Shown: piece after piece, positions 1 to 64,000 of the stretch | Position numbering within the stretch: the stretch's first letter is position 1 | Layout of the letters: each line of letters opens with the position of its first letter | Source: ANME-2 cluster archaeon | GTDB lineage: Archaea > Halobacteriota > Methanosarcinia > Methanosarcinales > Methanocomedenaceae | Assembly (NCBI GenBank): GCA_014237145.1 | Contig: JAAXOC010000032.1 | Coordinates: 1-64,000, forward strand | Reading direction: 5' to 3' | Length of the DNA stretch: 64,000 bases | Notes under the pieces: model-generated | What the model saw: only the letters and a program-made list of their open reading frames with translations | Told to the model about the DNA's origin: nothing | The model's database searches: none | Made by a program: the position numbers and the translations under genes

Positions 1-7
1 TGCATAA

Positions 8-667
8 GGAGGCAAAAAAAGTAGCAAGAAGAGCTATGAGGCAAGCAAAGCTAAGATATGTGATAAGCTTGAAGACCTGAAGAGGAGGCTGGGGAGCAAT
101 AGGGGAAAGGAGAGGGATAAAAGCAGCGTGGAGTGGGAATTCAATGATATCATTCACAAGGATTTCAGATCAGTATTTGGCCATAAGGTTGGTGAGATAC
201 CAGAAGGTAAGAAAAAACCGGGTTTGGAGATATGGATTGAGGATGAAGTGGAAGAGCTACGCTACGCAGGTTTTGGAAAGACTATTGTCTTTACTGATAT
301 GCATATCTGGCATTCCGAAAAGATAGCAAAGACCTACAACCAGAAGTATCTTGTCGAGGATGATTTCAAGTTGTTGAATGATGTACTTCTTGTTCCGGTT
401 GGTCCAATTAATCATCATAAGGATTTCAATATCAGGGCACACATTTTCTTGTGTATTATTGGGATGATTTTCTACAGATATTTGGCATGGAAGTGCAAAT
501 TTCTTGGATTGAGCCTTAGACGGCTTGTGGAGGAGTTAGGAGGAATTCGTCTTGCTTTTGTGCAGGGGAAGACGGGTGTCAAGGGCAAGGTTGATTTGGT
601 TGTTGAGGAGATGGATGCAAAACAAGCCAGGTTGTTCTCTCTGCTGGATTTGGGGAAATTTATGTGA
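8..667 (+). pseudogene. IS1634-family transposase, C-terminal fragment
   Basis: The reading frame is open from position 8, with a stop just upstream at 5-7, and ends at 667. It resembles the C-terminal part of IS1634-type DDE transposases: the segment YLVEDDFKLLNDVLLVP, followed by an arginine-rich RAHIFLCIIG stretch, is the usual region around the catalytic glutamate. A full-length member would be over 500 residues, so the N-terminal catalytic aspartates are absent from the window. An A-rich run near position 15-20 and open triplets in another frame before it suggest a frameshift or that the rest lies outside the window. No terminal inverted repeat was found after the stop. It is probably a dead or edge-truncated insertion sequence. 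Confidence 0.7.
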
Positions 668-720
668 ATGTGGGTAAATCGATAGCGAGAGAGTTTATGT
701 TTTGATAGGTCATACATTGA

Positions 721-1008
721 TTGGGTTGCTTGATAATGTTTTTCACTACATCTTTGAAAGTCAAGTCAAAAGGTAACATCAGGCAGATCATAGACATTGC
801 AATCACCAATGATACAGCGGCCAGCCAGATCAATGAAGTAGTAGTGACCGGAGTGGCTGCCGACGGCATCATGCTGCTGTATCCCATAAGCCGCAAAATG
901 TAATACATCCTGCTGAGTGAACAGACCTATGCAGACATGGTAGTGCTGGTGCTGTGTACCGCTTTAGTCACACTGTATCTCACCCGCGGCAATAAAGGGA
1001 ATTATTGA
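721..1008 (+). pseudogene. Decayed membrane-protein remnant (unrecognised)
   Basis: One frame reads sensibly across 721-1008 but has an in-frame TAA at 901-903. The part before the stop is a soluble-looking stretch. The part after it (ILLSEQTYADMVVLVLC, then a short hydrophobic run) loosely recalls the C-terminal end of CPA-type sodium/proton exchangers. That similarity is an impression from a few residues only. There is no obvious ribosome binding site. It lies between a transposase relic and coaD, a place where gene debris is plausible. It could also be non-coding. Confidence 0.25.
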
Positions 1009-1057
1009 TAACTTTATCGACAACTATTATTGTGCCTCATTGCAATAGGACACATTT

Positions 1058-1519
1058 ATGTCAAGAGTTGCAGTAGGCGGTACCTTTAATCCCTTACATG
1101 ACGGCCACAAGGCCCTGCTTGCCAGGGCACACCAGTTAAGCAGCGGCGGCGAACTGCTGATCGGTATAACTTCTAACGAAATGGCTGGGAAAAAATACCA
1201 TGAAGTAGAAGACTGGGAGGTCAGAAAGCAGGCAGTAATGGGTTTTATGCAGGATACTTTAGGAGCCAGCCCGCTCACAGTCAGGCTGGATGACCCCTTC
1301 GGCCCAACCATATACGAGGATTTTGATTATCTTATAGTCTCACCTGAGACCGAACCAACGGCACACCTGATAAATACACGGCGGGCTGAACAGGGGAAAC
1401 AACCCATTAACATTGAGCTTGTAGAGTACGTGCTGGCATGTGACGGTCGTCCCATATCCTCAACCAGGGTTCTTCGTGGTGAGATAGACATTCACGGCAA
1501 CCTGCTGCAACACCGATAA
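1058..1519 (+). CDS. coaD: Phosphopantetheine adenylyltransferase, archaeal type
   Basis: This enzyme transfers AMP from ATP to 4'-phosphopantetheine to give dephospho-CoA, the penultimate step of CoA synthesis in the cytoplasm. The N-terminus carries the nucleotidyltransferase signature GGTFNPLHDGH (residues 7-17), with HDGH as the HxGH nucleotide-binding motif. The C-terminal RPISSTRVLRGEID is the ISSTR-type motif of the superfamily. The length of 153 residues fits the archaeal/eukaryotic-like PPAT family. ATG at 1058 is chosen because the catalytic motif begins seven residues in; a weak AGGA lies just upstream. It precedes valS by about 80 bp in the same direction and may be cotranscribed with it. 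Confidence 0.92.
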   Translation: MSRVAVGGTFNPLHDGHKALLARAHQLSSGGELLIGITSNEMAGKKYHEVEDWEVRKQAVMGFMQDTLGASPLTVRLDDPFGPTIYEDFDYLIVSPETEPTAHLINTRRAEQGKQPINIELVEYVLACDGRPISSTRVLRGEIDIHGNLLQHR

Positions 1520-1600
1520 TAATATTTATCTTGTGCGTGTTTTGTGTTCATACTCACATCATAGTAAATACCAAATTTCACACTTCAAAAGGAGCATTAT

Positions 1601-4195
1601 ATGTCTATAACACAACTGCCAAAAGAATATAACCCGCAGGAGGTCGAACCCAGGTGGATGGGGGAATGGCAAGATTCGATGAACTACTTTGACTGGGATT
1701 CTGAGAAACCGCAGTATATTATTGATACGCCACCGCCCTACCCCACAGGCAATTTCCACATAGGTAATGCCCTGAACTGGTGCTACATAGATTTCGTTGC
1801 CAGGTACAAACGGATGCGCGGATATAATGTGATGTTCCCACAGGGTTGGGACTGCCACGGCCTGCCTACCGAGGTCAAGGTGGAGGAGATACACAACATC
1901 ACCAAGAACCAGGTGCCGCGTGCTGAGTTCAGGCGGCTGTGTGAAGAACTGACAGCCGGTAACATAGAGAAGATGCGCGGTACTATGCGCAGGCTGGCCT
2001 TCAGCATCGACTGGAGCAATGAGTACATCACCATGAAGCCAGAGTACTACGGCAAGACCCAGCACTCCTTTGTACAGATGTACAATAGCGGCCGGATATA
2101 CCAGGCAGACCATCCTGTGAACTGGTGCCCCCGCTGCGAGACAGCCATCGCATTTGCCGAAGTGGAATATGATGCCAGGCAGACCACTTTGAACTATTTC
2201 CATTTCGATGAACTCGATGTGGCCACCACCAGGCCCGAACTGCTGGCAGCCTGTGTGGCAGTGGCAGTGAACCCTGACGATAACAGGTACAACAAGTATG
2301 TGGGCCAGGAAATTGAGGTACCCATATTCGGCCATACGGTAAAGGTGCTGTCCGATTCTGAGGTTGACCCCGTATTCGGTACAGGCGTGGTTATGATATG
2401 TACATTTGGCGATAAGCAGGATGTGAGATGGTGGGCCGAACTGGGGCTGCCGATTCGCAAAGCCATTGACAAACAGGGCATCATGACCTCCATTGCAGGC
2501 AAATACGAGGGGATGAACCTCACCGAGTGTAAGGAGGCCATCACAAGGGACATGAAGGATGCAGGCATTATCTATGAGCAGGAGAGCCTGGACCAGAATG
2601 TGGGACTGTGCTGGCGCTGCAAAACGACCATCGAGATACTTTCAGAGCGGCAGTGGTTCGTGAAGATAGATGCTGACGACATCATATCAAAATCATCTAA
2701 GATCAACTGGGTGCCGCCCTATATGGAGATACGGCTCAAGAACTGGACCGGTACAATGGAATGGGACTGGTGCATATCCAGGCAGCGTATCTTTGCCACA
2801 CCCATCCCGGTGTGGTACTGCAATGAGTGCGGCGAGGTTATGGTGGCAAATGAGGAATGGCTGCCCCTGGACCCTAACAACTCCCAGCCGCTTGAAGCCT
2901 GTAAGTGCGGCTCCACTTCGTTCTCACCCGAGGAGGACGTACTGGATACCTGGATGGACTCGTCCATCTCGGCCCTGAACGTATCAGGCTGGCTGTCACG
3001 TGACGATGTGAGGCTGCCTACCCAGATGAGGCCACAGGGTCATGATATCATCAGGACCTGGGCTTTCTATACCATCCTGCGCGCAAGCGCACTAACGGGT
3101 CTACCCCCCTGGGACGATATTGTAATAAATGGCATGGTGCTGGGTGAGGACGGGCAGAAGATGAGCAAGAGCCTGGGCAATATCGTGATGCCTGAAGAAG
3201 CGGTCAAGCAGTATGGTTCGGATGCCTTCAGGCAGTGGGCTGCCATTGGCGGGTCTACGGGGTCAGATATCATGTTCAGCTGGAAGGATGTAGTAGCTGG
3301 AAACCGTTTCCAGCAGAAACTCTGGAGCATTGTCAGGTTCTGCATGCCACATCTTGAGGCCTTCCAGCCCGGTGGTGATGTGGAATACAGGACGATCGAC
3401 CGCTGGCTGCTGAGTAAACTGAACACCCTTATCAAGGAAGCCACTGACAGCATGGATGCATACCAGTTCGACGAGACCATGAAGAATATAAGGGGTTTTG
3501 CATGGGAGACCCTGGCAGATAATTATATTGAGCTGATCAAGTCCAGGTTGTACGGTGAAGATGTCGATGCCAGGCGTGCGGCACAACAGACCCTGTATTT
3601 TACAGTGGATGCCCTTGCACGGATGCTTGCACCTTTCATCCCCTATTTCGCAGAGGAAGTGTTCTCACTTTTGCACCGGCAGAGTGTGCACCAGTCAAGC
3701 TGGCCGGATGTGGATGAAGCTGCCATTGACCCGGAGGCAGAGGTTTCAGGCGAACAGGTGAAGGAGATCACGGCCACAATCAGGCGCTTCAAATCTGATA
3801 GGGGCATGGCATTGAATGCGCCACTGGGAAGACTCAGGGTATACGGGCGCATTGAGGATGTGACCGATATTGCGGGTACGGTGAGCGCTGATATTGAGGT
3901 GATGGAGGGGGAGCCCGAGTTCGAGTACCGGGTCAGCGGCGTGAAGCCCAGGATGAGCATTATCGGTCCGAAGTTCAGGGACAGGGCCGGGGCCATCATA
4001 GGTGCGCTGAAATCAGCCGACCCTGGATCAATCGCACAACAGGCAGCACGCGGGGTCGTTGAACTTGAGGTTAAGGGTGAGACGATTACGCTGGAACCTG
4101 CGGCTGTGGAATTTGAGCGTGAGATCATGTCAGAGGGACATGCGGTTGATGTGCTGGAGATCGGGGATGTAATGGTCGTGGTTGAGAGAGGATAA
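1601..4195 (+). CDS. valS: Valyl-tRNA synthetase
   Basis: A class I aminoacyl-tRNA synthetase that charges tRNA-Val with valine and edits misactivated threonine. The HIGH-type motif is HIGN at residues 53-56 within [16 protein letters not shown]. The KMSKS motif starts at residue 520 ([11 protein letters not shown]). Between them lie the CP1 editing region ([19 protein letters not shown]) and several CxxC zinc-knuckle pairs (WCPRCE, CWRCK, CNECGE). The anticodon-binding alpha-helical domain follows the KMSKS loop. The length of 864 residues is normal for archaeal ValS, which lacks the long coiled-coil tail of bacterial forms. A clear AGGAG ribosome binding site lies 8-12 bp before the ATG. 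The gene appears intact. Confidence 0.97.
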
Positions 4196-4238
4196 CTATC
4201 TTATCTTTTTTGTGGCCTTAACTATACTTGCACTTTTC

Positions 4239-4292
4239 CCTGCCACCGCAGCCCGTCAGGGCGTCAGGGCGTCAGGGCGTCAGGGTGGCAGG
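4239..4292. repeat. Hairpin with four 8-bp tandem repeats in the loop
   Basis: Four consecutive copies of GTCAGGGC (the last ends in T) occupy 4255-4286. They are enclosed by the inverted repeat CCTGCCACC (4239-4247) and GGTGGCAGG (4284-4292). A second, shorter inverted repeat (CTGCAC ... GTGCAG) follows near 4322-4352. The block lies between the 3' ends of the convergent valS and the Vms1-like gene, so a transcription-termination or mRNA-end role is possible. The copy number probably varies by slippage. Confidence 0.6.
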
Positions 4293-4443
4293 CCAGCCTT
4301 GAGGAACAGTTATACATTAACCTGCACTGACCCACCGTCCGTATCGGTGCAGCCTGGGTGGCAACCAACCGTATGGAACAGTTACACCTTAACGGGGAGA
4401 ACATTAAACAAATATAAGTCAATAGAGTATTATTCCTGACTTA

Positions 4444-5424
4444 TCATATCCCATACCGCTTTGAAGACCATACTTCTTTTAATATTCTATCGATCATCTT
4501 CTTATCAACTACCACATCAAATCTTCTATCCACAACCGGATAATTAAAATCCGCCAATATCCCGGATACCAGCCTGGACTCTCCCCCTGTTAATATAAAA
4601 GTAATTTCAGTACCCGATCCGTCAACCATCTTCTTTAGCGCATCTTTCACCTTTTTTACATGATGCTGGATATCTTCATCCCGCAGCCGCTCGAACCTTC
4701 TTTGGCTCCAGCCACCTTTGGTATGCTTTCCCTTAACGCTGCTTCTTACGATCTGGTAGTCTGCAAATGATCCAGGGTTGTCAGTAATGCCAATAAATGA
4801 CTCTCCTGCATGAGCAAGTAGAACACAGAGGTTTACCTTTCGATCAATAAGTTCCTGTAAGGGTACGGCATCAAACCTGGCATCCATTTGCCAGGAAGAT
4901 ACGTCCACTGGTAAAAACGGTGCCACAACTGCCCTTACCATGTCGAGCGTATCATAGAAGACCGCAACCCCTGTAGGAGAAACGATCTTATCGACCAGGC
5001 CAGCGGTTTCATGTCCAAGAGATTCCAGTAGTTCACGTCCGTTTTCCAGGTCCGATACTGATTGCCCGGGTTGGAGGTATGCTGTGACCAGGCCATTATC
5101 CAGTGCCCGCATGGACCCTATCTGGTATACATACTTAGCCATGGATTTAATAGGGATACTACTGACGTTTCGAAAGGTAATATCCAGGGATGTATCTTTG
5201 CTAAATGCTGTTATTTTATGCTCCAGGGTCTCTATTTTCTTCTTTGCACTGTTTAGCTCTTCTTCAACAACCTGCTTTTGGGATATAGCTTTACGCGTGG
5301 TTTCGTCTTTGGATACCAGCCGGGCCGAAGTGGATTTATTTTCAGACCTCAACTGTTCTATCTGAGCTTCCAGTGTTCGGATGTGTTCTTCAAGTTCCTT
5401 TTTTCCCAGCAGTTTATCAAACAA
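4444..5424 (-). CDS. Vms1/ANKZF1-like peptidyl-tRNA hydrolase (VLRF1 domain)
   Basis: The protein has 326 residues. Residues about 8-75 are a predicted coiled coil rich in Glu, Lys and Leu. Residues about 150-325 match the eRF1-like VLRF1 domain, with KHTKGGWSQRRFERLRDEDI at 233-252. Gln241 in GGWSQ occupies the position of the catalytic glutamine of Vms1/ANKZF1 and of the GGQ-type release factors. Known family members release nascent chains from peptidyl-tRNA on stalled 60S/50S subunits during ribosome quality control. The archaeal role is inferred. The gene is monocistronic and faces valS. It lacks the zinc finger and ankyrin parts of eukaryotic Vms1. Confidence 0.8.
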   Translation of the reverse strand: MFDKLLGKKELEEHIRTLEAQIEQLRSENKSTSARLVSKDETTRKAISQKQVVEEELNSAKKKIETLEHKITAFSKDTSLDITFRNVSSIPIKSMAKYVYQIGSMRALDNGLVTAYLQPGQSVSDLENGRELLESLGHETAGLVDKIVSPTGVAVFYDTLDMVRAVVAPFLPVDVSSWQMDARFDAVPLQELIDRKVNLCVLLAHAGESFIGITDNPGSFADYQIVRSSVKGKHTKGGWSQRRFERLRDEDIQHHVKKVKDALKKMVDGSGTEITFILTGGESRLVSGILADFNYPVVDRRFDVVVDKKMIDRILKEVWSSKRYGI

Positions 5425-5626
5425 ATATATATCTCCGGAGTTATTTTGTGCAGTTCAACTGTCCTGTAAATTTGAAAGTTTTGGGTAAGTATCAAACAAA
5501 CTATTTAATTGATATTAATATGTTATGTTTTTGATACAGTATGTGTTTGTTCTGTTTGATAAGCAGGGTAAGATATTCGTGGTACGGCTGTGTTCTTATA
5601 GCCATCGTTCAGCCCTGCGCCATCGG

Positions 5627-6922
5627 TCAAGGCTCCTTACTGTCAGCTAACTCTTCCAGTGCATTCTTGTATTCTTCCAGGATAAAACCCACGAATCCAT
5701 CAAGGTTCTCCAGCCGTCCCACTTCGAGCATGTCAAAGTACCTGTTCTTCATATCAGGGTCAAAAACAAATAGCGGGTATCCCGCCTTTAGCAGTACCAT
5801 CGAATGTATTATCCTTGTGACCCTGCCGTTGCCGTCCTTAAAAGGATGAACTGTTACAAGCAGGAAATGTATGAATGCACCCAGTAGCAGGGGATGTAAG
5901 TGTTCCTTGTACATCTTGTAAAAATTGACAATTGCTACAATTTCATATTCGATCTCTTCAATGGTGGCCGGAAGTTTTAATTTTGAACCAAGAATCCTTT
6001 TTCCGGGAGAGGCATAGTATTCCCCAGATTCTTCAATCAGGCCTCCCATCAGTATCCGGTGATACAATTTTATGTTCTCGCTATTCGGTTCAAGGTCCAT
6101 GTCCTGCCCAAAGTCCTTACTAAAGTCCATACTAAGTCCCTTAATATGATTATTCAGATGTTTAACAGCTTCAAAGGTGTTCCTTATCTCTACAATTTCC
6201 CTGGGAGTAAGCCATGTTGGCAGGTCTTTCATTACCCTTTCCACATCGTCTTTATTTGCAGTATTTCCCTCAGTTACCGTGGTTGAATATATATGCATCT
6301 TAATAACTAGTTCCATGAGCTCATTCGAACCTGAAATCCTTTCTTTTATAGTATCAATCTCATTGATAAGTCTGCTATATTTCCCTGTCTTTTCTGCAAG
6401 GGAGCAGGGGGGCTGCATCAGGGTGAGGTAGAACAGCGTCCTATCATTCAGGTTAAAGTCAATGCAGAGGGGTTTTTGTTTGATTATCCTGACAAACCGA
6501 TTTCTTTCAAGTATCCTGATGTATTTTTTGAGGGTATTTTTTGAATTGCCTGTGTATTCATGCAGTGTTTTAAGAGTCGAAGGACCGTGCCCTATTGTTG
6601 AAAATACAATGTCCTGTGCTCTTTTGGAAAGTAAAATGTTATAGTCAAGACCTTCTTTCATTGACCACAGTAAAAATGCCATATAATTATTGAGGCTGGG
6701 GTTCCCGCGGTTAATATTGTAGACTGTCTGTTTTTTAGTTGTGTTCCTTTTCCTGATAACCAGTTCTGCATCAATTAGTTCGCCCAGCCGTTTGTAGAGC
6801 ATCCTGTTGTTCAAGTTCTCAAAAAATATGTTAACTCTCAATGTTGCTGACAGTTCGTTAAATGTGGCACTGTTTGTGAAATGTAAATACAATAGTGTAT
6901 CCCATTTGGTTGGTGTGGGCAT
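5627..6922 (-). CDS. Fic family protein with N-terminal winged-helix regions
   Basis: The protein has 431 residues. The Fic core motif HPFKDGNGR is at residues 359-367; it binds nucleotide and the histidine is the catalytic base for AMPylation or related transfer. Upstream, STTVTEGN (213-220) fits the inhibitory helix motif [S/T]xxxE[G/N], with its Glu placed to block ATP, so this is a self-inhibited Fic with the inhibitory helix before the core. Residues 1-150 look like two winged helix-turn-helix segments, suggesting that it binds DNA, possibly its own promoter. No separate antitoxin gene is adjacent. A 32-bp tandem repeat lies about 65 bp upstream of the start. Its target protein is unknown. 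Confidence 0.88.
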   Translation of the reverse strand: MPTPTKWDTLLYLHFTNSATFNELSATLRVNIFFENLNNRMLYKRLGELIDAELVIRKRNTTKKQTVYNINRGNPSLNNYMAFLLWSMKEGLDYNILLSKRAQDIVFSTIGHGPSTLKTLHEYTGNSKNTLKKYIRILERNRFVRIIKQKPLCIDFNLNDRTLFYLTLMQPPCSLAEKTGKYSRLINEIDTIKERISGSNELMELVIKMHIYSTTVTEGNTANKDDVERVMKDLPTWLTPREIVEIRNTFEAVKHLNNHIKGLSMDFSKDFGQDMDLEPNSENIKLYHRILMGGLIEESGEYYASPGKRILGSKLKLPATIEEIEYEIVAIVNFYKMYKEHLHPLLLGAFIHFLLVTVHPFKDGNGRVTRIIHSMVLLKAGYPLFVFDPDMKNRYFDMLEVGRLENLDGFVGFILEEYKNALEELADSKEP

Positions 6923-6985
6923 ATATGGAAAAAATGATGCTATAGTATATAAGTTTGATTAAGTTTTATGTATTATTTATATCTT

Positions 6986-7049
6986 ATAGGCATGTATCTA
7001 TCAAATTAAATACACATATAGGCATGTATCTACTAAATTAAATACACAT
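6986..7049. repeat. 32-bp tandem duplication upstream of the Fic gene
   Basis: Two head-to-tail copies (6986-7017 and 7018-7049) differ at only two positions. Each begins ATAGGCATGTATCTA and ends AATACACAT. The pair lies in the promoter-distal part of the leader of the minus-strand Fic gene, whose start is at 6922. It could be a paired operator or simply a replication slippage product. Confidence 0.75.
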
Positions 7050-7257
7050 TTGTTCTTGTTCTGGTGCATTCGATCAGCCGACTGTGGCACCGCCATAGTC
7101 CGAATCCCAGATAAATTGCTTTGTAGGGCCGTATAGATTGAGACGAAGGTCGGTTTCTGTCACTCAGCCGTTTATCGAATCGGCAAGGTAGTGCAATTCA
7201 TTGTCAGCAGTAAAAATCGCACTCCTTATATACCCAGAAATTTCTACAGCAATCCAC
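7050..7257. other. Intergenic stretch without a recognised gene
   Basis: This segment lies between the Fic leader repeat and the RadC-like gene. It contains no open frame with a plausible start. A weak long-range inverted repeat (ATTCGAT near 7068 and ATCGAAT near 7174) could fold, but it does not match any RNA family known to me. Confidence 0.3.
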
Positions 7258-7944
7258 ATGTCTGAATACCATATCAGGATCCAGGACATCCACCCCAAGG
7301 ACCGGCCAAGGGAAAGGCTCCTAAAAAACGGCCCGTCCGCACTCTCAGACTCAGAACTGCTAGCCATTATCCTGCGCACCGGCACCAAAGGCGAGAACGT
7401 CCTGAACCTTTGCAGCCGCATACTGGCCACATACAACATTCAGCAACTCAGCCGCACATCTCCCACCATACTGAAGGAAATACATGGCGTTGGAGCCGCC
7501 AAGGCCGCTGAGATAACCGCACTGTTCGAACTGGCCCGCAGGCTTGAGACCTTCACTGAAGAGGAAAAACCCCGTATAAGCAGTCCCGAAGCTGCCTACC
7601 AGTTTATCTATCCAAAACTGCGTGAGCAGAAAAAAGAGTCATTCATTGCCCTGCACCTGGATACTAAAAACCAGCTCATTTGTGAGGAGACCGTATCAAT
7701 AGGCAGCCTGAACGCCAATATTGTCCACCCCCGCGAGGTGTTCAAGACCGCTATCCAGGAAAGCGCCGCTGCCATCATCGTGGCCCATAACCACCCCAGC
7801 GGCGACCCTGCACCCAGCCAGAACGATATAGATATCACACGCAAGCTCATAGACACCGGCAAGATCGTGGGTATCGAGCTCTATGACCACATCATAATCG
7901 GGAACGGCAGGTACCTGAGCCTGAAAGAGCAAAACCTCATATAA
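7258..7944 (+). CDS. radC: RadC-family JAB/MPN-domain protein
   Basis: The protein has 228 residues from the ATG at 7258. An in-frame TTG 57 bp upstream would add a poorly conserved hydrophobic tail and is rejected. Residues about 1-100 form the UPF0758 helical part with a helix-hairpin-helix-like segment (EIHGVGAAKAAEITALFEL). Residues about 105-228 form the JAB domain with the metal-binding motif HNHPSGDPAPSQND (177-190); the upstream Glu in this family is probably in AIQESAAAIIV. RadC proteins are widespread in bacteria and patchy in archaea. The name comes from a disputed link to recombinational repair, and the molecular activity is not established. Confidence 0.88.
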   Translation: MSEYHIRIQDIHPKDRPRERLLKNGPSALSDSELLAIILRTGTKGENVLNLCSRILATYNIQQLSRTSPTILKEIHGVGAAKAAEITALFELARRLETFTEEEKPRISSPEAAYQFIYPKLREQKKESFIALHLDTKNQLICEETVSIGSLNANIVHPREVFKTAIQESAAAIIVAHNHPSGDPAPSQNDIDITRKLIDTGKIVGIELYDHIIIGNGRYLSLKEQNLI

Positions 7945-7953
7945 CAGGTACCC

Positions 7954-8033
7954 TAACCTTAATGTAACAGGCGTTGTAACCTTAATTTAACAGGAGCTGT
8001 AGCCTTAATGTAACAGGAGCTGTAACCCTAATG
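7954..8033. repeat. Three and a half 23-bp tandem repeats
   Basis: Units lie at 7954-7976, 7977-7999 and 8000-8022, with a partial fourth at 8023-8033. The core is CTTAATGTAACAGGAGCTG. The array fills the space between the radC stop codon and the convergent small gene, and its last partial unit covers that gene's stop codon (8028-8030). No spacers are present, so it is not a CRISPR array. Confidence 0.8.
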
Positions 8034-8324
8034 TGGTGTGATCATTGCCCAGTCCAGTAACAAACCATCCAGGCTCATAAGCACTATCTTACTTGAACCA
8101 TCGGGTAGGTCGTAGGGCAACTCCTCATACCCGATATAAAGTTCATCCCCCACATTGATCTCTGGCGGTGCCTGCTTAACCTTCCCGAAAAAGTATTTCT
8201 CTTTTGTTTTAGAGTCAAGGACGCTCACATTCCGCCATGCTTTAGCTTCAAGCACATTCAGTACAACGCACTTTCTTTTGTACTTTTTCACTTCACCGGA
8301 TTTTGCACTAATCATAAACATCAC
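8028..8324 (-). CDS. Conserved small hypothetical protein (possible beta-barrel)
   Basis: The protein has 98 residues. It is rich in alternating hydrophobic and charged residues (KKYKRKCVVLNVLEAKAW; INVGDELYIGYEELPYDL), a pattern suggesting a small OB- or SH3-like beta-barrel, which is inference only. The start at 8324 begins MMFMIS, so the initiator could be either of the next two Met codons. It is not part of an obvious operon; thyA follows on the same strand about 90 bp downstream in genome order but is transcribed separately. I do not recognise the family. The 3' end overlaps the 23-bp tandem repeats. Confidence 0.6.
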   Translation of the reverse strand: MMFMISAKSGEVKKYKRKCVVLNVLEAKAWRNVSVLDSKTKEKYFFGKVKQAPPEINVGDELYIGYEELPYDLPDGSSKIVLMSLDGLLLDWAMITPH

Positions 8325-8414
8325 TTAAATGAATTAATATCATACTTACACTTATATTCAGTAGAATTACACATGGGGTATCCAACCCTTATTAATGTTT
8401 TTCAAATCCCGGCA

Positions 8415-9074
8415 TCAAAGGATTTCCTCGATCATATCCCAGTCATGTTCGTATATATGTGCACTGGCACTGATAGTAGTGATCATGCCAGGCTTAACAC
8501 CCACCTCGTCGGCAACATACTCCAGCAGCCTAGACAAACCGTATAAGTTAGCAGGATAAGCCCCGGCAAAATCATGACTCCTGAACAGTGTAGTCAAATT
8601 GACCATTCCCCCCCTTATCTTGAAATCGTCAATGATCATGCAGGGCACCTCGTCAACAACCGTATCCACAGTGGGCACCCAGGTAACTGCGGTGGCCCTG
8701 CGGGTTGTCGGATTGTGCTTGAGTTTGTCTATCACATATGCAATCTGGTCAATCTGCCCGTTCCAGTTACGCAGGCGCTGCCCATAGGTATACTCGAAAT
8801 CCTGGACATTCTCCCCGGTAATCAACTGTTTGGCATATTCCTCAAGCCGCTCCTCATTCCAGGATATATCAGCCGGTATCCGGTCAGTATAAGGGTCCTT
8901 GACAACGATCATCAGGTTCAGGTATTCCTTTATCTTGCTACCCCGCTCGTCCGTAACATCATGTCCCTGGTTCCAGATCATGTTTATCCCTCTGTACCAG
9001 GCATCACTGATAGTATTTGCCCGAATGATTCTGCCTATTTGAAGCGTCATGTTTTCCATCTCTACATTTTTCAA
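8415..9074 (-). CDS. thyA: Thymidylate synthase, archaeal ThyA type
   Basis: The enzyme methylates dUMP to dTMP, using a reduced pterin as one-carbon donor (a tetrahydromethanopterin derivative in methanogens). The protein has 219 residues, the short archaeal form. VDEVPCMIIDD carries the nucleophilic Cys145. RSHDFAGAYPANLYGLSRLL (positions about 166-185) matches the substrate-binding region with the conserved Asn. TRRATAVTW (124-132) provides the phosphate-binding arginines seen in the family. The start at 9074 gives MKNVEMENMT; the Met at residue 9 is an alternative. It stands alone, divergent from the hexapeptide-repeat gene, with about 80 bp between them holding both promoters. Confidence 0.9.
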   Translation of the reverse strand: MKNVEMENMTLQIGRIIRANTISDAWYRGINMIWNQGHDVTDERGSKIKEYLNLMIVVKDPYTDRIPADISWNEERLEEYAKQLITGENVQDFEYTYGQRLRNWNGQIDQIAYVIDKLKHNPTTRRATAVTWVPTVDTVVDEVPCMIIDDFKIRGGMVNLTTLFRSHDFAGAYPANLYGLSRLLEYVADEVGVKPGMITTISASAHIYEHDWDMIEEIL

Positions 9075-9155
9075 TCGATTGAAAGTTCCAAAAGTTTAAG
9101 TTTATTCAAAGTAGTTAAAGATAGTGATAAGTAATATTCTTAGATAGTGATTTTC

Positions 9156-9587
9156 ATGGACCCAAAATTCATAAAAAGACATCCGGAATCTGAAACATTC
9201 ATAATTAAAAAATTCTCATTTTTTGAAAATGAAGTGAACCTACCGGGAAATGCCGTGGTGGGCATGGGGTGCGACTTCTGGGGAGACCTTGTGGTAAAAG
9301 GTAACCTTGTACTGGGCAAAGGCTCAAAGGTAAAGGGTGATGTTATTGCTGAGAAGGCAACAATAGGTGCTGATTGCGATATAAAGGGCAACATCAAGGT
9401 TGTCGGCAATCTTACCCTCCTGGACAGGACAAAGGTCGGTGGTTTAGCTTATGCCGGTGGCAATATGATCATACGACCCATGGTTTCAGCAAGGGCTGCC
9501 GAGTGTACGGGTGATATCAACGTAACAGGCAGGACTGACATTAAAAGCATACAGTCAGGCCGTAAGCTGGTCGTCAGAACAGGGTGA
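9156..9587 (+). CDS. Polymer-forming (bactofilin-like) beta-helix protein
   Basis: The protein has about 143 residues from ATG 9156 (a GTG lies 9 bp upstream). Almost the whole chain is a run of short turns with Gly and small residues (NLVLGKGSKVKGDVIAEKAT; IGADCDIKGNIKVVGNLTL), the pattern of left- or right-handed beta-helices such as bactofilins and hexapeptide proteins. No catalytic His or acyltransferase motif is visible, so a structural role is more likely than an enzymatic one. The 3' end overlaps the convergent neighbour by 33 bp. It is monocistronic. The function in archaea is unknown. Confidence 0.65.
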   Translation: MDPKFIKRHPESETFIIKKFSFFENEVNLPGNAVVGMGCDFWGDLVVKGNLVLGKGSKVKGDVIAEKATIGADCDIKGNIKVVGNLTLLDRTKVGGLAYAGGNMIIRPMVSARAAECTGDINVTGRTDIKSIQSGRKLVVRTG

Positions 9588-10166
9588 ACTGCTTCTACGT
9601 TTAAATGATTCTTGAGTTTCGTGAGCCTTTTTCCTGGCCACTGCATATGAAAACATAAATAATTCATTCAATAGTATTGTGCTGTTTTTCAGTAACTCGA
9701 ATTTAAAAGTACCTTTTGATAGAAAATCCAGTACATATATTGAGGCTATGCATGCCTGACTGAATTCATCCAAATCCTCGAATATATTGCTTACGTGATA
9801 GTACGCTGCCAACCATGGTTTTTTTAATAGACCAGTAACAGTAAAACTAAATGGACCTACGGGACGAATAGCATTGATCTCCATGAGTTCATCACGTACA
9901 CTCTTCACCTTTTCCTCATCCCATTTCTCTAAGGGTGAGGTCGATGAATCATATTCTTTCCATATAGATACCAATATTTCAAATAGTAAATCCTTTTTCT
10001 CTTCAAGATGGATTATATGGTAATCTTTATGAAGTCGGGGTATAGTAAATAGATAATCTCTTAAAAGTGTCCTCAACTTCTGAGAAGGGTCTCCTTCAAT
10101 ATCATCTAGTTTTTCAAGTATCTGATATTCCCTATCACTTAGCTGTACGACAACCCATTTAACCAT
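9555..10166 (-). CDS. Unrecognised protein with ribbon-helix-helix-like N-terminus
   Basis: The protein has 203 residues. It opens with MVKWVVVQLSDREYQIL and continues with a helix (KLDDIEGDPSQKLRTLLRDYL), reminiscent of a ribbon-helix-helix DNA-binding start. The rest is predicted helical, with a Trp/Tyr-rich centre (KKPWLAAYYHVSNIFEDL). There are no cofactor or metal motifs. Codon use is AT-rich compared with the hexapeptide gene it overlaps tail-to-tail. The start is supported by AAGGAG just upstream on the minus strand (rc of CTCCTT at 10171-10176). I do not recognise the family. Confidence 0.7.
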   Translation of the reverse strand: MVKWVVVQLSDREYQILEKLDDIEGDPSQKLRTLLRDYLFTIPRLHKDYHIIHLEEKKDLLFEILVSIWKEYDSSTSPLEKWDEEKVKSVRDELMEINAIRPVGPFSFTVTGLLKKPWLAAYYHVSNIFEDLDEFSQACIASIYVLDFLSKGTFKFELLKNSTILLNELFMFSYAVARKKAHETQESFKRRSSSPCSDDQLTA

Positions 10167-10299
10167 GCAATCTCCTTAAAAATACCAATGTGAATTACTT
10201 TATTGGTAGTCAGCCTATAAATAAACACAACATATTGATTGGTTCTCATGCAGTAAAAAGATAGTATATGGCATAATATATGGCATAAACTACTTTTTT

Positions 10300-12249
10300 T
10301 CATAAACCTGCAGTCCGCATAATTTCCCTGATCCTCATACCAATACCTATAAACACTGCAATCAGCACAAGAGCGATTACTGCATAGACCGAAAGATAAG
10401 GAATTACCACATATATCAGATATGCGAATAAAAAGAGCGTCCCGAGCAGTACCGAAACTCCTATCGGGTCTCTGCGGACAGGCTCCCCCGGATAATTTTT
10501 CCGTCGATCATCGATCATATCTTCTGCGGTCTGAGCCGCTGTAGATGTACCCTGTGATATATTCAATATCAAGAGGCATATCCTATCAATGATAATACTT
10601 AGCGCTTCAGCCGGATTCTTGCTGAACCATGCGGCAAAGTTCTTAACTACGATCGCTGCATCAGCAGGCCACTGCGCACCTCTTGCAAGTGGATTGTTGA
10701 TGAACCATGTAAAAAGTACACTACCTTTGCGGTAGAACCAATCAGTATCAAGACTGATAGTATTTTCCGGATGGAGTTTATTTTTCAACAACAGAAAACC
10801 TGCATATGTAAACAACATCAATTGAAGCGTTCCAATCAGGTGTCCTGATGCATATGGTGCATAATCAGCAACAGCCGATGGATAAGGCAAAATATTATAT
10901 AATAGGGACGGATAAACGCCCAGCAAGATACACAGAAATGCAGCGATTCCCATACCAATTAACATATTCATAGGTGGATCCTTTGCCTTTATACCGGCAT
11001 CCTTACCAAAGAATGCAAAGTAAGGAAGTTTCAGACCGACAGATAGAAATGTCCCGACCGCAGCAACTTCCAGCATAAGGAAGATCAACATATTATGGTC
11101 CATCGCAGCTGCATGTATAATTATAGATTTACTTATAAAACCGTTAAATAACGGCGCACCAGAGATAGATAAAGCAGCGATCATATAGAAGATCATTGTA
11201 AGGGGCATGACCTTATAGAGACCGCCAAGTTCAGTAAGTTTGCTTTTACCTGTCATATAGATGATAGCACCGGCACCCATGAACAGCAGTCCTTTGTAAA
11301 GGATATGACAAAAGGCATGCGCAACCGTACCATCAATAGCCATTTCGCTTACTACGCCTATGGTACTTGCGGCAATCCCGACACCACAGACCATATAACC
11401 TACCTGACTTACTATATGGTAGGCAAGAAGTCTTCGTATATTATTCTCAAGTATTGCATAAATAACACCATATAGCGCCATGATGGCACCAAGATACATA
11501 AGGATTGCAACGCCATCTATAGTAAAGTCAGAAAAACTTCTTACAAGCACATATACAGCAGTCTTTGTGGTAAATGCAGTCATAAAGACAGCACCTGTGA
11601 TCGTAGCCTCAGGATATGCATCCGGCAGCCAGGCATGGAGTGGCGGGACTGCAGCATTGATAATAAAACCCAAAAGGATCAATATTGTTGCAGGAGACAC
11701 ATAATCGAAACCATTAAAAGCAATCGATCCGCCGCTTTCCTGCATATATAGAATGATACCACCGAGCAGCAACACCCCGCCAACAACATGTACTATTAGA
11801 TACCTGAATCCTGCATCGATCGACGCCTTTTTGCGCCGGTACCATACTAAAAAGACAGATGCCCATGCCATAACCTCCCAAAAGATAAATACGCTGAAAA
11901 GATCACCAGCAAATACCACACCCAGTGCGCTGCCTATATACAGAAACGCAGCAATGTGTTCACCAGTCTCCTTTACATGCAGTGCATAGAATGTCATGGC
12001 AAGAGCAACGATCACGAACACGTATCCAAAACACTTGCTCAGCAGATCGACCCTGCCTAAGATCAGTTCGTATTCCATGAAGGGATGGTACCAGTAGGTA
12101 CCGTGTTGCATGAAATAGACATCGATAATAGCAATGATCGGTATCAACAGGAGATATGCCTGACGTACCCGCCCTTTAAAAAGCGGTATAAGGAGTGCAC
12201 CGACAATAAATATCGCAGCAGGCGGTATAGTAATGAAGTCACCTGTCAT
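10300..12249 (-). CDS. Antiporter-like subunit (NuoL/MrpA-N/MrpD superfamily), long form
   Basis: The protein has 649 residues and about 16 membrane segments, homologous to the proton-translocating subunits of Mrp antiporters and complex I. The TM5 glutamate is present (Glu125 in FIFWEVMAW), as is the PLHAWLPD motif at 203-210. The normally conserved lysine just before it is replaced by Asn198 (GFIINAAVPPLHAWLP). The C-terminus is extended by a long amphipathic region (about 490-590) and two more membrane segments, like the NuoL/MrpA tail. It is the last gene of the operon, with its start overlapping the Glu/His-repeat gene by 11 bp. It probably forms one of three antiporter modules in the complex. 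Confidence 0.88.
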   Translation of the reverse strand: MTGDFITIPPAAIFIVGALLIPLFKGRVRQAYLLLIPIIAIIDVYFMQHGTYWYHPFMEYELILGRVDLLSKCFGYVFVIVALAMTFYALHVKETGEHIAAFLYIGSALGVVFAGDLFSVFIFWEVMAWASVFLVWYRRKKASIDAGFRYLIVHVVGGVLLLGGIILYMQESGGSIAFNGFDYVSPATILILLGFIINAAVPPLHAWLPDAYPEATITGAVFMTAFTTKTAVYVLVRSFSDFTIDGVAILMYLGAIMALYGVIYAILENNIRRLLAYHIVSQVGYMVCGVGIAASTIGVVSEMAIDGTVAHAFCHILYKGLLFMGAGAIIYMTGKSKLTELGGLYKVMPLTMIFYMIAALSISGAPLFNGFISKSIIIHAAAMDHNMLIFLMLEVAAVGTFLSVGLKLPYFAFFGKDAGIKAKDPPMNMLIGMGIAAFLCILLGVYPSLLYNILPYPSAVADYAPYASGHLIGTLQLMLFTYAGFLLLKNKLHPENTISLDTDWFYRKGSVLFTWFINNPLARGAQWPADAAIVVKNFAAWFSKNPAEALSIIIDRICLLILNISQGTSTAAQTAEDMIDDRRKNYPGEPVRRDPIGVSVLLGTLFLFAYLIYVVIPYLSVYAVIALVLIAVFIGIGMRIREIMRTAGL

Positions 12250-12637
12250 AATAATCCTCCTCCTTCATGACCAGATTATGTCCATACGCCTTTGCCCCCA
12301 GACCGAGTATTACACACATTATTAATCCGAATATCGCATTGAAAATTGGTATCGTTTCAAATACGAACGGAGCATGTTCTGCATGTTCTTCAACAGCTTC
12401 ATGTTCTGCATGTTCTTCAACAGCTTCATGTTCTGTATGTTCTTCAACAGCTTCATGTTCCATATGTTCTTCAAGAGATTCGTGTTCTGTATTTGCCTCA
12501 TCTACTTCATGCTCTGCTGAAGGTGCAAACTGATTAACAACTCCCATAAGACATACAATAATTAAACTTAAGTAAAGCAAATATACCAATTTTTTTACTG
12601 TTTTTGGATTCTCCAGCCATCTTTCTAAGAACCACAT
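12239..12637 (-). CDS. Two-TM protein with Glu/His nine-residue repeats, in Mrp operon
   Basis: The protein has 132 residues. Membrane segments lie at about 18-36 and 95-117. Between them, residues 51-88 hold four near-identical nine-residue units, such as EHEAVEEHA, plus a partial unit. Positive residues at both ends favour a cytoplasmic location for the termini and an external repeat loop (inference). It has about 13 His and more than 20 Glu in the loop, which could bind metal ions or protons. It is translationally embedded: its start is one base after the stop of the upstream antiporter gene and it overlaps the downstream one by 11 bp. It does not correspond to any standard Mrp subunit that I recognise. 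Confidence 0.8.
   Translation of the reverse strand: MWFLERWLENPKTVKKLVYLLYLSLIIVCLMGVVNQFAPSAEHEVDEANTEHESLEEHMEHEAVEEHTEHEAVEEHAEHEAVEEHAEHAPFVFETIPIFNAIFGLIMCVILGLGAKAYGHNLVMKEEDYYDR
12374..12487 (-). repeat. 27-bp in-frame tandem repeats encoding EHEAVEEH(A/T/M)
   Basis: Four 27-bp units plus a partial unit lie in the coding region of the small antiporter-operon protein. The central units are almost identical at the DNA level. The frame is preserved, so copy-number change would lengthen or shorten the loop by nine residues without breaking the gene. Confidence 0.9.
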
Positions 12638-12638
12638 G

Positions 12639-14132
12639 TTAGATCACTGCTCCTGTTACATTCGCAACTGCAATATTTACAATATCAAGGAACATACCCG
12701 GCGCATCAGGCCAGATACCTATAATTATCGATATGATCGCTGTCAATATAAGAGGTATAAGCATGGTCAGCGGTGCTTCTTTATATGTCAGCTCTTTATC
12801 GGGTTTTTTGAAGAATGCAACATATATGACAGGGAAGAAGTATGCGGCATTCAGTACGGCACTGATAAGGAGCACGCCTATCAGGATCATATTATCCAGC
12901 TCGGCAGCACCGAGCAGCAGGTACCATTTAGTGATATACCCGCCGACAGGCGGCATCCCGATCATTCCGAGCGCTCCAACAGTAAATGCAAGCATGGTGA
13001 TGGGCATCTGTCTGGCAATCCCGTTCATATCGCTGATATTCTCTTTCTTTGCTGTCACTATCAGGGCCCCGGCACACATGAACAGCGTGATCTTCATAAA
13101 TGCATGGTACGGGATATGGAGCATCCCTCCTGTAATGCCGTGCTGCGTGATCAGCACTGCTCCCAATACTACATATGATAACTGACTTACTGTGGAATAC
13201 GCAAGTCTCTTTTTAAGATTATCCTGCGTCATTGCAAATATTGAGGCAAGAATGATAGTTATCGAGACAAAATATGCCATATACAACCACAGACCACTTA
13301 TTTCCATCAGGTCAATTCCAAACACATAGAGTATTACCCGTATAGCAGTAAACACACCTGCTTTCACCACAGCTACAGCATGCAGTAGAGCACTTACAGG
13401 AGTCGGAGCGACCATGGCTGCAGGCAGCCAGGCATGCAGCGGCATGAACGCAGCCTTTGCGCATCCGACCATGAATGTAATAAACAGTATAAAGAGCATT
13501 GTTCTTGGTAGAGTTTCCAGCCCGGCAATACCGCTAAATGAAAATTCTGTCGTGCCTGTATAATGGTAAACCACTATGATCGAGAACAGCAGAGATATGC
13601 CTCCTATCATCAGGTATGTCAGGTATTTCCTGCCTGAACTGATAGCCTCAGAAGTTTCTGTATGTGCAACAAGCGGATATGTAGATATCGTGAGCAGCTC
13701 ATAAAATAAAAAGAGCGTGACCAGGTTAGCTGAGAACGCTATCCCTATTGCTGATGAAAGCGCTATCGCAAAACAGAAGTAATATCGTGTCTGCGCATGT
13801 TCCTTAAGTGTGCGCATGTATCCTATGGAATAGGATGACACGAAAATCCATAAAAATGATGATGTTATTGCAAACAGTATTCCAAATGCATCGACCTTGA
13901 ACGCAATAGGTAGATTAGGTAGCATCTCAATTACTGTATAAGTGATTACTTTACCATCAAGTATTAAAGGCAGCATAGAGATCACCAAGGAGAACTTGAT
14001 AAAAGCTGCCACAAATGTCCAGCCTTCCCTGATATTCGGGTATTTGCCAAATGCAAGGATCAGCACTGATGCTACCATCGAAACAAGCACTGCAAGTGCG
14101 GGAGTTATTGAATGAACTGTTTCTATTGCCAT
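12639..14132 (-). CDS. Antiporter-like subunit (MrpD/MrpA-N/NuoM superfamily)
   Basis: The protein has 497 residues and about 14 membrane segments. The key charged residues of an active channel are present: Glu145 (FLFYELLTIS) and Lys226 in GCAKAAFMPLHAWLPAA. Its second half-channel has further Lys and His residues (DNLKKRLAYSTVSQLSY). It is the ninth gene of the operon, 11 bp after mrpD, and one base before the Glu/His-repeat gene. It is a second MrpD-like paralogue rather than a true MrpA, because the MrpA C-terminal domains occur as separate small genes upstream. Function: ion translocation in a Na+/H+ antiporter assembly (family knowledge). Confidence 0.9.
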   Translation of the reverse strand: MAIETVHSITPALAVLVSMVASVLILAFGKYPNIREGWTFVAAFIKFSLVISMLPLILDGKVITYTVIEMLPNLPIAFKVDAFGILFAITSSFLWIFVSSYSIGYMRTLKEHAQTRYYFCFAIALSSAIGIAFSANLVTLFLFYELLTISTYPLVAHTETSEAISSGRKYLTYLMIGGISLLFSIIVVYHYTGTTEFSFSGIAGLETLPRTMLFILFITFMVGCAKAAFMPLHAWLPAAMVAPTPVSALLHAVAVVKAGVFTAIRVILYVFGIDLMEISGLWLYMAYFVSITIILASIFAMTQDNLKKRLAYSTVSQLSYVVLGAVLITQHGITGGMLHIPYHAFMKITLFMCAGALIVTAKKENISDMNGIARQMPITMLAFTVGALGMIGMPPVGGYITKWYLLLGAAELDNMILIGVLLISAVLNAAYFFPVIYVAFFKKPDKELTYKEAPLTMLIPLILTAIISIIIGIWPDAPGMFLDIVNIAVANVTGAVI

Positions 14133-14143
14133 TATTTATCACC

Positions 14144-15655
14144 TCACGGAAGTACTCCTATTCCAAGCAGTGCATTTGACAGCGGTTCAAGTACATAGTG
14201 CAGCGGATAATATGCAAATAGTCCGAAGAATATGCACAGTACGGCAAGTATTACCATCGGTATCAGCATAGAAAGCGGTGCTTCATCTCGTTTGATATGC
14301 TCAACTTCATGCGGGTGGCCGAACCAGATATTATCAAATACCCGCCAGAAATATACTATATTGAGCAGGCTTGAGATCAGGATAACGATCACAAAGATCC
14401 ACTGCCCTGCATTTATCGACCCGAGTGCAAGATACCATTTACTCGTAAAACCTACGGTACCTGGTACGCCAATCATTGAAAGACCTGCTATCAGGAACAC
14501 TGTGGTCGTTACCGGCATCTTCTTGCCAAGTCCCTGGAACTGATGCAGGTTTCTAATACCTGTCTTGTAGAATATGGCACCTGCTACTAAAAAGAGAGCG
14601 CATTTCATTAGTGAATGGTTCAATATATGCAGCAGTCCACCCTGCATTCCGATCACGTTCGCAAGCCCTACACCCAGCAGGATATACCCGATCTGGCTGA
14701 TACTTGAATATGCAAGCATACGCTTGATATCGCTTTGAGCTATTGCAAGTACCGATCCTACAATAATCGCCAGCGCAGCAGCCCAGGTGAGGATTTCAGC
14801 CATCCTGGTTATATCTATCACAAATTCCGGTGTGAAGACACTGAACATGAACCTGATCATTGCATATGCTCCGACTTTTGTCATAAGTCCTGCTATCAAT
14901 GCACTGGCTGCTGAGGGTGCATGTGTATAAGCATCAGGCAACCAGGCATGCAGCGGGAACAGACCGACCTTAATGCTGAACCCTACCATAAAGAAGGCAA
15001 GTGCGGCAAGTACCACCTTATTATCATAGATACTTGGTAGAAGACCCTGCATGTCAGCGATGTTTAGCGAACCAGTGACAGCATAGAGATATCCAATTCC
15101 AAGCAGGATAAACGATGCTGCTACTGTTCCCATGATAAGGTAATTGAAACTTGCTACTACTCCGTCTCCACGGTCACCCATTGCTATCAGTGCATAAGCT
15201 GTCAGTGATGAGATCTCAAGAAATACATAAAAGTTGAAAATATCACCTGTGATGGTCATGCCCATAAGTCCGGTAATCAGCAACAGGAAGATGGAATAGA
15301 ACGGGATAATCTTATTCGGAAGTTCTTTTTTAATACTTTCGATAGAATATATACCCACCATCAATCCGATAAATGCAATGATCAAACACACAAAACCGTT
15401 TAGCAGGTCGATTACGTATTCTATACCTATCGGCGGAGTCCAGCCGCCGAGGTGATAATGTATCGTACCGCTGGTGATCACAGTATAAAGGTTGCTTGAC
15501 GTCATAAGAAGTACAGCAAACATGGTCAGCATTACCCAGTACCAGCAAAGTTTGCGGTCGATCCACCCGATCATGGGTGTTAAAAAGCCAGCTATAAGCG
15601 GAATTACAACAGTGAGTACAGGCAGGTGGTCAGTTATCAAATCAAATCCGGTCAC
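14144..15655 (-). CDS. mrpD: Na+/H+ antiporter subunit D
   Basis: The protein has 503 residues and about 14 membrane segments. The TM5 glutamate Glu147 (NFYVFLEISSLTAYALIAMG) and Lys229 in GFSIKVGLFPLHAWLPDAY are both present, as is the DIKRMLAYSSISQIGYI segment typical of MrpD. It directly follows mrpC with a 4-bp ATGA overlap, the usual MrpC-MrpD arrangement. Among the three large subunits in this operon it looks most like canonical MrpD. It is expected to carry one of the ion paths. Confidence 0.93.
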   Translation of the reverse strand: MTGFDLITDHLPVLTVVIPLIAGFLTPMIGWIDRKLCWYWVMLTMFAVLLMTSSNLYTVITSGTIHYHLGGWTPPIGIEYVIDLLNGFVCLIIAFIGLMVGIYSIESIKKELPNKIIPFYSIFLLLITGLMGMTITGDIFNFYVFLEISSLTAYALIAMGDRGDGVVASFNYLIMGTVAASFILLGIGYLYAVTGSLNIADMQGLLPSIYDNKVVLAALAFFMVGFSIKVGLFPLHAWLPDAYTHAPSAASALIAGLMTKVGAYAMIRFMFSVFTPEFVIDITRMAEILTWAAALAIIVGSVLAIAQSDIKRMLAYSSISQIGYILLGVGLANVIGMQGGLLHILNHSLMKCALFLVAGAIFYKTGIRNLHQFQGLGKKMPVTTTVFLIAGLSMIGVPGTVGFTSKWYLALGSINAGQWIFVIVILISSLLNIVYFWRVFDNIWFGHPHEVEHIKRDEAPLSMLIPMVILAVLCIFFGLFAYYPLHYVLEPLSNALLGIGVLP

Positions 15656-16104
15656 TGTTCACCCTCCTGTTTTTGCCTTGCATACTCTGAAAACTCAGGC
15701 TGCAGTTGCCGCCTGTATGCGAGGATCACATCTTCCTCGAGAGATCCGTACTCCTGGTAGATCTTGATGATCAAAGCTAGCGCTACTGCTGTTGTACTTA
15801 CGGCAACCACGATTGCAGTCAGTATCAGTACATGCGGCAGTGGGTTCACATATATCACTTCATTCACTGCTTCATGTGCCACATCAGCACCGTCGTGACC
15901 GTGGAGCAGGATAGGGGCTGTGCCGCCTTTGACCTCTGCAAGTGATATATAGAACAAAAAGATTGCTGTCTGGAATATATTTGCTCCGATGACCTTTTTA
16001 ACAAGGTTCTTTTTTGCGATCATTGCATAGAACCCGATCATCATCAGTGTAACATATATCCAGTAATTAAATTCAGCACTGATTATCTCGATAATTCCGC
16101 TCAT
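15652..16104 (-). CDS. mrpC: Na+/H+ antiporter subunit C (NuoK-like)
   Basis: The protein has 150 residues with three predicted membrane segments, matching MrpC/MnhC and NuoK. The family pattern is seen in KKVIGANIFQTAIFLFYISL and in PHVLILTAIVVAVSTTAVAL, which corresponds to the conserved PQALVLTAIVI region. A loop of about 25 residues with several Glu, Asp and His (around residues 60-85) lies between TM2 and TM3. The C-terminal tail is long and charged (EFSEYARQKQEGEQ). It is coupled by 4-bp overlaps to both mrpB and mrpD. Confidence 0.92.
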   Translation of the reverse strand: MSGIIEIISAEFNYWIYVTLMMIGFYAMIAKKNLVKKVIGANIFQTAIFLFYISLAEVKGGTAPILLHGHDGADVAHEAVNEVIYVNPLPHVLILTAIVVAVSTTAVALALIIKIYQEYGSLEEDVILAYRRQLQPEFSEYARQKQEGEQ

Positions 16105-16574
16105 TGTCCTGCCTCCTCTGAAGCTGCAAGTTCTTCCTCTTCCGGTTCAGGAGGTGAGACATCAAAAAATAGCGATATCATCACAGCAAGCACTGTTATA
16201 CCTATACCGATCTCTACCACATCAATAAGGAGTCTGGAAACCTGGGCCGGGTCATCAGGTAGCAGCGGGACCACGCCATACTGGAGAAACATTCCTCCAA
16301 AGACCAGGCATAATATCCCAGTAAATGCAAAAATGGCAACTCCGGAACTGGAAAGTATCCTGCTAAGTTTATCAGACATCCTCTTTTTCCCTTCCTTATG
16401 GCCGTAGATCATAGTATAGAGGATAATGCTGGCACCAAATATCACACCTCCCTGGAAACCACCACCAGGTCCGCTTGATCCGTGCATGATGACATACAGG
16501 GCAAATATTTGAATAAACGGCACCATGATCCGGACAACTGTGCGTATGATCACGCTTTCTTGTATCCCGCTCAT
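16101..16574 (-). CDS. mrpB: Na+/H+ antiporter subunit B (MnhB domain)
   Basis: The protein has 157 residues and four membrane segments. The MnhB signature is clear near the N-terminus: IQIFALYVIMHGSSGPGGGF followed by QGGVIFGAS. The tail is acidic (PPEPEEEELAASEEAGQ). It corresponds to MrpB, or to MbhF in membrane-bound hydrogenases. It overlaps the neighbouring genes on both sides by 4 bp. Confidence 0.93.
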   Translation of the reverse strand: MSGIQESVIIRTVVRIMVPFIQIFALYVIMHGSSGPGGGFQGGVIFGASIILYTMIYGHKEGKKRMSDKLSRILSSSGVAIFAFTGILCLVFGGMFLQYGVVPLLPDDPAQVSRLLIDVVEIGIGITVLAVMISLFFDVSPPEPEEEELAASEEAGQ

Positions 16575-16846
16575 ATCTCACGCCTCCGAAGGAGCAGGAT
16601 GACAGTCATTCCCGCAGTAAAGATCACAGTGACCTCACCGAGAGTATCATAACCTCGATAATTTGCCAGTAAAGCAGTTACAATATTTCCCACACCAGAT
16701 TCGGTCTCGGAATGGGTTATGTAATGCTCTATAATCGGATGCTTGTACGCTGGCGACTCCGGATCACCGAACGCTGGCAGATCCTGCCCTGCATAAATAA
16801 GCATACCGCCTGCCAATATCACAACCAAAAGTGCAGCTAATTTCAA
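16571..16846 (-). CDS. MrpA C-terminal/MbhE-like subunit
   Basis: The protein has 91 residues with two membrane segments and a central soluble loop (GDPESPAYKHPIIEHYITHS). The stretch ESGVGNIVTALLANYRGYDT followed by LGE matches the MrpA C-terminal/MbhE family, whose conserved YRGYDTLGE is plain here. In canonical Mrp this segment is fused to the end of MrpA; here it is a free-standing gene, as in Mbh/Mbs-type complexes. It overlaps its neighbours by 4 bp. Confidence 0.85.
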   Translation of the reverse strand: MKLAALLVVILAGGMLIYAGQDLPAFGDPESPAYKHPIIEHYITHSETESGVGNIVTALLANYRGYDTLGEVTVIFTAGMTVILLLRRREI

Positions 16847-17088
16847 TCTTCACTCCTCCCTTCGGTTCTGGCAAGTGTTGCAATAAAAAGCACTGTGGTA
16901 ATACCGGCTCCTACTGCGGCTTCAGTGAACCCTACATCCACCGAATGCATTTCTACCCAGACTATAGCCATGATCAGGCTGTATGCTGATAAGATGATCA
17001 CTGCTGAAAGCAGGTCTTTTATTGATATGGCAGCGATTGCGCAGACTACAAGAAACAGCAGCAGGGTAATATCAAGCACCCATATCAT
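16843..17088 (-). CDS. DUF4040/MbhD-like antiporter subunit
   Basis: The protein has 81 residues and three membrane segments. The motif AVIILSAYSLIMAIVWVEMH with following DVGFTEAAVGAGI is the DUF4040 pattern found in MbhD and near the C-terminus of MrpA. The conserved acidic residues (Glu in WVEMH and FTEAA) are present. It is a stand-alone gene here rather than part of MrpA. It overlaps the next genes by 4 bp. Confidence 0.87.
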   Translation of the reverse strand: MIWVLDITLLLFLVVCAIAAISIKDLLSAVIILSAYSLIMAIVWVEMHSVDVGFTEAAVGAGITTVLFIATLARTEGRSED

Positions 17089-17507
17089 TTTATCTCACCT
17101 CCATTCATAACTTCATCAGTCCCCAAATCCTGATCATAGATCCATTGTGTCTCATCTGTTTTCTTCCAGGGTTGTAGTCCTACATCATGCGCAGCCTTTG
17201 CAATTGCATGGGTCGAGGTGGGATTTGCCAGTAAAATGAAAAGTATCAGAAGTATGATCTTGATGCTAACGAATGATGCATGTTCAAGATCACCCTTGAA
17301 TAAACCTTCATATCCTGTCTCATAAATAATTAATGCGAACAGCATCAACCCTTCACCGAGCGTATCACACTTGCCTGTCGCATGCATCCTGGAATAGAAA
17401 TCGGGAAAGCGCACGAATCCAATTGTGCCAGCCAGCATAAAGAATAGACCAATTAATAAAAGTAAAACCACTATGATGATTATAATCGAGTCAAACATAC
17501 TTATCAT
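17085..17507 (-). CDS. mrpG: Na+/H+ antiporter subunit G
   Basis: The protein has 140 residues and three membrane segments, with the MnhG/PhaG signature GTIGFVRFPDFYSRMHATGK followed by CDTLGEGL. The C-terminal part (NPTSTHAIAKAAHDVGLQPW) is also typical. The tail is extended and acidic, longer than in most MrpG proteins. The stop overlaps the DUF4040 start by 4 bp; a 9-bp gap separates it from mrpF. Confidence 0.93.
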   Translation of the reverse strand: MISMFDSIIIIIVVLLLLIGLFFMLAGTIGFVRFPDFYSRMHATGKCDTLGEGLMLFALIIYETGYEGLFKGDLEHASFVSIKIILLILFILLANPTSTHAIAKAAHDVGLQPWKKTDETQWIYDQDLGTDEVMNGGEIK

Positions 17508-17516
17508 CCTCTCGTT

Positions 17517-17777
17517 TTAGTACCTCGTTGCTGCTATTGTCATAATGAAATTAAGGATGGCATAAACCAGTGCAATATCAAAAAAATCCGGTCTTTCGTA
17601 GATAAACCCTATAAGTACTAACAATACGATTGTTTTAGTACCGATCACATTTACTGCAATGATCCTGTTGAAAATACCCGGACCTTCTATTCCGCGATAT
17701 AATGATACAAAACTTGCAATAACTATGATAATAGCCACTGATAAAAAGATATCCTGCATCTGTATTATCCCGGTCAT
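17517..17777 (-). CDS. mrpF: Na+/H+ antiporter subunit F
   Basis: The protein has 86 residues with three membrane segments, matching MrpF/MnhF: VSLYRGIEGPGIFNRIIAVN is the family RxxxGPxxxDRixAxn region, although Asn replaces the usual Asp. FDIALVYAILNFIMTIAATRY at the end matches the D.AL.YALL.F pattern. Gaps of 2 bp to mrpE and 9 bp to mrpG show tight linkage. Confidence 0.92.
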   Translation of the reverse strand: MTGIIQMQDIFLSVAIIIVIASFVSLYRGIEGPGIFNRIIAVNVIGTKTIVLLVLIGFIYERPDFFDIALVYAILNFIMTIAATRY

Positions 17778-17779
17778 GA

Positions 17780-18262
17780 TCAGTCCTCCATAAAGATATG
17801 AGCAATTTTACGCTCCATCGTCCCCTCTAGAAGATCATCTGCAGGCTCTTTGGCAATGGCATGTACATAGAAAATATCATCAATTATATCAACGGTAACT
17901 GTACCTGGTGTGAGTGTTATCGAATTTGCAAGAGCGGTACGAGCGACCTCGCTTTTAAGTTTTGTTTTAAAAGAAATGATCTGCGGATCTATCGGCATAC
18001 TGGGGGAAAGTGCCCGTTTTGCTACATCAATATTTGCAAGTACTATCTGATATATGAGCCAGGGCAGGTAAGTAGTGAAACGTACGGTCTTTGTCAAGCG
18101 GTGATCCCCTGTATCCTGAAAAAGGAGGTCATGTGATGCAAAAGCAATTATGGCACAACAAATAATACCTGAACCAATGTGGAATAGATCAAAATGTGCT
18201 GAAAGTAAGACCCAGAAAGTGAATAAAATAATAAAAGTTGTAATAATGTCTTTAATATTCAT
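17780..18262 (-). CDS. mrpE: Na+/H+ antiporter subunit E
   Basis: The protein has 160 residues. Two or three N-terminal membrane segments are followed by a soluble domain. LPWLIYQIVLANIDVAKRAL and ARTALANSITLTPGTVTVDI are strong MnhE signatures. It is the first gene of the eleven-gene minus-strand operon. An AAAGGTG ribosome binding site lies at 18270-18276 and a TATA-like box 35-48 bp upstream of the start. MrpE is needed for assembly of Mrp antiporters. Confidence 0.93.
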   Translation of the reverse strand: MNIKDIITTFIILFTFWVLLSAHFDLFHIGSGIICCAIIAFASHDLLFQDTGDHRLTKTVRFTTYLPWLIYQIVLANIDVAKRALSPSMPIDPQIISFKTKLKSEVARTALANSITLTPGTVTVDIIDDIFYVHAIAKEPADDLLEGTMERKIAHIFMED

Positions 18263-18297
18263 GATGAATCACCTTTCTTCCTCTTTCCCAGCCTATA

Positions 18298-18310
18298 ATA
18301 TTTATAAATT
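18298..18310 (-). promoter_or_regulatory. Probable TATA box of the mrp operon
   Basis: The minus-strand AAATTTATAAATAT is centred about 42 bp upstream of the mrpE ATG. It is followed by a purine-rich ribosome binding site. This would give a short 5' leader. It is the only strong TATA-like box in the region. Confidence 0.5.
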
Positions 18311-18398
18311 TTGGTAAATATATGGACTATATAAATATGTGGTTAATATGTTTCGATGAAAATTAAAAAAAAGGTCAATGTCGAATTAATTTATACTA

Positions 18399-18538
18399 AG
18401 ATTGTCGGAAAAGCCTTGTTTTTCAATATTTCAGCTTTACGGTCTAAACTCGACATGGCGCTGCATGATGATTTAGTTGGAATAATAATTTTGAAAGTTT
18501 CAATTTAAGCGCTTTTTAGGTACTTTTTCGACAGTCTC
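18399..18538. mobile_element. MITE-like element, family A, copy 1
   Basis: This 140-bp element has no coding capacity. The ends read AGATTGTCGGAAAAG and CTTTTTCGACAGTCTC, imperfect inverted repeats of about 15 bp. The flanks carry ATACTA on both sides (18393-18398 and 18539-18544), a possible target duplication. A near-identical sequence in the opposite orientation is at 35543-35683, which proves it is a dispersed element. It sits just upstream of the mrp promoter. Confidence 0.85.
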
Positions 18539-18672
18539 ATACTAAAATTTATACTAACAATTATTTTTTATACTTATATTTATGTTATTTTTTATATTTG
18601 CTAAAAATATGACCGTTGCAATTCACATTATGGGATTTTTTACACACATTTCTAAGATTAAAATACACTTAT

Positions 18673-18820
18673 CAAGCTGTCCCAAAACAAATTCACATTA
18701 TACAATTCGGCTATATTTTATCATAATTGGGCAATCATTGATTATAATTCAATGTTATTATCCCAGATGAGATAGATTTCATTTGATTTGTACACACGCT
18801 TTTAGTTTTGGGACAGCCTG
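18673..18820. mobile_element. MITE-like element, family B
   Basis: This 148-bp AT-rich element has inverted ends CAAGCTGTCCCAAAAC and GTTTTGGGACAGCCTG (one mismatch). TTAT is present on both flanks (18669-18672 and 18821-18824) as a short target duplication. The GGCTGTCCCAAAA end resembles termini seen in some IS5-group elements (recollection, not checked). No other copy was seen in the window. It contains no open frame worth calling. Confidence 0.75.
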
Positions 18821-18990
18821 TTATACAGATTTGATTTCAAAATACTGACCAGATATGAACAGACATGAGGAATATAAAAATTCCCTGAAACCAAAGATTT
18901 AATAACCCTGAACTCTTACGATATTGCAATATTCCTCTTCTAATAAACGAAAGGAACTGCAATTAATACAAGATTACAAAGGAAGGTATT

Positions 18991-19713
18991 ATGATGGTAA
19001 AATTAAAAAAAGCATCAACAAAAGAGACAGAACCTGAGCGGGTTGCCGCTTTGGAAGTACGCATCTCAAATATCTATACGCAGTATCGGCAGCTTCTACC
19101 GACTGATTATAAATGGGAGGATGAGCACTCCCGCTGGAATGAACTTGTCTACTGCATATTTGCAGAACTTACACAACATTCATATTTAGATGCGCGTTCT
19201 CTGTCAGACAATATTTCAGAATTGAACCTACTGGATATCGAGGACCTGGCAAATGTTAAAATAATGGATAACGGTATGGCCGATCCTGACAATAAGCGCA
19301 TAATGACTATCACTGATATTCTTCATTTAAATGATGTTAGTGAGGCTGACATTAATAAGACCTTATCGGCAATATGCAAGGTAGCCCAGGCTAATATGGA
19401 AAATTATGATGGAAAGATACAGAAGTTCCTTCGCAAATACGGTCAGGAAATAGTTGATGAGTTCGACTCGCATGTCTCGTTCAGTGAAGTAGATAAGGGT
19501 ACACAGTCACGTATTCTGGTTAAATGGATCCAGAATACACTTGCAATGCCTCTGGCATTCTCAAATATCTATACAGCCAAGTTCTGTGAGATCGAAGGTG
19601 TTACTTATCATGAACTGGCAGAAGCTGCTGACAACCTCGGGCTCAATGGTGCGGTACTGGATGACCTTCTTGAGGTTTTTATCGTAGATATTCAAAACCA
19701 GGTAAAAAAATAG
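18991..19713 (+). CDS. Unrecognised helical protein
   Basis: The protein has 240 residues. Apart from a basic N-terminus (KLKKASTKETEPERV), it is helical, with segments such as NIYTQYRQLLPTDYKWEDEH and KIQKFLRKYGQEIVDEFDSH. The spacing of helices and a possible hairpin (ITDILHLNDVSEADINKTL) loosely resemble HhH-GPD glycosylases, but no catalytic Asp/Lys signature is seen, so no function is assigned. A purine-rich AAAGGAAGG lies 7-15 bp before the ATG at 18991. It is monocistronic and followed by a clear terminator-like hairpin. Two MITE-like elements occupy its upstream region. Confidence 0.75.
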   Translation: MMVKLKKASTKETEPERVAALEVRISNIYTQYRQLLPTDYKWEDEHSRWNELVYCIFAELTQHSYLDARSLSDNISELNLLDIEDLANVKIMDNGMADPDNKRIMTITDILHLNDVSEADINKTLSAICKVAQANMENYDGKIQKFLRKYGQEIVDEFDSHVSFSEVDKGTQSRILVKWIQNTLAMPLAFSNIYTAKFCEIEGVTYHELAEAADNLGLNGAVLDDLLEVFIVDIQNQVKK

Positions 19714-19749
19714 CTTTTTTTAAGTAAGTGCACTTTTTAAAAAAAATTC

Positions 19750-19797
19750 GAGGTTAACAGAGTTCTAAATTCTCTGTAAACCTCTGTGGTTTTTTTA
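19750..19797 (+). terminator. Hairpin followed by T run
   Basis: The stem GAGGTTAACAGAG (19750-19762) pairs with CTCTGTAAACCTC (19772-19784) with one mismatch and a 9-nt loop. TGTGG and seven T follow. It lies 37 bp downstream of the plus-strand gene ending at 19713. Confidence 0.75.
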
Positions 19798-19886
19798 TAG
19801 TATATCAAGTATAACTTGATGTACTCAAGAAAATCCGAGCGCTAGCGAGGATTTTGTTTTTGTATACTTGGCTGGATATCTATGAC

Positions 19887-20819
19887 TCAAGCTACTTTTC
19901 TTACTGCAAATACAGAACTATCAACCTTCCGGGCGATGGATTCCGGTGCGGTTTTATGCATAAGTCGTTTAATCAGGTTCTCTCTATTCGACCCTAACAT
20001 CAGAAGGTCGATCTGCTGCTGTTTGGAAAATTTCGCTAACTCATCATCCCTTTTACCAATCAGCACCTTTGTTTCAACTTCTACTCCTCTATCATGCGCA
20101 ACATCTGCTACTGCATCTACCATAGCCTGACCCCTTCTTATTCCGCTCTCTTTCATTTTAGTGAGTAGTGTTTCTGATGTCTTTACAGTATCACCAAGTT
20201 GTCTGCGTGGCATTCCCGGTGTCGGTGAAGAAGACACTTCAGATAGATAAACAGGCCGCTCTTTGACCAAGCCCTCTTCAAGGTCTACTACCTTAACAGC
20301 TGTGAGTTTTGCGTTATAACTTTCAGCAAATTCAGTAGTATAATCAGAGATGTCGAACGGGCTATCTGCAGAAACAAGGATATTCTGGAAATCGTTTGCA
20401 TCATGTTGCGGGTCTTTGACTAAAAGCAGGTTGTGCTTTGAATATTTGAACAATTCTGATGCACGATCACTTAACCCTACTCTTCTTGCACTATCAAGTG
20501 CACTTGATACAACCACGTTCGGGTGAATGTGACCTGCAACTTTCAGGATATCCTTTGACTGATCTACAACAGCTTTACTACTTTTTTCATCGCAGATTTC
20601 GACGCCCCTGTCTGCCGCAAGGTCACTGATCCTTTCAAGTTTGCGTCCGAATAACATCTTCGCTTTTTCGCTTTTCCTGTAGGAATCAAATCTACGCGTA
20701 TCTCTTATCTCAGTCGCTACAATCACCGCATCAAGATGGCTGGCCATACTAACAGCTCGCATGGCTGTAACATCTGAATCCGGTGAACTGTCAACCAATA
20801 GCTGAATTTTTTTTACCAT
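19887..20819 (-). CDS. Tandem universal stress protein, degenerate ATP motif
   Basis: The protein has 310 residues and two UspA-like alpha/beta domains (about 1-140 and 145-310). Each ends with a hydrophobic strand (KHNLLLVKD; SSVFAVRKV). In the second domain the usual ATP loop Gx2Gx9G(S/T) is replaced by LGSNRENLIKRLMHKTAPES, so nucleotide binding is doubtful there. It is paired with the similar gene upstream (20896-21822), 76 bp away. Both contain a long insertion around PGMPRRQLGD (or MPHRALGE), showing that they are duplicates. The role is unknown beyond the family association with stress and energy state. Confidence 0.85.
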   Translation of the reverse strand: MVKKIQLLVDSSPDSDVTAMRAVSMASHLDAVIVATEIRDTRRFDSYRKSEKAKMLFGRKLERISDLAADRGVEICDEKSSKAVVDQSKDILKVAGHIHPNVVVSSALDSARRVGLSDRASELFKYSKHNLLLVKDPQHDANDFQNILVSADSPFDISDYTTEFAESYNAKLTAVKVVDLEEGLVKERPVYLSEVSSSPTPGMPRRQLGDTVKTSETLLTKMKESGIRRGQAMVDAVADVAHDRGVEVETKVLIGKRDDELAKFSKQQQIDLLMLGSNRENLIKRLMHKTAPESIARKVDSSVFAVRKVA

Positions 20820-20895
20820 TTTAGTTCATCCTTCTTTGAGTTTTATCTGCTTGCTATATAAATCAATCGTCTTTTTCATACTCAATTGAGCTTAA

Positions 20896-21822
20896 TTATG
20901 ATGCTCTATTTACTATCATTACGGAACATGAAGCATTTCTGGCAACTTTTTCAGGGATACTTCCCAATAAAAGTTGCGATACTTTACTTCTTGATGTGTG
21001 TTCCATGACTATCAGATCAAAATCCCCTTCTTCTGCATACTTAATGATCTCTTCAGCAGGTTTGCCCTTAAGAATTACTGAATTTACATCAACACCTGCA
21101 TCCTTTGCTATCCTTGCCACAGTATCTATAACTCTATATCCTTCATTTGTCTGATCTGTGTTCAGTTTATCAAGCAACGTTGGTGAAATTGGAACTTTTT
21201 CACCAAGTGCCCTGTGAGGCATGCGGGCAATATTGCAATTCGAAGCCTCCTGTAGATATACAATCCTGTCTCTGATCATTGCCTGCTCCACATCAACAAC
21301 GTAGCATGCTGTGAGTTCTGCGCTATATCGCTTAGCCATGTTTGCTGCAAATAATGGTGCCCGTTCCAGTTTTATATCATTGGTAAGTACAAGTATTTTG
21401 GTAAAATCTCCAATTGCCGGATCACTTCTAACCAGCAAGAGGTTGCATTTGGCTTTTCGAATTAATTTCCCAGGCACACTACCTTGAGGACTGTTCTCTC
21501 CGGCACCTATGATTAAAAGGTCTGCCTGGTTGAACTTTGTTTCTTTTAAGATATCATTTGTAGGACCCCCAACCAGAACCGTTGATGTGATTAAATTGAT
21601 CTTCATGTTTGAAGCTGTCTCTTTTATGGTTATAAGTTGTTTCTTACCTGTCCTGACCATAGCTTTGATAACATTCGGGGTCTTATGCATATGAGTATTC
21701 ACTACATATAGTGAAGAAAGCTCGGCGTTAAGTTCTTTTGCCATTTTTACAGCTTGATCTGCAGCATTTTTAGAGTTTGCAGATCTATCAACCACCAGTT
21801 GAATTCGTTTTGCTATATCCAT
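20896..21822 (-). CDS. Tandem universal stress protein
   Basis: The protein has 308 residues with two Usp domains. The first has GAGENSPQGSVPGKLIRKAK, a partial ATP-loop pattern. The second has HTSRSKVSQLLLGSIPEKVA, in which the first glycine of Gx2Gx9GS is missing. The ends of each domain (KCNLLLVRS; SCSVMIVNR) are typical. The insertion NIARMPHRALGEKVPISPTL links it to the downstream neighbour, its closest paralogue here. Together with the pair at 31.3-33.1 kb, it brackets the rnf unit. Confidence 0.87.
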   Translation of the reverse strand: MDIAKRIQLVVDRSANSKNAADQAVKMAKELNAELSSLYVVNTHMHKTPNVIKAMVRTGKKQLITIKETASNMKINLITSTVLVGGPTNDILKETKFNQADLLIIGAGENSPQGSVPGKLIRKAKCNLLLVRSDPAIGDFTKILVLTNDIKLERAPLFAANMAKRYSAELTACYVVDVEQAMIRDRIVYLQEASNCNIARMPHRALGEKVPISPTLLDKLNTDQTNEGYRVIDTVARIAKDAGVDVNSVILKGKPAEEIIKYAEEGDFDLIVMEHTSRSKVSQLLLGSIPEKVARNASCSVMIVNRAS

Positions 21823-22140
21823 TGTTATAGCCCCTTTGAAAGTACATTATTTATCATGTCATATATCCTATTTAATGGGATAGATAAATATATGATTGTC
21901 AATCTAGATTGCTTTTTGTGATTATATTTTAAAATCTGGTATAGTATATGTAAATATCTAAGGTTACATCATTATTTGATAAAATACTTCATAATCTGCA
22001 GAAATTGTTCATTCAATCGAATATTCATTCAACTCATTATATTTTTAATCACAAATCCCCACAAGATATTTATATATAAGGAAACAATGGAAATACAATA
22101 TTATTATTAATTATAGTTTGTTAAGGCACAATAGTTTGTT
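21823..22140. promoter_or_regulatory. Divergent intergenic region between Usp gene and 488-aa gene
   Basis: This is 318 bp of AT-rich sequence. It includes a strong TATA-like box ATTTATATAT at 22068-22077, about 65 bp before the plus-strand start. An exact-looking 18-bp tandem duplication (22113-22130 and 22131-22148, core ATAGTTTGTTA) overlaps the start codon of the plus-strand gene. Nothing else was recognised. Confidence 0.45.
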
Positions 22141-23607
22141 ATGGTACAGAGAAAACATATTGCATTAGAACCTGAACATGTAAGTAAATTGCAGCCCTTG
22201 ATCGATAAACATCATGGCAATCTTAGTGCAGCAATTCGTGAAGCTGTTGACTTAACAGCAATTGCACTTCAATATTATGATACGATGGAAGATGCAAAAT
22301 CATTAATAACCAATTTAAAAGAGATTGGAGAAGATCAGGTCATCATCCAGGCCCCTGTATTCCACTGGTTGCTGAAAAAAGATAAGGGCTTGATCATTGA
22401 TAAACAAACACTTGACTACATGATCGATCCTTTCAGTATTACTACTATCCCAGAACTGCAGGATTATACAAATAATATGTGCAGGGATTTCGGATGGCAT
22501 GTTGATGTGATGATCGATTCTGATGATAATGATAATCCTACATATGCCACTATTACATTGAACAGCAACTACAAAGAAAGGATTTATTTTTTAGGGATCA
22601 TATTGAGTAAATACCTGGCAATATACAAGAACCTGGGTATTATTTCAGTCCACCCACAACTGGATGAGATCGAGATAGAACTACAAGAAAAGAAATCTAA
22701 TGATGAAGCTTTGCAGAATCTTGTAGATAACCTTGGATACATGGTAAATATAGAAAAAGAACTAACAGCTCATCCGAATTTCTGGCATTGCCTCATTAAT
22801 GAGCACAGTGCCTCCAGCTATAACCTGGTTACTATTCACCGAAATTTTTATGAAGATCTGTTGATCGGTAAGATACCAAAAGCTATACTGACAATTGAAA
22901 GTGAGAATATACGTCCGCTGGAAGAAATGCCATTCGCTGCGTTTTTACATACAATTAAGACTGTTGCTGAGACATCACGAATGGTCGATAAGATATATAT
23001 TGAAGGAAATGATCTTAAAATCAGGCACGGATTCAGGAATATGAAAGCTGTGAGGAATATTAAGGATATTTTCCTCAGTATTCTTGAAAAAAGCGGTTAT
23101 AATTATGATTCAGAGATCACCAGTTCATATATATATCTGACACATCATCCGGAAATTGACAACAAGATCAGTGAGTTGTTCGTAAAATTATCCGAAAATA
23201 TAGATGAAGTACCAAAGATAATATCGGAGTTTGTGAATTTCGTCAAAACTCTTGAAAAAATTGATTTCCTGGAACAACTGCAGGTCTTTGGACGAAGGTT
23301 AGGAAGACAGATCATAATCTATCATGAAAAGAAATACGGATCAAGGCATTGGGACCTGACTACTTTTGCAAACGCCTTTAAAGTGGTTGATACGCAGATA
23401 AAGTCTCAATGGGAGATACGTACAAACTCAATGGAGTACACAGTACATGAATGTTCTTATGCAGACGATTTCAATAAATGCCATATGCACAGGGAGATAT
23501 TCAAAGGAGCAATTGAATATGCATTTGGGACACTGGCCGAAGTTGAAATAATCAAACTACTCGGTCATGGTGATGACTACTGCGATGTATATATTACTGT
23601 GAAATAA
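22141..23607 (+). CDS. Unrecognised 488-aa protein, RHH-like N-terminus and Cys/His C-terminus
   Basis: The N-terminal 45 residues (RKHIALEPEHVSKLQPLIDK, then NLSAAIREAVDL) look like a ribbon-helix-helix. The middle consists of alpha/beta segments without known motifs. The final part contains EYTVHECSYADDFNKCHMHR and a short LGHGDDYCDVYI ending, similar in style to V4R or other ligand-sensing domains that use Cys/His (impression only). A DNA-binding sensor regulator is a reasonable reading. It converges on rnfB, 30 bp apart. There is no strong ribosome binding site; the start codon lies in an 18-bp duplicated sequence. Confidence 0.7.
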   Translation: MVQRKHIALEPEHVSKLQPLIDKHHGNLSAAIREAVDLTAIALQYYDTMEDAKSLITNLKEIGEDQVIIQAPVFHWLLKKDKGLIIDKQTLDYMIDPFSITTIPELQDYTNNMCRDFGWHVDVMIDSDDNDNPTYATITLNSNYKERIYFLGIILSKYLAIYKNLGIISVHPQLDEIEIELQEKKSNDEALQNLVDNLGYMVNIEKELTAHPNFWHCLINEHSASSYNLVTIHRNFYEDLLIGKIPKAILTIESENIRPLEEMPFAAFLHTIKTVAETSRMVDKIYIEGNDLKIRHGFRNMKAVRNIKDIFLSILEKSGYNYDSEITSSYIYLTHHPEIDNKISELFVKLSENIDEVPKIISEFVNFVKTLEKIDFLEQLQVFGRRLGRQIIIYHEKKYGSRHWDLTTFANAFKVVDTQIKSQWEIRTNSMEYTVHECSYADDFNKCHMHREIFKGAIEYAFGTLAEVEIIKLLGHGDDYCDVYITVK

Positions 23608-23637
23608 TCTGTATTAAACCAGTAGCAATCCGGACTA

Positions 23638-24462
23638 TTATACTGCTACCGCTTCTATAACGTATTCCGTCATCTGAATCGACTTTTGTGGGCAGTTCTC
23701 AATACACTGTCCGCAGTTGGTACATTTCTCCTGATCGATCTCAGCCAGGAAATTAGTTACTGTAATAGCATCAGCCGGGCAGTTCTTTACGCATATCTTG
23801 CATCCTATACAGCCAAACTCACACACTGACTTTACAACTTTACCTTTATCATATGACCTGCAGAGTACATGCACTTGTTCAGTATCGTTTGCCATAACAA
23901 GTATATCATTCGGACATGCTTCAACACATATCCCGCAACTCTTACACAGATTTTTAATAACATGCGGTAACCGATCATCCGCCATCTCCAGTGCATTAAA
24001 CGGACATGCACGCACACATGTTCCCCGGCCTATGCATCCGTAACTGCATCCTTTCTCACTATCTGAAAGCATCATAACCGCTTTACAGTCTTCAATACCA
24101 TCATAATCGATCTTATCTGTGCAGTGTATACCTCCATTGCACCTGACAAATGGATAGATACTTTCGGCCTCTTTTACTTCCTGGCCCAGCAGCCCGCCGA
24201 TGACTTTCGCTACGTCAAATCCTCCTACGGGACAGCCATCAATCGGTGCCACCTGGTCCACTACTTTTTCAGCAAAATCAGCACACCCTGCATATCCGCA
24301 TGCTCCACAGTTAGCACCCGGCAGTGCTTCATTGACTTCTTCCACAAGAGGATTGACCTCAACTGCAAATTTTTCAGAGGCCCATATCAGTATAATACCG
24401 ACTAAGAACCCTATACCTCCGATTACAACTGCAGATCCAGCGATAATAGCTACCGGATTCAT
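23638..24462 (-). CDS. rnfB: Rnf complex iron-sulfur subunit B
   Basis: The protein has 274 residues. An N-terminal membrane anchor (about 5-28) is followed by the Fes-type cluster motif GANCGACGYAGCADF with a later DGCPVGG. Then come four ferredoxin-like cysteine groups: GCIGRGTCVRACP, CKSCGICVEACP, CIGCKICVKNCP and CTNCGQCIENCP. It is predicted to accept electrons from ferredoxin and pass them into the complex. It is the last gene of the operon and overlaps rnfA by 4 bp. The order C-D-G-E-A-B is that of Methanosarcina acetivorans. Confidence 0.95.
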   Translation of the reverse strand: MNPVAIIAGSAVVIGGIGFLVGIILIWASEKFAVEVNPLVEEVNEALPGANCGACGYAGCADFAEKVVDQVAPIDGCPVGGFDVAKVIGGLLGQEVKEAESIYPFVRCNGGIHCTDKIDYDGIEDCKAVMMLSDSEKGCSYGCIGRGTCVRACPFNALEMADDRLPHVIKNLCKSCGICVEACPNDILVMANDTEQVHVLCRSYDKGKVVKSVCEFGCIGCKICVKNCPADAITVTNFLAEIDQEKCTNCGQCIENCPQKSIQMTEYVIEAVAV

Positions 24463-25043
24463 GTTGGTATCACTCCGAAGTAGCTGACAAATGCCATTGA
24501 AAGCAATGTAGTAATAAAGAATGCGTGTGGCAGTCCTTCAATAGCTTCCGGAACCTTCAACGAATTGGCCTTCTCACGGATAGCGGACATAAACAACATC
24601 ACCATAGAATATCCCAGACCGGCTGAAATACCATAGAAAAGACTCTGGACAAAGTTGTAATCAAGCCTTGCATTAAGTATCACAACACCAAGAATGGCAC
24701 AGTTGGTGGTTATCAAAGGTAGGAATATACCCAGCGACCGGTACAAAGGAGGACTGAATTTACGAATAATGAACTCAACAAGCTGCACAAGAAAAGCTAT
24801 CACAATAATAAAACTGATTGTTGTTAAGAAGGTCAGCCCAAAGGGTAAAAGGAGATAAGTATATATCAAAAATGAAGCTACCGATGCCATTATCATGACA
24901 AATAATACCGCAGCCGACATGCCTGCAGCACTCTTAGTCTCCTTTGATACACCCACAAATGAACACAGCCCTAGGAACTGGACAAGCAGGAAGTTTTTTA
25001 CAAATATCCCGTTAATTGCAATTGAAAATAAACTATCTTCCAT
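24459..25043 (-). CDS. rnfA: Rnf complex membrane subunit A
   Basis: The protein has 194 residues and six membrane segments. FVKNFLLVQFLGLCSFVGVS carries the conserved Cys that, with the matching Cys of RnfE, is proposed to hold a membrane-embedded iron-sulfur site. FLPLITTNCAILGVVILNAR is the second conserved Cys motif. It is homologous to NqrE. It abuts rnfE and overlaps rnfB by 4 bp. Confidence 0.95.
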   Translation of the reverse strand: MEDSLFSIAINGIFVKNFLLVQFLGLCSFVGVSKETKSAAGMSAAVLFVMIMASVASFLIYTYLLLPFGLTFLTTISFIIVIAFLVQLVEFIIRKFSPPLYRSLGIFLPLITTNCAILGVVILNARLDYNFVQSLFYGISAGLGYSMVMLFMSAIREKANSLKVPEAIEGLPHAFFITTLLSMAFVSYFGVIPT

Positions 25044-25667
25044 TTACTGTCCCCCTTTTCTTGCTTTTCTGATGCGGTTATAATTTACCATTGCCATTAA
25101 TACACCAATAGTCATGAACGCCCCTCCCGGCAGTATCATAAACGTAGAAGGTGTTATGGGTATACTGATCAATTTAAATCCAAAGGGTACAATTGCTCCT
25201 GTTCCTAACAGCTCCCTGATAGCTCCGATGAGCACCAATACGAGAAGGAAACCGGTACCAATGCCCAATGCATCAATAATAGAAAATTTAACAGTGTTCT
25301 TGCTGGCATAGGCTTCGGCCCGTCCGATAATAATACAGTTAACTACAATCAACGGGATGAATATTCCCAGAGACTTATACAGCGGTGGTGTGTACGCTTC
25401 CATTAACATATCAATCATGGTAACAAAAGTACAAATTATAATAATGAACATCGGAATACGGGTGATCGGTGGTATTTGTTTTCTCAGTGCAGACACTATA
25501 ACATTTGATCCTAACAGGACAAACAAAGCCGCTCCCGCCATACCTATAGCATTCTCTACGGATGTGGTGACCGCAAGTACAGGACACAGTCCAAGTACGA
25601 GACTGAAAATAGGGTTATCTTTTACAATTCCTCTAAAATACTCACCTGAAATTGTCATATCTGCCAT
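25044..25667 (-). CDS. rnfE: Rnf complex membrane subunit E
   Basis: The protein has 207 residues and six membrane segments. NPIFSLVLGLCPVLAVTTSV and FIPLIVVNCIIIGRAEAYAS hold the two conserved cysteines, symmetrical to those in RnfA. It is homologous to NqrD. The GGAFMTIGVLMAMVNYNR C-terminal region is typical. It directly precedes rnfA. Confidence 0.95.
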   Translation of the reverse strand: MADMTISGEYFRGIVKDNPIFSLVLGLCPVLAVTTSVENAIGMAGAALFVLLGSNVIVSALRKQIPPITRIPMFIIIICTFVTMIDMLMEAYTPPLYKSLGIFIPLIVVNCIIIGRAEAYASKNTVKFSIIDALGIGTGFLLVLVLIGAIRELLGTGAIVPFGFKLISIPITPSTFMILPGGAFMTIGVLMAMVNYNRIRKARKGGQ

Positions 25668-25689
25668 AATATATCCCTCTCAATAATCA

Positions 25690-26220
25690 TTAATTTGCTT
25701 TAATCTCACCAATTTTTACATGTATTCCGTCTATCACTGCCTGTGAAGAGACTGTAGCACCTGTGATTGCATCTATTGCACCGTCATTTTTAGAAAGCAT
25801 CAGGTCACTTACTGCAACTCCCTTGAACTGATCGGTAAAGAACGATTCAGTGATCTTTGCACCCAGACCCGGAGTTTCGGCATGTGTCATGATCTTTACT
25901 CCGGTTACCGTATATTCAGTATCAACTCCACCCGCTAATGTGATCGTGCCCTGCGAACCTGGTTGATCATGGAAAAAACAATATCCGACAAGATTATTGC
26001 TTGCATCGAATGCCTGGTAAAATAATGTTTCTTCACCTGATTTAACAGCTTCAAAATGGTCGGCTACAGGAAGCACATCTACCAGGGCAAGCTGTCTTTG
26101 CTCCTCCTGGTATATTTTTAATTGCGCCTGTGTGGGTATATACAGACCCCCTAATATTACAGCAGCAATTACTGACATTGCTACCATTTTCACCATAACC
26201 ATGATATATTCTTTTTTCAT
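25690..26220 (-). CDS. rnfG: Rnf complex FMN-carrying subunit G
   Basis: The protein has 176 residues with one N-terminal membrane segment (about 8-28) and an extracytoplasmic FMN-binding domain. The flavinylation motif is TGATVS at 153-158, with Thr156 as the expected phosphoester-linked FMN site. The conserved MTHAETPGLGAKI region is also present. Flavin attachment would need ApbE, which is encoded at 33.2 kb. The start overlaps the rnfD stop by 4 bp. Confidence 0.95.
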   Translation of the reverse strand: MKKEYIMVMVKMVAMSVIAAVILGGLYIPTQAQLKIYQEEQRQLALVDVLPVADHFEAVKSGEETLFYQAFDASNNLVGYCFFHDQPGSQGTITLAGGVDTEYTVTGVKIMTHAETPGLGAKITESFFTDQFKGVAVSDLMLSKNDGAIDAITGATVSSQAVIDGIHVKIGEIKAN

Positions 26221-27098
26221 GCCGGCACCTCATTTACAGGTTTGGGGTAAGTATTTTTTTCAATGAACGGCGCAACTGCATTGGCAAAGAATACTGTATA
26301 CAGTACAGCTACGACATAATTATATGTAAGATATCCGTAGATCACTGTCATTATACCACATAACAATCCGTATATTATCCTGCCGTTCTTTGTGATCGGG
26401 GAAGTAGTGGGATCCGGAGCCAGTATGAACACTCCTAAAAATAGCATTCCTGTCAGGACATATGAGAGTTCCTCACCAAGTATTACTGCCACAATGATCG
26501 TACTTGAAAGATAAAGTAAAGGGATTCTCCAGTCAATATATTTCTTATATATGAGATACAGTCCCCCAATGATCAGCACCACAGAGGACACTTCCGCCAT
26601 TCTTCCTGCACCGAATTCCATTAAAAGATCAGTATATTCACCTACATGTGGTATGGATTTTGACCCTGTAAGTGCTCCCCAGGACATGTTCATGAACACC
26701 CATGCAGCTATTGCAGGATTGAACAGAGTGGACCCAAGACCGCCGAACCCGTGCTTTACCAGAGCTACAGCAAAGAATGCTCCCAACACTGGTATCCATA
26801 ATTTAATATCTGGCGGTAGTAGTAGTGCCATTATCAATCCGATCAATACAGCATCTCCGTCTCGAATTGTTAACTCCTGGTTTGTTAATTTCTGAATACC
26901 GGCTTCAGTAAGCACAGCAGCCAGAACACTTACCAGTACCAGTGCCAGTGCTGATAAACCTAATGTGATTGATGAACTGGCATACATACCTACAGCCAGT
27001 AGACTGATAAACGCCAGAATTGCTACCTTGCTCCACATAATAGTCTTGATAGTAACTCCTTCCCTGATGTGGGATGGATGTGAAACTGTTAGTTTCAT
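26217..27098 (-). CDS. rnfD: Rnf complex membrane subunit D
   Basis: The protein has 293 residues from the ATG at 27096-27098, which overlaps the rnfC stop as ATGA. A start further upstream inside rnfC is not supported. It has about nine membrane segments. ALVKHGFGGLGSTLFNPAIA is the RnfD/NqrB core motif and ILAPDPTTSPITKNGRIIYG is the conserved late loop. I could not find a clear SGATPL flavinylation motif in the usual loop (about residues 145-165), so the flavin state is uncertain. It is homologous to NqrB. Confidence 0.94.
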   Translation of the reverse strand: MKLTVSHPSHIREGVTIKTIMWSKVAILAFISLLAVGMYASSSITLGLSALALVLVSVLAAVLTEAGIQKLTNQELTIRDGDAVLIGLIMALLLPPDIKLWIPVLGAFFAVALVKHGFGGLGSTLFNPAIAAWVFMNMSWGALTGSKSIPHVGEYTDLLMEFGAGRMAEVSSVVLIIGGLYLIYKKYIDWRIPLLYLSSTIIVAVILGEELSYVLTGMLFLGVFILAPDPTTSPITKNGRIIYGLLCGIMTVIYGYLTYNYVVAVLYTVFFANAVAPFIEKNTYPKPVNEVPA

Positions 27099-28420
27099 AA
27101 TATTCCTCCGTTTGAAATGAATGGTGTACTTGCAAGACATGGTGCATCGCATGAGAGACAGCCGGAAGATCTTTGTTCATCCTCATATTTCAATAACTGC
27201 TGCAGTACTGTCTTGGAATACTTGATCAACTGCAATATATGTCTGCTGGATGGGCACACATAAACACACAGACCGCATTCAACACAGCTGTTAACATGTA
27301 GTTTAAAGCATTCATCATGCATACCCATATCTGCAAAGGATGCAATCCTGCCTGGCAGGATATTAGCAGGACATACATCCACACATCTGGCACATTGAAT
27401 GCATGGGCCCGGTATCTCATGTAGTACTTCATCACTGGACTGGACAATGATGTGGGAAGTAGATTTAATTACCGGCACTTCATCTGTGGACAGGGCTGTA
27501 CCACTGAATATCCCGTTCATTATGATCTTACCCGGCTCGCCTGAATAACCACCACAGGAATCAATAACTTCCTTGATACTGGTTCCAATCCTCACATTTT
27601 TTACTCCAGGGTTGTGTACTGCTCCTGTGACTGTGACATTGACCGTGATCTGGGGTATACCCTCTAGCACAGCTTTGCGAACTGCCAGAGCACTACCAGC
27701 GCTTGATAGTAACACACCTGCATCCAGAGGTGTGCAGGTATTAGGAATTTGCATACCAGTTATTTCATACGTAAGAAGGTTTGCCATAGATGGTGAATAA
27801 TTCTGCTCGACAGTGAATATTTCAATATCTGCTTCTTCAAACAACCCGGATTCAATAGCTGATATAAGCTGTCTATCATCCTTTTGAATAATGAAGGCTC
27901 CTTGCTGTGCATCAGAAGCTTTGATGAGCAGATTCATCCCTTCGATGATACTTGTTATATTTTCCGGTGCACAATTACTGCTCACATCACCTGAAAAAGA
28001 AAGATTTATTAAAACCGTATCGATCAGTTTTTCAGATGTGAGCATATTATAAAGGGAGTACCCGTTAAGTTCAACCACTCCCGAATCCTTCAGTGCACTG
28101 ATGATATATTCCTTTGAGGGATTTTTACTGGTTTTAAATTCAATAGTATCGTTTGTTTCGTTTGATTCAATAATGACACTCGGTACGCTGCCGCAAACAG
28201 GATGGGGCCGTTCTTCAATAGCAACAACATGTCCTGCAGTACTGGAGTGGACCGGGACACTGAACTCATCATTCCCCTCTCCGATCTTTTGGCCGACGAG
28301 CACGTCAGTTTTTTTATCCACTATCGGTTCGCAAACAGTACCGATGTGCTGCAACAATGGAATAACTACCTGCTTTCGAACCTCTTTATCCTTAACCTTT
28401 TTCACGTCTTCTGTTGTCAT
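27095..28420 (-). CDS. rnfC: Rnf complex iron-sulfur subunit C
   Basis: The protein has 441 residues. The N-terminal 120 residues form the barrel-sandwich region, followed by an SLBB-like fold (NPGVKNVRIGTSIKEVIDSC). The C-terminus carries two [4Fe-4S] motifs, CIQCARCVDVCP and CVECGLCVYVCP. The Rossmann-type FMN/NADH-binding half found in bacterial RnfC is weak, with no clear glycine-rich NADH loop, which suits a complex that does not use NAD. It is coupled to the upstream cytochrome gene by a 4-bp ATGA overlap, a strong sign that the cytochrome works with Rnf. Confidence 0.93.
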   Translation of the reverse strand: MTTEDVKKVKDKEVRKQVVIPLLQHIGTVCEPIVDKKTDVLVGQKIGEGNDEFSVPVHSSTAGHVVAIEERPHPVCGSVPSVIIESNETNDTIEFKTSKNPSKEYIISALKDSGVVELNGYSLYNMLTSEKLIDTVLINLSFSGDVSSNCAPENITSIIEGMNLLIKASDAQQGAFIIQKDDRQLISAIESGLFEEADIEIFTVEQNYSPSMANLLTYEITGMQIPNTCTPLDAGVLLSSAGSALAVRKAVLEGIPQITVNVTVTGAVHNPGVKNVRIGTSIKEVIDSCGGYSGEPGKIIMNGIFSGTALSTDEVPVIKSTSHIIVQSSDEVLHEIPGPCIQCARCVDVCPANILPGRIASFADMGMHDECFKLHVNSCVECGLCVYVCPSSRHILQLIKYSKTVLQQLLKYEDEQRSSGCLSCDAPCLASTPFISNGGIL

Positions 28421-29850
28421 TTAACCACCTCTACCGGTTTTGGTCTTTCCGGAATTACATCTACGGTGATTTCATAAGTGGTAAAATCAGTTGGCGGATC
28501 TGTCTGGGCAGGGTCTGCTTCATATCCTAATAGTGTCCAGTCTATCCTGGAAGTATTGCCATGGCAGTCAGCACACCATAGTGCACTTTTTTCCATAGCA
28601 CTTTTTGCTCCTACTATGTTGTGGCTTACCAGATAATATGCATCCACTCGCCTCAATACTGCATTAGGATAATCAGGGATCTTGTCATAATTAAAATCAA
28701 ATGTTCGCATTCTATTTGTGCTCTCTTCAATATCAGTTGAAATACCGATAGCTCTCACATGTGACAGGACAATGGGACTGCCCCTGTGCGTACTTGTGTT
28801 AGGATTGTTACGAATGTCCACATCATTTCCTTCATCCCACCAGGATATGGTTATCACATTAAAAGGTTTAATTACCGCATCAGGATCATCTTTGTCACAA
28901 GAATGAGGTATACCTTCTTCTGAACCATTGAACCAGGCCAATACAGGATTAAAATCCTGCCATTCATTTGTGACCTTTCTATAACCGTTCGAATAATCTA
29001 TTGAAGATATTGGCATACCGCCCGGTAGCTCTCCACCTGGTAGTACAGGTATATGGCATGCTTCACATCCCACCGTCTTAATATGAGCATCTACGACCAT
29101 TCCATGTGTGACTTCTGAATGACAGTCAATACATGATTTCATGGGATAGAAATTGTCCTGAACCGTTTCTGAAAAAACCGGAATGCTGTCCCTGCCGATC
29201 TGATGGTCATTCGTCACATGACAATCCAGGCATCCAACACCAGCACTTGCATGAACGTCATAGGATGCAAAATCATCACTACCCCACATCTCGGCACTGA
29301 TCGCAACATCGGACAAATGGCACTTATTGGCACAAGTGTTAGCAGAAGGACTGGTCCAGTAAAGTATTTCACTATCATTGTTCGTGTCATCCAAATGGCA
29401 TGTTGCACAATCAGTTGTTATACTACTTCCAATAATTCCATCAGCATCATGAATTGTATATACCGACTCATCTTTTATATGGCAGTTAGTACATTCTACT
29501 TGCATGGCAGCAGTAGCAATGCTTGAAGTGTGTGTGGGAATACCCTGTGTATGACACTGGTCGCACCCTCTGACCAATTTATTAGTCCCTTCCCTGTTAA
29601 CAAGATTTAAAAACAGCAGATCCCATTGTTCATCTATAGACTTCCTGCTGACTTGTTGTACATGATACGAGTTGACTAAATCTTCATTTGCATCATGATG
29701 ACAGCCTTTGCATTTACTATCTTCCCATGGACCTGTACTAATATAATGAGTAGCTTTAGCCTGGTTTCCATTATAATTAAGGTTGCCGTAAGAGATTGTA
29801 ATAAGAGCTATTAATGTGATAATTAGAAGTACTGTGATTATTTTTTTCAA
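28417..29850 (-). CDS. mmcA: Multihaem cytochrome c of the Rnf operon (MmcA-like)
   Basis: The protein has 477 residues with an N-terminal signal/anchor (KKIITVLLIITLIALITISY). I count eight CxxCH haem motifs (CKGCH, CDQCH, CTNCH, CATCH, CLDCH, CIDCH, CEACH, CADCH) plus one CANKCH, a CX3CH variant, so up to nine haems. Distal His residues occur between them. In Methanosarcina acetivorans the equivalent MmcA passes electrons between Rnf and methanophenazine or external acceptors. The role here is inferred from synteny and the ATGA overlap with rnfC. The C-terminal 40 residues are Pro-rich and haem-free. Confidence 0.92.
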   Translation of the reverse strand: MKKIITVLLIITLIALITISYGNLNYNGNQAKATHYISTGPWEDSKCKGCHHDANEDLVNSYHVQQVSRKSIDEQWDLLFLNLVNREGTNKLVRGCDQCHTQGIPTHTSSIATAAMQVECTNCHIKDESVYTIHDADGIIGSSITTDCATCHLDDTNNDSEILYWTSPSANTCANKCHLSDVAISAEMWGSDDFASYDVHASAGVGCLDCHVTNDHQIGRDSIPVFSETVQDNFYPMKSCIDCHSEVTHGMVVDAHIKTVGCEACHIPVLPGGELPGGMPISSIDYSNGYRKVTNEWQDFNPVLAWFNGSEEGIPHSCDKDDPDAVIKPFNVITISWWDEGNDVDIRNNPNTSTHRGSPIVLSHVRAIGISTDIEESTNRMRTFDFNYDKIPDYPNAVLRRVDAYYLVSHNIVGAKSAMEKSALWCADCHGNTSRIDWTLLGYEADPAQTDPPTDFTTYEITVDVIPERPKPVEVVK

Positions 29851-29898
29851 TTTAATCCCACATTTATTGTCATTTATTTTTCGTATAGCAATTTTACA

Positions 29899-30156
29899 TT
29901 ATTTCTTTTGTGCATGTATAGACGCTTCCCTGGCTGGTGAATAAAGCGGATGGCGCCGCGTTTTATTCAATATTTTCAGCGATTTGGAAAAACCATATAA
30001 CAGTGCTAAGATCTGTGTCAATACCAGAGCAAGGGCTAAATTCAGCCCAACAGTAATAAGAGTACCAGAGGTCATTATATTTGTTTCAACAAGGACAATT
30101 GTCAGCATTGCAAACAATACCAGTGGAAAACCAATTTTTTCAATCATGAGTCTCAC
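29899..30156 (-). CDS. Small two-TM membrane protein in rnf operon
   Basis: The protein has 85 residues (82 from the second Met). Two membrane segments are at about 8-27 and 33-55, followed by a basic tail (KSLKILNKTRRHPLYSPARE). There are no Cys and only His residues in the tail. It overlaps the cytochrome b gene by 8-17 bp and is followed by a 48-bp gap before the multihaem cytochrome. It could be an accessory subunit joining cytochrome b to Rnf. I do not recognise the family. Confidence 0.75.
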   Translation of the reverse strand: MRLMIEKIGFPLVLFAMLTIVLVETNIMTSGTLITVGLNLALALVLTQILALLYGFSKSLKILNKTRRHPLYSPAREASIHAQKK

Positions 30157-30820
30157 CTGTAACCTCTCTGTACCATTTCGGATATTCTTCTCTTGCTTCT
30201 TCTTCGGAAATTGTCCCTGTAAACATACTTTTTGACATAGGGAACTTAAATTGGCTCAAATGGACTAAATAGAAATGTGGCAGAATGACACAAAGGCTCA
30301 ATATAGCGAAACTGGCATGTACTAACCTTATGGTCATCAAATACGACAATGGAAGAATAGATGTAAATGACCATGGTGCAAAAAGGATAATGCCTGTTAT
30401 ACCCATGATGATACAGTCTACTATAATAACACTCCAGATCAGGCCTTTTTCAAGCCAGCTATATTTATCGTAATCAATTCTTTGTTGCTGCATACCCAGT
30501 ATTGACAGGTTATCATTCACATAATCAATTATATCAGCAGACGTAGGGAATAGAATCTTGCTATAATATTCTCTACCATTAATTATTACTGAAAAAATAG
30601 AATATATAAGATAATACACAGCTACCGACACCAGTCCAAACCCGGCCAGTCTGTGAATGAACATCGCTTTTGACAGTCCGACAAGATCCAGTATCCATCC
30701 GAGATGTTCAGGATATAGCTGTGGAATCCCTGTAATATATAATACCAGCAGAGAAAGAGCTGCAATAAAATGAACAATAATCTGGTTTGAAGTAAATCTT
30801 TCTATCTCCAAAATAATCAC
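30140..30820 (-). CDS. Membrane-bound cytochrome b (FdnI/PhsC/HupC-like)
   Basis: The protein has 226 residues and four main membrane segments. Candidate haem ligands are His17 (IIVHFIAALSLLVLYITG), His56 (FIHRLAGFGLV), and His168, His182 and His187 (LVHASFAILSLCVILPHFY). This is the layout of di-haem cytochromes b of formate dehydrogenase, thiosulfate reductase and hydrogenases, which exchange electrons with membrane quinones or methanophenazine. A 4-bp overlap with the upstream small gene and the overlap with the next gene place it in the rnf transcription unit. It is not part of the M. acetivorans rnf operon as I know it. Confidence 0.88.
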   Translation of the reverse strand: MIILEIERFTSNQIIVHFIAALSLLVLYITGIPQLYPEHLGWILDLVGLSKAMFIHRLAGFGLVSVAVYYLIYSIFSVIINGREYYSKILFPTSADIIDYVNDNLSILGMQQQRIDYDKYSWLEKGLIWSVIIVDCIIMGITGIILFAPWSFTSILPLSYLMTIRLVHASFAILSLCVILPHFYLVHLSQFKFPMSKSMFTGTISEEEAREEYPKWYREVTGETHD

Positions 30821-31074
30821 CCTCTATAAAAACCTTTCATTCTTGTAAATATAATATGCATCAGGATCAGATTGATTGTGAGGCCGACAACACTGAAGAT
30901 AACATAGAACTTTATCAAATAATCAATCCATAATACGTCCTGCGAATCAACTATAATTTGTTTTTCAGGATAATATGTCAGGTTGAAAAACAGTAATAAA
31001 CCTGATATTATAATAAAAGTTAATAATAGTGATATTATTCCGAAATTATTTGTTTTATCTTTCATTTTATCCAC
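30817..31074 (-). CDS. Small two-TM membrane protein, first gene of rnf unit
   Basis: The protein has 85 residues. Membrane segments at about 12-30 and 48-72 are separated by a loop (NLTYYPEKQIIVDSQDVL). It is translationally coupled to cytochrome b by a 4-bp overlap. The Met at residue 4 is an alternative start. It has no metal-binding motif. It probably helps to anchor or assemble the cytochrome (inference from position). Confidence 0.75.
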   Translation of the reverse strand: MDKMKDKTNNFGIISLLLTFIIISGLLLFFNLTYYPEKQIIVDSQDVLWIDYLIKFYVIFSVVGLTINLILMHIIFTRMKGFYRG

Positions 31075-31095
31075 TCTAAAATAACAGCGGCCACC

Positions 31096-31108
31096 TTTTT
31101 TATATTAA
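31096..31108 (-). promoter_or_regulatory. Possible TATA box of the cytochrome b/rnf unit
   Basis: The minus-strand TATTAATATAAAAAAGG lies 22-34 bp upstream of the first ATG (31074). This spacing would give an almost leaderless transcript. A second AT-rich box further upstream is possible. Confidence 0.35.
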
Positions 31109-31314
31109 TATTTTTACTAAAGATACGGTTGCAATTGTGTGTATGAGTTATTGTTGTGACTTATATCTTTCTATTTTCTATGAGATTTTGTGATTAATTA
31201 TGAACAATTGCAAATGGTTTTATCATCATTTTGATTGTATAATTATATCACAATAATATAATCTGAAGTAATTATATCCAATGTACAATTAAAATGCGTA
31301 TCATCATAATATAA

Positions 31315-32256
31315 TTATTCAGGCACCACTATCTCTATCCTGGAACCTCTTACTACAAGTACTGAGCACCTGGCTGTGGATGCTATCTTTTCTGATACAC
31401 TACCAAGTAGCATCTTTGAGATTGAACCCTTTCCATGGCTGCCCAATACGATAAGGTCTATATCCTTGGTTTTAGCAATTTTTAGTATCTCAGATGCGGT
31501 ATTTCCATCTTTTACAATGGTTTTTGCAGTTACACCCTTCTTATCTGCGATATTTCTTACACCATCGGCGATCTTTTCAGCATCTTTAAGCAGGTGTTCC
31601 CGCATCCGCTTGATTATGGCTTCGGAAAAGTTTATCGATTCTCCTAATACCCTTCCTTTTCCGGTTTCACCAAATGTCGTGATATGCCTTTCAAGTATTT
31701 TGTTCCTGGAATCTACAATGTTACATGCATATACTTTCGCATTGTATCTTTTTGCAATGCTCATACCAAAATGAGCAGCATACTCAGCATCCTTTGACCC
31801 GTCTGTTGAGATCAATATATTCTTGTAATGCTCTTTGTTCTCAGTACTGCGTACTATCAAAACATGAGAATGGGACTGCCTTAATACGCGATTTGCAACA
31901 ACACCGATAGATGGTCCTTTTGATTCTACTCCTCCCTTCGATGCCAGTACTATTACATTCGCATCTATTGCTTTTGCTTCATTTACAATCGTTTCAACCG
32001 GGATTCCGGTAAGTACTTTTGCTGATTTGACTGTTACTCCACTATCCCCCGCTATTTTTTGTATCTGACCAACATATTCTTCACCTGCACTATGTATGAT
32101 CTTGAGGATTTCGGGCAGGATATATCTATGAGAATCTACTACAAATATTATGGATATTTCCGCACCGTATTTTGCGGCCAATTCTACAGCATGCTTTCCA
32201 GCATTCATTGAATTCTCTGAACCGTCAACAGGAACCAGAAATTGGAATCTTGTCAT
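31315..32256 (-). CDS. Tandem universal stress protein with intact ATP loop
   Basis: The protein has 313 residues and two Usp domains. The second has LGSHGKGSISKMLLGSVSEK, a full Gx2Gx9GS ATP-binding loop. The first has LASKGGVESKGPSIGVVANR, a variant. The ends CSVLVVRGS and SHVLIVRST are typical. It is separated from the following Usp gene (32271-33092) by only 14 bp, so the two form a small operon transcribed toward the rnf unit. Confidence 0.9.
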   Translation of the reverse strand: MTRFQFLVPVDGSENSMNAGKHAVELAAKYGAEISIIFVVDSHRYILPEILKIIHSAGEEYVGQIQKIAGDSGVTVKSAKVLTGIPVETIVNEAKAIDANVIVLASKGGVESKGPSIGVVANRVLRQSHSHVLIVRSTENKEHYKNILISTDGSKDAEYAAHFGMSIAKRYNAKVYACNIVDSRNKILERHITTFGETGKGRVLGESINFSEAIIKRMREHLLKDAEKIADGVRNIADKKGVTAKTIVKDGNTASEILKIAKTKDIDLIVLGSHGKGSISKMLLGSVSEKIASTARCSVLVVRGSRIEIVVPE

Positions 32257-32270
32257 TTTTTACACCTTTT

Positions 32271-33092
32271 TTATTTTGGAACTGTATATACTCTTTCTGT
32301 CCTTATGCTTTTCACCACAAAAACAGAACACGTTGCCGAATGAATAACTTTTTCCGAGATACTTCCATGTACAAACCTGGAAACTTTACCACGACCTGAA
32401 TATCCCATAACCACCAGGTTAAAGGATTTATCGTAAATTATGTTTAGAATCTCATCGGCTGATTTTCCTTCCCCTATTAAAGATTCAACTTGAATTCCTT
32501 TTGATTTTGCAATATCTAATACCGGTTTAGTTATTTTATTACTCTCATCCTCCTTTATCTTATGTGGAAAAATGTGACAGGCCGTCAGATTCGAATGAGA
32601 GCGATGTGCAATGCTGACTGCAAATTTTCCAGCATACTCGGCATCTTTTGTACTTTCCACCGGAACAAGAATGTTGCTGAATAGCTCATCACCAGCAGTA
32701 TTTTCACGGGCTATCAGCACATGACACTTAACATCTTTTATGAGCTTCTCAGCTATTTTCCCGAGTTTATTTTTAGATGCACCTAAAATAATTAAACTGG
32801 CATCGATCTCCTCTTGCATCTTAAAAATTTCAAATAGTGGCGATCCTGTTACCACAGTAACATTCTTTATAGTTATTCCATTATTTTCACAGATCTGTTT
32901 GTATTTATCAACCAGTGTCTGGCCCAATTCAGTTTGGATCCCAATTTCTTCTTCTTTGAACAAATTGTTATCTACTACATTTATAATGGAAATTTCAGCA
33001 TTATACATCTCAGCTAACTTTATAGCATTGTCTGCTGCTATTTTTGCATACACCGGTTCATTTAATGTTAATATATATTGAAATTTCACCAT
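32271..33092 (-). CDS. Tandem universal stress protein
   Basis: The protein has 273 residues and two Usp domains. The second carries MGYSGRGKVSRFVHGSISEK, matching the Gx2Gx9GS loop; the first domain ends KCHVLIAREN. Family members bind ATP or act as ATP-dependent partners of transporters and other proteins. It is divergent from apbE across 115 bp. Its position next to the Rnf and ApbE genes suggests a link to energy metabolism (inference). Confidence 0.9.
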   Translation of the reverse strand: MVKFQYILTLNEPVYAKIAADNAIKLAEMYNAEISIINVVDNNLFKEEEIGIQTELGQTLVDKYKQICENNGITIKNVTVVTGSPLFEIFKMQEEIDASLIILGASKNKLGKIAEKLIKDVKCHVLIARENTAGDELFSNILVPVESTKDAEYAGKFAVSIAHRSHSNLTACHIFPHKIKEDESNKITKPVLDIAKSKGIQVESLIGEGKSADEILNIIYDKSFNLVVMGYSGRGKVSRFVHGSISEKVIHSATCSVFVVKSIRTERVYTVPK

Positions 33093-33207
33093 ATTTCGAA
33101 CCCTATATATGGGTTTACACTGCCTTATTTAAATTTATCGAATTGTTTTTTACCTGCACCATAAATAGCAAAACATAGATATAGCATCTAATAATGTGTG
33201 AATAGAT

Positions 33208-34269
33208 ATGGACGACCACCAACATAGGACAATCATATATTTATTTGCGCTGATAGTAATAACAGTAGCCCTGTTTACGATCTATACCCATTTTCCGGCC
33301 GGTACTGATAATGGAGGTAGCAATAATCTCATTGCAGAAAGTAATGTGGGCAACAATGATGTCATTGCAGAAAGCCAGCAATTGATGGGGACTATTGTTA
33401 CTATAGAGATAGTCAGCACAAAAACCAATGCAGAAACCACAATAAATAGTGCTTTTAAAGAAATTGACCGAATTGAAAAATTAATGACCACTTTTGATTC
33501 CAACAGTGAAATAGGTATATTGAACGCTGAGGGGCAGGTGGATAACGTATCCTATGACCTCATTTATGTAATCGAACAGTCAATATACTACAGTAATATA
33601 AGTGACGGAGCCTTTGATGTCACAATAAAACCCATACTTGACCTGTGGAAAACAAAAATAATTGCAGGCGAATATCCCACAGGGCAGGAAATTAATGAAA
33701 CCCTGACCCTTGTGAACTATACTAATATTTCAGCAGAGAACAAAACTATTTACTTCAATGCAGAAGGTATGTCCATTACCGTGGATGGCATAGCCAAAGG
33801 GTATGCTGTGGACCAGGCAGTCAGAGTGTTAAAAAATAACGGATATGCAAGTGGTTTTGTAAATGCCGGAGGCGACGGCATGTATTTTGGTACCAGGCCG
33901 GACGGTTCTGACTGGAAAGTGGGACTTAGAAATCCTGAGAATAAGAGCGAGTCTATTGTTGTCATGGAGATATCAGACAAGGCAGTGGCCACCAGCGGAA
34001 ATTATGAGCGCTATTTTAATGAATCTGCCCGGGTCTCCCACATCAGCGACCCAAGGACAGGATACTCATCACAAAGTCTTTTAAGTGCAACAATAATAGC
34101 AGGTTCGGCCATGGAAGCGGACACACTGGCCACCACCGTTTTCGTACTTGGACCCGACAAAGGTCTAAAACTGATTGAGAATATACACAATACAGAGTGT
34201 ATACTTATAACCCCAAATAATGAGATATTGACATCATCAGGTTTTTATATATACCTGTCAAATACCTAA
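33208..34269 (+). CDS. apbE: FAD:protein FMN transferase
   Basis: The protein has 353 residues. An N-terminal membrane anchor (about 8-28) places the enzyme outside the membrane. The ApbE core is clear: LMGTIVTIEIVS, FDVTIKPILDLWK, ITVDGIAKGYAVDQAV, SGFVNAGGDGMYFGTRPDG and the late ATSGNYERYF plus HISDPRTGYS. It transfers FMN from FAD to a Thr or Ser, using a metal ion. The likely substrate here is Thr156 of RnfG, whose gene is 7 kb away. The stop codon overlaps the stop of the convergent gene by 4 bp. Confidence 0.93.
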   Translation: MDDHQHRTIIYLFALIVITVALFTIYTHFPAGTDNGGSNNLIAESNVGNNDVIAESQQLMGTIVTIEIVSTKTNAETTINSAFKEIDRIEKLMTTFDSNSEIGILNAEGQVDNVSYDLIYVIEQSIYYSNISDGAFDVTIKPILDLWKTKIIAGEYPTGQEINETLTLVNYTNISAENKTIYFNAEGMSITVDGIAKGYAVDQAVRVLKNNGYASGFVNAGGDGMYFGTRPDGSDWKVGLRNPENKSESIVVMEISDKAVATSGNYERYFNESARVSHISDPRTGYSSQSLLSATIIAGSAMEADTLATTVFVLGPDKGLKLIENIHNTECILITPNNEILTSSGFYIYLSNT

Positions 34270-35435
34270 ACAAACTCCGCATCATCGTCTACGGGAGTCT
34301 CAAGAATATGCCCGTCATAGGCATTTATGTCAATAGTATTTTGCTTTCCCTGAATTTCCCACACTGGAACATAGACTATATTTATTGCAAGATCAATCTC
34401 ATTTTCCAGAGGTGACAGCGTCTTGCTTTCTGAGATTATAGTATCACCTTTGACCTCGTCCACTTTCATCTTATTAGAATGCTTCCGGATAATTGCATCC
34501 AATACTTTTTCCTTAGCCTCCTCGTCACTTATCGTTGGTTCTTTTATCTGGTAATTCTCTGTAATGATCTCAGCATATTCCAGTATGTCTGGGGAACGGG
34601 TGAAGGTGTGCTCACCTGTAATGGCATTTACCATGCCCTCACCCTGGCCATTAAGGTCAATTATCTTTGACCTGAACTTCCTTTTCGTATCAAATTCATA
34701 TTTATAAATATAATTGGGTATGAATTTTAAAAGTAAGTCCTGGACCTCCCCTATCTTTGCCTGGCTTATCTTGATGGCACTGGTCTTTGCCATGTTTATG
34801 GGCATGGAGGGGAGGGGGATTCGTACTATCTCTTCTTCCTGATCCATACCAAATGTCCCGGTCCCTATACTTTCCGGGTAGGTCTGCCCGGGAGGTGTAT
34901 CAAGTCCGGGCCATTTAAAAGCAGGTTCATGAACTGGTTCAGGAACTGGAACTGGAACTGGAGCAAGTTCAGGTTCAGGTTTTGATGCAGGTGATTCGGC
35001 GAACATTCCGAAGATGCTGTCGTCCCGAGACCCTACTACCGGGGTCGGTTCAGGTCTTTCTACAATCCTTTGGCTATCGTGCGGGGATATATCCAGTTTC
35101 ATTGGAAGACCTTCCGTGTTTGCCAGGATAGCCTTACCAATCTGGCTTTCCAGGTCATGCTTATCCCAGAATATAATATCCTGCTGGGAGGCAAAACCGG
35201 CAACTTCACCCGGTGCTCTGTTATTCAGGATATATAATCCGGTACCTTCGGTGTTCTTTATGGAGTCAGCAAACCTGCGCATTGAGCTATAATCCACGTC
35301 ACTATCAAGTTTGATGTAGATGTGGTCTGAGACTCCTTTAGATGCCACCAGATCCGAAATATATGATGAATCAATATTATATCCATATGCCTGGAAAATA
35401 TCCTTTAGTATATTGAGTACAGGTTGCTTGTTCAT
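34266..35435 (-). CDS. Unrecognised protein: endonuclease-fold-like N-terminus, Pro-rich linker
   Basis: The protein has 389 residues. Residues 1-115 have the rhythm of a restriction-endonuclease-like fold (GTGLYILNNRAPGEVAGFAS, then DIIFWDKHDLESQIG), but I cannot confirm the catalytic D-ExK residues. Residues about 125-190 form a Pro/Glu-rich linker (PELAPVPVPVPEPVHEPAF). Residues about 200-389 form a globular alpha/beta region ending in VPVWEIQGKQNTIDINAYDG, similar in style to PepSY-like domains. The start is supported by the position of the first conserved helix. It converges on apbE. The function is unknown. Confidence 0.7.
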   Translation of the reverse strand: MNKQPVLNILKDIFQAYGYNIDSSYISDLVASKGVSDHIYIKLDSDVDYSSMRRFADSIKNTEGTGLYILNNRAPGEVAGFASQQDIIFWDKHDLESQIGKAILANTEGLPMKLDISPHDSQRIVERPEPTPVVGSRDDSIFGMFAESPASKPEPELAPVPVPVPEPVHEPAFKWPGLDTPPGQTYPESIGTGTFGMDQEEEIVRIPLPSMPINMAKTSAIKISQAKIGEVQDLLLKFIPNYIYKYEFDTKRKFRSKIIDLNGQGEGMVNAITGEHTFTRSPDILEYAEIITENYQIKEPTISDEEAKEKVLDAIIRKHSNKMKVDEVKGDTIISESKTLSPLENEIDLAINIVYVPVWEIQGKQNTIDINAYDGHILETPVDDDAEFV

Positions 35436-35542
35436 TTTAAATCCCGATATAGAAAGGTTATTTGGATTAAAAAAGTTTCGGGTTTGCTTTTCTATTTTGG
35501 ATGGAAGTGAAATAACTGGTATGATTGTACACTTAGTAGTCT

Positions 35543-35683
35543 GAGATTGTCGAAAATGTACCTAAAAAGCGCTTAAATTGAAACTTTCGAAATTAGTATT
35601 CTAATTAAATCATTATGCTGCGCCATGTCAACTTTAGACCGTAAAGCTGAAATATTGAACAACAAGGCTTTTCCGACAGTCTC
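35543..35683. mobile_element. MITE-like element, family A, copy 2
   Basis: This 141-bp element has inverted ends GAGATTGTCGAAAA and TTTTCCGACAGTCTC. An exact 5-bp target duplication AGTCT flanks it (35538-35542 and 35684-35688). It is the reverse orientation of the copy at 18399-18538 and matches it along its length with scattered differences. It lies upstream of the DUF4870 gene and creates a spurious open frame that runs into that gene. Confidence 0.9.
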
Positions 35684-35786
35684 AGTCTGTGAATTTTTTG
35701 AAACGCAAAAGGCTTTTAATAGTTTAAATTATAATGCTATATTGTATATCATAAATCATTATAATTCCATTATGGAGGATAATTTT

Positions 35787-36125
35787 ATGGATGAAAACGA
35801 AACTGTAGTAGAAACAGAAATTGTAGCAAAAACAGAATCGAAAGACAATGATAATATAATGGCAGCTCTTGCCTATTTGCTTGGATCTATAAGCGGAATC
35901 ATTATTTACTTGATTGAAAAAGATAAACCTGACAAAAGCAGGTTCGTAATGTTCCATGCTGTGCAGGCGATTATCTTAGGTCTTGTGTGGTTTATCCTTT
36001 CGTATGTTCCAGTCATTGGACAGTTAGTAATATTTATCACATGGGTATTAATGATGTATAAAGCATATTCAGGAGAGGAATACCATCTACCTGTGATTGG
36101 CGAATATGCTGAGAAATATATCTAA
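35787..36125 (+). CDS. DUF4870/Tic20-like membrane protein
   Basis: The protein has 112 residues from the ATG at 35787, which has GGAGG at 35774-35778 as ribosome binding site. An open frame continues upstream to 35625 but crosses the MITE and is not credible. Three or four membrane segments occur with the family pattern AALAYLLGSISGIIIYLIEK, then SRFVMFHAVQAIILGLV and VIGQLVIFITWVLMMYKAY. The role of DUF4870 proteins is unknown. The acidic N-terminus (DENETVVETEIVAKTESKDN) is probably disordered. Confidence 0.85.
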   Translation: MDENETVVETEIVAKTESKDNDNIMAALAYLLGSISGIIIYLIEKDKPDKSRFVMFHAVQAIILGLVWFILSYVPVIGQLVIFITWVLMMYKAYSGEEYHLPVIGEYAEKYI

Positions 36126-36240
36126 CTTTCATCTGGAAGAAACTTATATTGACAATCAGACAAATTAAAGCATGCATTAAAATATTTGTATCAGTTTTAA
36201 TGTCCGGTAATTCATTGCAACACTAAATAGCAACAAAATA

Positions 36241-36311
36241 TGCGGCCGCTGAGAATCTAATCCGTATCAGTGGCTTGGAAAGCCACTGTTATACCGCTAG
36301 ACCACGTCCGC
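36241..36311 (-). tRNA. tRNA-Gly (UCC anticodon), probably decayed
   Basis: The minus strand starts GCGGACGTGGTCTAGCGGT and has a good anticodon arm, GTGGC-TTTCCAA-GCCAC, with anticodon UCC. The acceptor stem GCGGACG/CGGCCGC has an A-G mismatch. The T arm reads ACGGATTAGATTCTCAGC and does not form a normal five-pair stem; the invariant TTC of the T loop is TTA. No CCA is encoded. The 5' two thirds match a real tRNA-Gly, so it is most likely a degenerating copy rather than the working gene. Confidence 0.65.
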
Positions 36312-36332
36312 ACAAGTACCTCCGGTCAATCT

Positions 36333-36392
36333 TAATGACTATACCCCGCAACTCTGCTGCGAATGGGTGTGCCGTCTCAACGTTTGACTTGG
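36333..36392 (+). repeat. Dispersed hairpin repeat, copy 1
   Basis: The sequence shares ACTATACCCC, then a GCA...TGC-type hairpin (CGCAACTCTGCTGCG), GGGTGTGCCGTCTCAACG and TTTGACT with copies at 39987-40064 (same strand) and 44351-44412 (opposite strand). Here it lies between the end of the methanogenesis marker 8 gene and the tRNA-Gly relic. It has no coding potential. Confidence 0.7.
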
Positions 36393-36410
36393 AAGAGATA
36401 CGTTTTTAGC

Positions 36411-37280
36411 CTATATTAGGGGCCTGGGCTGTTTCTCTTCTGGCAATACCGGCAGTTTCATTGTGTTTATAAGTATAGGGTCAGTGACCTCTTTTGCCCG
36501 CTCAAGCAGTATTTCCTTACCACGTAAAGTGATGGCGAAAATAGGAATAGCAGTGCCGAACTGAGCCAGTGCATGTCCTTTTATTTGTTCCCTTATATGG
36601 TGGGACGTGCATCCTGTGGTTATATCCACCAGACTGATGAACTCCTTTGCTTCTTCTTCACCCATACCGGTAACGTGTACTCCAAATGTGATAATCTCCA
36701 CATCATGCTGCTTTTCAAGTTCACGCATCTTCCTGACATCTGGTGCACATACCACTGAAACGCCAATGCACATGTACCCCATCTCAATTGCCTTTTCCAC
36801 CCCTGCCACCTGGTCCAGTGCTGCCGTCCCGGGGTCAAGTACCGTACCCCCTGCCTCTTCTATACGCTGAATGAGTTCCGGTATGGGTGTGGTTTCGACC
36901 AGACCGGATATCCTGCTTCCGATCCCCTGCGCCAATGTGGGGCTGCTGGTAATAACGGTACCTGCACCCTCACAGGCCGTGACACAGGAATCCAGCAGTC
37001 CCCTGCAAAGGGCGGTCATGAATGTCTCACTGGCACCAAAACCCACGAAAATCTCCATTTCTATCTCCCGCCTATCTGTGAACATCCCGAAATCCTCTAT
37101 CCTGAACTCGATGTTGCCCTTCACTGATTCGGGGGTGAATTGCCTGATGTTCCTTACCTTGGCAAAAATAGGGCAATAATCAGTTTGCGGCTGACCGACT
37201 TCGACCACTTTACCGTTCTCGACCACAACCCTGGTCTTACCAAGGGCTTCCATTACATGTCTGTCTTTTTTTTTGGGCAT
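36411..37280 (-). CDS. Methanogenesis marker protein 8 (DUF2099)
   Basis: The protein has 289 residues and matches the methanogen-restricted marker 8 family. ALGKTRVVVENGKVVEVGQP at the start and DYCPIFAKVRNIRQFTPESV are characteristic. A glycine-rich middle (GASETFMTALCRGLLDSCVT; GAGTVITSSPTLAQGIGSR) suggests a nucleotide- or cofactor-binding fold. Cys residues at about 109, 114 and 193 could be ligands (inference). The activity is not established. The presence of this marker supports a methyl-coenzyme M reductase-based lifestyle. It follows the CDF transporter gene by about 20 bp on the same strand. Confidence 0.88.
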   Translation of the reverse strand: MPKKKDRHVMEALGKTRVVVENGKVVEVGQPQTDYCPIFAKVRNIRQFTPESVKGNIEFRIEDFGMFTDRREIEMEIFVGFGASETFMTALCRGLLDSCVTACEGAGTVITSSPTLAQGIGSRISGLVETTPIPELIQRIEEAGGTVLDPGTAALDQVAGVEKAIEMGYMCIGVSVVCAPDVRKMRELEKQHDVEIITFGVHVTGMGEEEAKEFISLVDITTGCTSHHIREQIKGHALAQFGTAIPIFAITLRGKEILLERAKEVTDPILINTMKLPVLPEEKQPRPLI

Positions 37281-37301
37281 AATCCAACTTCCGGGCTCAT
37301 A

Positions 37302-38207
37302 TTAATGTTCAACTCCATGAATAAGGGGTCTACCGCATTCAACGCTCTCGAACTGGAAAGTGGTCTGGGTAATATTGAATTTCCCTGCCATTACCTTGTT
37401 GATGGCATCGATCAAGGCTACGGTTTCACATACCTGTATTTCGCCCACCAGGATATGGGCACTTAAGGCATGTACATTAGAACACACGCTCCATAGGTGG
37501 ATATCGTGAATACCTTCCACACCCTCAATGGAATTCACTGCCTCAACCAGTTCATTGATGTCCACGTGCCTGGGTGTGGATTCCATCAGGATGTGGAGCG
37601 AATCGCGTATGAGCCTAACAGAACCCAGTAGTATGACTGCCACGATCATGAAACTCAGCACAGGGTCGGCAAGTAAGCTGCCAGTGAACAGGATGATCAG
37701 GGCGCCTGCAATGACTGCAACGCTGCTCAGGGTATCGCCCAGCGCATGCAGGTAGGCCCCCCTGACATTCAGGTCGTGGTGGCCGTGTAACCGTGTAGTT
37801 ACCCACAGGTTAACTACCAAACCCACTGCTGCTATTACCAGCATCTCCATACCCCTGACCGAGGGCGGTTCAATCAGCCGGAAATATGCTTCCCTGGCTA
37901 TGAATACCGAGATTATAATTAAAGTGATACCGTTGATGAGTGCCGAGAATATTTCGAGCCTGTGGTAACCATAGGTCACCTTGTGGCTGGACGGCCTCTT
38001 TGCTATCTGGATGGCGGCATAGGTCAGGACCAGTGCGAACACATCCATGAACATGTGAGCCGCATCGCTTAACAGGGCAAGACTGTTGGTATACATCCAT
38101 CCTGCCAACTCAAGTATGAAAATGGTTGAAGTGGCGTAGATGGCATACCTGAGATTCTTTTCTGTCATGTCAGGTCTGTGTTCTGAGCCGTGCTCATACC
38201 CACTCAT
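37302..38207 (-). CDS. Cation diffusion facilitator (CzcD-like metal efflux)
   Basis: The protein has 301 residues with six membrane segments and a cytoplasmic C-terminal domain. The metal-site pairs are visible: SLALLSDAAHMFMDVFALVL gives HxxxD in TM2, and GAYLHALGDTLSSVAVIAGA gives HxxxD in TM5. A His-rich stretch (HGHHDLN) sits in the loop before TM5. The last domain includes EGIHDIHLWSVCSNVHALSA, typical of zinc exporters. It probably exports Zn2+ or Cd2+ in exchange for protons. It is the first gene of a two-gene minus-strand unit with marker protein 8. Confidence 0.92.
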   Translation of the reverse strand: MSGYEHGSEHRPDMTEKNLRYAIYATSTIFILELAGWMYTNSLALLSDAAHMFMDVFALVLTYAAIQIAKRPSSHKVTYGYHRLEIFSALINGITLIIISVFIAREAYFRLIEPPSVRGMEMLVIAAVGLVVNLWVTTRLHGHHDLNVRGAYLHALGDTLSSVAVIAGALIILFTGSLLADPVLSFMIVAVILLGSVRLIRDSLHILMESTPRHVDINELVEAVNSIEGVEGIHDIHLWSVCSNVHALSAHILVGEIQVCETVALIDAINKVMAGKFNITQTTFQFESVECGRPLIHGVEH

Positions 38208-38282
38208 GGATTAATATATAAAAGTCCTGAGTAATACTCATTTCCTAAGTTTTATAATGAAACAGCACTGTCATTATCTGTA

Positions 38283-39236
38283 ATGATACAGATAACCACA
38301 CCCTCCCGGCTGCACATCACCCTTATAGACCTGAATGCATCCCTGGGTAGGGTGGACGGAGGCGTTGGCCTGACACTGAACGACCCGTCAATGAAACTCT
38401 TGGCAAGGGAAACAAACGAGGGTGTGTTCGTCACAGGCAGCGGTGATCTGGGGCGCATAAGATCCGCAGCCGAGGCTGTCATCCCTGAAGACAAAGGCAT
38501 ACATATCACAATTGAGGAAGCATACCCTGACCATGTGGGTCTGGGCAGCGGAACCCAGGGTGCTCTGGCCGCAGGCTGGGCCGTCAATGTGATGTACGAC
38601 CTGGAGCTTAGCGTGCGTGAGGTGGCCGCACTTGTGGGCCGGGGCGGCACGTCAGGCATTGGCGTGGAATCCTTTGAGCACGGCGGCTTTATCGTGGACG
38701 GCGGTCACAGGTTTGCCGATAAGGGTGCATTCTCACCTTCGGCTGCCAGCCGGGTGCCGCCCGGACCTGTGCTGTTTCGGCATGATTTCCCTAAATGGCC
38801 ACTAGTTGTTGCCATACCTGACCTGAAAGGAGCCTCGTCCCAGCGCGAGGTGGATATTTTCAAGCAATACTGCCCCCTGCCGCTGGAGGAGGTGCAGGCT
38901 GTATCACATATCATACTGATGGAGATACTGCCCTCACTGATGGAAGAGGATATGCATGCTTTCGGGGATGCGGTAAACCGCATCCAGGATGTGGGTTTCA
39001 AGCATCGGGAGGTGGGCTTGCAGGCTGAAGAAGTAAGGCGGTGTATGGAGATTATGAAGGAGCAGGGTGCCTGTGGTGCTGGTATGAGCTCATTCGGACC
39101 AACAGTATATGCCGTGGCAGAGGATCCCGTGAACGTGAAAAATGCCGTGTCCGAATACCTGGAATCCACGATAGGGGGCAGGGTGTTCGTTACCAGGGCA
39201 AGGAATATGGGCGCAGAAACTGTTTGTGACAAATAG
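38283..39236 (+). CDS. mptG: Beta-ribofuranosylaminobenzene 5'-phosphate synthase
   Basis: The protein has 317 residues of the GHMP-kinase fold. TPSRLHITLIDLNASLGRVD is the family N-terminus. DHVGLGSGTQGALAAGWAVN is the phosphate-binding loop. The C-terminal ACGAGMSSFGPTVYAVAEDP is the third GHMP motif. The enzyme condenses 4-hydroxybenzoate or p-aminobenzoate with PRPP, losing CO2, in the first committed step of methanopterin synthesis. It is divergent from the CDF gene across 75 bp. The start at 38283 is the first Met before the conserved PSRLH. Confidence 0.92.
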   Translation: MIQITTPSRLHITLIDLNASLGRVDGGVGLTLNDPSMKLLARETNEGVFVTGSGDLGRIRSAAEAVIPEDKGIHITIEEAYPDHVGLGSGTQGALAAGWAVNVMYDLELSVREVAALVGRGGTSGIGVESFEHGGFIVDGGHRFADKGAFSPSAASRVPPGPVLFRHDFPKWPLVVAIPDLKGASSQREVDIFKQYCPLPLEEVQAVSHIILMEILPSLMEEDMHAFGDAVNRIQDVGFKHREVGLQAEEVRRCMEIMKEQGACGAGMSSFGPTVYAVAEDPVNVKNAVSEYLESTIGGRVFVTRARNMGAETVCDK

Positions 39237-39513
39237 TTATAACACGAAAGTCAGTAAACATGATTAACTCAAGTAAATACCCTGGCCAGTAACAAGATTT
39301 CCTGTGGCATCTACCTAGTTTTCCTGATTACCATTTAGATATACAGGCAAAATATAATCATTGAACTTGTTCAAACTCCACCCGCCAATAAACCACATAT
39401 TTTGACCTGTGAACCACGCATTGATTTATAGGCCTGCACTGTCAGAGGAAATGTAGCTACAAATATTTTTGTGTCATAATTTTTACTGTTAATATATCAT
39501 TCTAAGAAAAAAA
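39237..39513. other. Intergenic stretch, no feature recognised
   Basis: About 277 bp of AT-rich sequence lies between mptG and the broken nucleotidyltransferase. I see no open frame, repeat or RNA-like structure in it. Confidence 0.4.
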
Positions 39514-39941
39514 TTGGTTTCAAAACTGGATATTTTTGTAATAGACTTTATCAAAATTCTGGAAAAATATACAGATTATGTTATTGTAAGTGGTTATGTT
39601 TCTATACTCTTCGGACGATCCAGGGGAACGGAAGATATCGATATATTTATTGAAAAAATGGATTTCCAAACGTTCAAACAGCTTAATGAAGAATTACGCC
39701 AAAAGAAATATTGGTTTTAAATGCCGAAAATCCTTTAGAGCTATATGTAATGTTTAATGACAAAATTGCAATCAGAGCTGCAATACAGGATACTGTCATT
39801 CCAAATATTGAGATCAAATTCACTAAAAACAGGATAGATCGGGACTCTTTACAAAAGCATATGGAAGTACAGATAGATAGAGATAGTATAAATATTTCAC
39901 CTCTGGAAATCCAGATACAGATATTATCTACTGTTAAGTAG
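39514..39941 (+). pseudogene. Nucleotidyltransferase, frameshifted and truncated
   Basis: The first frame (39514-39720) reads DYVIVSGYVSILFGRSRGTE followed by DIDIFIEKM, which is the GS...DxD core of small nucleotidyltransferases found in many toxin-antitoxin and abortive-infection systems. It stops at 39718-39720 in a TTTT-containing stretch. The sequence then continues in the next frame from about 39711 (LNAENPLELYVMFNDKIAIR) to 39941. One base change in the T run would join them. The C-terminus stops early (PLEIQIQILSTVK), where family members continue with LEIQIAYKL-like helices. It is a dead gene. Confidence 0.8.
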
Positions 39942-39986
39942 TTCACTACCGGATAATCTCGATTCCTTCTTCCTCAAGCTATTTAT

Positions 39987-40064
39987 CTTAATTACTATAC
40001 CCCACAGCTTTTCTGCGGTTGAGAGTGCCGTCGCAACGTTTGACTGTCAAGAGAAAGATTTTTT
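39987..40064 (+). repeat. Dispersed hairpin repeat, copy 2
   Basis: It reads ACTATACCCCACAGC, then a hairpin (CAGCTTTTCTGCGG) and GTGCCGTCGCAACGTTTGAC. It ends in GAAAGATTTTTT, 20 bp before the start of the secreted-protein gene at 40084. It is related to the copies at 36333-36392 and 44351-44412. A leader or terminator function is possible here. Confidence 0.7.
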
Positions 40065-40083
40065 ACACAATCCAGCTTACAAT

Positions 40084-41157
40084 ATGGCAATGAAATCCAG
40101 AAATATTTATATTCTTGCCATCCTGCTGACTCTTATTGTTTTCCCAGCCTCTGTCGGTGAAAACCAGACTACATGGATCACTTCAACATTCTCAGATGAG
40201 AACAGTATGGACGTATCAATACAATCCAGCGAACAGGTAAATAATGGACAGCTCATATTCAAATTAACATACAGGGATAAATTAATCGAAAAAACAAGCC
40301 TGGACTTTACAATAGCACCAGGCAAGGAAATAACAAAGGTCATCATGTGGGATTCAAAACCCCAATTCAAAAACTACGTGGCCACAGTCAGCGTACTGGT
40401 CGATGGCAGATCTGTAGATGAAACATCATATCCATTCTCGTACGGGTTTGTGGTACTGCCAAGATTTCAGGTAGTTGATCTCAGCGCCAGCAGCAGCGGC
40501 GCAAGCATGGTATTAAAGCCCAGAAGCGTATCCAGTCCCGGCGTTGCTGATTTTACCTTCCAATTGATTCAGGATGGCGAGATAATATATTCCGAGACCA
40601 AAGAGGACATACCTGTGATGCAGTCCAACCAGCTTTCCATTGACTGGCCCATCCTCCTGGATGACAATACCAAATATAGCGTACGAGTAAAGGCCATATC
40701 CCACACACCGGTTATTACATCCTCATACGTGACCGGGTTCACTTCAAACCAGGAGGTAGAGATTGATGACATGGATGTAGACGTAGACGATTTCGGCGCA
40801 AGTGTAACACTTTACGGCATGTCACAGGTACCTTTTAACGGTATAGTAGAAGTAAAACTCCACAAAGACGGTTCAGATCCACTTGTATTTACAGGCAAGC
40901 CCGAACCTCTTACCCTGGACAGGGACGATACCGTGGGTATCATATGGGATGATGACCTTGACCCTGGCACGTACCAGGTCAACATCCATATTTTAACACT
41001 TGAAAATGAAATACTGGACAGGTATGAAACAATGCTTTTTATCCCAGAACGTGCCTACCCTGTAAGCCAGCCCACGAAATCCCAGACACCGGGATTCACA
41101 ATTTTACTGACCATCCTGTGTATTATATATGCAGCTGTGATCAGTAGCAGGAGATAG
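40084..41157 (+). CDS. Secreted/surface beta-sandwich protein of an ABC operon
   Basis: The protein has 357 residues. A signal peptide (SRNIYILAILLTLIVFPASV) is followed by about 310 residues of beta-rich, Ig-like repeats (VVDLSASSSGASMVL; DVDVDDFGASVTLYG). The end, TPGFTILLTILCIIYAAVIS followed by basic residues, has a single membrane segment and begins with PGF, resembling a PGF-CTERM archaeosortase sorting signal. It is followed after 2 bp by a FtsX/MacB-type permease and then its ATPase, so it is probably the external partner of that system. Its ligand is unknown. Confidence 0.8.
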   Translation: MAMKSRNIYILAILLTLIVFPASVGENQTTWITSTFSDENSMDVSIQSSEQVNNGQLIFKLTYRDKLIEKTSLDFTIAPGKEITKVIMWDSKPQFKNYVATVSVLVDGRSVDETSYPFSYGFVVLPRFQVVDLSASSSGASMVLKPRSVSSPGVADFTFQLIQDGEIIYSETKEDIPVMQSNQLSIDWPILLDDNTKYSVRVKAISHTPVITSSYVTGFTSNQEVEIDDMDVDVDDFGASVTLYGMSQVPFNGIVEVKLHKDGSDPLVFTGKPEPLTLDRDDTVGIIWDDDLDPGTYQVNIHILTLENEILDRYETMLFIPERAYPVSQPTKSQTPGFTILLTILCIIYAAVISSRR

Positions 41158-41159
41158 GG

Positions 41160-42287
41160 GTGAAGGCATTGTTCGACATTATACTGCGAAACCTTTCACA
41201 GCGGAAGATCAGGACGGCCCTCACAATTTTTGGCATCGGCCTTGGTATATTCGCAGTTATCGTAATGGGTTCCATGTCAGAGAATTTCAACCAGACATTT
41301 GAAACCTCATTTGCACTGACCGCTGATAAGATACGTGTATTCGGCTCAAGCGGCGTGTTCGGCGGGAGCGTGACCACCAGTAAAGCGGCAGAGGTCAGGA
41401 AAGTACCCGGCGTCCATGATGCATACGGGCTGTTGATGGCACCGCTGGAGGAGGGAGGGGGCATGAGTTTTGGCGGTAACCAGGTAATAGGGCTACCACC
41501 AGAGAAATCCCATACTGTACTGGGACCAGTCCAAGTCAAGGAAGGAAGGGACCTCATGAGGGGGGATAGATACGTAACCGTTATTGGTAGTAGTATTGCA
41601 ACCCAGTATGATATTGGTGTAGGGGACCGCATAGAGATACAGGACAAATACTTCACAGTGGTTGGAGAGCTGGAATATACAGGTAGTTTTTTTGATGCAT
41701 CAGCAGCAATCCCCCTTGATATTGCCCAGGATGTCTATGATATGGGCAACATGGTCTCTATGATATTTGCTATTCCTGGAGAGGGGGTTGATGGTGACCT
41801 GCTGGCAAAGCGGATAAAGCTCAGCGTGGACGGAGTGGATACACTATCTCCCAGTGAACTGGAGGAAGAGGCAAAGCAGGGCCTGATGATATTTTCTGTA
41901 ATAACTGTAAGTGCTGCAGTCCTGGCAGCTATTATCGGCGGGCTGAGCGTTATGAACACCATGCTAATGTCTGTGATGGAGCGCACAAAGGAGTTCGGCA
42001 TACTGAAGGCAATGGGGGCAGAGCGGCGGGATATCCTGTTGATGACTGTGGGCGAGGCCGCTATCATGGGTTTACTGGGGGGGCTGCTGGGACTGGCCTG
42101 CGGATGGGGTGCAGTTTTTGGCATAAACCTATGGCTGGCTGAAAAGGGGATCGTGTTGTTCCTTATCACGCCCCGGCTGGTAGCCATTGCCATGTTATTT
42201 GCCATACTGCTGGGTACCTTGTCAGGTATCTACCCTGCTCTGCGGGCTACCGGCATGAGTCCCATGGAGGCACTCAGATATGAATGA
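41160..42287 (+). CDS. MacB/FtsX-type ABC transporter permease
   Basis: The protein has 375 residues and starts with GTG two bases after the previous stop. TM1 follows the family opening (ILRNLSQRKIRTALTIFGIG). A large external MacB_PCD domain (about 45-235) precedes three C-terminal membrane segments. The cytoplasmic loop ERTKEFGILKAMGAERRDIL is the FtsX signature. These permeases use ATP hydrolysis for mechanical transmission or export of lipoproteins and peptides. The stop overlaps the ATPase gene by 8 bp. Confidence 0.92.
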   Translation: MKALFDIILRNLSQRKIRTALTIFGIGLGIFAVIVMGSMSENFNQTFETSFALTADKIRVFGSSGVFGGSVTTSKAAEVRKVPGVHDAYGLLMAPLEEGGGMSFGGNQVIGLPPEKSHTVLGPVQVKEGRDLMRGDRYVTVIGSSIATQYDIGVGDRIEIQDKYFTVVGELEYTGSFFDASAAIPLDIAQDVYDMGNMVSMIFAIPGEGVDGDLLAKRIKLSVDGVDTLSPSELEEEAKQGLMIFSVITVSAAVLAAIIGGLSVMNTMLMSVMERTKEFGILKAMGAERRDILLMTVGEAAIMGLLGGLLGLACGWGAVFGINLWLAEKGIVLFLITPRLVAIAMLFAILLGTLSGIYPALRATGMSPMEALRYE

Positions 42288-42966
42288 TGCTGAGCCTGAT
42301 ATTATTTTGCAGACCCGGAACCTGAAAGAAACTTTTATGCAAGGCAAGGTACCCATACATGCCTTGCAGGGTGTGGACCTGGAGGTCAGGAGGGGGGAGC
42401 TTGTAAGTATCGTGGGTCCGTCAGGTTCGGGAAAATCCACACTGCTGTCAATCATCGGTATGCTGGAAATTCCCACAGAAGGCAGCGTATTCATTGACGG
42501 TATCGAGGTGACCGGGGTTAAGGCGAATAAGATACCCAGGCTGCGCCGCGAGAAGATTGGGTTTGTGTTCCAGCATTTCAACCTGCTGCCAGCCCTTACT
42601 GCACTGGGTAATGTGGAGATTGCCATGAGATTTGCCAGGGTTCACAAGAAAGAGCGGATCAAGCGGGCCCGTGAGGTGCTAACAGAGATGGGGCTGGGTG
42701 ACCGCCTGAACCACAAACCCTCTGAACTGAGCGGCGGGGAGCAGCAACGGGTGAGTATTGCCAGGGCGCTGGCCAACAGGCCTGCTATCATACTTGCAGA
42801 TGAGCCCACAGGTGAAGTGGATACTAAGACCAGGGACCTTATTATCGGCATCTTGCGGCGGCTGTCTGATGGCGGGCAGACTGTGATAATCGTGACCCAT
42901 GACCCCTGGGTGGCAGAGCGGACAGACCGGGTGATCACGCTGGTGGATGGGAGGGTAGTAAGTTGA
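42280..42966 (+). CDS. MacB-type ABC transporter ATPase
   Basis: The protein has 228 residues. Walker A is GPSGSGKST (47-55), the Q loop is in FVFQHFNLLPALT, the signature is LSGGEQQR, Walker B is [13 protein letters not shown], and the H loop is VTHDP. All are intact. The family partner is the permease just upstream, and together with the secreted protein they form a three-gene operon. A decayed partial copy of its 3' half lies 1.3 kb downstream, past a toxin-antitoxin pair. Confidence 0.95.
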   Translation: MNDAEPDIILQTRNLKETFMQGKVPIHALQGVDLEVRRGELVSIVGPSGSGKSTLLSIIGMLEIPTEGSVFIDGIEVTGVKANKIPRLRREKIGFVFQHFNLLPALTALGNVEIAMRFARVHKKERIKRAREVLTEMGLGDRLNHKPSELSGGEQQRVSIARALANRPAIILADEPTGEVDTKTRDLIIGILRRLSDGGQTVIIVTHDPWVAERTDRVITLVDGRVVS

Positions 42967-42984
42967 ACGCCTGGGCGGGTTTTT

Positions 42985-43008
42985 GGCTATTTGGCTATTT
43001 GGCTATTT
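42985..43008. repeat. Three tandem GGCTATTT units
   Basis: Three perfect 8-bp units lie directly downstream of the ABC ATPase gene, preceded by a GGGTTTT stretch. It is a simple-sequence repeat, with a possible 3'-end role. Confidence 0.7.
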
Positions 43009-43182
43009 GGGGCTCTTATATCTTTTAAAGGTGTATTACAAGGTCAGATTGAGTAATTAACGTTGCTTTATGGAATGTGTTGGATGACTTAATATAGTAG
43101 AAAACTGAAAAGAGGTATTTAGTGATTTAATGAAGTTAGTGGTACGATATAAATATCCAGTAATTTCAATAATTGCAAGAAT

Positions 43183-43225
43183 CGTAGATAAACGCAGATG
43201 CCACTTAAATCTGCGTCAATCAACG
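43183..43225. repeat. CGCAGAT-type intergenic hairpin, copy 1
   Basis: The inverted repeat GATAAACGCAGAT / ATCTGCGTCAATC is separated by 9 nt, just upstream of the toxin-antitoxin operon. It is related in sequence to the longer hairpin at 59817-59884. The motif belongs to a widely seen class of intergenic palindromes. Confidence 0.6.
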
Positions 43226-43247
43226 TTTTAACAAACAGAGGCACATA

Positions 43248-43493
43248 ATGTCTTCAGTAGTTTTAAGTGAAATTGAAAAAACAGTCAGCCATTTACCCCC
43301 TAATGAGCAGTTGCAATTAATCGAGCAACTTGTTCATCACTTGCGAGAGGATTTATTGAAAAGTGATGACGTTGAGCAGGCTACTTTTGAGAGAGAACTT
43401 GCTGCGATGGCAGCGGATCCTGAGATTCGGAATGAATTAAAAAAGATTGATCAAGAGTTTGTTGTAACGGAAGCGGATGGACTGGAGAATTGA
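43248..43493 (+). CDS. Antitoxin of a MazF-type pair
   Basis: The protein has 81 residues, helical and acidic. SSVVLSEIEKTVSHLPPNEQ and LQLIEQLVHHLREDLL give a helical N-terminal half; the tail EFVVTEADGLEN is acidic and likely disordered, as in MazE-type antitoxins. It ends 2 bases before the toxin ATG (a TGATAATG junction), the usual tight coupling. It is not a standard AbrB-fold MazE; the type resembles antitoxins common in bacteria, suggesting transfer (inference). Confidence 0.75.
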   Translation: MSSVVLSEIEKTVSHLPPNEQLQLIEQLVHHLREDLLKSDDVEQATFERELAAMAADPEIRNELKKIDQEFVVTEADGLEN

Positions 43494-43495
43494 TA

Positions 43496-43843
43496 ATGTC
43501 CATCCATCGCGGTGAGATTTATTTTGTCAATCTTAATCCTGTGAAAGGGCGAGAGCAAGCAGGATCGCGTCCAGTATTAGTTTTATCAATAGATGCAATC
43601 AATAAACAACCTCTTGTAGTCACTGTTGTTGTTGGAACTAAGGGTGAAAACATTTCCCGTGATTTCCCAATAAATATTCGTGTATCTCCAGAAGATAGTG
43701 GTCTACCATTAGAGACCGTTTTCTTATGCTTTCAAATTCGTTCATTGGATCCAAAACGGTTTCCCGAAAAACCAGCAGGTAAACTTTCTGATGAAAAATT
43801 GAAAAGGATTGAAATGGTCGTTCGCCACTGCCTTGGTCTGTAA
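43496..43843 (+). CDS. mazF: MazF/PemK-family endoribonuclease toxin
   Basis: The protein has 115 residues from the ATG at 43496; a TTG six bases earlier is less likely. The MazF core is clear: IHRGEIYFVNLNPVKGREQA, then GSRPVLVLSIDAIN, with RPVLVLS containing the conserved Arg/Pro. ETVFLCFQIRSLDPKRF has the later Q-[IV]-R-[ST] motif. MazF toxins cleave mRNA at short sequence motifs. It is directly coupled to the antitoxin gene. It lies between an ABC operon and a broken duplicate of that operon's ATPase. Confidence 0.93.
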   Translation: MSIHRGEIYFVNLNPVKGREQAGSRPVLVLSIDAINKQPLVVTVVVGTKGENISRDFPINIRVSPEDSGLPLETVFLCFQIRSLDPKRFPEKPAGKLSDEKLKRIEMVVRHCLGL

Positions 43844-44027
43844 CCGATACCATGATCAGTATATCATCTACATAAATCTATATAAGGGATTTTAGTAAGT
43901 TCAACTCATCTCCTGTGGATTGTATCTACTGGTTGTTTTTTAGGCTGGTTGGAATAAGTGGACAGCGCGCATAGGTGCGGGCTGGTTCCGCTATTCAATC
44001 GCTTGCACACGGTAAGGTAGAAAAGGA

Positions 44028-44308
44028 GTGGAGCTGGGCGACCGCCTGAACCACAACCCTCTAAACTGAGCGGCGGGGAGCAGCAGCGGGTGATTATTGC
44101 CAGGGCGCTGGTCAACAGGCCTGCTATCATACTGGCTGATGAGCCTACAGGTGAGGTGGATACCAAGACCAGGGACCTTATTATCGACATCCTGCGGCGG
44201 TTGTCTGATGGTGGGTAGACTGTTATCATTGTAACTCACGACCCCTGGGTGGCGGAGCGGACAGATCGGGTGATCACGCTGGTGGATGGGAGAGTGGAGG
44301 ATTCGTAG
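44028..44308 (+). pseudogene. Partial duplicate of the ABC ATPase gene (3' half)
   Basis: The sequence is nearly identical to 42690-42960 of the intact ATPase gene: the signature, Walker B and H-loop coding regions are all present. It has lost one A in the AACCACAAACCC run (frameshift) and has TAG in place of the CAG of GGGCAGACT. There is no 5' half. It shows that a second ABC cassette, or a duplication of this one, once flanked the toxin-antitoxin pair. Confidence 0.93.
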
Positions 44309-44823
44309 TATTCGTTAACTCTAAAAATTCGTCATGTCCCACTCTTTTTTTTAGTCAAACATTGCCCCGGCACACCCAACCGCAGCAGAGCTGCGGGATA
44401 TAACGACTAAGATCAAATTTATTATAAAGGATTATTTACAGTAACGCTTATAATGGTCATTGCCCCTCTACAATATTTGTATGAATTGATTTAAATTATG
44501 TTTGATTTTGGAAAAAAAAGGTAGAAATAAATAGTTTGAAAAATTATTAAAATAACTGGCTTTCAAGGTAATTCATCATAACAGATGCTATAATTAAATT
44601 TGCATATATTTTTCCTACAATTTAATATCTAAATATCATTAATGTGTATCTGAAGTATATCACTTATTGGCAAACCTAAATGTTAAATAAGTTGGATGAA
44701 AAAAGGAGAGAAAAATTAATTATAATATTTGTTTAATTTAAATAGATATTAATAGTGAACTGTCTTGGGCTTTAATTAAGCTGGATATTGGATTATTACG
44801 ATTAAATTTCACAGGTGCGGTTA
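44309..44823. other. AT-rich intergenic region before secF
   Basis: About 515 bp without a plausible gene. The left part contains the third dispersed hairpin repeat. The remainder is very AT-rich, with several TATA-like boxes, and probably holds the secFD promoter. Nothing else was recognised. Confidence 0.4.
44351..44412 (-). repeat. Dispersed hairpin repeat, copy 3
   Basis: On the minus strand it reads ATATCCCGCAGCTCTGCTGC, then GGTTGGGTGTGCCGGGGC and CAATGTTTGACTAA. The perfect GCAGCTCTGC-type hairpin is best preserved in this copy. It is opposite in orientation to copies 1 and 2. Confidence 0.7.
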
Positions 44824-45759
44824 ATGAAGAATATCAACATAGAACAACATATTGAATCTTATCTTAAGAAAGTATCAACAACACAGATGATCATTATCCC
44901 GCTTGTCCTCTTATTACTATCCCTTGTTATCCTTGGCTGGTCATTTATTTCTACAGGCAGTCCGGTGGAACTGGGTATCGAATTTACAGGAGGTACCACA
45001 GTTACTGTAGAGTCTACGTTATCCTTTGAAGAAGTGCAGCAGCAGTTCACTTCACAATTTCCAGACACGCCGCCAATAAGCGCACGGGATGCAGGCGGCG
45101 GACGGGTTATGCTCAAGTTCGCTCCCATGGACGAAACTGCACAGATGGAATTAAATGATTACCTTATCTCCAATTTCGGCAAGGAGATATCACTGCAGCA
45201 GATAAGTGCATTATACGGCCATGACCTGCAAATTAGTGCAATAAAAGCTGTCATATATGCATTCCTTGGAATGGCTGTGCTGGTTTTTATCATATTCAGG
45301 TCAGTGGTACCTTCCGGTGCGGTCGTACTGTCCGCATTTTCCGATATCGTCATAGCAGCCACATTGATGAACCTGTTCAGCATTGCCCTGTCACTGGGAA
45401 CTGTGGCGGCACTACTTATGCTCATAGGTTATTCCATTGACAGTGACATCCTGCTGACAACCAGGCTGCTAAAGCGAAGGGGCAAGCTGGAAGAAAAATT
45501 AAAGGGGGCGATGAAGACCGGCCTTACAATGACCACTACTACCCTTGCAGCCATTTTTATACTGTTTTTGGTCAGCACTTGTGCCCAGTACGTCTCATCA
45601 TTTTCCAGGATCGATATCATCAGTGATATCTCCGCGGTCCTGCTCCTCGGACTGGCCACGGACCTAATGAACACCTGGATGCTGAACACAGGTATACTTA
45701 AATGGTACATGGGACGCGAAGTCCCTATAGGGAAGAAAAAGAGGGGGGGCAGGAAATGA
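44824..45759 (+). CDS. secF: Protein-export membrane protein SecF
   Basis: The protein has 311 residues from ATG 44824 (a GTG nine bases upstream is possible). It has six membrane segments with a first external loop. The family motif LGIEFTGGTTVTVES lies after TM1, and IFRSVVPSGAVVLSAFSDIV followed by MLIGYSIDSDILLTTRLLKR are the SecF RND-type signatures (Asp residues in the membrane centre). SecDF uses the ion gradient to help late protein export. In archaea secF commonly precedes secD, as here; the two overlap by 4 bp. Confidence 0.94.
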   Translation: MKNINIEQHIESYLKKVSTTQMIIIPLVLLLLSLVILGWSFISTGSPVELGIEFTGGTTVTVESTLSFEEVQQQFTSQFPDTPPISARDAGGGRVMLKFAPMDETAQMELNDYLISNFGKEISLQQISALYGHDLQISAIKAVIYAFLGMAVLVFIIFRSVVPSGAVVLSAFSDIVIAATLMNLFSIALSLGTVAALLMLIGYSIDSDILLTTRLLKRRGKLEEKLKGAMKTGLTMTTTTLAAIFILFLVSTCAQYVSSFSRIDIISDISAVLLLGLATDLMNTWMLNTGILKWYMGREVPIGKKKRGGRK

Positions 45760-47405
45760 GGGACGAAAAAGTTGAGAGAGGACTTGCCAGCAATCCCAGG
45801 ATATTGCTGATGGGTGGGGCCATAATCATTTCACTGATATTACTGCTGTTACCTGCCATCTTTCCTGATCTGGGGTTTGGCGGACTCAAGTACGGCCTTG
45901 ACCTTGATGGAGGTTCATGGCTCCAGCTTAGGCCCGAAGGTGCCATGGCCAAAATCGATGCCGATGTAGGGGACATCATAACACACGAATACTCATCTTT
46001 CTTAAACACGACCGTAACAGTAACAGGTACAACGGACACATCTATCTCCTTTGAGGTCGGGACCCTGGTCACTGCAAAGCAGGTCGAATCCCTGGGATAC
46101 GGCCAGGCTGCAGTGTCTGGTGGAAGAAGCGGAGTTTCAGCCGTTAACCTGCAGGTGGATAAGTACCATGTAATTTCCAGGTATCTGGAAAACAGCTATA
46201 AGACAGAGGTTGTGCTATCAGAGGACAGGGATGGATTGTGGTATGAGATAAGGAAGCAGACATCTGCTGATGAATTGAAAGATATACTTGATGATGTCGG
46301 GGGTTCTGTGATCTTATACAGGGATGGCGTATCCCAGGCTACACTGATCAAAACCAAGGAGATACTTGAGGATAAATTAAACCTCTTCGGGCTCAGTGAT
46401 GTCAAGCCAACCATAGTCGGACGGGAATACATACTCATCGACCTGGCAGGAATCGATATCGAGACAGCAATGAATCTGGCAGCCACTCCAGGTAAGTTCG
46501 AGATCCGTATCCAGACAGAAGGCAATGAGTCCATACATGCCGTGTACGGGGAGGATATCCAGACTGTCGGGATCCATGAGGCAAATAACGGGGTATGGGG
46601 TGTGCCGTTCACCCTGACACAGCAGGGTGCTGTACTCCTGAGGGAGGCAGCCATTGAGACCAATGCGGTCAATGCCCCTCTTAATCATGAGGTTATAATG
46701 TACCTTGATAATGAGGTCATTTTCAGTGCTCCTTTGAATGACAGGTTAGCCAACAATTTGAAAATAATGCCTGTGCAGGATATGAGTGCCTCCTTTGGAA
46801 GTGACATTGAGAGTAAAGAAAGTGCAAAACAACTGGAATCTCATTTGAGGGCAGGTGCCCTGCCAGTTAATGTGGAGGTAATAGGTTCGGGCCAGGTGCC
46901 CGCATCCCTGGGCGCCCAGTTCAAGGAACTTACAGCCATAGCAGGACTGCTTGCCATTATAATGGTCTCATTCATGATATATCTCAGGTATCGCAAAAAA
47001 GAGATCATGTTACCCATGATCATAACATCCATAAGTGAGGTTGTGATGATACTGGGCTTTGCATCTGCTGTGAAATGGCAGCTTGACCTGCCTGCCATTG
47101 CAGGTATTATTGCGGTTATTGGAACAGGTATAGATCATCTTGTAATAATCACTGATGAGGTATTATACGAGGGGAAACTTCCTCCAACCAAGGTTTACCT
47201 TGCACGTATTTCCAGGGCATTCGGCATTATATTTGCGGCGGCAGCCACAACCATTATAGCAATGATATGGCTGTTCTGGTTGGGATTCGGCGCATTAAAG
47301 GGTTTTGCACTGACAACTATCATAGGTGTGTTGATCGGTGTGCTGATAGCCAGGCCCGCTTATGCAAGGATAATCAAGGCAGTATTGAAGGAAGAACAGG
47401 AATAA
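45756..47405 (+). CDS. secD: Protein-export membrane protein SecD
   Basis: The protein has 549 residues from the ATG at 45756, overlapping the secF stop (ATGA). An upstream in-frame extension into secF is not credible. TM1 is followed by LKYGLDLDGGSWLQLRPEG (the D-[LI]-xGG motif), a large external domain, and five further membrane segments with AIIAVIGTGIDHLVIITDEV containing the conserved TM4 Asp. The C-terminal FAAAATTIIAMIWLFWLGFG is typical. It is followed immediately by thiI with no gap. Confidence 0.94.
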   Translation: MRDEKVERGLASNPRILLMGGAIIISLILLLLPAIFPDLGFGGLKYGLDLDGGSWLQLRPEGAMAKIDADVGDIITHEYSSFLNTTVTVTGTTDTSISFEVGTLVTAKQVESLGYGQAAVSGGRSGVSAVNLQVDKYHVISRYLENSYKTEVVLSEDRDGLWYEIRKQTSADELKDILDDVGGSVILYRDGVSQATLIKTKEILEDKLNLFGLSDVKPTIVGREYILIDLAGIDIETAMNLAATPGKFEIRIQTEGNESIHAVYGEDIQTVGIHEANNGVWGVPFTLTQQGAVLLREAAIETNAVNAPLNHEVIMYLDNEVIFSAPLNDRLANNLKIMPVQDMSASFGSDIESKESAKQLESHLRAGALPVNVEVIGSGQVPASLGAQFKELTAIAGLLAIIMVSFMIYLRYRKKEIMLPMIITSISEVVMILGFASAVKWQLDLPAIAGIIAVIGTGIDHLVIITDEVLYEGKLPPTKVYLARISRAFGIIFAAAATTIIAMIWLFWLGFGALKGFALTTIIGVLIGVLIARPAYARIIKAVLKEEQE

Positions 47406-48593
47406 ATGGTCCGACCTACTAATGATGTTATACTTGTCAGGTATGGTGAACTGGCACTGAAGAGCAGACAAGTAAGGAACAGGTACGAAAAAACCCTTAT
47501 GTCTAATATCAGGTCCATGCTTGATGCTTCAGGTATTGATCATGATGACCTGTCCCGGGAATGGGGTCGCATATATATCCATACCACTAACCCTGCAGTT
47601 GTGGGAGCCGTAGCAAGAGTGTTTGGCGTAGTTTCGGTAAGCCCGGCCATTACGTGTGAGCCCACACTTGAATCTGCAGCGTCTGTAGCTGCCGATGTGG
47701 GAGAGTCCATTATCAATGAGAATGAATCCTTTGGCATCAGGGCCCGCAGGTCTGGCAATCACGGGTTCTCAAGCCGTGATATCGGCGTGGCCTGTGGTGA
47801 TGCTGTATTTGAACGGGTGCGAAAGCTCAATTCCAAGGTTGACCTGACAACTCCTGACAGGGAGATCATGGTGGAGGTCAGGCAGAACAAAGGATTCGTA
47901 TATACGGATGTTGTCAATGGTACAGGCGGCCTGCCCCTGGGTACACAGGGTAAGATGGTGGCCCTGGTCTCGGGTGGTATCGATTCTCCTGTGGCTGCAT
48001 GGCTTATGATGAAACGTGGCTGTGAGGTAATACCTGTATATGTCAACAATGAACCGTTCTCGGATGATACCATGCGGCAGCGGGCACTGGAATGTCTCAG
48101 GGTACTGCAAACATGGGCACCAGGCCATCCTTTCAAGGCCTACGAAGTACCAAACGGCATAAGCCTGGATGCATTTCTTTCAGACTGCCAGCGCCGTTAT
48201 GCCTGTATATTCTGCCGCAGGATGATGTACCGCATTGCAGCAGGTATCATGGAAAAGGAAGGGGCTTTCGGCATTATAACCGGTTCATCACTTGGCCAGG
48301 TGGCAAGCCAGACATCTGAAAATATGATGGCAGAGACCTGCGGGATACATGTACCGATCTACCATCCCCTTATCGGGCTTGATAAGACCGAGATAATCGA
48401 CATCGCCCGGAAGATCGGAACCTATGATGCATCCATCAGGCCAGCCACGTGTTGTACTGCAGTGCCTGAAAAACCTGCCACTGCTGCAAAATGCGGTGAA
48501 ATGTGTAGTGAAGAAGACAATATAAAGGTGGAAGAACTGCTAATGGGTGCACTGTCCGGTGCTAAAATAATTGATCCGTGTGAGTACAGTTAG
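47406..48593 (+). CDS. thiI: tRNA 4-thiouridine synthetase ThiI, archaeal Fe-S type
   Basis: The protein has 395 residues. The N-terminal ferredoxin-like and THUMP regions cover about 1-170. The PP-loop SGGIDSPVAAW (189-199) adenylates U8 of tRNA. There is no rhodanese domain. CIFC (Cys267, Cys270) and CC (Cys349, Cys350) match the three-cysteine cluster site known from Methanococcus ThiI, where a [3Fe-4S] or [4Fe-4S] cluster handles sulfur. It starts directly after the secD stop, so it is cotranscribed with secFD. Confidence 0.93.
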   Translation: MVRPTNDVILVRYGELALKSRQVRNRYEKTLMSNIRSMLDASGIDHDDLSREWGRIYIHTTNPAVVGAVARVFGVVSVSPAITCEPTLESAASVAADVGESIINENESFGIRARRSGNHGFSSRDIGVACGDAVFERVRKLNSKVDLTTPDREIMVEVRQNKGFVYTDVVNGTGGLPLGTQGKMVALVSGGIDSPVAAWLMMKRGCEVIPVYVNNEPFSDDTMRQRALECLRVLQTWAPGHPFKAYEVPNGISLDAFLSDCQRRYACIFCRRMMYRIAAGIMEKEGAFGIITGSSLGQVASQTSENMMAETCGIHVPIYHPLIGLDKTEIIDIARKIGTYDASIRPATCCTAVPEKPATAAKCGEMCSEEDNIKVEELLMGALSGAKIIDPCEYS

Positions 48594-48595
48594 TT

Positions 48596-48826
48596 TCATT
48601 TGCCGTCAATGGTCTCTATCTTGAACATTACATTAAGGCCCTTCAGGGTCACCTGGATTCGGTCACCGAACCTGAGAATGTCTTCAACATCGGTATTTGA
48701 GTCCCATTCATAAACATAATCATGGACTCCCTGTATTGGCTTGAATCCCAGGGACATTAACCGCCGGTTGACCTCAGAGGGCATGGCACCTTCGCTACTG
48801 AACCAGAGAATTAGGTATGTCTTCAT
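48596..48826 (-). CDS. Small conserved hypothetical protein
   Basis: The protein has 76 residues from the Met at 48826 (KTYLILWFSSEGAMPSEVNR). It has a beta-alpha-beta rhythm, with LMSLGFKPIQGVHDYVYEWD in the centre, suggesting a small ferredoxin-like fold. It is tail-to-tail with thiI, 2 bp apart. I recall similar small proteins in methanogens but cannot name the family. Confidence 0.65.
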   Translation of the reverse strand: MKTYLILWFSSEGAMPSEVNRRLMSLGFKPIQGVHDYVYEWDSNTDVEDILRFGDRIQVTLKGLNVMFKIETIDGK

Positions 48827-48916
48827 TCGTATCACCTTGATAACTTATATTGTAATTTAATTCGTATTATGGCTTTTGGTAATCCATATCTATTGAGAAT
48901 TTCTATAATTTTAGGT

Positions 48917-49171
48917 TTATAACCTTTCATCCTCTTCCTCACGGATTTTTTGCAGTACTTCTGATGGGTTCCTTGAATATTTTATTGCAGTTTGTTGAGC
49001 GAATGAGTCCATCTTTTGACTTGCTCTTTGCATCTCGTATTTCCTCAATAGTTCACGGATTGCCTCTCTCACGAAATCGGTCCGGTTGGCAAACAGCCCG
49101 AGGTTGACATTTTCATCGATCAGCTGAAGAAGATAATCATTTACACGAATCTGGAGTAATTTGTTGCTCAT
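48917..49171 (-). CDS. Ribbon-helix-helix (CopG-like) protein
   Basis: The protein has 84 residues. The N-terminal part KLLQIRVNDYLLQLIDENVN followed by FANRTDFVREAIRELLRKYE is a clear ribbon-helix-helix with a long second helix. The C-terminus is charged (EVLQKIREEEDERL). It is a likely transcriptional repressor or antitoxin without an adjacent toxin of its own. It lies 64 bp downstream of vapC on the same strand and may be an extra regulator of that locus. Confidence 0.8.
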   Translation of the reverse strand: MSNKLLQIRVNDYLLQLIDENVNLGLFANRTDFVREAIRELLRKYEMQRASQKMDSFAQQTAIKYSRNPSEVLQKIREEEDERL

Positions 49172-49235
49172 AATTTATCACTTGTATTTAATTATACTAC
49201 TTAATGAAGTATAAGCATTTTGTTAAATTCGAGAA

Positions 49236-49622
49236 CTAATGGATTCTCTTTATCCCATTAACTTTATCAAAATCACCATCAAAAGATACAATTCTGTCAA
49301 TTCCAGACTGATGCATTATTTCAACAGACGTCGCATCAGCAAGTGATAATGTACCATCATACATCAAAAATGTCTGCATCGCATTTTCCAGTAAATCGAT
49401 ATCAGTAAATACTATTTTACAGTTATCCACGAAATATTCGTAAAGAATTTGACCTGCCTTCCCCCCTTCTAGCGAACCCACCAATGTTACGCTTTCACTT
49501 ATTATTAAGTCAGATATCAGAAGTGCTTCATTATTTATTTTGGCTGCCCTGAGTGCATCCTTATGCCACCTGTCTTTCTCTCTTGCGATGGCAATAAAAT
49601 ATGAGGAATCTGCGAATATCAT
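49236..49622 (-). CDS. vapC: VapC-type PIN-domain toxin
   Basis: The protein has 128 residues. PIN catalytic acids are Asp5 (MIFADSSYF), Glu43 (LIISESVTL), Asp96 (LSLADATSV) and Asp115/Asp117 (IVSFDGDFDKV). The length is normal. It is a metal-dependent RNase expected to cut RNA, often tRNA or rRNA. The start overlaps the end of vapB by 4 bp. Confidence 0.92.
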   Translation of the reverse strand: MIFADSSYFIAIAREKDRWHKDALRAAKINNEALLISDLIISESVTLVGSLEGGKAGQILYEYFVDNCKIVFTDIDLLENAMQTFLMYDGTLSLADATSVEIMHQSGIDRIVSFDGDFDKVNGIKRIH

Positions 49623-49846
49623 TTAAGCCCCATCTGGACTTTTTTCTTGGCTTCCACTGCATCACCTTCAGATTTTATAAGACTTGTTATGTCTTCCAGT
49701 GTCCGTTTTTTTCTGGGATGTACCAGTATCCCGTTGTTAGTGTCAGTCCATTCAAGAATGTCTCCGGGGATGATATTGTGGGCTTTTCGTATCTTTGAAG
49801 GTACTACGGTCTGGTATCCTTTTGAGACTTTTGTTTCACCAAGCAT
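49619..49846 (-). CDS. vapB: VapB antitoxin, AbrB/SpoVT type
   Basis: The protein has 75 residues from the Met at 49846. GETKVSKGYQTVVPSKIRKA is the swapped-hairpin AbrB signature, followed by HNIIPGDILEWTDTNNGILV. The C-terminal half (RTLEDITSLIKSEGDAVEAK) is helical and should bind the toxin. It is the first gene of the pair and overlaps vapC by 4 bp. It likely represses its own promoter. Confidence 0.88.
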   Translation of the reverse strand: MLGETKVSKGYQTVVPSKIRKAHNIIPGDILEWTDTNNGILVHPRKKRTLEDITSLIKSEGDAVEAKKKVQMGLK

Positions 49847-50038
49847 AATTGATTCACACAATATTTTTAGTTTTCACAGTATTTAATGATTGTCTTGAAT
49901 TGAATAGGGTAGGTGTAAAGCAGGACGGGTAAGAAAATTAAAGTAGAAGGATGTGTTGCGTTGGTGGGACTTTTAACTGTCTAAATTGGAGTGTTACGTA
50001 GAGGGAGTTATTTGGGATATCTAAAGTGAACATAAGAT

Positions 50039-50191
50039 TTATGAAAAGCCTGCATAATAAAGTAAAATCCCAGCAAGAAGGCCTACAATAAAACCAATTA
50101 TACCACCATAAAGTAAACCTCGACTATATAATTTAATAATATACTTTTCATTTGTCACTTTTTCTTTCACTATTGGAACTATTTCATCCAT
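50039..50191 (-). CDS. Possible 50-aa one-TM protein
   Basis: The open frame encodes 50 residues: MDEIVPIVKEKVTNEKYIIK leads into a glycine-rich membrane segment (GGIIGFIVGLLAGILLYYAG). The frame stays open about 45 bp upstream without a start, so it might be a shortened gene. No ribosome binding site is clear. The helix-plus-TM layout recalls small methyltransferase-type subunits such as MtrG, but the match is too short to claim. It may be real or a remnant. Confidence 0.4.
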   Translation of the reverse strand: MDEIVPIVKEKVTNEKYIIKLYSRGLLYGGIIGFIVGLLAGILLYYAGFS

Positions 50192-50272
50192 AATGTCTAT
50201 TTCAAATGTGAGTTGTAGTTTCTCGATTGTAGTATTGGTTTAATCAACTAAATTTTCTTTAATACAACTACC

Positions 50273-50389
50273 AGCAGAAGAGTTGCAGTCCCGAACTATC
50301 TTGGGGCAGACATTCCAAAAGGGACGTTAAAGGCGATTATTAAGCAAACTGGATTGTCAGCTGAAGAGTTTTTAAGTCTAAGAAATTAA
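50273..50389 (+). pseudogene. HicA toxin C-terminal fragment
   Basis: The frame reads SRRVAVPNYLGADIPKGTLK, then AIIKQTGLSAEEFLSLRN and a stop. This matches the second half of HicA toxins: the RR-VPxHxGxDIPxGTL region and the final K..GLS.EEF helix. The N-terminal half with the catalytic His is missing and no HicB partner follows. The conserved HPGxx His is also replaced (NYLGAD). It is a dead remnant. Confidence 0.8.
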
Positions 50390-50464
50390 AAATGTGTTAA
50401 AAAAAGTCTGAGACAGCTCCTAAATACTGGAGCTGCCCGGGTCTGTAAAAAAATCGATTTTTGC

Positions 50465-51226
50465 CTACTTAACGAACAGCTCACCCACACCGTCAACGAC
50501 TACGTCGCCAACATACTTGGTGAACTCCACGCCGTCTATGGCCTCGATGCCCTCACGCTGGTACACAGGCATCAGATCCTTGACCGTACCTTTAACGATA
50601 ATGGTACCCTTGGTCATCTCACTGCCAGGCATGTCAGTATCGCCCTCAATAACGATCTTACCGCCCTTGTTGGACACCCCCGGCATGATACCGGCATTGC
50701 CCTTAATGATGATCTCGCCGCCGCACATGTGCTCGCCAACAAAATCATTGGCATTTCCGAACACCGTGATCTTGCCGCCGCGCATGCCGCAGGCCTCGCC
50801 GCGATAGCCAGCACCCACATAGTAGTTTGCATCGCCCTGGACATTGATCTCGCCGCCAGTCATCTCCTGGCCGACCCAGGAATCAGCATTACCTTTGATG
50901 GTGATGGTGCCGCCCTTCATCTTAGCGCCGCATCTCATATCCACATCGCCGTTTATCATAATGAGCCCGGCAGTCATAGCCTCACCGATACGCTTCACCC
51001 TGTTCACATTGCCGTTTATCTCTATCTTTACGTCATCCGCAGCATCAGCGCTACCGTCAACCTTGATATCGAACAACTCTGACAAAGGTCGGGGCGCATT
51101 TCCCTCGTATGCCACAAGTGCGCCGATCTCATCAGCGCTCTTGCCTGCAAAATTGTCGGGTTTTATCGTTTCAGCTTCAACAGATATCTTAAACTGTTCT
51201 TTTGGTACTAAAGTAACTGTTTGCAT
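50465..51226 (-). CDS. fwdC: Formylmethanofuran dehydrogenase subunit C
   Basis: The protein has 253 residues. Residues about 75-230 form a beta-helix of GxxxxGxxxxG repeats, for example GGTITIKGNADSWVGQEMTG and GGEIIIKGNAGIMPGVSNKG, like the C-terminal domain of glutamate synthase. The N-terminal part binds the FwdA/FwdB core. It is the last gene of fwdDBAC, 14 bp after fwdA. The complex interconverts CO2 and formylmethanofuran, the first step of methanogenesis from CO2 or the last step of methane oxidation. Confidence 0.95.
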   Translation of the reverse strand: MQTVTLVPKEQFKISVEAETIKPDNFAGKSADEIGALVAYEGNAPRPLSELFDIKVDGSADAADDVKIEINGNVNRVKRIGEAMTAGLIMINGDVDMRCGAKMKGGTITIKGNADSWVGQEMTGGEINVQGDANYYVGAGYRGEACGMRGGKITVFGNANDFVGEHMCGGEIIIKGNAGIMPGVSNKGGKIVIEGDTDMPGSEMTKGTIIVKGTVKDLMPVYQREGIEAIDGVEFTKYVGDVVVDGVGELFVK

Positions 51227-51240
51227 CCTTCACACCTCCT

Positions 51241-52944
51241 TTACTGGTACCCTGTCTCAAACACGACCGGATGCTCTACATACTCATCCTGTACCATGTA
51301 GTTGGCCATATTCACGGAATAATATTTCTTGAACTTCATCTTCAGATCTTCCATCATCCGCTCATGTCCATCCGCAGGCGCAGTAGCTTTTACCCAGTAG
51401 GTTCTGCCCTTGGGCACAGCAGTGATCTCACCGTCTTTTACCACAATCTCACCGCCCTTGATAGTATAAGCAGCGTGCCTGAATGCAGCTTCCACCTTAT
51501 CAAACTCCATAGTGGCATCGGTCTCATCAGGCTTAATATCATAGATGGCAATGTCTGCATCAGCACCCACACCAAGATGTCCTTTGCCCAGTTCGATTAT
51601 TCCCTGCACCTTAGCATGTGCGGCCCTGGTCTTGATAGCAATATCATACCAATCCAGTTCCCTGTCAATGCCGGCAATGCTTGTGCGCTCAAAGGTCAAC
51701 TCAGCTATCTTTGCCATTTCTTTTTCACGCCTCTTCTGGCTCATTAGCATTGTCATGACCATCGGGTAGTTTACATACGGCCCGCCGTTGGGGTGGTCCG
51801 TGGTCATCAACACCTGCCATGGGTCCTTGGTCAGCAGGGCCAGTTCAAGTCCGATCGCCCACATGATGCCGTGGATATAGCTCTGTGGATGGTATTCCAG
51901 TGGTGTAACACCTGACGAATCCTCAAGCTCTACATCACCGTTTGACCACCTGGCCTTAAGCAGCCTGGCATTGGCATACTGCACCGGACCGTCTGCGGTC
52001 ATTGTGGTAGCACTGCCGAACACCAGCTGGCCCATATCAATGGTTAAAAAGTCGTTCTTGTTCAGGTAATCAGCAATTGGTTCTGACTTTGATTCGAAAT
52101 CTCCCCAGTGGTTGCCGCCCCACGCATTGAACTGCACATGGGTTACGTGCAATGACTGACGATCCCGCTTGGATTTAATGTCCTTACAGACATCAAAAGT
52201 TGCCAGCGTGGTCTCGTAGTTACCTGGCTTACCCAGGTTATTACAGTGCAGGTGTATACTGTGGGGAAGGTTCAATTTCTCGTTCGCTTCTGCCAGTTGC
52301 TTGACTATCTGCCTGGGCGTAACCTCAAAGTTAGGAACTGGGTCATCCAGTCCAGATACGTTTTTACCGAATCCCCATGCTTCGCCGCCGCCAGGGTTCA
52401 CGATCTTGATACCCCAGCCGCGTGATGCCAGCAATCCCCATGCCACATATGCCGCCAGCCTGTCCAGATCATCCTCACGGATTGCGTCCATTACCATCCA
52501 GTTACTGCCGAACAGGGTCAGGCCGGCTTTATCAATGATGGGTATCTCTTCCAGTTCCTCATGGGTATGCCTTGCTTTCAGGATAGGAACAGCAGCCTCG
52601 AAAGCCGTGGTATATCCCATCTCAGCATACCCGTATCCCATAGAATATACATTTGGCACAGTATATCCGGTACGGGGCCGGGTCACTTTGGTCCTGGGTT
52701 TATTGTTCAGGCGTGAATCATCAGGACGCATAATACGTCCCACATTCACCTTACTGCCAGCGATATGAGTATGTGCATCCACACCGCCCGGATAGACCAG
52801 CCGGCCTCCGGCGTCTATGGTCTGGGCACTGCCGCCCACGCTGTCCACTATCTTGCCGTCCTTAACAGCAATATCCATCATATCCCCGTTGATATTATTG
52901 ATAGGGTCATACACAGTTGCGTTCTTTATCAGCATTTCACTCAT
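51241..52944 (-). CDS. fwdA: Formylmethanofuran dehydrogenase subunit A
   Basis: The protein has 567 residues of the amidohydrolase fold with a dinuclear zinc centre. DAHTH (56-60) gives the first metal ligands. Later ligands are expected in HSIHLHCNNLG and SLHVTHVQFN; LLMTTDHPNGGPYVN holds the late Asp. The subunit moves the formyl group from formate onto methanofuran after CO2 is reduced in FwdB. It overlaps fwdB by 4 bp and is followed by fwdC. Intact. Confidence 0.96.
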   Translation of the reverse strand: MSEMLIKNATVYDPINNINGDMMDIAVKDGKIVDSVGGSAQTIDAGGRLVYPGGVDAHTHIAGSKVNVGRIMRPDDSRLNNKPRTKVTRPRTGYTVPNVYSMGYGYAEMGYTTAFEAAVPILKARHTHEELEEIPIIDKAGLTLFGSNWMVMDAIREDDLDRLAAYVAWGLLASRGWGIKIVNPGGGEAWGFGKNVSGLDDPVPNFEVTPRQIVKQLAEANEKLNLPHSIHLHCNNLGKPGNYETTLATFDVCKDIKSKRDRQSLHVTHVQFNAWGGNHWGDFESKSEPIADYLNKNDFLTIDMGQLVFGSATTMTADGPVQYANARLLKARWSNGDVELEDSSGVTPLEYHPQSYIHGIMWAIGLELALLTKDPWQVLMTTDHPNGGPYVNYPMVMTMLMSQKRREKEMAKIAELTFERTSIAGIDRELDWYDIAIKTRAAHAKVQGIIELGKGHLGVGADADIAIYDIKPDETDATMEFDKVEAAFRHAAYTIKGGEIVVKDGEITAVPKGRTYWVKATAPADGHERMMEDLKMKFKKYYSVNMANYMVQDEYVEHPVVFETGYQ

Positions 52945-54242
52945 GATGAAGCCCCCTTTATCTCTCTTACCTTTGCAATTATCTTATCCAGCACTTCTTC
53001 ATCAGATGGGAAGTCCACATCCACCAGCTTGCGCATCCGCAGACTCACAGAATCCATCCTGTATGCTGTACCTTCCAGTTCCACGCCAGATACCTTGGTT
53101 GGTATCACGATATTTGCCATCTCGGTTGTCGGGTTGTGGAACGGGTCAACCTGTATTACAGGCACCTTGCTCATCCGGGCAATGGACTGGGCGGGGAAAT
53201 GTGCTCCTGCATCCCCGGCAATGATCATAGCTGAATCAATCTCTTCCCGCATCAGCAGGTCATTGGAACATGTCTCACCCGGATTATAGTATGGAATGCC
53301 CCTTGACATATCCACTGCATTGGCAAAACCTGTCTCCCAGGCGCACACCTGACCGAATCCGGTCACATTATAATGACCGCGCATGGGTAGGATACTGTGC
53401 TTGCCATGGGCATTCAGTTCGGTGATAAGGGACACCGCATTATCGATGTTCTTATACTTACCACGGCTCTGTGTCAGACCCATACCAAAGTATACCATGC
53501 CGTACTTCGCACCCTTCATGGCCTCTCCAAGTTCAACTAATTTCTCTTTGGGCACACCGCCTACGCTATCCGGGATCACGTCGGCTTTATCAGCAACAAC
53601 AGCCCGCAGGGCCGAAATAACCATATAGTCCTCTCCCGGATTCACCTGTACATACTCGTCAGCCATCTCGGCAGTATCGGTCTTTCTGACATCAAATACC
53701 ACGACTTTCCTGGATTTACGTCCCTTGGTAGTGAAAAATCCTTTGTTAAATACTGAATACCTGCTCATATGCCTGGGATGGGCCTGTACCGGGTTGCACC
53801 CCCAGAATACTACCAGATCGGTCCTGTTGGCGAACTGGCCCAGGGTACCGGTGGGTAGTCCCTTCTCGTGGACACCCAGGGCAGACGGCCCGTGACACAC
53901 ACTGGCTGTATTATCTATAATTCCTCCCACCTCTTCGTTGAGCAGGACACCTTTCTTCATCATCTCGCATACGCCTGATGCCCAGCCGTACAACAGTGGG
54001 CGCTTGGAATTGGCAAGTATCTTTGCAGACTCATTAATGGCCTCATCATAGGATACTTCCCTGAACTCACCGTTCTTGTCGTCCCGCATCATGGGCGCCT
54101 TGATCCTGTCATGGCCCATGATCTTGCTTGTGCCTATCTTGCAGGCATGTTTCACATCCACTACCTTATTGTTCTCCACTTCCACTGTCAGGTCATCACA
54201 CAGACATCCGCAGAATGGACAGAGTACATCTTTGATTATCAT
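52941..54242 (-). CDS. fwdB: Formylmethanofuran dehydrogenase subunit B
   Basis: The protein has 433 residues. The N-terminal CPFCGCLCDDL (8-18) with Cys34 binds a [4Fe-4S] cluster. NTASVCHGPSA has Cys116, the expected tungsten or molybdenum ligand; it is Cys, not selenocysteine. Molybdopterin-binding segments include VFWGCNPVQAHPRHMSRY and MRGHYNVTGFGQV. It reduces CO2 to formate with ferredoxin electrons. Whether W or Mo is used cannot be read from the sequence. It is 12 bp after fwdD and overlaps fwdA by 4 bp. Confidence 0.96.
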   Translation of the reverse strand: MIIKDVLCPFCGCLCDDLTVEVENNKVVDVKHACKIGTSKIMGHDRIKAPMMRDDKNGEFREVSYDEAINESAKILANSKRPLLYGWASGVCEMMKKGVLLNEEVGGIIDNTASVCHGPSALGVHEKGLPTGTLGQFANRTDLVVFWGCNPVQAHPRHMSRYSVFNKGFFTTKGRKSRKVVVFDVRKTDTAEMADEYVQVNPGEDYMVISALRAVVADKADVIPDSVGGVPKEKLVELGEAMKGAKYGMVYFGMGLTQSRGKYKNIDNAVSLITELNAHGKHSILPMRGHYNVTGFGQVCAWETGFANAVDMSRGIPYYNPGETCSNDLLMREEIDSAMIIAGDAGAHFPAQSIARMSKVPVIQVDPFHNPTTEMANIVIPTKVSGVELEGTAYRMDSVSLRMRKLVDVDFPSDEEVLDKIIAKVREIKGASS

Positions 54243-54254
54243 ATCCTACCTCCC

Positions 54255-54632
54255 TCATTTTAACCTGGCCATGAGTTCAGGCATGGTCGGTGCTTTTTCA
54301 TCAGTTGGCTCAACGACTGCGGAAATACCCTTGAATCCGGGCATTCCGCATCCTTTTGTATCCGGGTCTACAACCGCATTGGCCCATGGTCCCATGGGTA
54401 TGAACACCAAACCATCCGGGTTGCCATCACAAATTGCCATCGGCACTACAACACTTCCGTGATCTGTAGTTACCTTGACATTGTTTCCGGGCTCAACACC
54501 TAACGAACTGGCATCTCCTGAGTTCATCTCACAATACGCTGCAGCATCAAAATACGCTTGTGAAGTCTTGTTTTCCAGATTACAACCCTGGTTAACAGTC
54601 CTTCCTGAAATGAAAGTTGCATTCAAATTCAT
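54255..54632 (-). CDS. fwdD: Formylmethanofuran dehydrogenase subunit D
   Basis: The protein has 125 residues. It has the molybdopterin dinucleotide-binding C-terminal fold: GRTVNQGCNLENKTSQAYFD, AAYCEMNSGDASSLGVEPGN, and IPMGPWANAVVDPDTKGCGM. With FwdB it completes the pterin-binding enzyme. It is the first gene of fwdDBAC. GAGGGAAATAA just upstream serves as ribosome binding site. The leader contains three 36-bp direct repeats. Confidence 0.94.
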   Translation of the reverse strand: MNLNATFISGRTVNQGCNLENKTSQAYFDAAAYCEMNSGDASSLGVEPGNNVKVTTDHGSVVVPMAICDGNPDGLVFIPMGPWANAVVDPDTKGCGMPGFKGISAVVEPTDEKAPTMPELMARLK

Positions 54633-54652
54633 TTATTTCCCTCATTTAAACT

Positions 54653-54760
54653 AAGTTAACGACTCTACCAAAGTCACTTGTCACGTGTAAGTTGACGACT
54701 CTACCAAAGTCACTAGCCACGTGTAAGTTGACGACTCTACCAAAGTCACTAGTCACATGT
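54653..54760 (-). repeat. Three 36-bp direct repeats in the fwd operon leader
   Basis: Head-to-tail units lie at 54653-54688, 54689-54724 and 54725-54760, with only one to three differences between units. On the coding strand each contains ACACGTG, then GTGACTTTGGTAGAGTCGT, in which GACT and AGTC can pair as a small stem-loop. The array ends 21 bp before the fwdD ATG, and its upstream edge lies about 20 bp from a TATA-like box. It could be a multi-site operator or a set of leader RNA hairpins. Confidence 0.85.
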
Positions 54761-54778
54761 AAGTAAACCTTCGACTTT

Positions 54779-54792
54779 CTTATTTAAAAAGG
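54779..54792 (-). promoter_or_regulatory. Probable TATA box of the fwd operon
   Basis: The minus-strand CCTTTTTAAATAAG is the only strong TATA-like box between fwdD and the divergently placed upstream gene end. With usual spacing, transcription would begin near 54755-54762, at the edge of the three direct repeats. Confidence 0.45.
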
Positions 54793-54828
54793 ATGTGATT
54801 TTAATTTGCTGGGATGAGGATTAATAAG

Positions 54829-55815
54829 TCAGAACATCTCCAGTTCTAATCCCACCTTCTTCTCCAGCGCTTTTTGGTATGCCAGGTCTGCAGTTGCCAC
54901 ATCCTGAATGGCAAGACCTGTGGAGTCAAAGACTGTTATATCACTTTCGTCCTCTCTTCCCTGCTTGATACCACTGACCACCTGGCCCAGTTCAGCATAT
55001 ATCTCGTTCACTGAAAATATGCCTGTTGAGATGGGCACATTCACCTCGCCCGAATGAGATGCCTGTTGGATGGCATCTACTATTACCTTTGCATTTTTAA
55101 GGATCATTGGATCAAGTTCTTCTTTACCTGCTGCATCCGCCCCTATAGCATTGATATGGGTACCCTCCCTGATCCATCCAGCCTTGACCACCGGACTCTT
55201 CACAGGGGTTGTAGTCACAAGGATATCACAATCACATACTTCATGAACATCTGGTTCTGATTCTATTTCGACTCTCATTTCCTTCTCCATCTCTACTTTA
55301 AATGCAACAGTAGACTCTTTAGACCTGTCAAATATCTTTACCTTCTTAATGTCCCTGACTGCCATAATGGCACGAAGCTGCGTCCTTGCCTGCCTCCCCA
55401 GTCCTATCATGCCCACGACCCTTGAATCTTCCCTTGAAAGATATTTTGCAGCCACTCCACCGGCAGCACCGGTACGCAGGTCGGTCAGGCTGGTTCCATC
55501 CATCACTGCCAGGGGTGCGCCTGTCTTTGTGGAATTCAATACCATCAAGGCCATGACCGTAGGCAGCCCGATTTTTGGGTTGTCGGGATGCACATTCACC
55601 AGTTTGACGCCTGCGATATCCATGTCTTCCAGGTAACCTGGCATAGTGCGCAGGTCGCCGTTGTGCGCCTTAAAATCCAGGTAAATCTTCGGCGGCATCT
55701 GGACCCTGCCCAGACCATGCTCCCAGAATGCATTTTCCACAACCGGAAGTACATTGTGTATGTCTATCAACCCATCCATATCCTTACGGTTCAGCCAGAG
55801 TATCGTTATGCCCAT
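54829..55815 (-). CDS. Alanine dehydrogenase / ornithine cyclodeaminase family enzyme
   Basis: The protein has 328 residues. GVKLVNVHPDNPKIGLPTVM and LAVMDGTSLTDLRTGAAGGV contain the substrate-binding Lys and Arg of the family. MIGLGRQARTQLRAI is the Rossmann NAD loop (GxGxxA). INAIGADAAGKEELDPMI is also conserved. The archaeal branch typified by Archaeoglobus acts as alanine dehydrogenase, but ornithine cyclodeaminase activity cannot be excluded. It is transcribed toward the fwd leader and probably on its own. Confidence 0.88.
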   Translation of the reverse strand: MGITILWLNRKDMDGLIDIHNVLPVVENAFWEHGLGRVQMPPKIYLDFKAHNGDLRTMPGYLEDMDIAGVKLVNVHPDNPKIGLPTVMALMVLNSTKTGAPLAVMDGTSLTDLRTGAAGGVAAKYLSREDSRVVGMIGLGRQARTQLRAIMAVRDIKKVKIFDRSKESTVAFKVEMEKEMRVEIESEPDVHEVCDCDILVTTTPVKSPVVKAGWIREGTHINAIGADAAGKEELDPMILKNAKVIVDAIQQASHSGEVNVPISTGIFSVNEIYAELGQVVSGIKQGREDESDITVFDSTGLAIQDVATADLAYQKALEKKVGLELEMF

Positions 55816-55909
55816 AAATATTACCCTAAATAGTTATTGTCCGGTACATCGCATAAAAGTTATGATATTTTTGCCTCATTCCCAGAAGGTTAATTGTTTA
55901 AAAGGTCAA

Positions 55910-56254
55910 CTACTTAAAAGTCAATTGTTCACCTGGTATCAAATTGAATCGTTCTACTGTTCCCGGGTTCATTTCAATAATATATTTGACCCTTTTCATC
56001 CGTTTGTAACCGGTCCATGGTTTTAGTGTGGCGGTCCCGATAATCTTTTTATCAGAATCCAGGAATATTACATCGATCGGGAAGACCATGAACAACATAT
56101 GGACCCAAACCGTACCAGCTCTTCTAAGGACAAAAATAAGGGCAAAATCCTCAGGTATGCTCTTATGCAGCATTAATCCCAGCATCTGGCTGAAAATATT
56201 TTTCGCATATGAAATCTCACTAGCAATGGGCGTACCATTATATATTAATACCAT
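55910..56254 (-). CDS. DUF192 family protein
   Basis: The protein has about 114 residues from the Met at 56254. The open frame continues to 56395, but that part lies over the aIF1 gene start and is not conserved. Family motifs are AKNIFSQMLGLMLHKSIPED, the short VHMLFMVFPIDVIFLD core, and IEMNPGTVERFNLIPGEQLT at the end. DUF192 members are small beta-barrel proteins of unknown role, often exported; no clear signal peptide is seen here. It is divergent from aIF1. Confidence 0.82.
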   Translation of the reverse strand: MVLIYNGTPIASEISYAKNIFSQMLGLMLHKSIPEDFALIFVLRRAGTVWVHMLFMVFPIDVIFLDSDKKIIGTATLKPWTGYKRMKRVKYIIEMNPGTVERFNLIPGEQLTFK

Positions 56255-56328
56255 CAGTATCAACCAATACAAAGGCATTAAATATAATAATGCTGTATCT
56301 ATCCTAATATGGAGGAACAATTCAAGAA

Positions 56329-56637
56329 ATGAGTTCAGAGATGTGTACCGTTTGCGGTCTTCCCAGAGAGCTTTGTATCTGTGAAGAGGTCGCAAAGGAA
56401 CAACAGCGAATTATTGTGAAGATAAATCGGCGGAGATATGGAAAAGAAGTGACAGTTATTGAAGGTCTGGATCCATATGAAATTGATCTACATGAACTAA
56501 TAACTTATCTTAAATCCAAGTTCGCCTGTGGTGGCACGGTGAAGAGCGATGCAATTGAATTGCAGGGAAATCATAAAAACAGAATGAAAGATGTGCTTGT
56601 AAAAAGGGGTTTTTCCCCGGAACAGATAAAAGTTTAA
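56329..56637 (+). CDS. Translation initiation factor 1 (SUI1/eIF1 family)
   Basis: The protein has 102 residues. An N-terminal zinc-knuckle-like [16 protein letters not shown] precedes the SUI1 domain. Typical segments are [40 protein letters not shown] and [14 protein letters not shown]. aIF1 helps the small ribosomal subunit select the start codon. It is a single gene with an upstream AGGAGG-like stretch (ATGGAGGAAC) about 20 bp before the ATG. Confidence 0.95.
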
Positions 56638-56776
56638 TTTTCACTTTTTATTAATAGATAGGACGTATTGGATAGTATATATTTTATGTACTAATTACTA
56701 TATTTTACATTTACCGATTCAGGAAATTATATGCATATTGGGAAATATGTACCCCTAAAATCGAGGTGACAATAAA

Positions 56777-57940
56777 GTGGTATGGATATATATGGATCAT
56801 GGTGCTACTACCAGACCCGATCCTGAAGTTGTAAATGCAATGCTACCCTTTTTTAATGAATTCTTTGGGAATGCATCCAGTCTTCATACTTTCGGGCAGG
56901 AGGCAGCGCAGGCATTGATCAGTTCAAGGAAAACGGTCGCTGATTTTCTCGGGGCCGAACCTGAAGAGATCATATTCACATCAGGTGGGACCGAATCAGA
57001 TAACCTTGCCCTTAAAGGCATAGCCTACCTGAAAAAGAATAAGGGAAAACATATCATAACCTCGGTGATAGAACATCCTGCTATACTAAACACTTGTAAA
57101 TATCTCGGTGATATAGGCTATAGAATAACCTATTTACCTGTAGACGACCAGGGGCTGGTAGACCCTGCCGATGTTGAAGATGCTATCACTGATAATACAA
57201 TATTAATTTCGATCATGCATGCCAACAACGAAATTGGCACCATCCAGCCTATTAAGGAGATCAGTGCAATTGCCCATGAGCATGGGGTACTGGTACATAC
57301 CGATGCAGTCCAGTCCGTTGGCAAGATGTCGGTCAATGTGGATGACCTGGGTGTGGATATGCTGTCAATATCTGCCCACAAGATATATGGACCAAAAGGT
57401 GTAGGCGCATTGTATGTACGCAAAGGCACCCGGCTCCAGGGTCTGTCACAAGGCGGCAGCCACGAAATGAAAAAACGTGCCGGTACTGAGAACATCCCTG
57501 GTATTGTGGGCATGGCAAAAGCCGTCGAACTGGCAGAACAGAGGCTGGAGGGTGATACAAAATACCTGGAAAACCTGAGGGATACCATGATCAGGAAGAT
57601 ACTGGACTCAATCCCGGAATCATACCTGAACGGTCATCCCACGAAACGTCTGTGTAATAACGTACACGTCAGGTTTAGTTATGTGGAAGGCGAATCCCTG
57701 CTCATGATGCTCGACATGAAAGGAGTGGCTGTATCCACAGGTTCTGCCTGCTCGTCAAAATCGCTGGAACCTTCACATGTACTTGCGGCTCTGAATATCA
57801 TACCAGAAGAGATACACGGAAATCTTAGGATCACACTGGGGCGCGAGAATACTATGGATGAAGTGGATTATGTGGTAGAGAACCTGATCGATATCGTGAA
57901 AAAACTAAGGGCCATGTCACCCATTGCTCCGAAAGATTAA
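56777..57940 (+). CDS. iscS: Cysteine desulfurase (NifS/IscS)
   Basis: The protein has 387 residues from a GTG start, with GAGGTGA 8-14 bp upstream. It is a PLP enzyme: the lysine lies in DMLSISAHKIYGPKGVGALY, the His in VIEHPAI, and the mobile-loop Cys in VSTGSACSSKSLEPSHVLAA. DHGATTRPDPEVVNAMLPFF is the usual start. It releases sulfur from cysteine for Fe-S cluster building. It is followed by iscU after 51 bp, so the pair forms a minimal ISC operon. Confidence 0.94.
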   Translation: MVWIYMDHGATTRPDPEVVNAMLPFFNEFFGNASSLHTFGQEAAQALISSRKTVADFLGAEPEEIIFTSGGTESDNLALKGIAYLKKNKGKHIITSVIEHPAILNTCKYLGDIGYRITYLPVDDQGLVDPADVEDAITDNTILISIMHANNEIGTIQPIKEISAIAHEHGVLVHTDAVQSVGKMSVNVDDLGVDMLSISAHKIYGPKGVGALYVRKGTRLQGLSQGGSHEMKKRAGTENIPGIVGMAKAVELAEQRLEGDTKYLENLRDTMIRKILDSIPESYLNGHPTKRLCNNVHVRFSYVEGESLLMMLDMKGVAVSTGSACSSKSLEPSHVLAALNIIPEEIHGNLRITLGRENTMDEVDYVVENLIDIVKKLRAMSPIAPKD

Positions 57941-57991
57941 TTGTTAAGTTATTAAATCGTTCAATAATTTTAATATCAGAGTGATAAAAAT

Positions 57992-58369
57992 ATGTACAGT
58001 GAAAAAGTAATGGATCATTTCAGCAATCCCAGGAATGTTGGCGAGATAGAGGATGCTGACGGTGTGGGAGAAGTGGGTAACCCTGTTTGCGGTGATATGA
58101 TGAACATCTATATCAAGGTCGATGATGGCAAACTGACAGATATTAAATTCAAGACATTTGGCTGCGGTGCGGCTATTGCCACTAGCAGCATGATCACAGA
58201 AATGGCTATGGGCATGACCATTGAGCAAGCTCTTGAGATCACCAGGGACAGTGTGGCCGATGCACTGGACGGGCTGCCGCCTGTTAAATTGCACTGCTCG
58301 AACCTGGCCGCTGATGGGCTGCATGCTGCCATTGAAGATTACCTGAAAAAAAAGGAAGCTGGTAATTAA
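57992..58369 (+). CDS. iscU: Fe-S cluster scaffold protein (IscU/NifU N-terminal type)
   Basis: The protein has 125 residues. The three scaffold cysteines are in GNPVCGDMM, FGCGAAIATSS and LHCSNLAADG, with the Asp of the CGD motif. YSEKVMDHFSNPRNVGEIED is the family start. It accepts sulfur from the upstream IscS and assembles a [2Fe-2S] cluster. The length is normal. The sequence 58370-58502 after it contains no gene. Confidence 0.94.
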   Translation: MYSEKVMDHFSNPRNVGEIEDADGVGEVGNPVCGDMMNIYIKVDDGKLTDIKFKTFGCGAAIATSSMITEMAMGMTIEQALEITRDSVADALDGLPPVKLHCSNLAADGLHAAIEDYLKKKEAGN

Positions 58370-58502
58370 AGGAAAATACCAGCATGGGGCCACCTTGCCG
58401 GATGATGGTGTAAAGGGTCCTTCCTGTCATAAGAGTTCTGACTGTAATAAGGGTAAAACCGGCTCATAAGTATCCACTGCCTGAAACCGGGACAAGAAAA
58501 GG

Positions 58503-59153
58503 TTATTGTTCCTTCAGGATCCTTCTGGCTGCTATCATACGCTGAAGGACCGTGAGGTGGGATATCACTGCCACCACCAGGACAGCCCAGTGCAATAATC
58601 CCGTAAATGCGCCCAGGATGATCAATATCATACGCTCGGCCCGCTCTGCCACCCCGATGTTCAGTACCCCTGTCCCGCCAGCCTCTGCCCTTGCCCTTGT
58701 ATAACTGACAAGCAGTGACCCCGTAAGTGCTAAGCCACCAAGGAACCAGTCATTTTCGATATAAGGTGCTAAGCCACAAAAGAGCCAGTCATTACCGATA
58801 TAAGGTGGAAATGCCGCATGCCCTCCCCACATGATACCTAAAAACACGGCAGCATCGGCATATCTATCTGATACCGAATCAAGGAGGCCACCGAACTTAG
58901 TGACCCGGCCGTTCTCCCTGGCCACGGCCCCGTCAAGCACATCAAAGAAACCGCCAAGTAGCAGCATCAATCCTGCAATTACCAGATTTCCGGCTGCAAA
59001 ATATAGTCCGGCTGCAATGCAGAATACCAGGGCCAGGATAGTTACTGTGTTAGGATTTATCCTGCTGAATATCCTTGCTATGGGTTTTACCCAGTCCGTT
59101 AATATATCCTTTTTCCTATTGAGCAATACATTCCTCCAGGGACTTTCAGGCAA
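58503..59153 (-). CDS. CDP-alcohol phosphatidyltransferase (probable archaetidylinositol phosphate synthase)
   Basis: The protein has 216 residues and about six membrane segments. The catalytic motif D(x2)DG(x2)AR(x8)G(x3)D(x3)D is complete: Asp71, Asp74, Gly75, Ala78, Arg79, Gly88, Asp92, Asp96. The enzyme joins a CDP-archaeol lipid to a polar alcohol; archaeal forms of this length usually make archaetidylinositol phosphate. Residues about 117-142 contain a short internal duplication (YIGNDWLFCGLAP and YIENDWFLGGLAL), also visible in DNA. It overlaps the upstream small gene by 8 bp. Confidence 0.87.
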   Translation of the reverse strand: MPESPWRNVLLNRKKDILTDWVKPIARIFSRINPNTVTILALVFCIAAGLYFAAGNLVIAGLMLLLGGFFDVLDGAVARENGRVTKFGGLLDSVSDRYADAAVFLGIMWGGHAAFPPYIGNDWLFCGLAPYIENDWFLGGLALTGSLLVSYTRARAEAGGTGVLNIGVAERAERMILIILGAFTGLLHWAVLVVAVISHLTVLQRMIAARRILKEQ

Positions 59154-59547
59154 TCCTGAACATCGTGCTTTTCCAACGTGGATCTAACCGACCCAGTATT
59201 ATCTTTGAGGCACCTAGCAGCAGAATACCAGATCCTGCAATGCAAAGCGTTGCAATACTGTCATTCATTTGGTAATAGAATGATAAAAGTGTTTGTGCTA
59301 CAAGCGCGGGAACTACGGCAACAGCGAACTGGAACAGAATTTTTGCGTCCAATAGGTAACTGTTAATGAACAGGCCTGTAAGATAGGCGAAACTTTTTAA
59401 TTTCTTGAGCCTCCGGCAAAATGGATGTAACAGCTTTAAAATGCCAATAAACACATAGGACGGTTCAGTTTTTCTTAAATTTCCTCCTAAAGGTTCGGAT
59501 TGAAGGGATTTTAGGCAATTTTTGAGACAATATATGCCCAAACTCAA
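59146..59547 (-). CDS. Hypothetical membrane protein upstream of the phosphatidyltransferase
   Basis: The open frame has 133 residues with two or three membrane segments in its second half (AKILFQFAVAVVPALVAQTL; IATLCIAGSGILLLGASKII). The first 50 residues are not membrane-like and the start is uncertain; an internal Met or other start is possible. The 8-bp overlap with the downstream lipid gene supports translation. I do not recognise the family. Confidence 0.5.
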   Translation of the reverse strand: MSLGIYCLKNCLKSLQSEPLGGNLRKTEPSYVFIGILKLLHPFCRRLKKLKSFAYLTGLFINSYLLDAKILFQFAVAVVPALVAQTLLSFYYQMNDSIATLCIAGSGILLLGASKIILGRLDPRWKSTMFRIA

Positions 59548-60055
59548 AAGAATTAATTCAACTGTATCGAAATGTATTTAAGATAGGTGCTAATGAATAC
59601 GTTATGATTAGATCAAAATTATTGTTATTTTTAGATTTCTAGCAATAATATGAACTTAAATAACCAATATAGTTATATTTTACTTAGAATTTCAATTAAA
59701 ATATTTATAAATAAATTTTTTAAAAATATACACCTTAACAATCTCATAAATCAAAAAATAACGAATATACTCTGGAATGCCAGAGCCTCTCTTATGATCT
59801 TTTGAACAATAAAGAACCGCAGATACACGCAGATGAACTCAGATTTCGCATGCAGTATCCGCGTTTATCTGCGTTCATCCACGGTGAATAGAACTGAATA
59901 ATGAGTGTAACCAGAAATCAAGAGGGTCACCCTGTATGAGTGAACTGAAATGGGGTGGCATGGAGTGGAAGAAAGGATGGGCGTTGGGAGTTGTTTAATA
60001 TAAGGAAATCAAAATAAACTTAAAAAATAAATAGCTCTGACCTGATAAACATCTG
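59548..60055. other. Intergenic region with a long imperfect palindrome
   Basis: About 500 bp without a gene. The left part is extremely AT-rich. The middle holds the CGCAGAT-type hairpin described separately. The right part (59890-60000) shows no open frame or structure that I recognise. Confidence 0.5.
59817..59884. repeat. CGCAGAT-type intergenic hairpin, copy 2
   Basis: A 28-nt arm beginning CCGCAGATACACGCAGATG pairs with a complementary arm ending CTGCGTTCATCCACGG, with about eight mismatches and a loop of 12 nt. It is related to the hairpin at 43183-43225 and more loosely to ACCGCAGAG...GTACGCAGAG at 61837-61864. Confidence 0.7.
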
Positions 60056-60694
60056 CTAAATTATACCTGTTATTGCCTCTTCAACTCCTGTTATTACAAA
60101 CTGGACTGCTATAGCTGCCAGAAGCAGACCCATAATCCTTACAATAACCATCGTTCCCGTTTTACCCAAGATTTCAAATGCCTTTTCGGACCTGGATAGA
60201 ATAAAATATGAAATAAGGAACACCAGACCAATATCTAAGAAGAGGAGGATTTTATTTGTAGTTCCATTTGCAGCATGGAAAAGTACTATTCCTGTCGTTA
60301 TAGCCCCGGGTCCGGTAAGCAAAGGAACAGCGAGAGGGGTAACCACGACATCTTCTTTAATTAATGCCTCTTCTTCTTCCTCAGCACTGCTTTTAGTATG
60401 TGGCCTTCTACCGAAGAGCATCTCAATGGAGATAATAAATAAAAGTAAACCACCTGCTATTCTAAAAGAGTACATCTCTATACTCAACAAACGAAATATT
60501 GTATCTCCTGCAAGAGTGAAGATTATTAAGACTATAGCTGCAATAATTGTGGCCTTTTTGACCATTTTCTTCCGATCAGATTTTTTGAAATTGGCAAGTA
60601 TTGCCATGAAAAGGGGCACGTTCACTATAGGATCCACAATAATGAAGAGTGTGATAAATGAAGATAAGGCAAAATTGAAATCCATAATTTTCAA
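60056..60694 (-). CDS. MarC family integral membrane protein
   Basis: The protein has 212 residues and six membrane segments. FIIVDPIVNVPLFMAILANF is the MarC hallmark (DP-x2-N-x-P). VTPLAVPLLTGPGAITTGIV is the second symmetrical motif (PLA-PLLTGPGAI). A Glu-rich cytoplasmic loop (TKSSAEEEEEALIKEDV) joins the halves. The function of MarC proteins is not established; a link to antibiotic resistance has been withdrawn. The start could also be the Met at residue 4. Confidence 0.9.
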   Translation of the reverse strand: MKIMDFNFALSSFITLFIIVDPIVNVPLFMAILANFKKSDRKKMVKKATIIAAIVLIIFTLAGDTIFRLLSIEMYSFRIAGGLLLFIISIEMLFGRRPHTKSSAEEEEEALIKEDVVVTPLAVPLLTGPGAITTGIVLFHAANGTTNKILLFLDIGLVFLISYFILSRSEKAFEILGKTGTMVIVRIMGLLLAAIAVQFVITGVEEAITGII

Positions 60695-60892
60695 TCTATA
60701 ATTGTGTTTCTACCTTTATAAGATTTGTATTGGAGCAGTAGGAGAGTCGAAGAAGGGATAGAGACCGGAATTATCAATTAAAATCAGCCTTTGAATAATA
60801 TTTCGAAATTTAGTTACTTCTTTGTCAATGCTCTTAGAGCCCCACCCACGTCGGCCTATCGGACTTCACTCCCCCAGACCACCGAAATAATC

Positions 60893-60992
60893 GAAAAGCG
60901 CCTGCCAGCCCCCACACCGCAAGGACGGGCGGAGCAGATCAGGAGGGGGCACCAGGGCAGAGGGGAGGCAAGAGGGGGCGGTAGCAGAGCCG
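60893..60992 (+). repeat. GC-rich 100-bp repeat, copy 1
   Basis: It shares AGCGCCTGCC, AGCCCCCACACC, GGGCGGAGCAGATCAG and AGAGGGGGCGG with copies at 61708-61801 and 62087-62184. It is far richer in G+C than its surroundings. It lies upstream of the nitroreductase gene, same strand. An open frame runs through it by chance because of the composition. Confidence 0.85.
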
Positions 60993-61086
60993 TTTGAGAG
61001 ATAGCTATAATTAGAAAGATGAAAATGTAAAATAACTTAGATATTTAACCGATAAAAATTGGAAAAATAAAGGAGTATATAATATT

Positions 61087-61602
61087 ATGGTTGTGCTGAA
61101 AGTTATTCAATCGAGACGAAGTATACGATCGTATGATTCCCGTAATGTGGAAGAGGATAAATTGTTGAGAGTACTTGAATCTGGTAAACTTTCCCCCTCA
61201 GCTGGGAACCGCCAGGAACGTAGATTTATAGTAATAAAAGATGCAAACACAAGAAAATTGCTTTCTGAAGCGGCAAGCAACCAGAGATTTGTGGCTGAGG
61301 CACCTGTTGTAATTGCAGCCTGTTCAGTTGAAAAGGAATATATAATGAAATGCGGTCAACTGGCTTATCCCATTGATACTGCAATTGCTGTGGATCATAT
61401 GACTCTTCAAGCTGTTGAGGAAGGACTTGGAACTTGCTGGATCGGTGCATTCGATGAAGAAAATGTCAAAGAATTATTAAATATACCGCATGATATACGT
61501 GTAGTTGCTCTTCTATCTCTTGGGTATCCATTAACTATTCCACAGCCTACACCGAGAAAAAGCCTTGATAAGGTCGTGATGTGGGAGAGATGGAGTTTTT
61601 GA
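61087..61602 (+). CDS. Nitroreductase family flavoprotein
   Basis: The protein has 171 residues. VIQSRRSIRSYDSRNVEEDK is the FMN phosphate-binding start (RRS.R.Y). LSPSAGNRQERRFIVI and QAVEEGLGTCWIGAFDEENV, then VVALLSLGYPLTIPQPTPRK, are all typical. The enzyme should bind FMN and reduce an unknown substrate with NAD(P)H or another donor. AAAGGAG lies 15 bp before the ATG. It is flanked by copies of the GC-rich repeat on both sides. Confidence 0.92.
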   Translation: MVVLKVIQSRRSIRSYDSRNVEEDKLLRVLESGKLSPSAGNRQERRFIVIKDANTRKLLSEAASNQRFVAEAPVVIAACSVEKEYIMKCGQLAYPIDTAIAVDHMTLQAVEEGLGTCWIGAFDEENVKELLNIPHDIRVVALLSLGYPLTIPQPTPRKSLDKVVMWERWSF

Positions 61603-61707
61603 AGCTTATCTGGTAATTGGTCTGTGCACTGACTTCAAAATTATGCATCTCACATATCCAAACACGAATACCTGCTCTGAAAAGGCCGCCACTGACCCGC
61701 ATGCAAT

Positions 61708-61801
61708 AGCGCCTTTCAGCCCCCACACCACAAGAACGGGCGGAGCAGATCGGTGGGGCACCTGGGCAGCGTGAAGGCGAGAGGGGGCGGCAGCAGAGCC
61801 G
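61708..61801 (+). repeat. GC-rich 100-bp repeat, copy 2
   Basis: It begins AGCGCCTTTCAGCCCCCACA and ends GGGGGCGGCAGCAGAGCCG. It is closely similar to copy 1 (60893-60992) and lies 105 bp downstream of the nitroreductase stop, in the same orientation. Confidence 0.85.
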
Positions 61802-61931
61802 AAGAATAGAGGGGAGCTGGAATCAGTTCAATAATAACCGCAGAGTTCGCTGAGGTACGCAGAGATGGCGAAAAATGCTCTACGCATCCGGTCATCGCCG
61901 GTTCAAAGTTCAAACAAATCCACAAGGTTGG

Positions 61932-61966
61932 CTGCCACCTGCCGCCCTAATGGGCTGCGGTGGCAG
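61932..61966. repeat. GC-rich hairpin
   Basis: CTGCCACCTGCCGCCC pairs with GGGCTGCGGTGGCAG across a TAAT loop with one bulge. It lies between copies 2 and 3 of the GC-rich repeat. No T run follows, so it is not an obvious terminator. Confidence 0.65.
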
Positions 61967-62086
61967 GGGTAGGGGGTACCATATGTATTTCTATTGCTAT
62001 ATATTTTTACAGCCGCCGGCGGCTAACAAACAAAACATCCACTCCGCACCCACAGACCGCTGGTACCCATGTATCAGCGAGGCACC

Positions 62087-62184
62087 GAAAAGCGCCTGCC
62101 TGCCCCCACACCACAAGGGAAGTAGAGCAGATCAGGACGGGCACCCGGGCAGAGTGAAGGTGAGAGGGGGCGGCAGGAGAGCCG
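62087..62184 (+). repeat. GC-rich 100-bp repeat, copy 3
   Basis: It begins GAAAAGCGCCTGCC, as copy 1 does, and contains GCCCCCACACCACAAGGG, GAGCAGATCAGGACGGGC and GAGGGGGCGGCAG. Same orientation as the other two. The differences are mostly single-base changes. Confidence 0.85.
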
Positions 62185-62268
62185 GAGAAAAAACGGGGGC
62201 TGAAGAAAACGGCGATGTAAATGATAATTTTTTATTTCAGGTAAGCATTTGAAGCATTATAATAAACT

Positions 62269-62464
62269 ATAACTATTCAGCCATCCTTAAGACCGGATGC
62301 AGATGGTGAAAATCCGCTCATTTGTGTCTATGGCGATACATTTTTTAGTTTTTAATACTGAGTCTAAGTTCATCGTTTTCAAAGGTGTTTGACAATTGTG
62401 TGCAATTATCTATTTGTAGACTATTCAGTCTGACGATAACGTTTATGTATGGCTGAATAGTTAC
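62269..62464. mobile_element. MITE-like element, family C, with 8-bp target duplication
   Basis: This 196-bp element has ends ATAACTATTCAGCCAT and ATGGCTGAATAGTTAC (15 of 16 bases inverted). An exact 8-bp duplication AATAAACT flanks it (62261-62268 and 62465-62472). It has no coding capacity. The 8-bp duplication points to a transposase family that makes 8-bp staggered cuts. It sits about 50 bp upstream of the next gene. Confidence 0.9.
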
Positions 62465-62524
62465 AATAAACTTAAATAAGCTAGATTATAAATGGATTTA
62501 AGTCATTAATAGGATTATACTATC

Positions 62525-63244
62525 ATGAACGCCAATTATTCGTCTGACAGCCAATTTAAATCTATTAACTATATTCTGGATGTTTTTTCATCCGATATTT
62601 TTGAGAGTGTTACATTAGTTATGCGACCAGTAATTGGCACAGTTGATTATCTAAGATTAATGCATAGACTTTATCAGATTCAAAAAGAATTAGACCAAAT
62701 TTTGAAAATGGATTTTGAAACAAGAGAAAAATTATTGGAAGCTTTAACAGATATTATTTCAATTAATATTTATGAAGACGATCTAGGAACTATCGAAAAT
62801 AAACTGGAAGATCAAATAGCTATTCTCCAGGATTTCGATGAAAGTTTTAAGAAACTAAAATCCTTTTCAACAAATTTAGAACCCAGACAGCAAACTGAAC
62901 TTTTCAGAATAACGTTGAGAAAACTAAATGGAAAAATTTCATCAATTCGGGATGAGATAAAATTTAAAATATGGGACAAAGCTGAAAATACCAATCAGTT
63001 ATTAGTCTTAAATCAATACTTTTTTAACATTCAGGAATTAATAAAAGAATCCTTAAAAAAGGTGGATGATGTTGATATCTGGATAATAATAAATGTTTCA
63101 TTGCTTAGAATCGAGGCTTTTCACAGGGGAAAGATTTCTTTTCAAGATCTTCAGGATGATGTAACTGAGTTGAGCTTATTTAATTTTAATGATGAATTAA
63201 TTCCAAGAAATTATAATGCTGTTTTTGAGGTCTTAGAGGCTTAA
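62525..63244 (+). CDS. Unrecognised helical protein, partner of a PIN-like gene
   Basis: The protein has 239 residues, nearly all helical and AT-rich in codon use: LRLMHRLYQIQKELDQILKM, LEDQIAILQDFDESFKKLKS, and KKVDDVDIWIIINVSLLRIE. There is no DNA-binding or catalytic motif. The stop codon is one base before the next ATG, so the two genes form one unit. It could be the antitoxin or a regulatory partner of the PIN-like protein (inference). No ribosome binding site is evident. Base composition differs from that of the metabolic genes, hinting at acquisition. Confidence 0.75.
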   Translation: MNANYSSDSQFKSINYILDVFSSDIFESVTLVMRPVIGTVDYLRLMHRLYQIQKELDQILKMDFETREKLLEALTDIISINIYEDDLGTIENKLEDQIAILQDFDESFKKLKSFSTNLEPRQQTELFRITLRKLNGKISSIRDEIKFKIWDKAENTNQLLVLNQYFFNIQELIKESLKKVDDVDIWIIINVSLLRIEAFHRGKISFQDLQDDVTELSLFNFNDELIPRNYNAVFEVLEA

Positions 63245-63245
63245 A

Positions 63246-63926
63246 ATGAATTTTTCTTTTGATACTAATATCATTTTAGGAATAGTTAATAAAAAAGATC
63301 GACTTCATGAAAAATCTAAAGCTTTGATGGATAATAAACGGAACGAACAATTGTATTTATGTCATTCAGCAATTAAGGAATCCCATAACGTACTAAGAAA
63401 TAAAATAAATGAAGTTATGGTTGATATTATCAGATTTCTACCAGATATTTATCAGAGCTCCAGTATTAGTACATTGGATTCCCAGGCTTTTTTAATAGAG
63501 CAGTTCAAAAACTTAAAAGCTGCAAAACCAGTGCTATCTAATTTTCTAAATTTGGTATATCATGAAATCTCTATTTTTCTTAAAGACAATGAAATAGACA
63601 ATCTACCTGATTTTTTATCAGAACTGTCATTAAATCTATCAAATTCGATCATTCTTAAAATCGAAGAGACTCATCCTGACTTTGAAATATTATTCTTAAA
63701 CCATGATAGGCTCAATATTGTGAAAAGATCACTTGCTGATATTCATTTTAAGGACACAAATGATGGACGGATATTTCAGGAATTGATGACTAATCTTGAA
63801 GATATAAAACCAATTGAATTCTTCCTTGATGATAGAGATTTTGCTAAGAAATGCAAGATGGGTTTTACAAATATCGCTAATGATATGGAATTTTATGAAT
63901 CTGACTTTTCTTGTAACCAAGTTTGA
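63246..63926 (+). CDS. Large PIN-domain-like protein
   Basis: The protein has 226 residues. NFSFDTNIILGIVNKKDRLH has the PIN start with Asp6 and Asn8; CHSAIKESHNVLRNK gives Glu45; EFFLDDRDFAKKCK near residue 200 fits the final acidic strand of PIN nucleases. Between these is an extra helical region of about 100 residues, so the protein is longer than VapC toxins (about 130). It is expected to be a metal-dependent RNase. It is coupled to the upstream helical gene. Near its end the sequence KDTNDGRIFQEL may supply another acidic residue. Confidence 0.72.
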   Translation: MNFSFDTNIILGIVNKKDRLHEKSKALMDNKRNEQLYLCHSAIKESHNVLRNKINEVMVDIIRFLPDIYQSSSISTLDSQAFLIEQFKNLKAAKPVLSNFLNLVYHEISIFLKDNEIDNLPDFLSELSLNLSNSIILKIEETHPDFEILFLNHDRLNIVKRSLADIHFKDTNDGRIFQELMTNLEDIKPIEFFLDDRDFAKKCKMGFTNIANDMEFYESDFSCNQV

Positions 63927-64000
63927 CACTTCAAACTCCTTTTTTTTCAGGAATGTTTTCTATTTTGTCTGGAAAAGCCATTTGTCATTTTATGATGATC

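Follow-up and report, generated by a model that had tools for sequence, protein, structure and literature searches.

A formate dehydrogenase-type cytochrome b with two small membrane proteins beside mmcA-rnf in an ANME-2a/b archaeon: a candidate link between MmcA and methanophenazine

How electrons leave the membrane pool of ANME archaea for external cytochromes is an open question. In the main text of Chadwick et al. (2022; PMC9012536) an Rnf-linked cytochrome b is described as the sole candidate cytochrome b of ANME-3 besides HdrE. The same text reports that rnf has a cytochrome b gene as its neighbor in ANME-2a, 2b, and 3 and proposes the passage of methanophenazine electrons to cytochrome c, and a second paper (mLife 2022; PMC10989977) likewise reports the gene beside rnf in these groups. 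The 64,000-nucleotide stretch analyzed here (the window), from a member of the ANME-2a/b family, holds a locus no different in kind from the cluster of these main texts, with six rnf genes contiguous with mmcA and the cytochrome b. A preliminary description of the window had pointed out the linkage, which in view of these earlier reports is not a new observation, and had put forward a b-type connection between methanophenazine and external cytochromes, which is still the most natural reading of the locus but is the role already proposed in the main text of Chadwick et al. (2022). The locus raises the question of what kind of cytochrome b this is and how the two small membrane proteins encoded with it belong to it.

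The four genes of that description, coding for a 2-TM protein (TMa), the cytochrome b, a further 2-TM protein (TMb), and a multiheme cytochrome c, were found to lead directly into rnfCDGEAB in a tightly packed run on the minus strand from 31074 to 23638 (Table 1). The remark that most junctions overlap by 4 bp was fair, with five such overlaps (TMa/cytochrome b, mmcA/rnfC, rnfC/rnfD, rnfD/rnfG, and rnfA/rnfB); the cytochrome b and TMb genes overlap by 8 or 17 bp, rnfE and rnfA abut, and gaps of 22 and 48 bp lie upstream of rnfE and mmcA, respectively. The run may be co-transcribed, and a scan with a sigma-70 promoter model, which is unsuited to archaea, gave about the shuffled expectation. The apbE gene is divergent from the rnf run and outside it, with two universal-stress-type genes between, and neither FdhA nor FdhB was found among the genes from 23638 to 34269.

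Table 1. Features of the mmcA-rnf locus and its surroundings in the window.
Feature	Coordinates	Strand	Remarks
TMa	30817..31074	-	85 aa, 2 predicted TM helices; cytochrome b partner
Cytochrome b	30140..30820	-	226 aa, 4 TM; predicted FdnI type; PF01292 E=2.9e-13
TMb	29899..30156	-	2 TM; probable start ATG 30147
MmcA-family multiheme cytochrome c	28417..29850	-	477 aa; N-terminal signal/TM segment; 9 heme motifs
rnfC	27095..28420	-	RnfC_N, Complex1_51K, SLBB, Fer4 domains
rnfD	26217..27098	-	PF03116; start ATG at 27098
rnfG	25690..26220	-	FMN_bind PF04205
rnfE	25044..25667	-	Assigned by order and length
rnfA	24459..25043	-	Gene order; 194-aa multi-TM product
rnfB	23638..24462	-	Ferredoxin-type, N-terminal TM; run ends here
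apbE, flavin transferase for Rnf	33208..34269	+	PF02424 E=9e-82

Judged by its sequence, the cytochrome b is of the formate dehydrogenase-N gamma (FdnI) type and not of the VhtC type. Its sole sequence match in the PDB was FdnI (1kqf_C, E=3.9e-16), and H17, H56, H168, and H182 align with H18, H57, H155, and H169, all four heme histidines of FdnI. Together with H187 these residues make up the five candidate heme ligands pointed out previously, which proved invariant across 20 aligned homologs, and the TM2-TM3 loop carries a Lys-Tyr/Phe-x-Trp...Lys motif aligned with the KYNAGQK loop of FdnI. The FDH-N gamma model TIGR01583 matched at E=5e-17 and 62.6 bits, under its equivalog cut-off of 115.85, and Foldseek, queried with the predicted model of an ANME-2 homolog (L053) and not of the window protein, again returned 1kqf_C as top match (E=1e-6, TM-score 0.81 by target length). 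The protein shares the four heme histidines and the loop motif, and by prediction the 4-TM fold, of the Escherichia coli enzyme (PDB 1KQF), from which it differs in its sub-cut-off TIGR01583 score and in lying beside MmcA and Rnf without adjacent FdhA/FdhB. The hydrogenase cytochrome b model TIGR02125 gave a far weaker match (E=0.009 vs. 5e-17), by which a VhtC or Ni,Fe-hydrogenase type was ruled out.

TMa and TMb belong with this cytochrome b as co-travelling partners, to judge from gene neighborhoods and fusions. Among the 186 genomes of the order surveyed, TMb was found only beside this cytochrome b type, TMa is fused to the cytochrome b N-terminus in one ANME-2 genus (g3), and the TMa HMM matches the N-terminal part of the L051-L054 cytochromes b at E about 1e-19. 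TMb is also homologous to a C-terminal TM pair fused to the cytochrome b of some other archaeal formate dehydrogenases, and in clusters of other archaea with the order FdhA-FdhB-2TM-cytochrome b-TMb (L059, L061, and L104) the cytochrome b has TMa and TMb neighbors as in the window. In AlphaFold models TMa had a pLDDT of 43-61, its placement on the cytochrome b being unreliable and its packing not interpretable; for an FDH cytochrome b with the fused TM pair (L112), the core was good, part of the fused end was low, and FdnI was the only Foldseek match. Neither small protein corresponds to MA0665 of Methanosarcina acetivorans (hhalign probability <1% for both), whose family is 3-TM and DUF4870-like. 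The formate dehydrogenase gamma type and the co-travelling of the small proteins had both been missed in the preliminary description.

The cytochrome c was assigned to the MmcA family by a score of 369 bits against NCBIfam TIGR04314 (methano7heme, equivalog cut-off 250), and contains nine heme motifs (eight CxxCH and one CxxxCH), not the seven of the TIGR04314 name; M. acetivorans MmcA has seven, and the two extra CxxCH are N-terminal. The M. acetivorans Rnf-MmcA locus (MA0658-MA0665) shares the MmcA family and the mmcA-rnfCDGEAB order with the window, but has no cytochrome b, TMa, or TMb and carries the 3-TM MA0665 after rnfB, so that the preliminary description was right about an rnf operon with a cytochrome c and without a cytochrome b (L085). 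Relative to the published main texts, and with the supplements of Chadwick et al. (2022) aside since these may describe TMa and TMb, the new elements are the apparent FDH-gamma identity of the cytochrome b, the two co-travelling 2-TM subunits with the TMa-cytochrome b fusion, the same trio behind exported FdhAB in other archaea, and the nine heme motifs of MmcA in the window lineage.

Homologs of RnfE were identified in 105 of the 186 genomes. The comparison of close relatives suggested beforehand found the linkage present, as all 12 RnfE-positive genomes of the same family also have the cytochrome b, a co-occurrence that places the linkage beyond chance, and the gene order was the same in those loci that were read. 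The linkage was likewise found in five of the six genomes of the ANME-3 genus g27 and in none of the 73 other RnfE-positive Methanosarcinaceae genomes. The trio adjoins mmcA-rnf in both lineages at a differing position relative to the P133 gene, with a gap upstream of mmcA of 48-127 bp in several ANME-2 loci; in L047, L048, and most loci of ANME-3 it measures only 15-18 bp or is replaced by an overlap. The cytochromes b linked to Rnf cluster together in a group that joins the FDH-linked ones, and the ANME-3 Rnf core nests within Methanosarcinaceae, and the trio therefore appears to have moved separately from Rnf. Grouping of ANME-3 with G185 and G074 was rejected for MmcA (p=0.001) and not for RnfC (p=0.11), which is suggestive only of a transfer of MmcA together with the trio into ANME-3; this co-transfer was not relied on because the free RnfC tree has about the same shape and long branches are present. 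Low AU p-values for the RnfC groupings 'A3+A2' and 'A3+G185' at least partly reflect the nesting of G074 inside ANME-3 and were set aside.

In exported formate dehydrogenases, FdhA-FdhB lie outside and pass electrons to the cytochrome b. The locus probably encodes an Rnf with a membrane module borrowed from an FDH (TMa, cytochrome b, and TMb), in which MmcA would take the place of FdhAB and be linked to methanophenazine, with flow mainly outward. Ferredoxin electrons would reach MmcA on the outer face via Rnf, and MmcA would exchange electrons with the outer heme of the cytochrome b, connected across the membrane, in the manner of FdnI, to an inner heme and a methanophenazine site close to the cytoplasmic face. 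The likelier direction during methane oxidation would be outward, with methanophenazine reduced by Fpo and HdrDE, oxidized by the cytochrome b, and its electrons delivered through MmcA to external cytochromes. The FDH-gamma identity and the two small partners predict two hemes b, the methanophenazine site near the inner face, docking of MmcA at the FdhB site, and coupling to the membrane potential. MmcA exchanges electrons with a methanophenazine analog and external acceptors, which supports the model; that of M. acetivorans reduces the analog without any cytochrome b (PMC11024163), which counts against the model in that the module is not needed for this step as such. Also counting against it are G185, an mcrA-containing genome of the ANME-3 genus by group codes with Rnf and MmcA but the trio absent at that locus, and the borderline homology of TMa between the Rnf and FDH settings (E about 0.01).

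It is quite possible, though not the expected case, that the trio is instead an independent methanophenazine:cytochrome c oxidoreductase, co-regulated with Rnf and sharing MmcA without being an Rnf subunit, as the trio, or a similar cytochrome b with small proteins, is also encoded away from rnf, next to FDH genes or a 13-heme cytochrome c (L110); the adjacency to mmcA-rnf kept in two lineages and the short gaps or overlap in several loci speak against it. The two readings differ in physical attachment only, which sequence cannot decide. An inward main direction for the same module, from ferredoxin through Rnf, MmcA, and the cytochrome b to methanophenazine near the cytoplasmic face, would complement the Rnf sodium pump with a proton-motive half-loop like that of FdnGHI and is considered unlikely; the working direction of FdnI-type enzymes, which is the inward one, the conserved heme ligands and fold, and the MmcA potentials of -100 to -450 mV, mostly under methanophenazine (PMC11024163), speak for it, but the module occurs in ANME lineages while the 73 other RnfE-positive Methanosarcinaceae run electrons from ferredoxin to methanophenazine without it, which favors a role in electron export. 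That the trio is a mere neighboring transcription unit with its own function, unconnected to Rnf electron flow, is highly improbable, for although the longer ANME-2 gaps could hold a promoter, other loci have only 15-18 bp there or an overlap, the trio stays beside mmcA-rnf in both lineages despite the differing P133 position, and the cytochrome b family has one match in the window's own genome with no Rnf-linked copy elsewhere.

For the borrowed module with outward flow, an FdnI topology would spend membrane potential, and export could therefore proceed below the potential of the methanophenazine pool. A bolder and decidedly speculative version holds that in ANME-2a/b and ANME-3 Rnf has acquired a complete exported-FDH membrane module that works in reverse, with methanophenazine oxidized close to the cytoplasmic face and the membrane potential driving its electrons out to MmcA and on to a sulfate-reducing partner below the pool potential. 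If true, this would address the energy-sharing problem set out in the main text of Chadwick et al. (2022), with methanophenazine at -165 mV vs. sulfate/sulfide at -217 mV (PMC9012536). Mco of ANME-2a/b is also proposed there as a methanophenazine:cytochrome c oxidoreductase combining a cytochrome b and a multiheme cytochrome c, but its VhtC-like cytochrome b is of hydrogenase origin, whereas that of the window appears to be of the FDH type.

The preliminary description had placed the genes for a two-transmembrane (TM) protein (TMa), a cytochrome b, a second 2-TM protein (TMb), and the multihaem cytochrome c MmcA directly ahead of rnfCDGEAB, and this arrangement was confirmed at the coordinates tabulated below, with RnfC_N, NQR2_RnfD_RnfE, and FMN_bind matched among the Rnf subunits tested with Pfam. 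Neither TMa nor TMb corresponded to MA0665, the small 3-TM membrane protein after rnfB in M. acetivorans. A 166-aa membrane protein past apbE and outside the rnf run (35625-36125, +) had a weak DUF4870 match and a distant likeness to MA0665.

Genes of the cytochrome b-Rnf operon and its surroundings in the window
Gene	Coordinates	Strand	Remarks
TMa	31074-30817	-	No Pfam family matched
Cytochrome b	30820-30140	-	Pfam PF01292
TMb	30156-29899	-	ATG at 30147 is the probable start; no Pfam family matched
mmcA	29850-28417	-	Pfam cytochrome c families
rnfC, D, G, E, A, B	Directly after mmcA, end at 23638	-	
apbE	33208-34269	Divergent, upstream of operon	Pfam ApbE

The genome carries mcrA, and relatives of its RnfD were found in ANME-2 cluster archaeon HR1, S7142MS1, B4-03 (ANME-2a; PMC10052568), and B4-08, and in Methanosarcinales MAGs. 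Cytochrome b and RnfE were searched across 186 genomes of the order, labeling the window's own family ANME-2a/b and Methanosarcinaceae genus g27 ANME-3, the latter from kinship, mcrA, and the published cytochrome b distribution. The linkage, which was to be sought in close relatives, was present there, with the cytochrome b in each of the 12 own-family genomes positive for RnfE, and it extended to five of the six RnfE-positive ANME-3 genomes; ANME-3 genome G182 also had the gene, next to a contig end. Such a cytochrome b was found in none of the 73 other RnfE-positive Methanosarcinaceae genomes (count from the RnfE table) and none of the 14 from family f3, taken as ANME-2c; Methanosarcinaceae genome G074 had a divergent stand-alone type only and G082 gave a fragmentary match (E = 7e-4). 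The order TMa-cytb-TMb-mmcA-rnf was kept in ANME-2a/b and ANME-3 loci up to the limits of their contigs, and TMb occurred in 19 of the 186 genomes with matches adjoining this cytochrome b. The linkage is real and conserved, and its core and interpretation are already published. Chadwick et al. (2022; PMC9012536) describe the addition of a membrane-bound b-type cytochrome to the rnf cluster as an ANME-specific modification (ANME-2a, 2b, and 3) and suggest that it may pass electrons from methanophenazine to the Rnf-associated cytochrome c, and PMC10989977 reports that ANME-2a/b, ANME-2d, and ANME-3 acquired cytochrome b/b6 genes close to the RNF cluster. The additions here are the identity as a formate dehydrogenase (FDH) module, the two co-travelling subunits TMa and TMb, and a nine-motif MmcA.

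Five histidines were invariant among 20 cytochrome b homologues, and the sole PDB sequence matched by the profile was FdnI, the gamma subunit of E. coli formate dehydrogenase-N (E = 3.9e-16). H17, H56, H168, and H182 align with FdnI H18, H57, H155, and H169, which in FdnI are the ligands of the inner and outer haems, the menaquinone site lying near the inner haem (PDB 1KQF). The nearest NCBIfam model was formate dehydrogenase gamma, but well below its equivalog cut-off; a hydrogenase cytochrome b matched far more poorly and was rejected. Loci L051-L054 encode TMa as an N-terminal fusion to the cytochrome b, and the AlphaFold model of the L053 fusion (core mostly pLDDT 81-91) had FdnI as its only significant Foldseek match. 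FDH cytochromes b from other Halobacteriota-type genomes in the phylum have a TMb-homologous pair of TM helices at the C-terminus (hhalign 93.5%; TMb HMM E = 6e-10 for L112, others weaker). In loci L059, L061-L063, and L104, the gene for an FdhB-type 4Fe-4S protein is followed in turn by those for a 2-TM protein, the cytochrome b, and a TMb homologue; contigs that extend far enough also have FdhA (molybdopterin oxidoreductase) upstream. The FdhA sequences of L059, L061, L107, and L109 show twin-arginine motifs. Homology between Rnf and FDH settings was significant for TMb (E = 1e-9 to 4e-5) and borderline for TMa (E about 0.01), for which it rests mainly on position and size.

A functional role for the linkage is plausible. 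The trio of TMa, cytochrome b, and TMb would act as an FDH-type electron exchanger linking the membrane carrier to an external redox protein, with MmcA replacing FdhAB. Under the FdnI topology, outward flow would release protons inside, move electrons out, and spend membrane potential, and could lower the potential of the exported electrons, which would matter since methanophenazine, at -165 mV, lies above sulfate/sulfide, at -217 mV, as Chadwick et al. (2022; PMC9012536) point out. Inward flow would add to energy conservation. The near restriction of the trio to methane oxidisers favors the outward direction, a choice that sequence does not decide.

For M. acetivorans MmcA, electron exchange is reported both with external acceptors and with a methanophenazine analogue, and its potentials span -100 to -450 mV (PMC11024163). 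Window-lineage MmcA (28417-29850 in the window; genera g1, g2, and g4, and genome G015; loci L045-L050 and L084) carries nine haem motifs, two of them additional CxxCH motifs near the N-terminus; both are missing from MmcA of genus g3 and M. acetivorans, and G185 has one of the two. In mcrA-bearing G203 of another family, L110:6688-8740 encodes a cytochrome b extended at its N-terminus by a predicted TM segment, followed by a 62-aa 2-TM protein and a 13-haem cytochrome c, resembling TMa-cytb-TMb-mmcA but without rnf. A hexahaem cytochrome c gene (about 290-320 aa) directly precedes a more distant cytochrome b of the superfamily in genomes of family f4, taken as Methanoperedens-type, and one f2 genome (L072-L079, L082, and L083). 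The ANME-2a/b genome G007 has an MFS-type transporter gene (L049:6616-7827) between mmcA and rnfC.

In the tree, the cytochromes b linked to Rnf in ANME-2a/b and ANME-3 formed one group, joined to FDH-linked cytochromes b, and the ANME-3 Rnf core was nested in Methanosarcinaceae, which suggests that the trio entered one of the lineages separately from Rnf. The alternative to separate gain is that the trio was lost in all other relatives; Chadwick et al. (2022; PMC9012536) allow for such separate gain. Two incomplete genomes of Methanosarcinaceae genus g14 (G074 and G075, about 75% complete; L070, L071, and L098) gave no mcrA match, and the tree placed rnf of G074, whose MmcA is short, inside ANME-3. 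A gene of no known family (131-133 aa) separates TMb from mmcA in g3 and precedes TMa in ANME-3, a difference that fits separate insertion or later rearrangement. No copy was found in the loci read from the window lineage; in many rnf loci the gene, whose product of 131-135 aa matches no family in Pfam or NCBIfam, stands immediately upstream of mmcA or the trio (e.g., L051:6085-6486, L055:10312-10713, and L088:10296-10700).

Follow-up and report, generated by a model that had tools for sequence, protein, structure and literature searches.

Fwd, formylmethanofuran dehydrogenase, is a core enzyme of the archaeal methane-oxidation pathway in ANME archaea, and nothing was found in the literature on the control of the fwd genes in these organisms. 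The locus described here raises the question of what a tandem array of 36-bp units does between the promoter and the first gene of an fwdDBAC operon. The array lies in a window of 64,000 nucleotides, by which we mean the whole stretch of DNA that was analysed. The leaders of close relatives differ from that of the window by whole 36-bp units, and they form a natural copy-number series (1, 3, 4) in which leader function can be tested.

The array, its promoter and its operon

Past the array the genes follow each other in the order fwdD, fwdB, fwdA, fwdC. The features of the region are, from promoter to operon end:

54781..54788, minus strand: TATA box of the fwdD promoter, TTTAAATA, recognised in the sequence
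54756..54762, minus strand: predicted transcription start zone, 19-25 nt past the TATA box
54721..54756, minus strand: repeat unit 1 (36 bp), begins GTGACT
54685..54720, minus strand: repeat unit 2 (36 bp), begins GTGGCT
54649..54684, minus strand: repeat unit 3 (36 bp), begins GTGACA, final 3 nt diverged
54646..54756, minus strand: candidate leaderless upstream ORF VTSDFGRVVNLHVASDFGRVVNLHVTSDFGRVVNLV, 36 codons and TAA, the sole frame open in all seven genus-type leaders
54639..54643, minus strand: Shine-Dalgarno-like GAGGG ahead of fwdD, within the 13 nt that separate the stop of the upstream ORF from fwdD
54255..54632, minus strand: fwdD, formylmethanofuran dehydrogenase subunit D, PF01568 (Molydop_binding domain), E 5e-17
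52941..54242, minus strand: fwdB, formylmethanofuran dehydrogenase subunit B, TIGR03129, above cut-off
51241..52944, minus strand: fwdA, formylmethanofuran dehydrogenase subunit A, TIGR03121, above cut-off
50465..51226, minus strand: fwdC, formylmethanofuran dehydrogenase subunit C, TIGR03122, above cut-off

The fwdD product also matched NF042908 with an E value of 1.2e-34, yet stayed under the curated cut-off of this FwdD model. The GAGGG ahead of fwdD is invariant throughout the aligned leaders of the family.

Tandem Repeats Finder gave the array the best score of the window (192), with a 36-bp period, 3.2 copies and 91% matches at 54652-54768. This confirmed the tandem 36-bp leader units ahead of fwdDBAC that had been described in a first-pass annotation of this DNA, the array occupying 54649-54756 of the minus strand between the TATA box and fwdD. 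Compared pairwise, the three units differ at 1, 5 and 6 of the 36 positions. The ACACGTG word, which the same annotation had assigned to each unit, stands at the start of units 2 and 3, unit 1 reading ACATGTG; the palindrome is not conserved, since relatives have TACGTG or CATGTG at that word. The GTG is invariant in all 18 unit copies of the seven leaders.

Other repeats occur in the window. Two further arrays lie outside genes or at their edge, at 6985-7049 (32 bp, two copies) and 7954-8034 (23 bp, 3.5 copies), and 5.4 repeats of a 27-bp unit are found at 12373-12517 within a minus-strand ORF (12239-12637). An in-frame 39-bp tandem duplication at 58727-58807 lies within the minus-strand ORF 58503-59153, the product of which was judged by eye to be CDP-alcohol phosphatidyltransferase-like.

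In Methanolobus psychrophilus the spacing between TATA box and transcription start is about 19-22 nt (PMC5378194), and the start was predicted from this spacing in a related methanogen, stretched to 25 nt. Because 19-25 nt past the TATA box corresponds to 54756-54762, the predicted start falls in the first bases of the array, and the array start at 54756 agrees with the earlier proposal that the units begin where transcription should begin. The first GTG is 33-34 nt past the first T of TTTTTAA in the seven leaders, and the stretch CACATCCTTTTTAAATAAG at the TATA box is mostly kept in the leaders of family f1. From the position of the promoter, the upstream ORF is predicted to be on the same transcript as fwdD.

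A second element was seen between the TATA box and the start, at 54764-54778, where five of the seven genus-type leaders carry AAGTCGAAGACTT, with the inverted arms AAGTC/GACTT; this palindrome is degraded in the window itself. At the same place between TATA box and start, a leader from genus g4 (L024) has the near-perfect palindrome GTAGAAGACTTCTAC.

Occurrence among relatives

PMC9012536 lists S7142MS1 (PYCK01) under ANME-2a Methanocomedens and HR1 (MZXQ01) under ANME-2b Methanomarinus. Since the closest fwdD genes among named records were those of ANME-2 archaea, including the listed Methanocomedens S7142MS1, the window appears to belong in or next to Ca. Methanocomedens (ANME-2a). The unit was present before fwdD in all six genomes of this genus that were examined, i.e. 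the window and five others, with three copies in the window, G001 and G003, one in G002 and G005, and four in G004. A contig of G016, binned to another genus, also carries the unit at the same place, again in three copies. In G003, units two and three are swapped relative to the window (G000), a sign of recombination among the copies.

The comparison of fwd leaders in close relatives, suggested in the first-pass annotation, gave a result with two sides: every relative within the genus had the unit, and outside the genus it was not found, neither in the rest of the family nor, searched as the exact unit pattern, in 147 further genomes out of a sample of 149 from the class. Viral contigs did not contain the pattern either. 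The core GTGACTWTGGTAGAGTC, searched with up to 3 mismatches, was no commoner than its reversed control elsewhere in the six genus genomes. Given its presence throughout the genus, the failure to find it outside and the lack of a dispersed excess, the unit is specific to this genus and associated with a single operon. In the other genera of the family the fwdD leaders are extended too, with different sequence. In a second family of the order, to which Methanoperedens belongs, several members have short leaders. Position and genus-wide conservation together make it well supported that the array is a transcribed leader element of the formylmethanofuran dehydrogenase operon.

The G016 locus (L107, G016:C102:1-7772) is a mosaic. 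Up to about position 5700 its nearest match is a different genus of the family, with 73-96% identity per 300-nt interval, and past this point, where the promoter, the array, fwdD and fwdB are located, it is 93-99% identical to the window. The mosaic could be explained either by a transfer of the fwd operon together with its leader, or by an assembly chimera.

A candidate upstream reading frame

The array would make up the first part of the fwdDBAC transcript, and we tentatively favour the possibility that it is an upstream ORF, leaderless and coupled to fwdD. This reading falls short of an even chance, and it ranks first, ahead of an operator array, a near-neutral repeat and an RNA element, in this order. 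The repeat, its location, the copy variation within the genus, the open frame and the surplus of synonymous variants are observed; the transcription start, the translation of the ORF, its coupling and any regulatory effect are all predictions from the DNA sequence. A frame beginning with GTG is open through all units in each of the seven leaders, and the other two frames contain stops. The 36-nt unit equals 12 codons and the encoded peptide is (V[TA]SD[FY]GRV[VID]NLH)n, ending at a TAA (54646-54648) that lies 13 nt ahead of the fwdD ATG and stands at the same place in all seven leaders. The array alters by whole units alone, with no frame-breaking indels among these leaders.

Most differences between copies are silent in this frame: seven of the 11 distinct copy variants are synonymous, two others are conservative replacements (F/Y, V/I), and a stop is created by none. 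With the numbers of transitions and transversions kept fixed, the synonymous count gave P values of 0.008 for this frame and 0.065 for the best of six frames, and a BLOSUM-type score gave 0.0015 and 0.005, respectively; these values are optimistic because the frame, the nulls and the comparison with FwdD described below were all picked post hoc, on data already inspected. The variants are few and non-independent, as copies recombine. The mean divergence of the array in equal-copy pairs of three-unit leaders is about 0.055 per site, versus about 0.14 at four-fold sites of the neighbouring genes. Homogenisation between copies, instead of selection, could be responsible for this low divergence.

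In the proposed mechanism the GTG, lying at the very 5' end of the transcript or a few bases from it, would serve as the start codon; ribosomes would then translate one to four copies of the 12-codon unit and terminate at the TAA, beside the Shine-Dalgarno-like GAGGG. The terminating ribosomes would be either handed to fwdD or retained there, and translation of the leader would thereby set fwd expression. Since 36 nt is divisible by three, gain or loss of copies leaves the stop in place, and for this reason the proposal would explain the drift in copy number between species. A point against the proposal is that the start would be a GTG without a Shine-Dalgarno sequence. In a related methanogen, about 16% of transcripts are leaderless (PMC5378194), and Methanosarcina mazei is reported to have small ORFs in 5' UTRs, plus a leaderless one in an sRNA (PMC11456600). 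Like those small ORFs, the candidate is a short frame in the 5' UTR of an operon in the order Methanosarcinales, where leaderless small ORFs are known, but unlike them it consists of a variable number of 12-codon repeats, has a GTG start and is confined to one genus. If the upstream ORF is real, archaea would have a leader ORF built of codon-phased tandem repeats.

Some of the results do not favour a coding function. Codon usage failed as support for a gene: the CAI-like value of the upstream ORF is 0.647, versus a mean of 0.771 and a minimum of 0.719 for the genes of the window, which places it below every one of them and level with random synonymous coding. Random 36-mers of the composition of the unit have an open frame in 89% of cases, and one that starts with NTG within the first 6 nt in 15%. 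The sister genera g2, g3 and g4 of the family lack the frame, an open frame in the g2 leaders having been rejected because an indel or stops break it; conservation of the candidate frame ends with the close relatives.

Operator, repeat and RNA alternatives

The units could, with a probability we regard as low, be three operator sites, as the first-pass annotation had considered. Each unit, with its GACT half-sites facing both ways, would then be bound as DNA by a transcription factor that acts just downstream of the start in a Tfx-like manner. The precedent is the fmdECB operon of Methanothermobacter, where Tfx binds downstream of the promoter (PMC3087415, citing Hochheimer et al. 1999). The two systems are alike in having a candidate control region just downstream of a formylmethanofuran dehydrogenase promoter, and they differ in that the operon here is of the fwd type, the family of the Tfx C-terminal domain was not found in the genus, and the site here is a candidate recognised in the sequence. 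More GACT/AGTC words than expected occur in the leaders of the genus of the window and in one of two leaders from an ANME-2b-type genus, and another genus of the family (g2) has a covarying inverted repeat across the predicted start. This excess, together with the g2 repeat at the start, makes a dedicated factor for GACT-type sites possible.

The g2 repeat itself (e.g. in L022 and L023; alignment A1) has the form GACCnAACATA ... TATGTTAGG, with a few compensatory changes, and appears to straddle the predicted start of fwdD, which suggests a DNA operator in that genus.

Several results reduce the probability of operator sites in the array. Tfx is the one known fmd-specific regulator, and PF14601 had no match in the six genus genomes (positive controls gave matches in two of 14); Tfx was rejected as the regulator, its homologue not being found in the genus. 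No regulon is apparent, as near matches to the unit core elsewhere in the six genomes do not exceed the control pattern, and the cores are not beyond chance in the leaders of sister genera, except for the G009 leader (P 0.01-0.04), the core being rejected on these grounds as a motif of the whole family. Finally, the 36-bp spacing corresponds to about 3.4 helical turns, which is not a whole number, so that operator sites would face different ways. A link of the array to W/Mo or methanofuran, which had been offered as an example of the signal, was not found.

Next in rank, and likewise improbable, comes a tandem repeat that evolves almost neutrally in a 5' UTR free of constraint, with slippage or unequal crossing over adding and removing copies. 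This would fit with the range of one to four copies within one genus, the exchanged unit order between G000 and G003, the genus-specific sequence and the presence of other short arrays in the window. However, all 18 copies in the seven leaders stay recognisable, divergence in the array is about 0.4 times that at four-fold sites, such a repeat would leave the surplus of synonymous variants unexplained, and the coincidence of the array start with the predicted transcription start would be accidental.

The three RNA hairpins of the first-pass annotation fared worst among these alternatives, and 5' UTR stem-loops that make the mRNA more stable or serve as the binding site of a regulator are, in our estimate, distinctly unlikely. 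The GACT/AGTC pair is present in all three units of the window, and in each unit in most genomes, but the folding stability is unremarkable: a single unit has a z of +0.2 against dinucleotide shuffles (55th percentile), whole leaders have z values of -0.6 to -2.0 versus shuffles, and multi-copy leaders reach only -0.4 to -1.1 versus a repeat-preserving null. The unit and the leaders thus fold about like shuffled sequence, and the predicted structures differ between relatives. Inspection of individual changes within the genus gave mixed results: a variant in G004 improves the stem (T-G to C-G), whereas a C to G change breaks it in two genomes, although in the single-copy genomes another hairpin register accommodates the C to G change. 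Rfam returned no family, the only match being one to GAIT at chance level (E 1.8, under the gathering score). An RNA element would agree with the extended leaders in other genera of the family, and long UTRs are common in Methanosarcina (PMC2838876). Catabolic operons of Methanosarcina acetivorans have 5' UTRs about as long as this leader (51-137 nt), but no direct repeats or dyads were found there (PMC2838876), whereas direct repeats fill the leader here.

To return to the upstream ORF, the unit peptide NLHVTSDFGRVV resembles residues 51-62 of FwdD, NVKVTTDHGSVV, with P of about 0.001 versus shuffles. The FwdD segment scores 34 against the unit peptide, and three unrelated protein segments of the window score 30; since real protein segments come this close, the likeness is a weak lead and quite likely due to chance. 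The unit peptide had no credible match to a protein family or solved structure, and no other credible match elsewhere in the genome. It is very improbable, in our view, that a repeat-built leaderless leader ORF with a species-variable number of units controls fwd by translation through a peptide that imitates a motif of the molybdopterin-binding domain of FwdD and might act as a sensor of, or a competitor in, the assembly of cofactor or subunits. In the same genome as the array, another locus (L106, G000:C73) contains two very similar fwdD-like genes, at 3517-3939 and 6080-6487, on either side of a gene for one protein with C-terminal repeats that look dockerin-like by eye.
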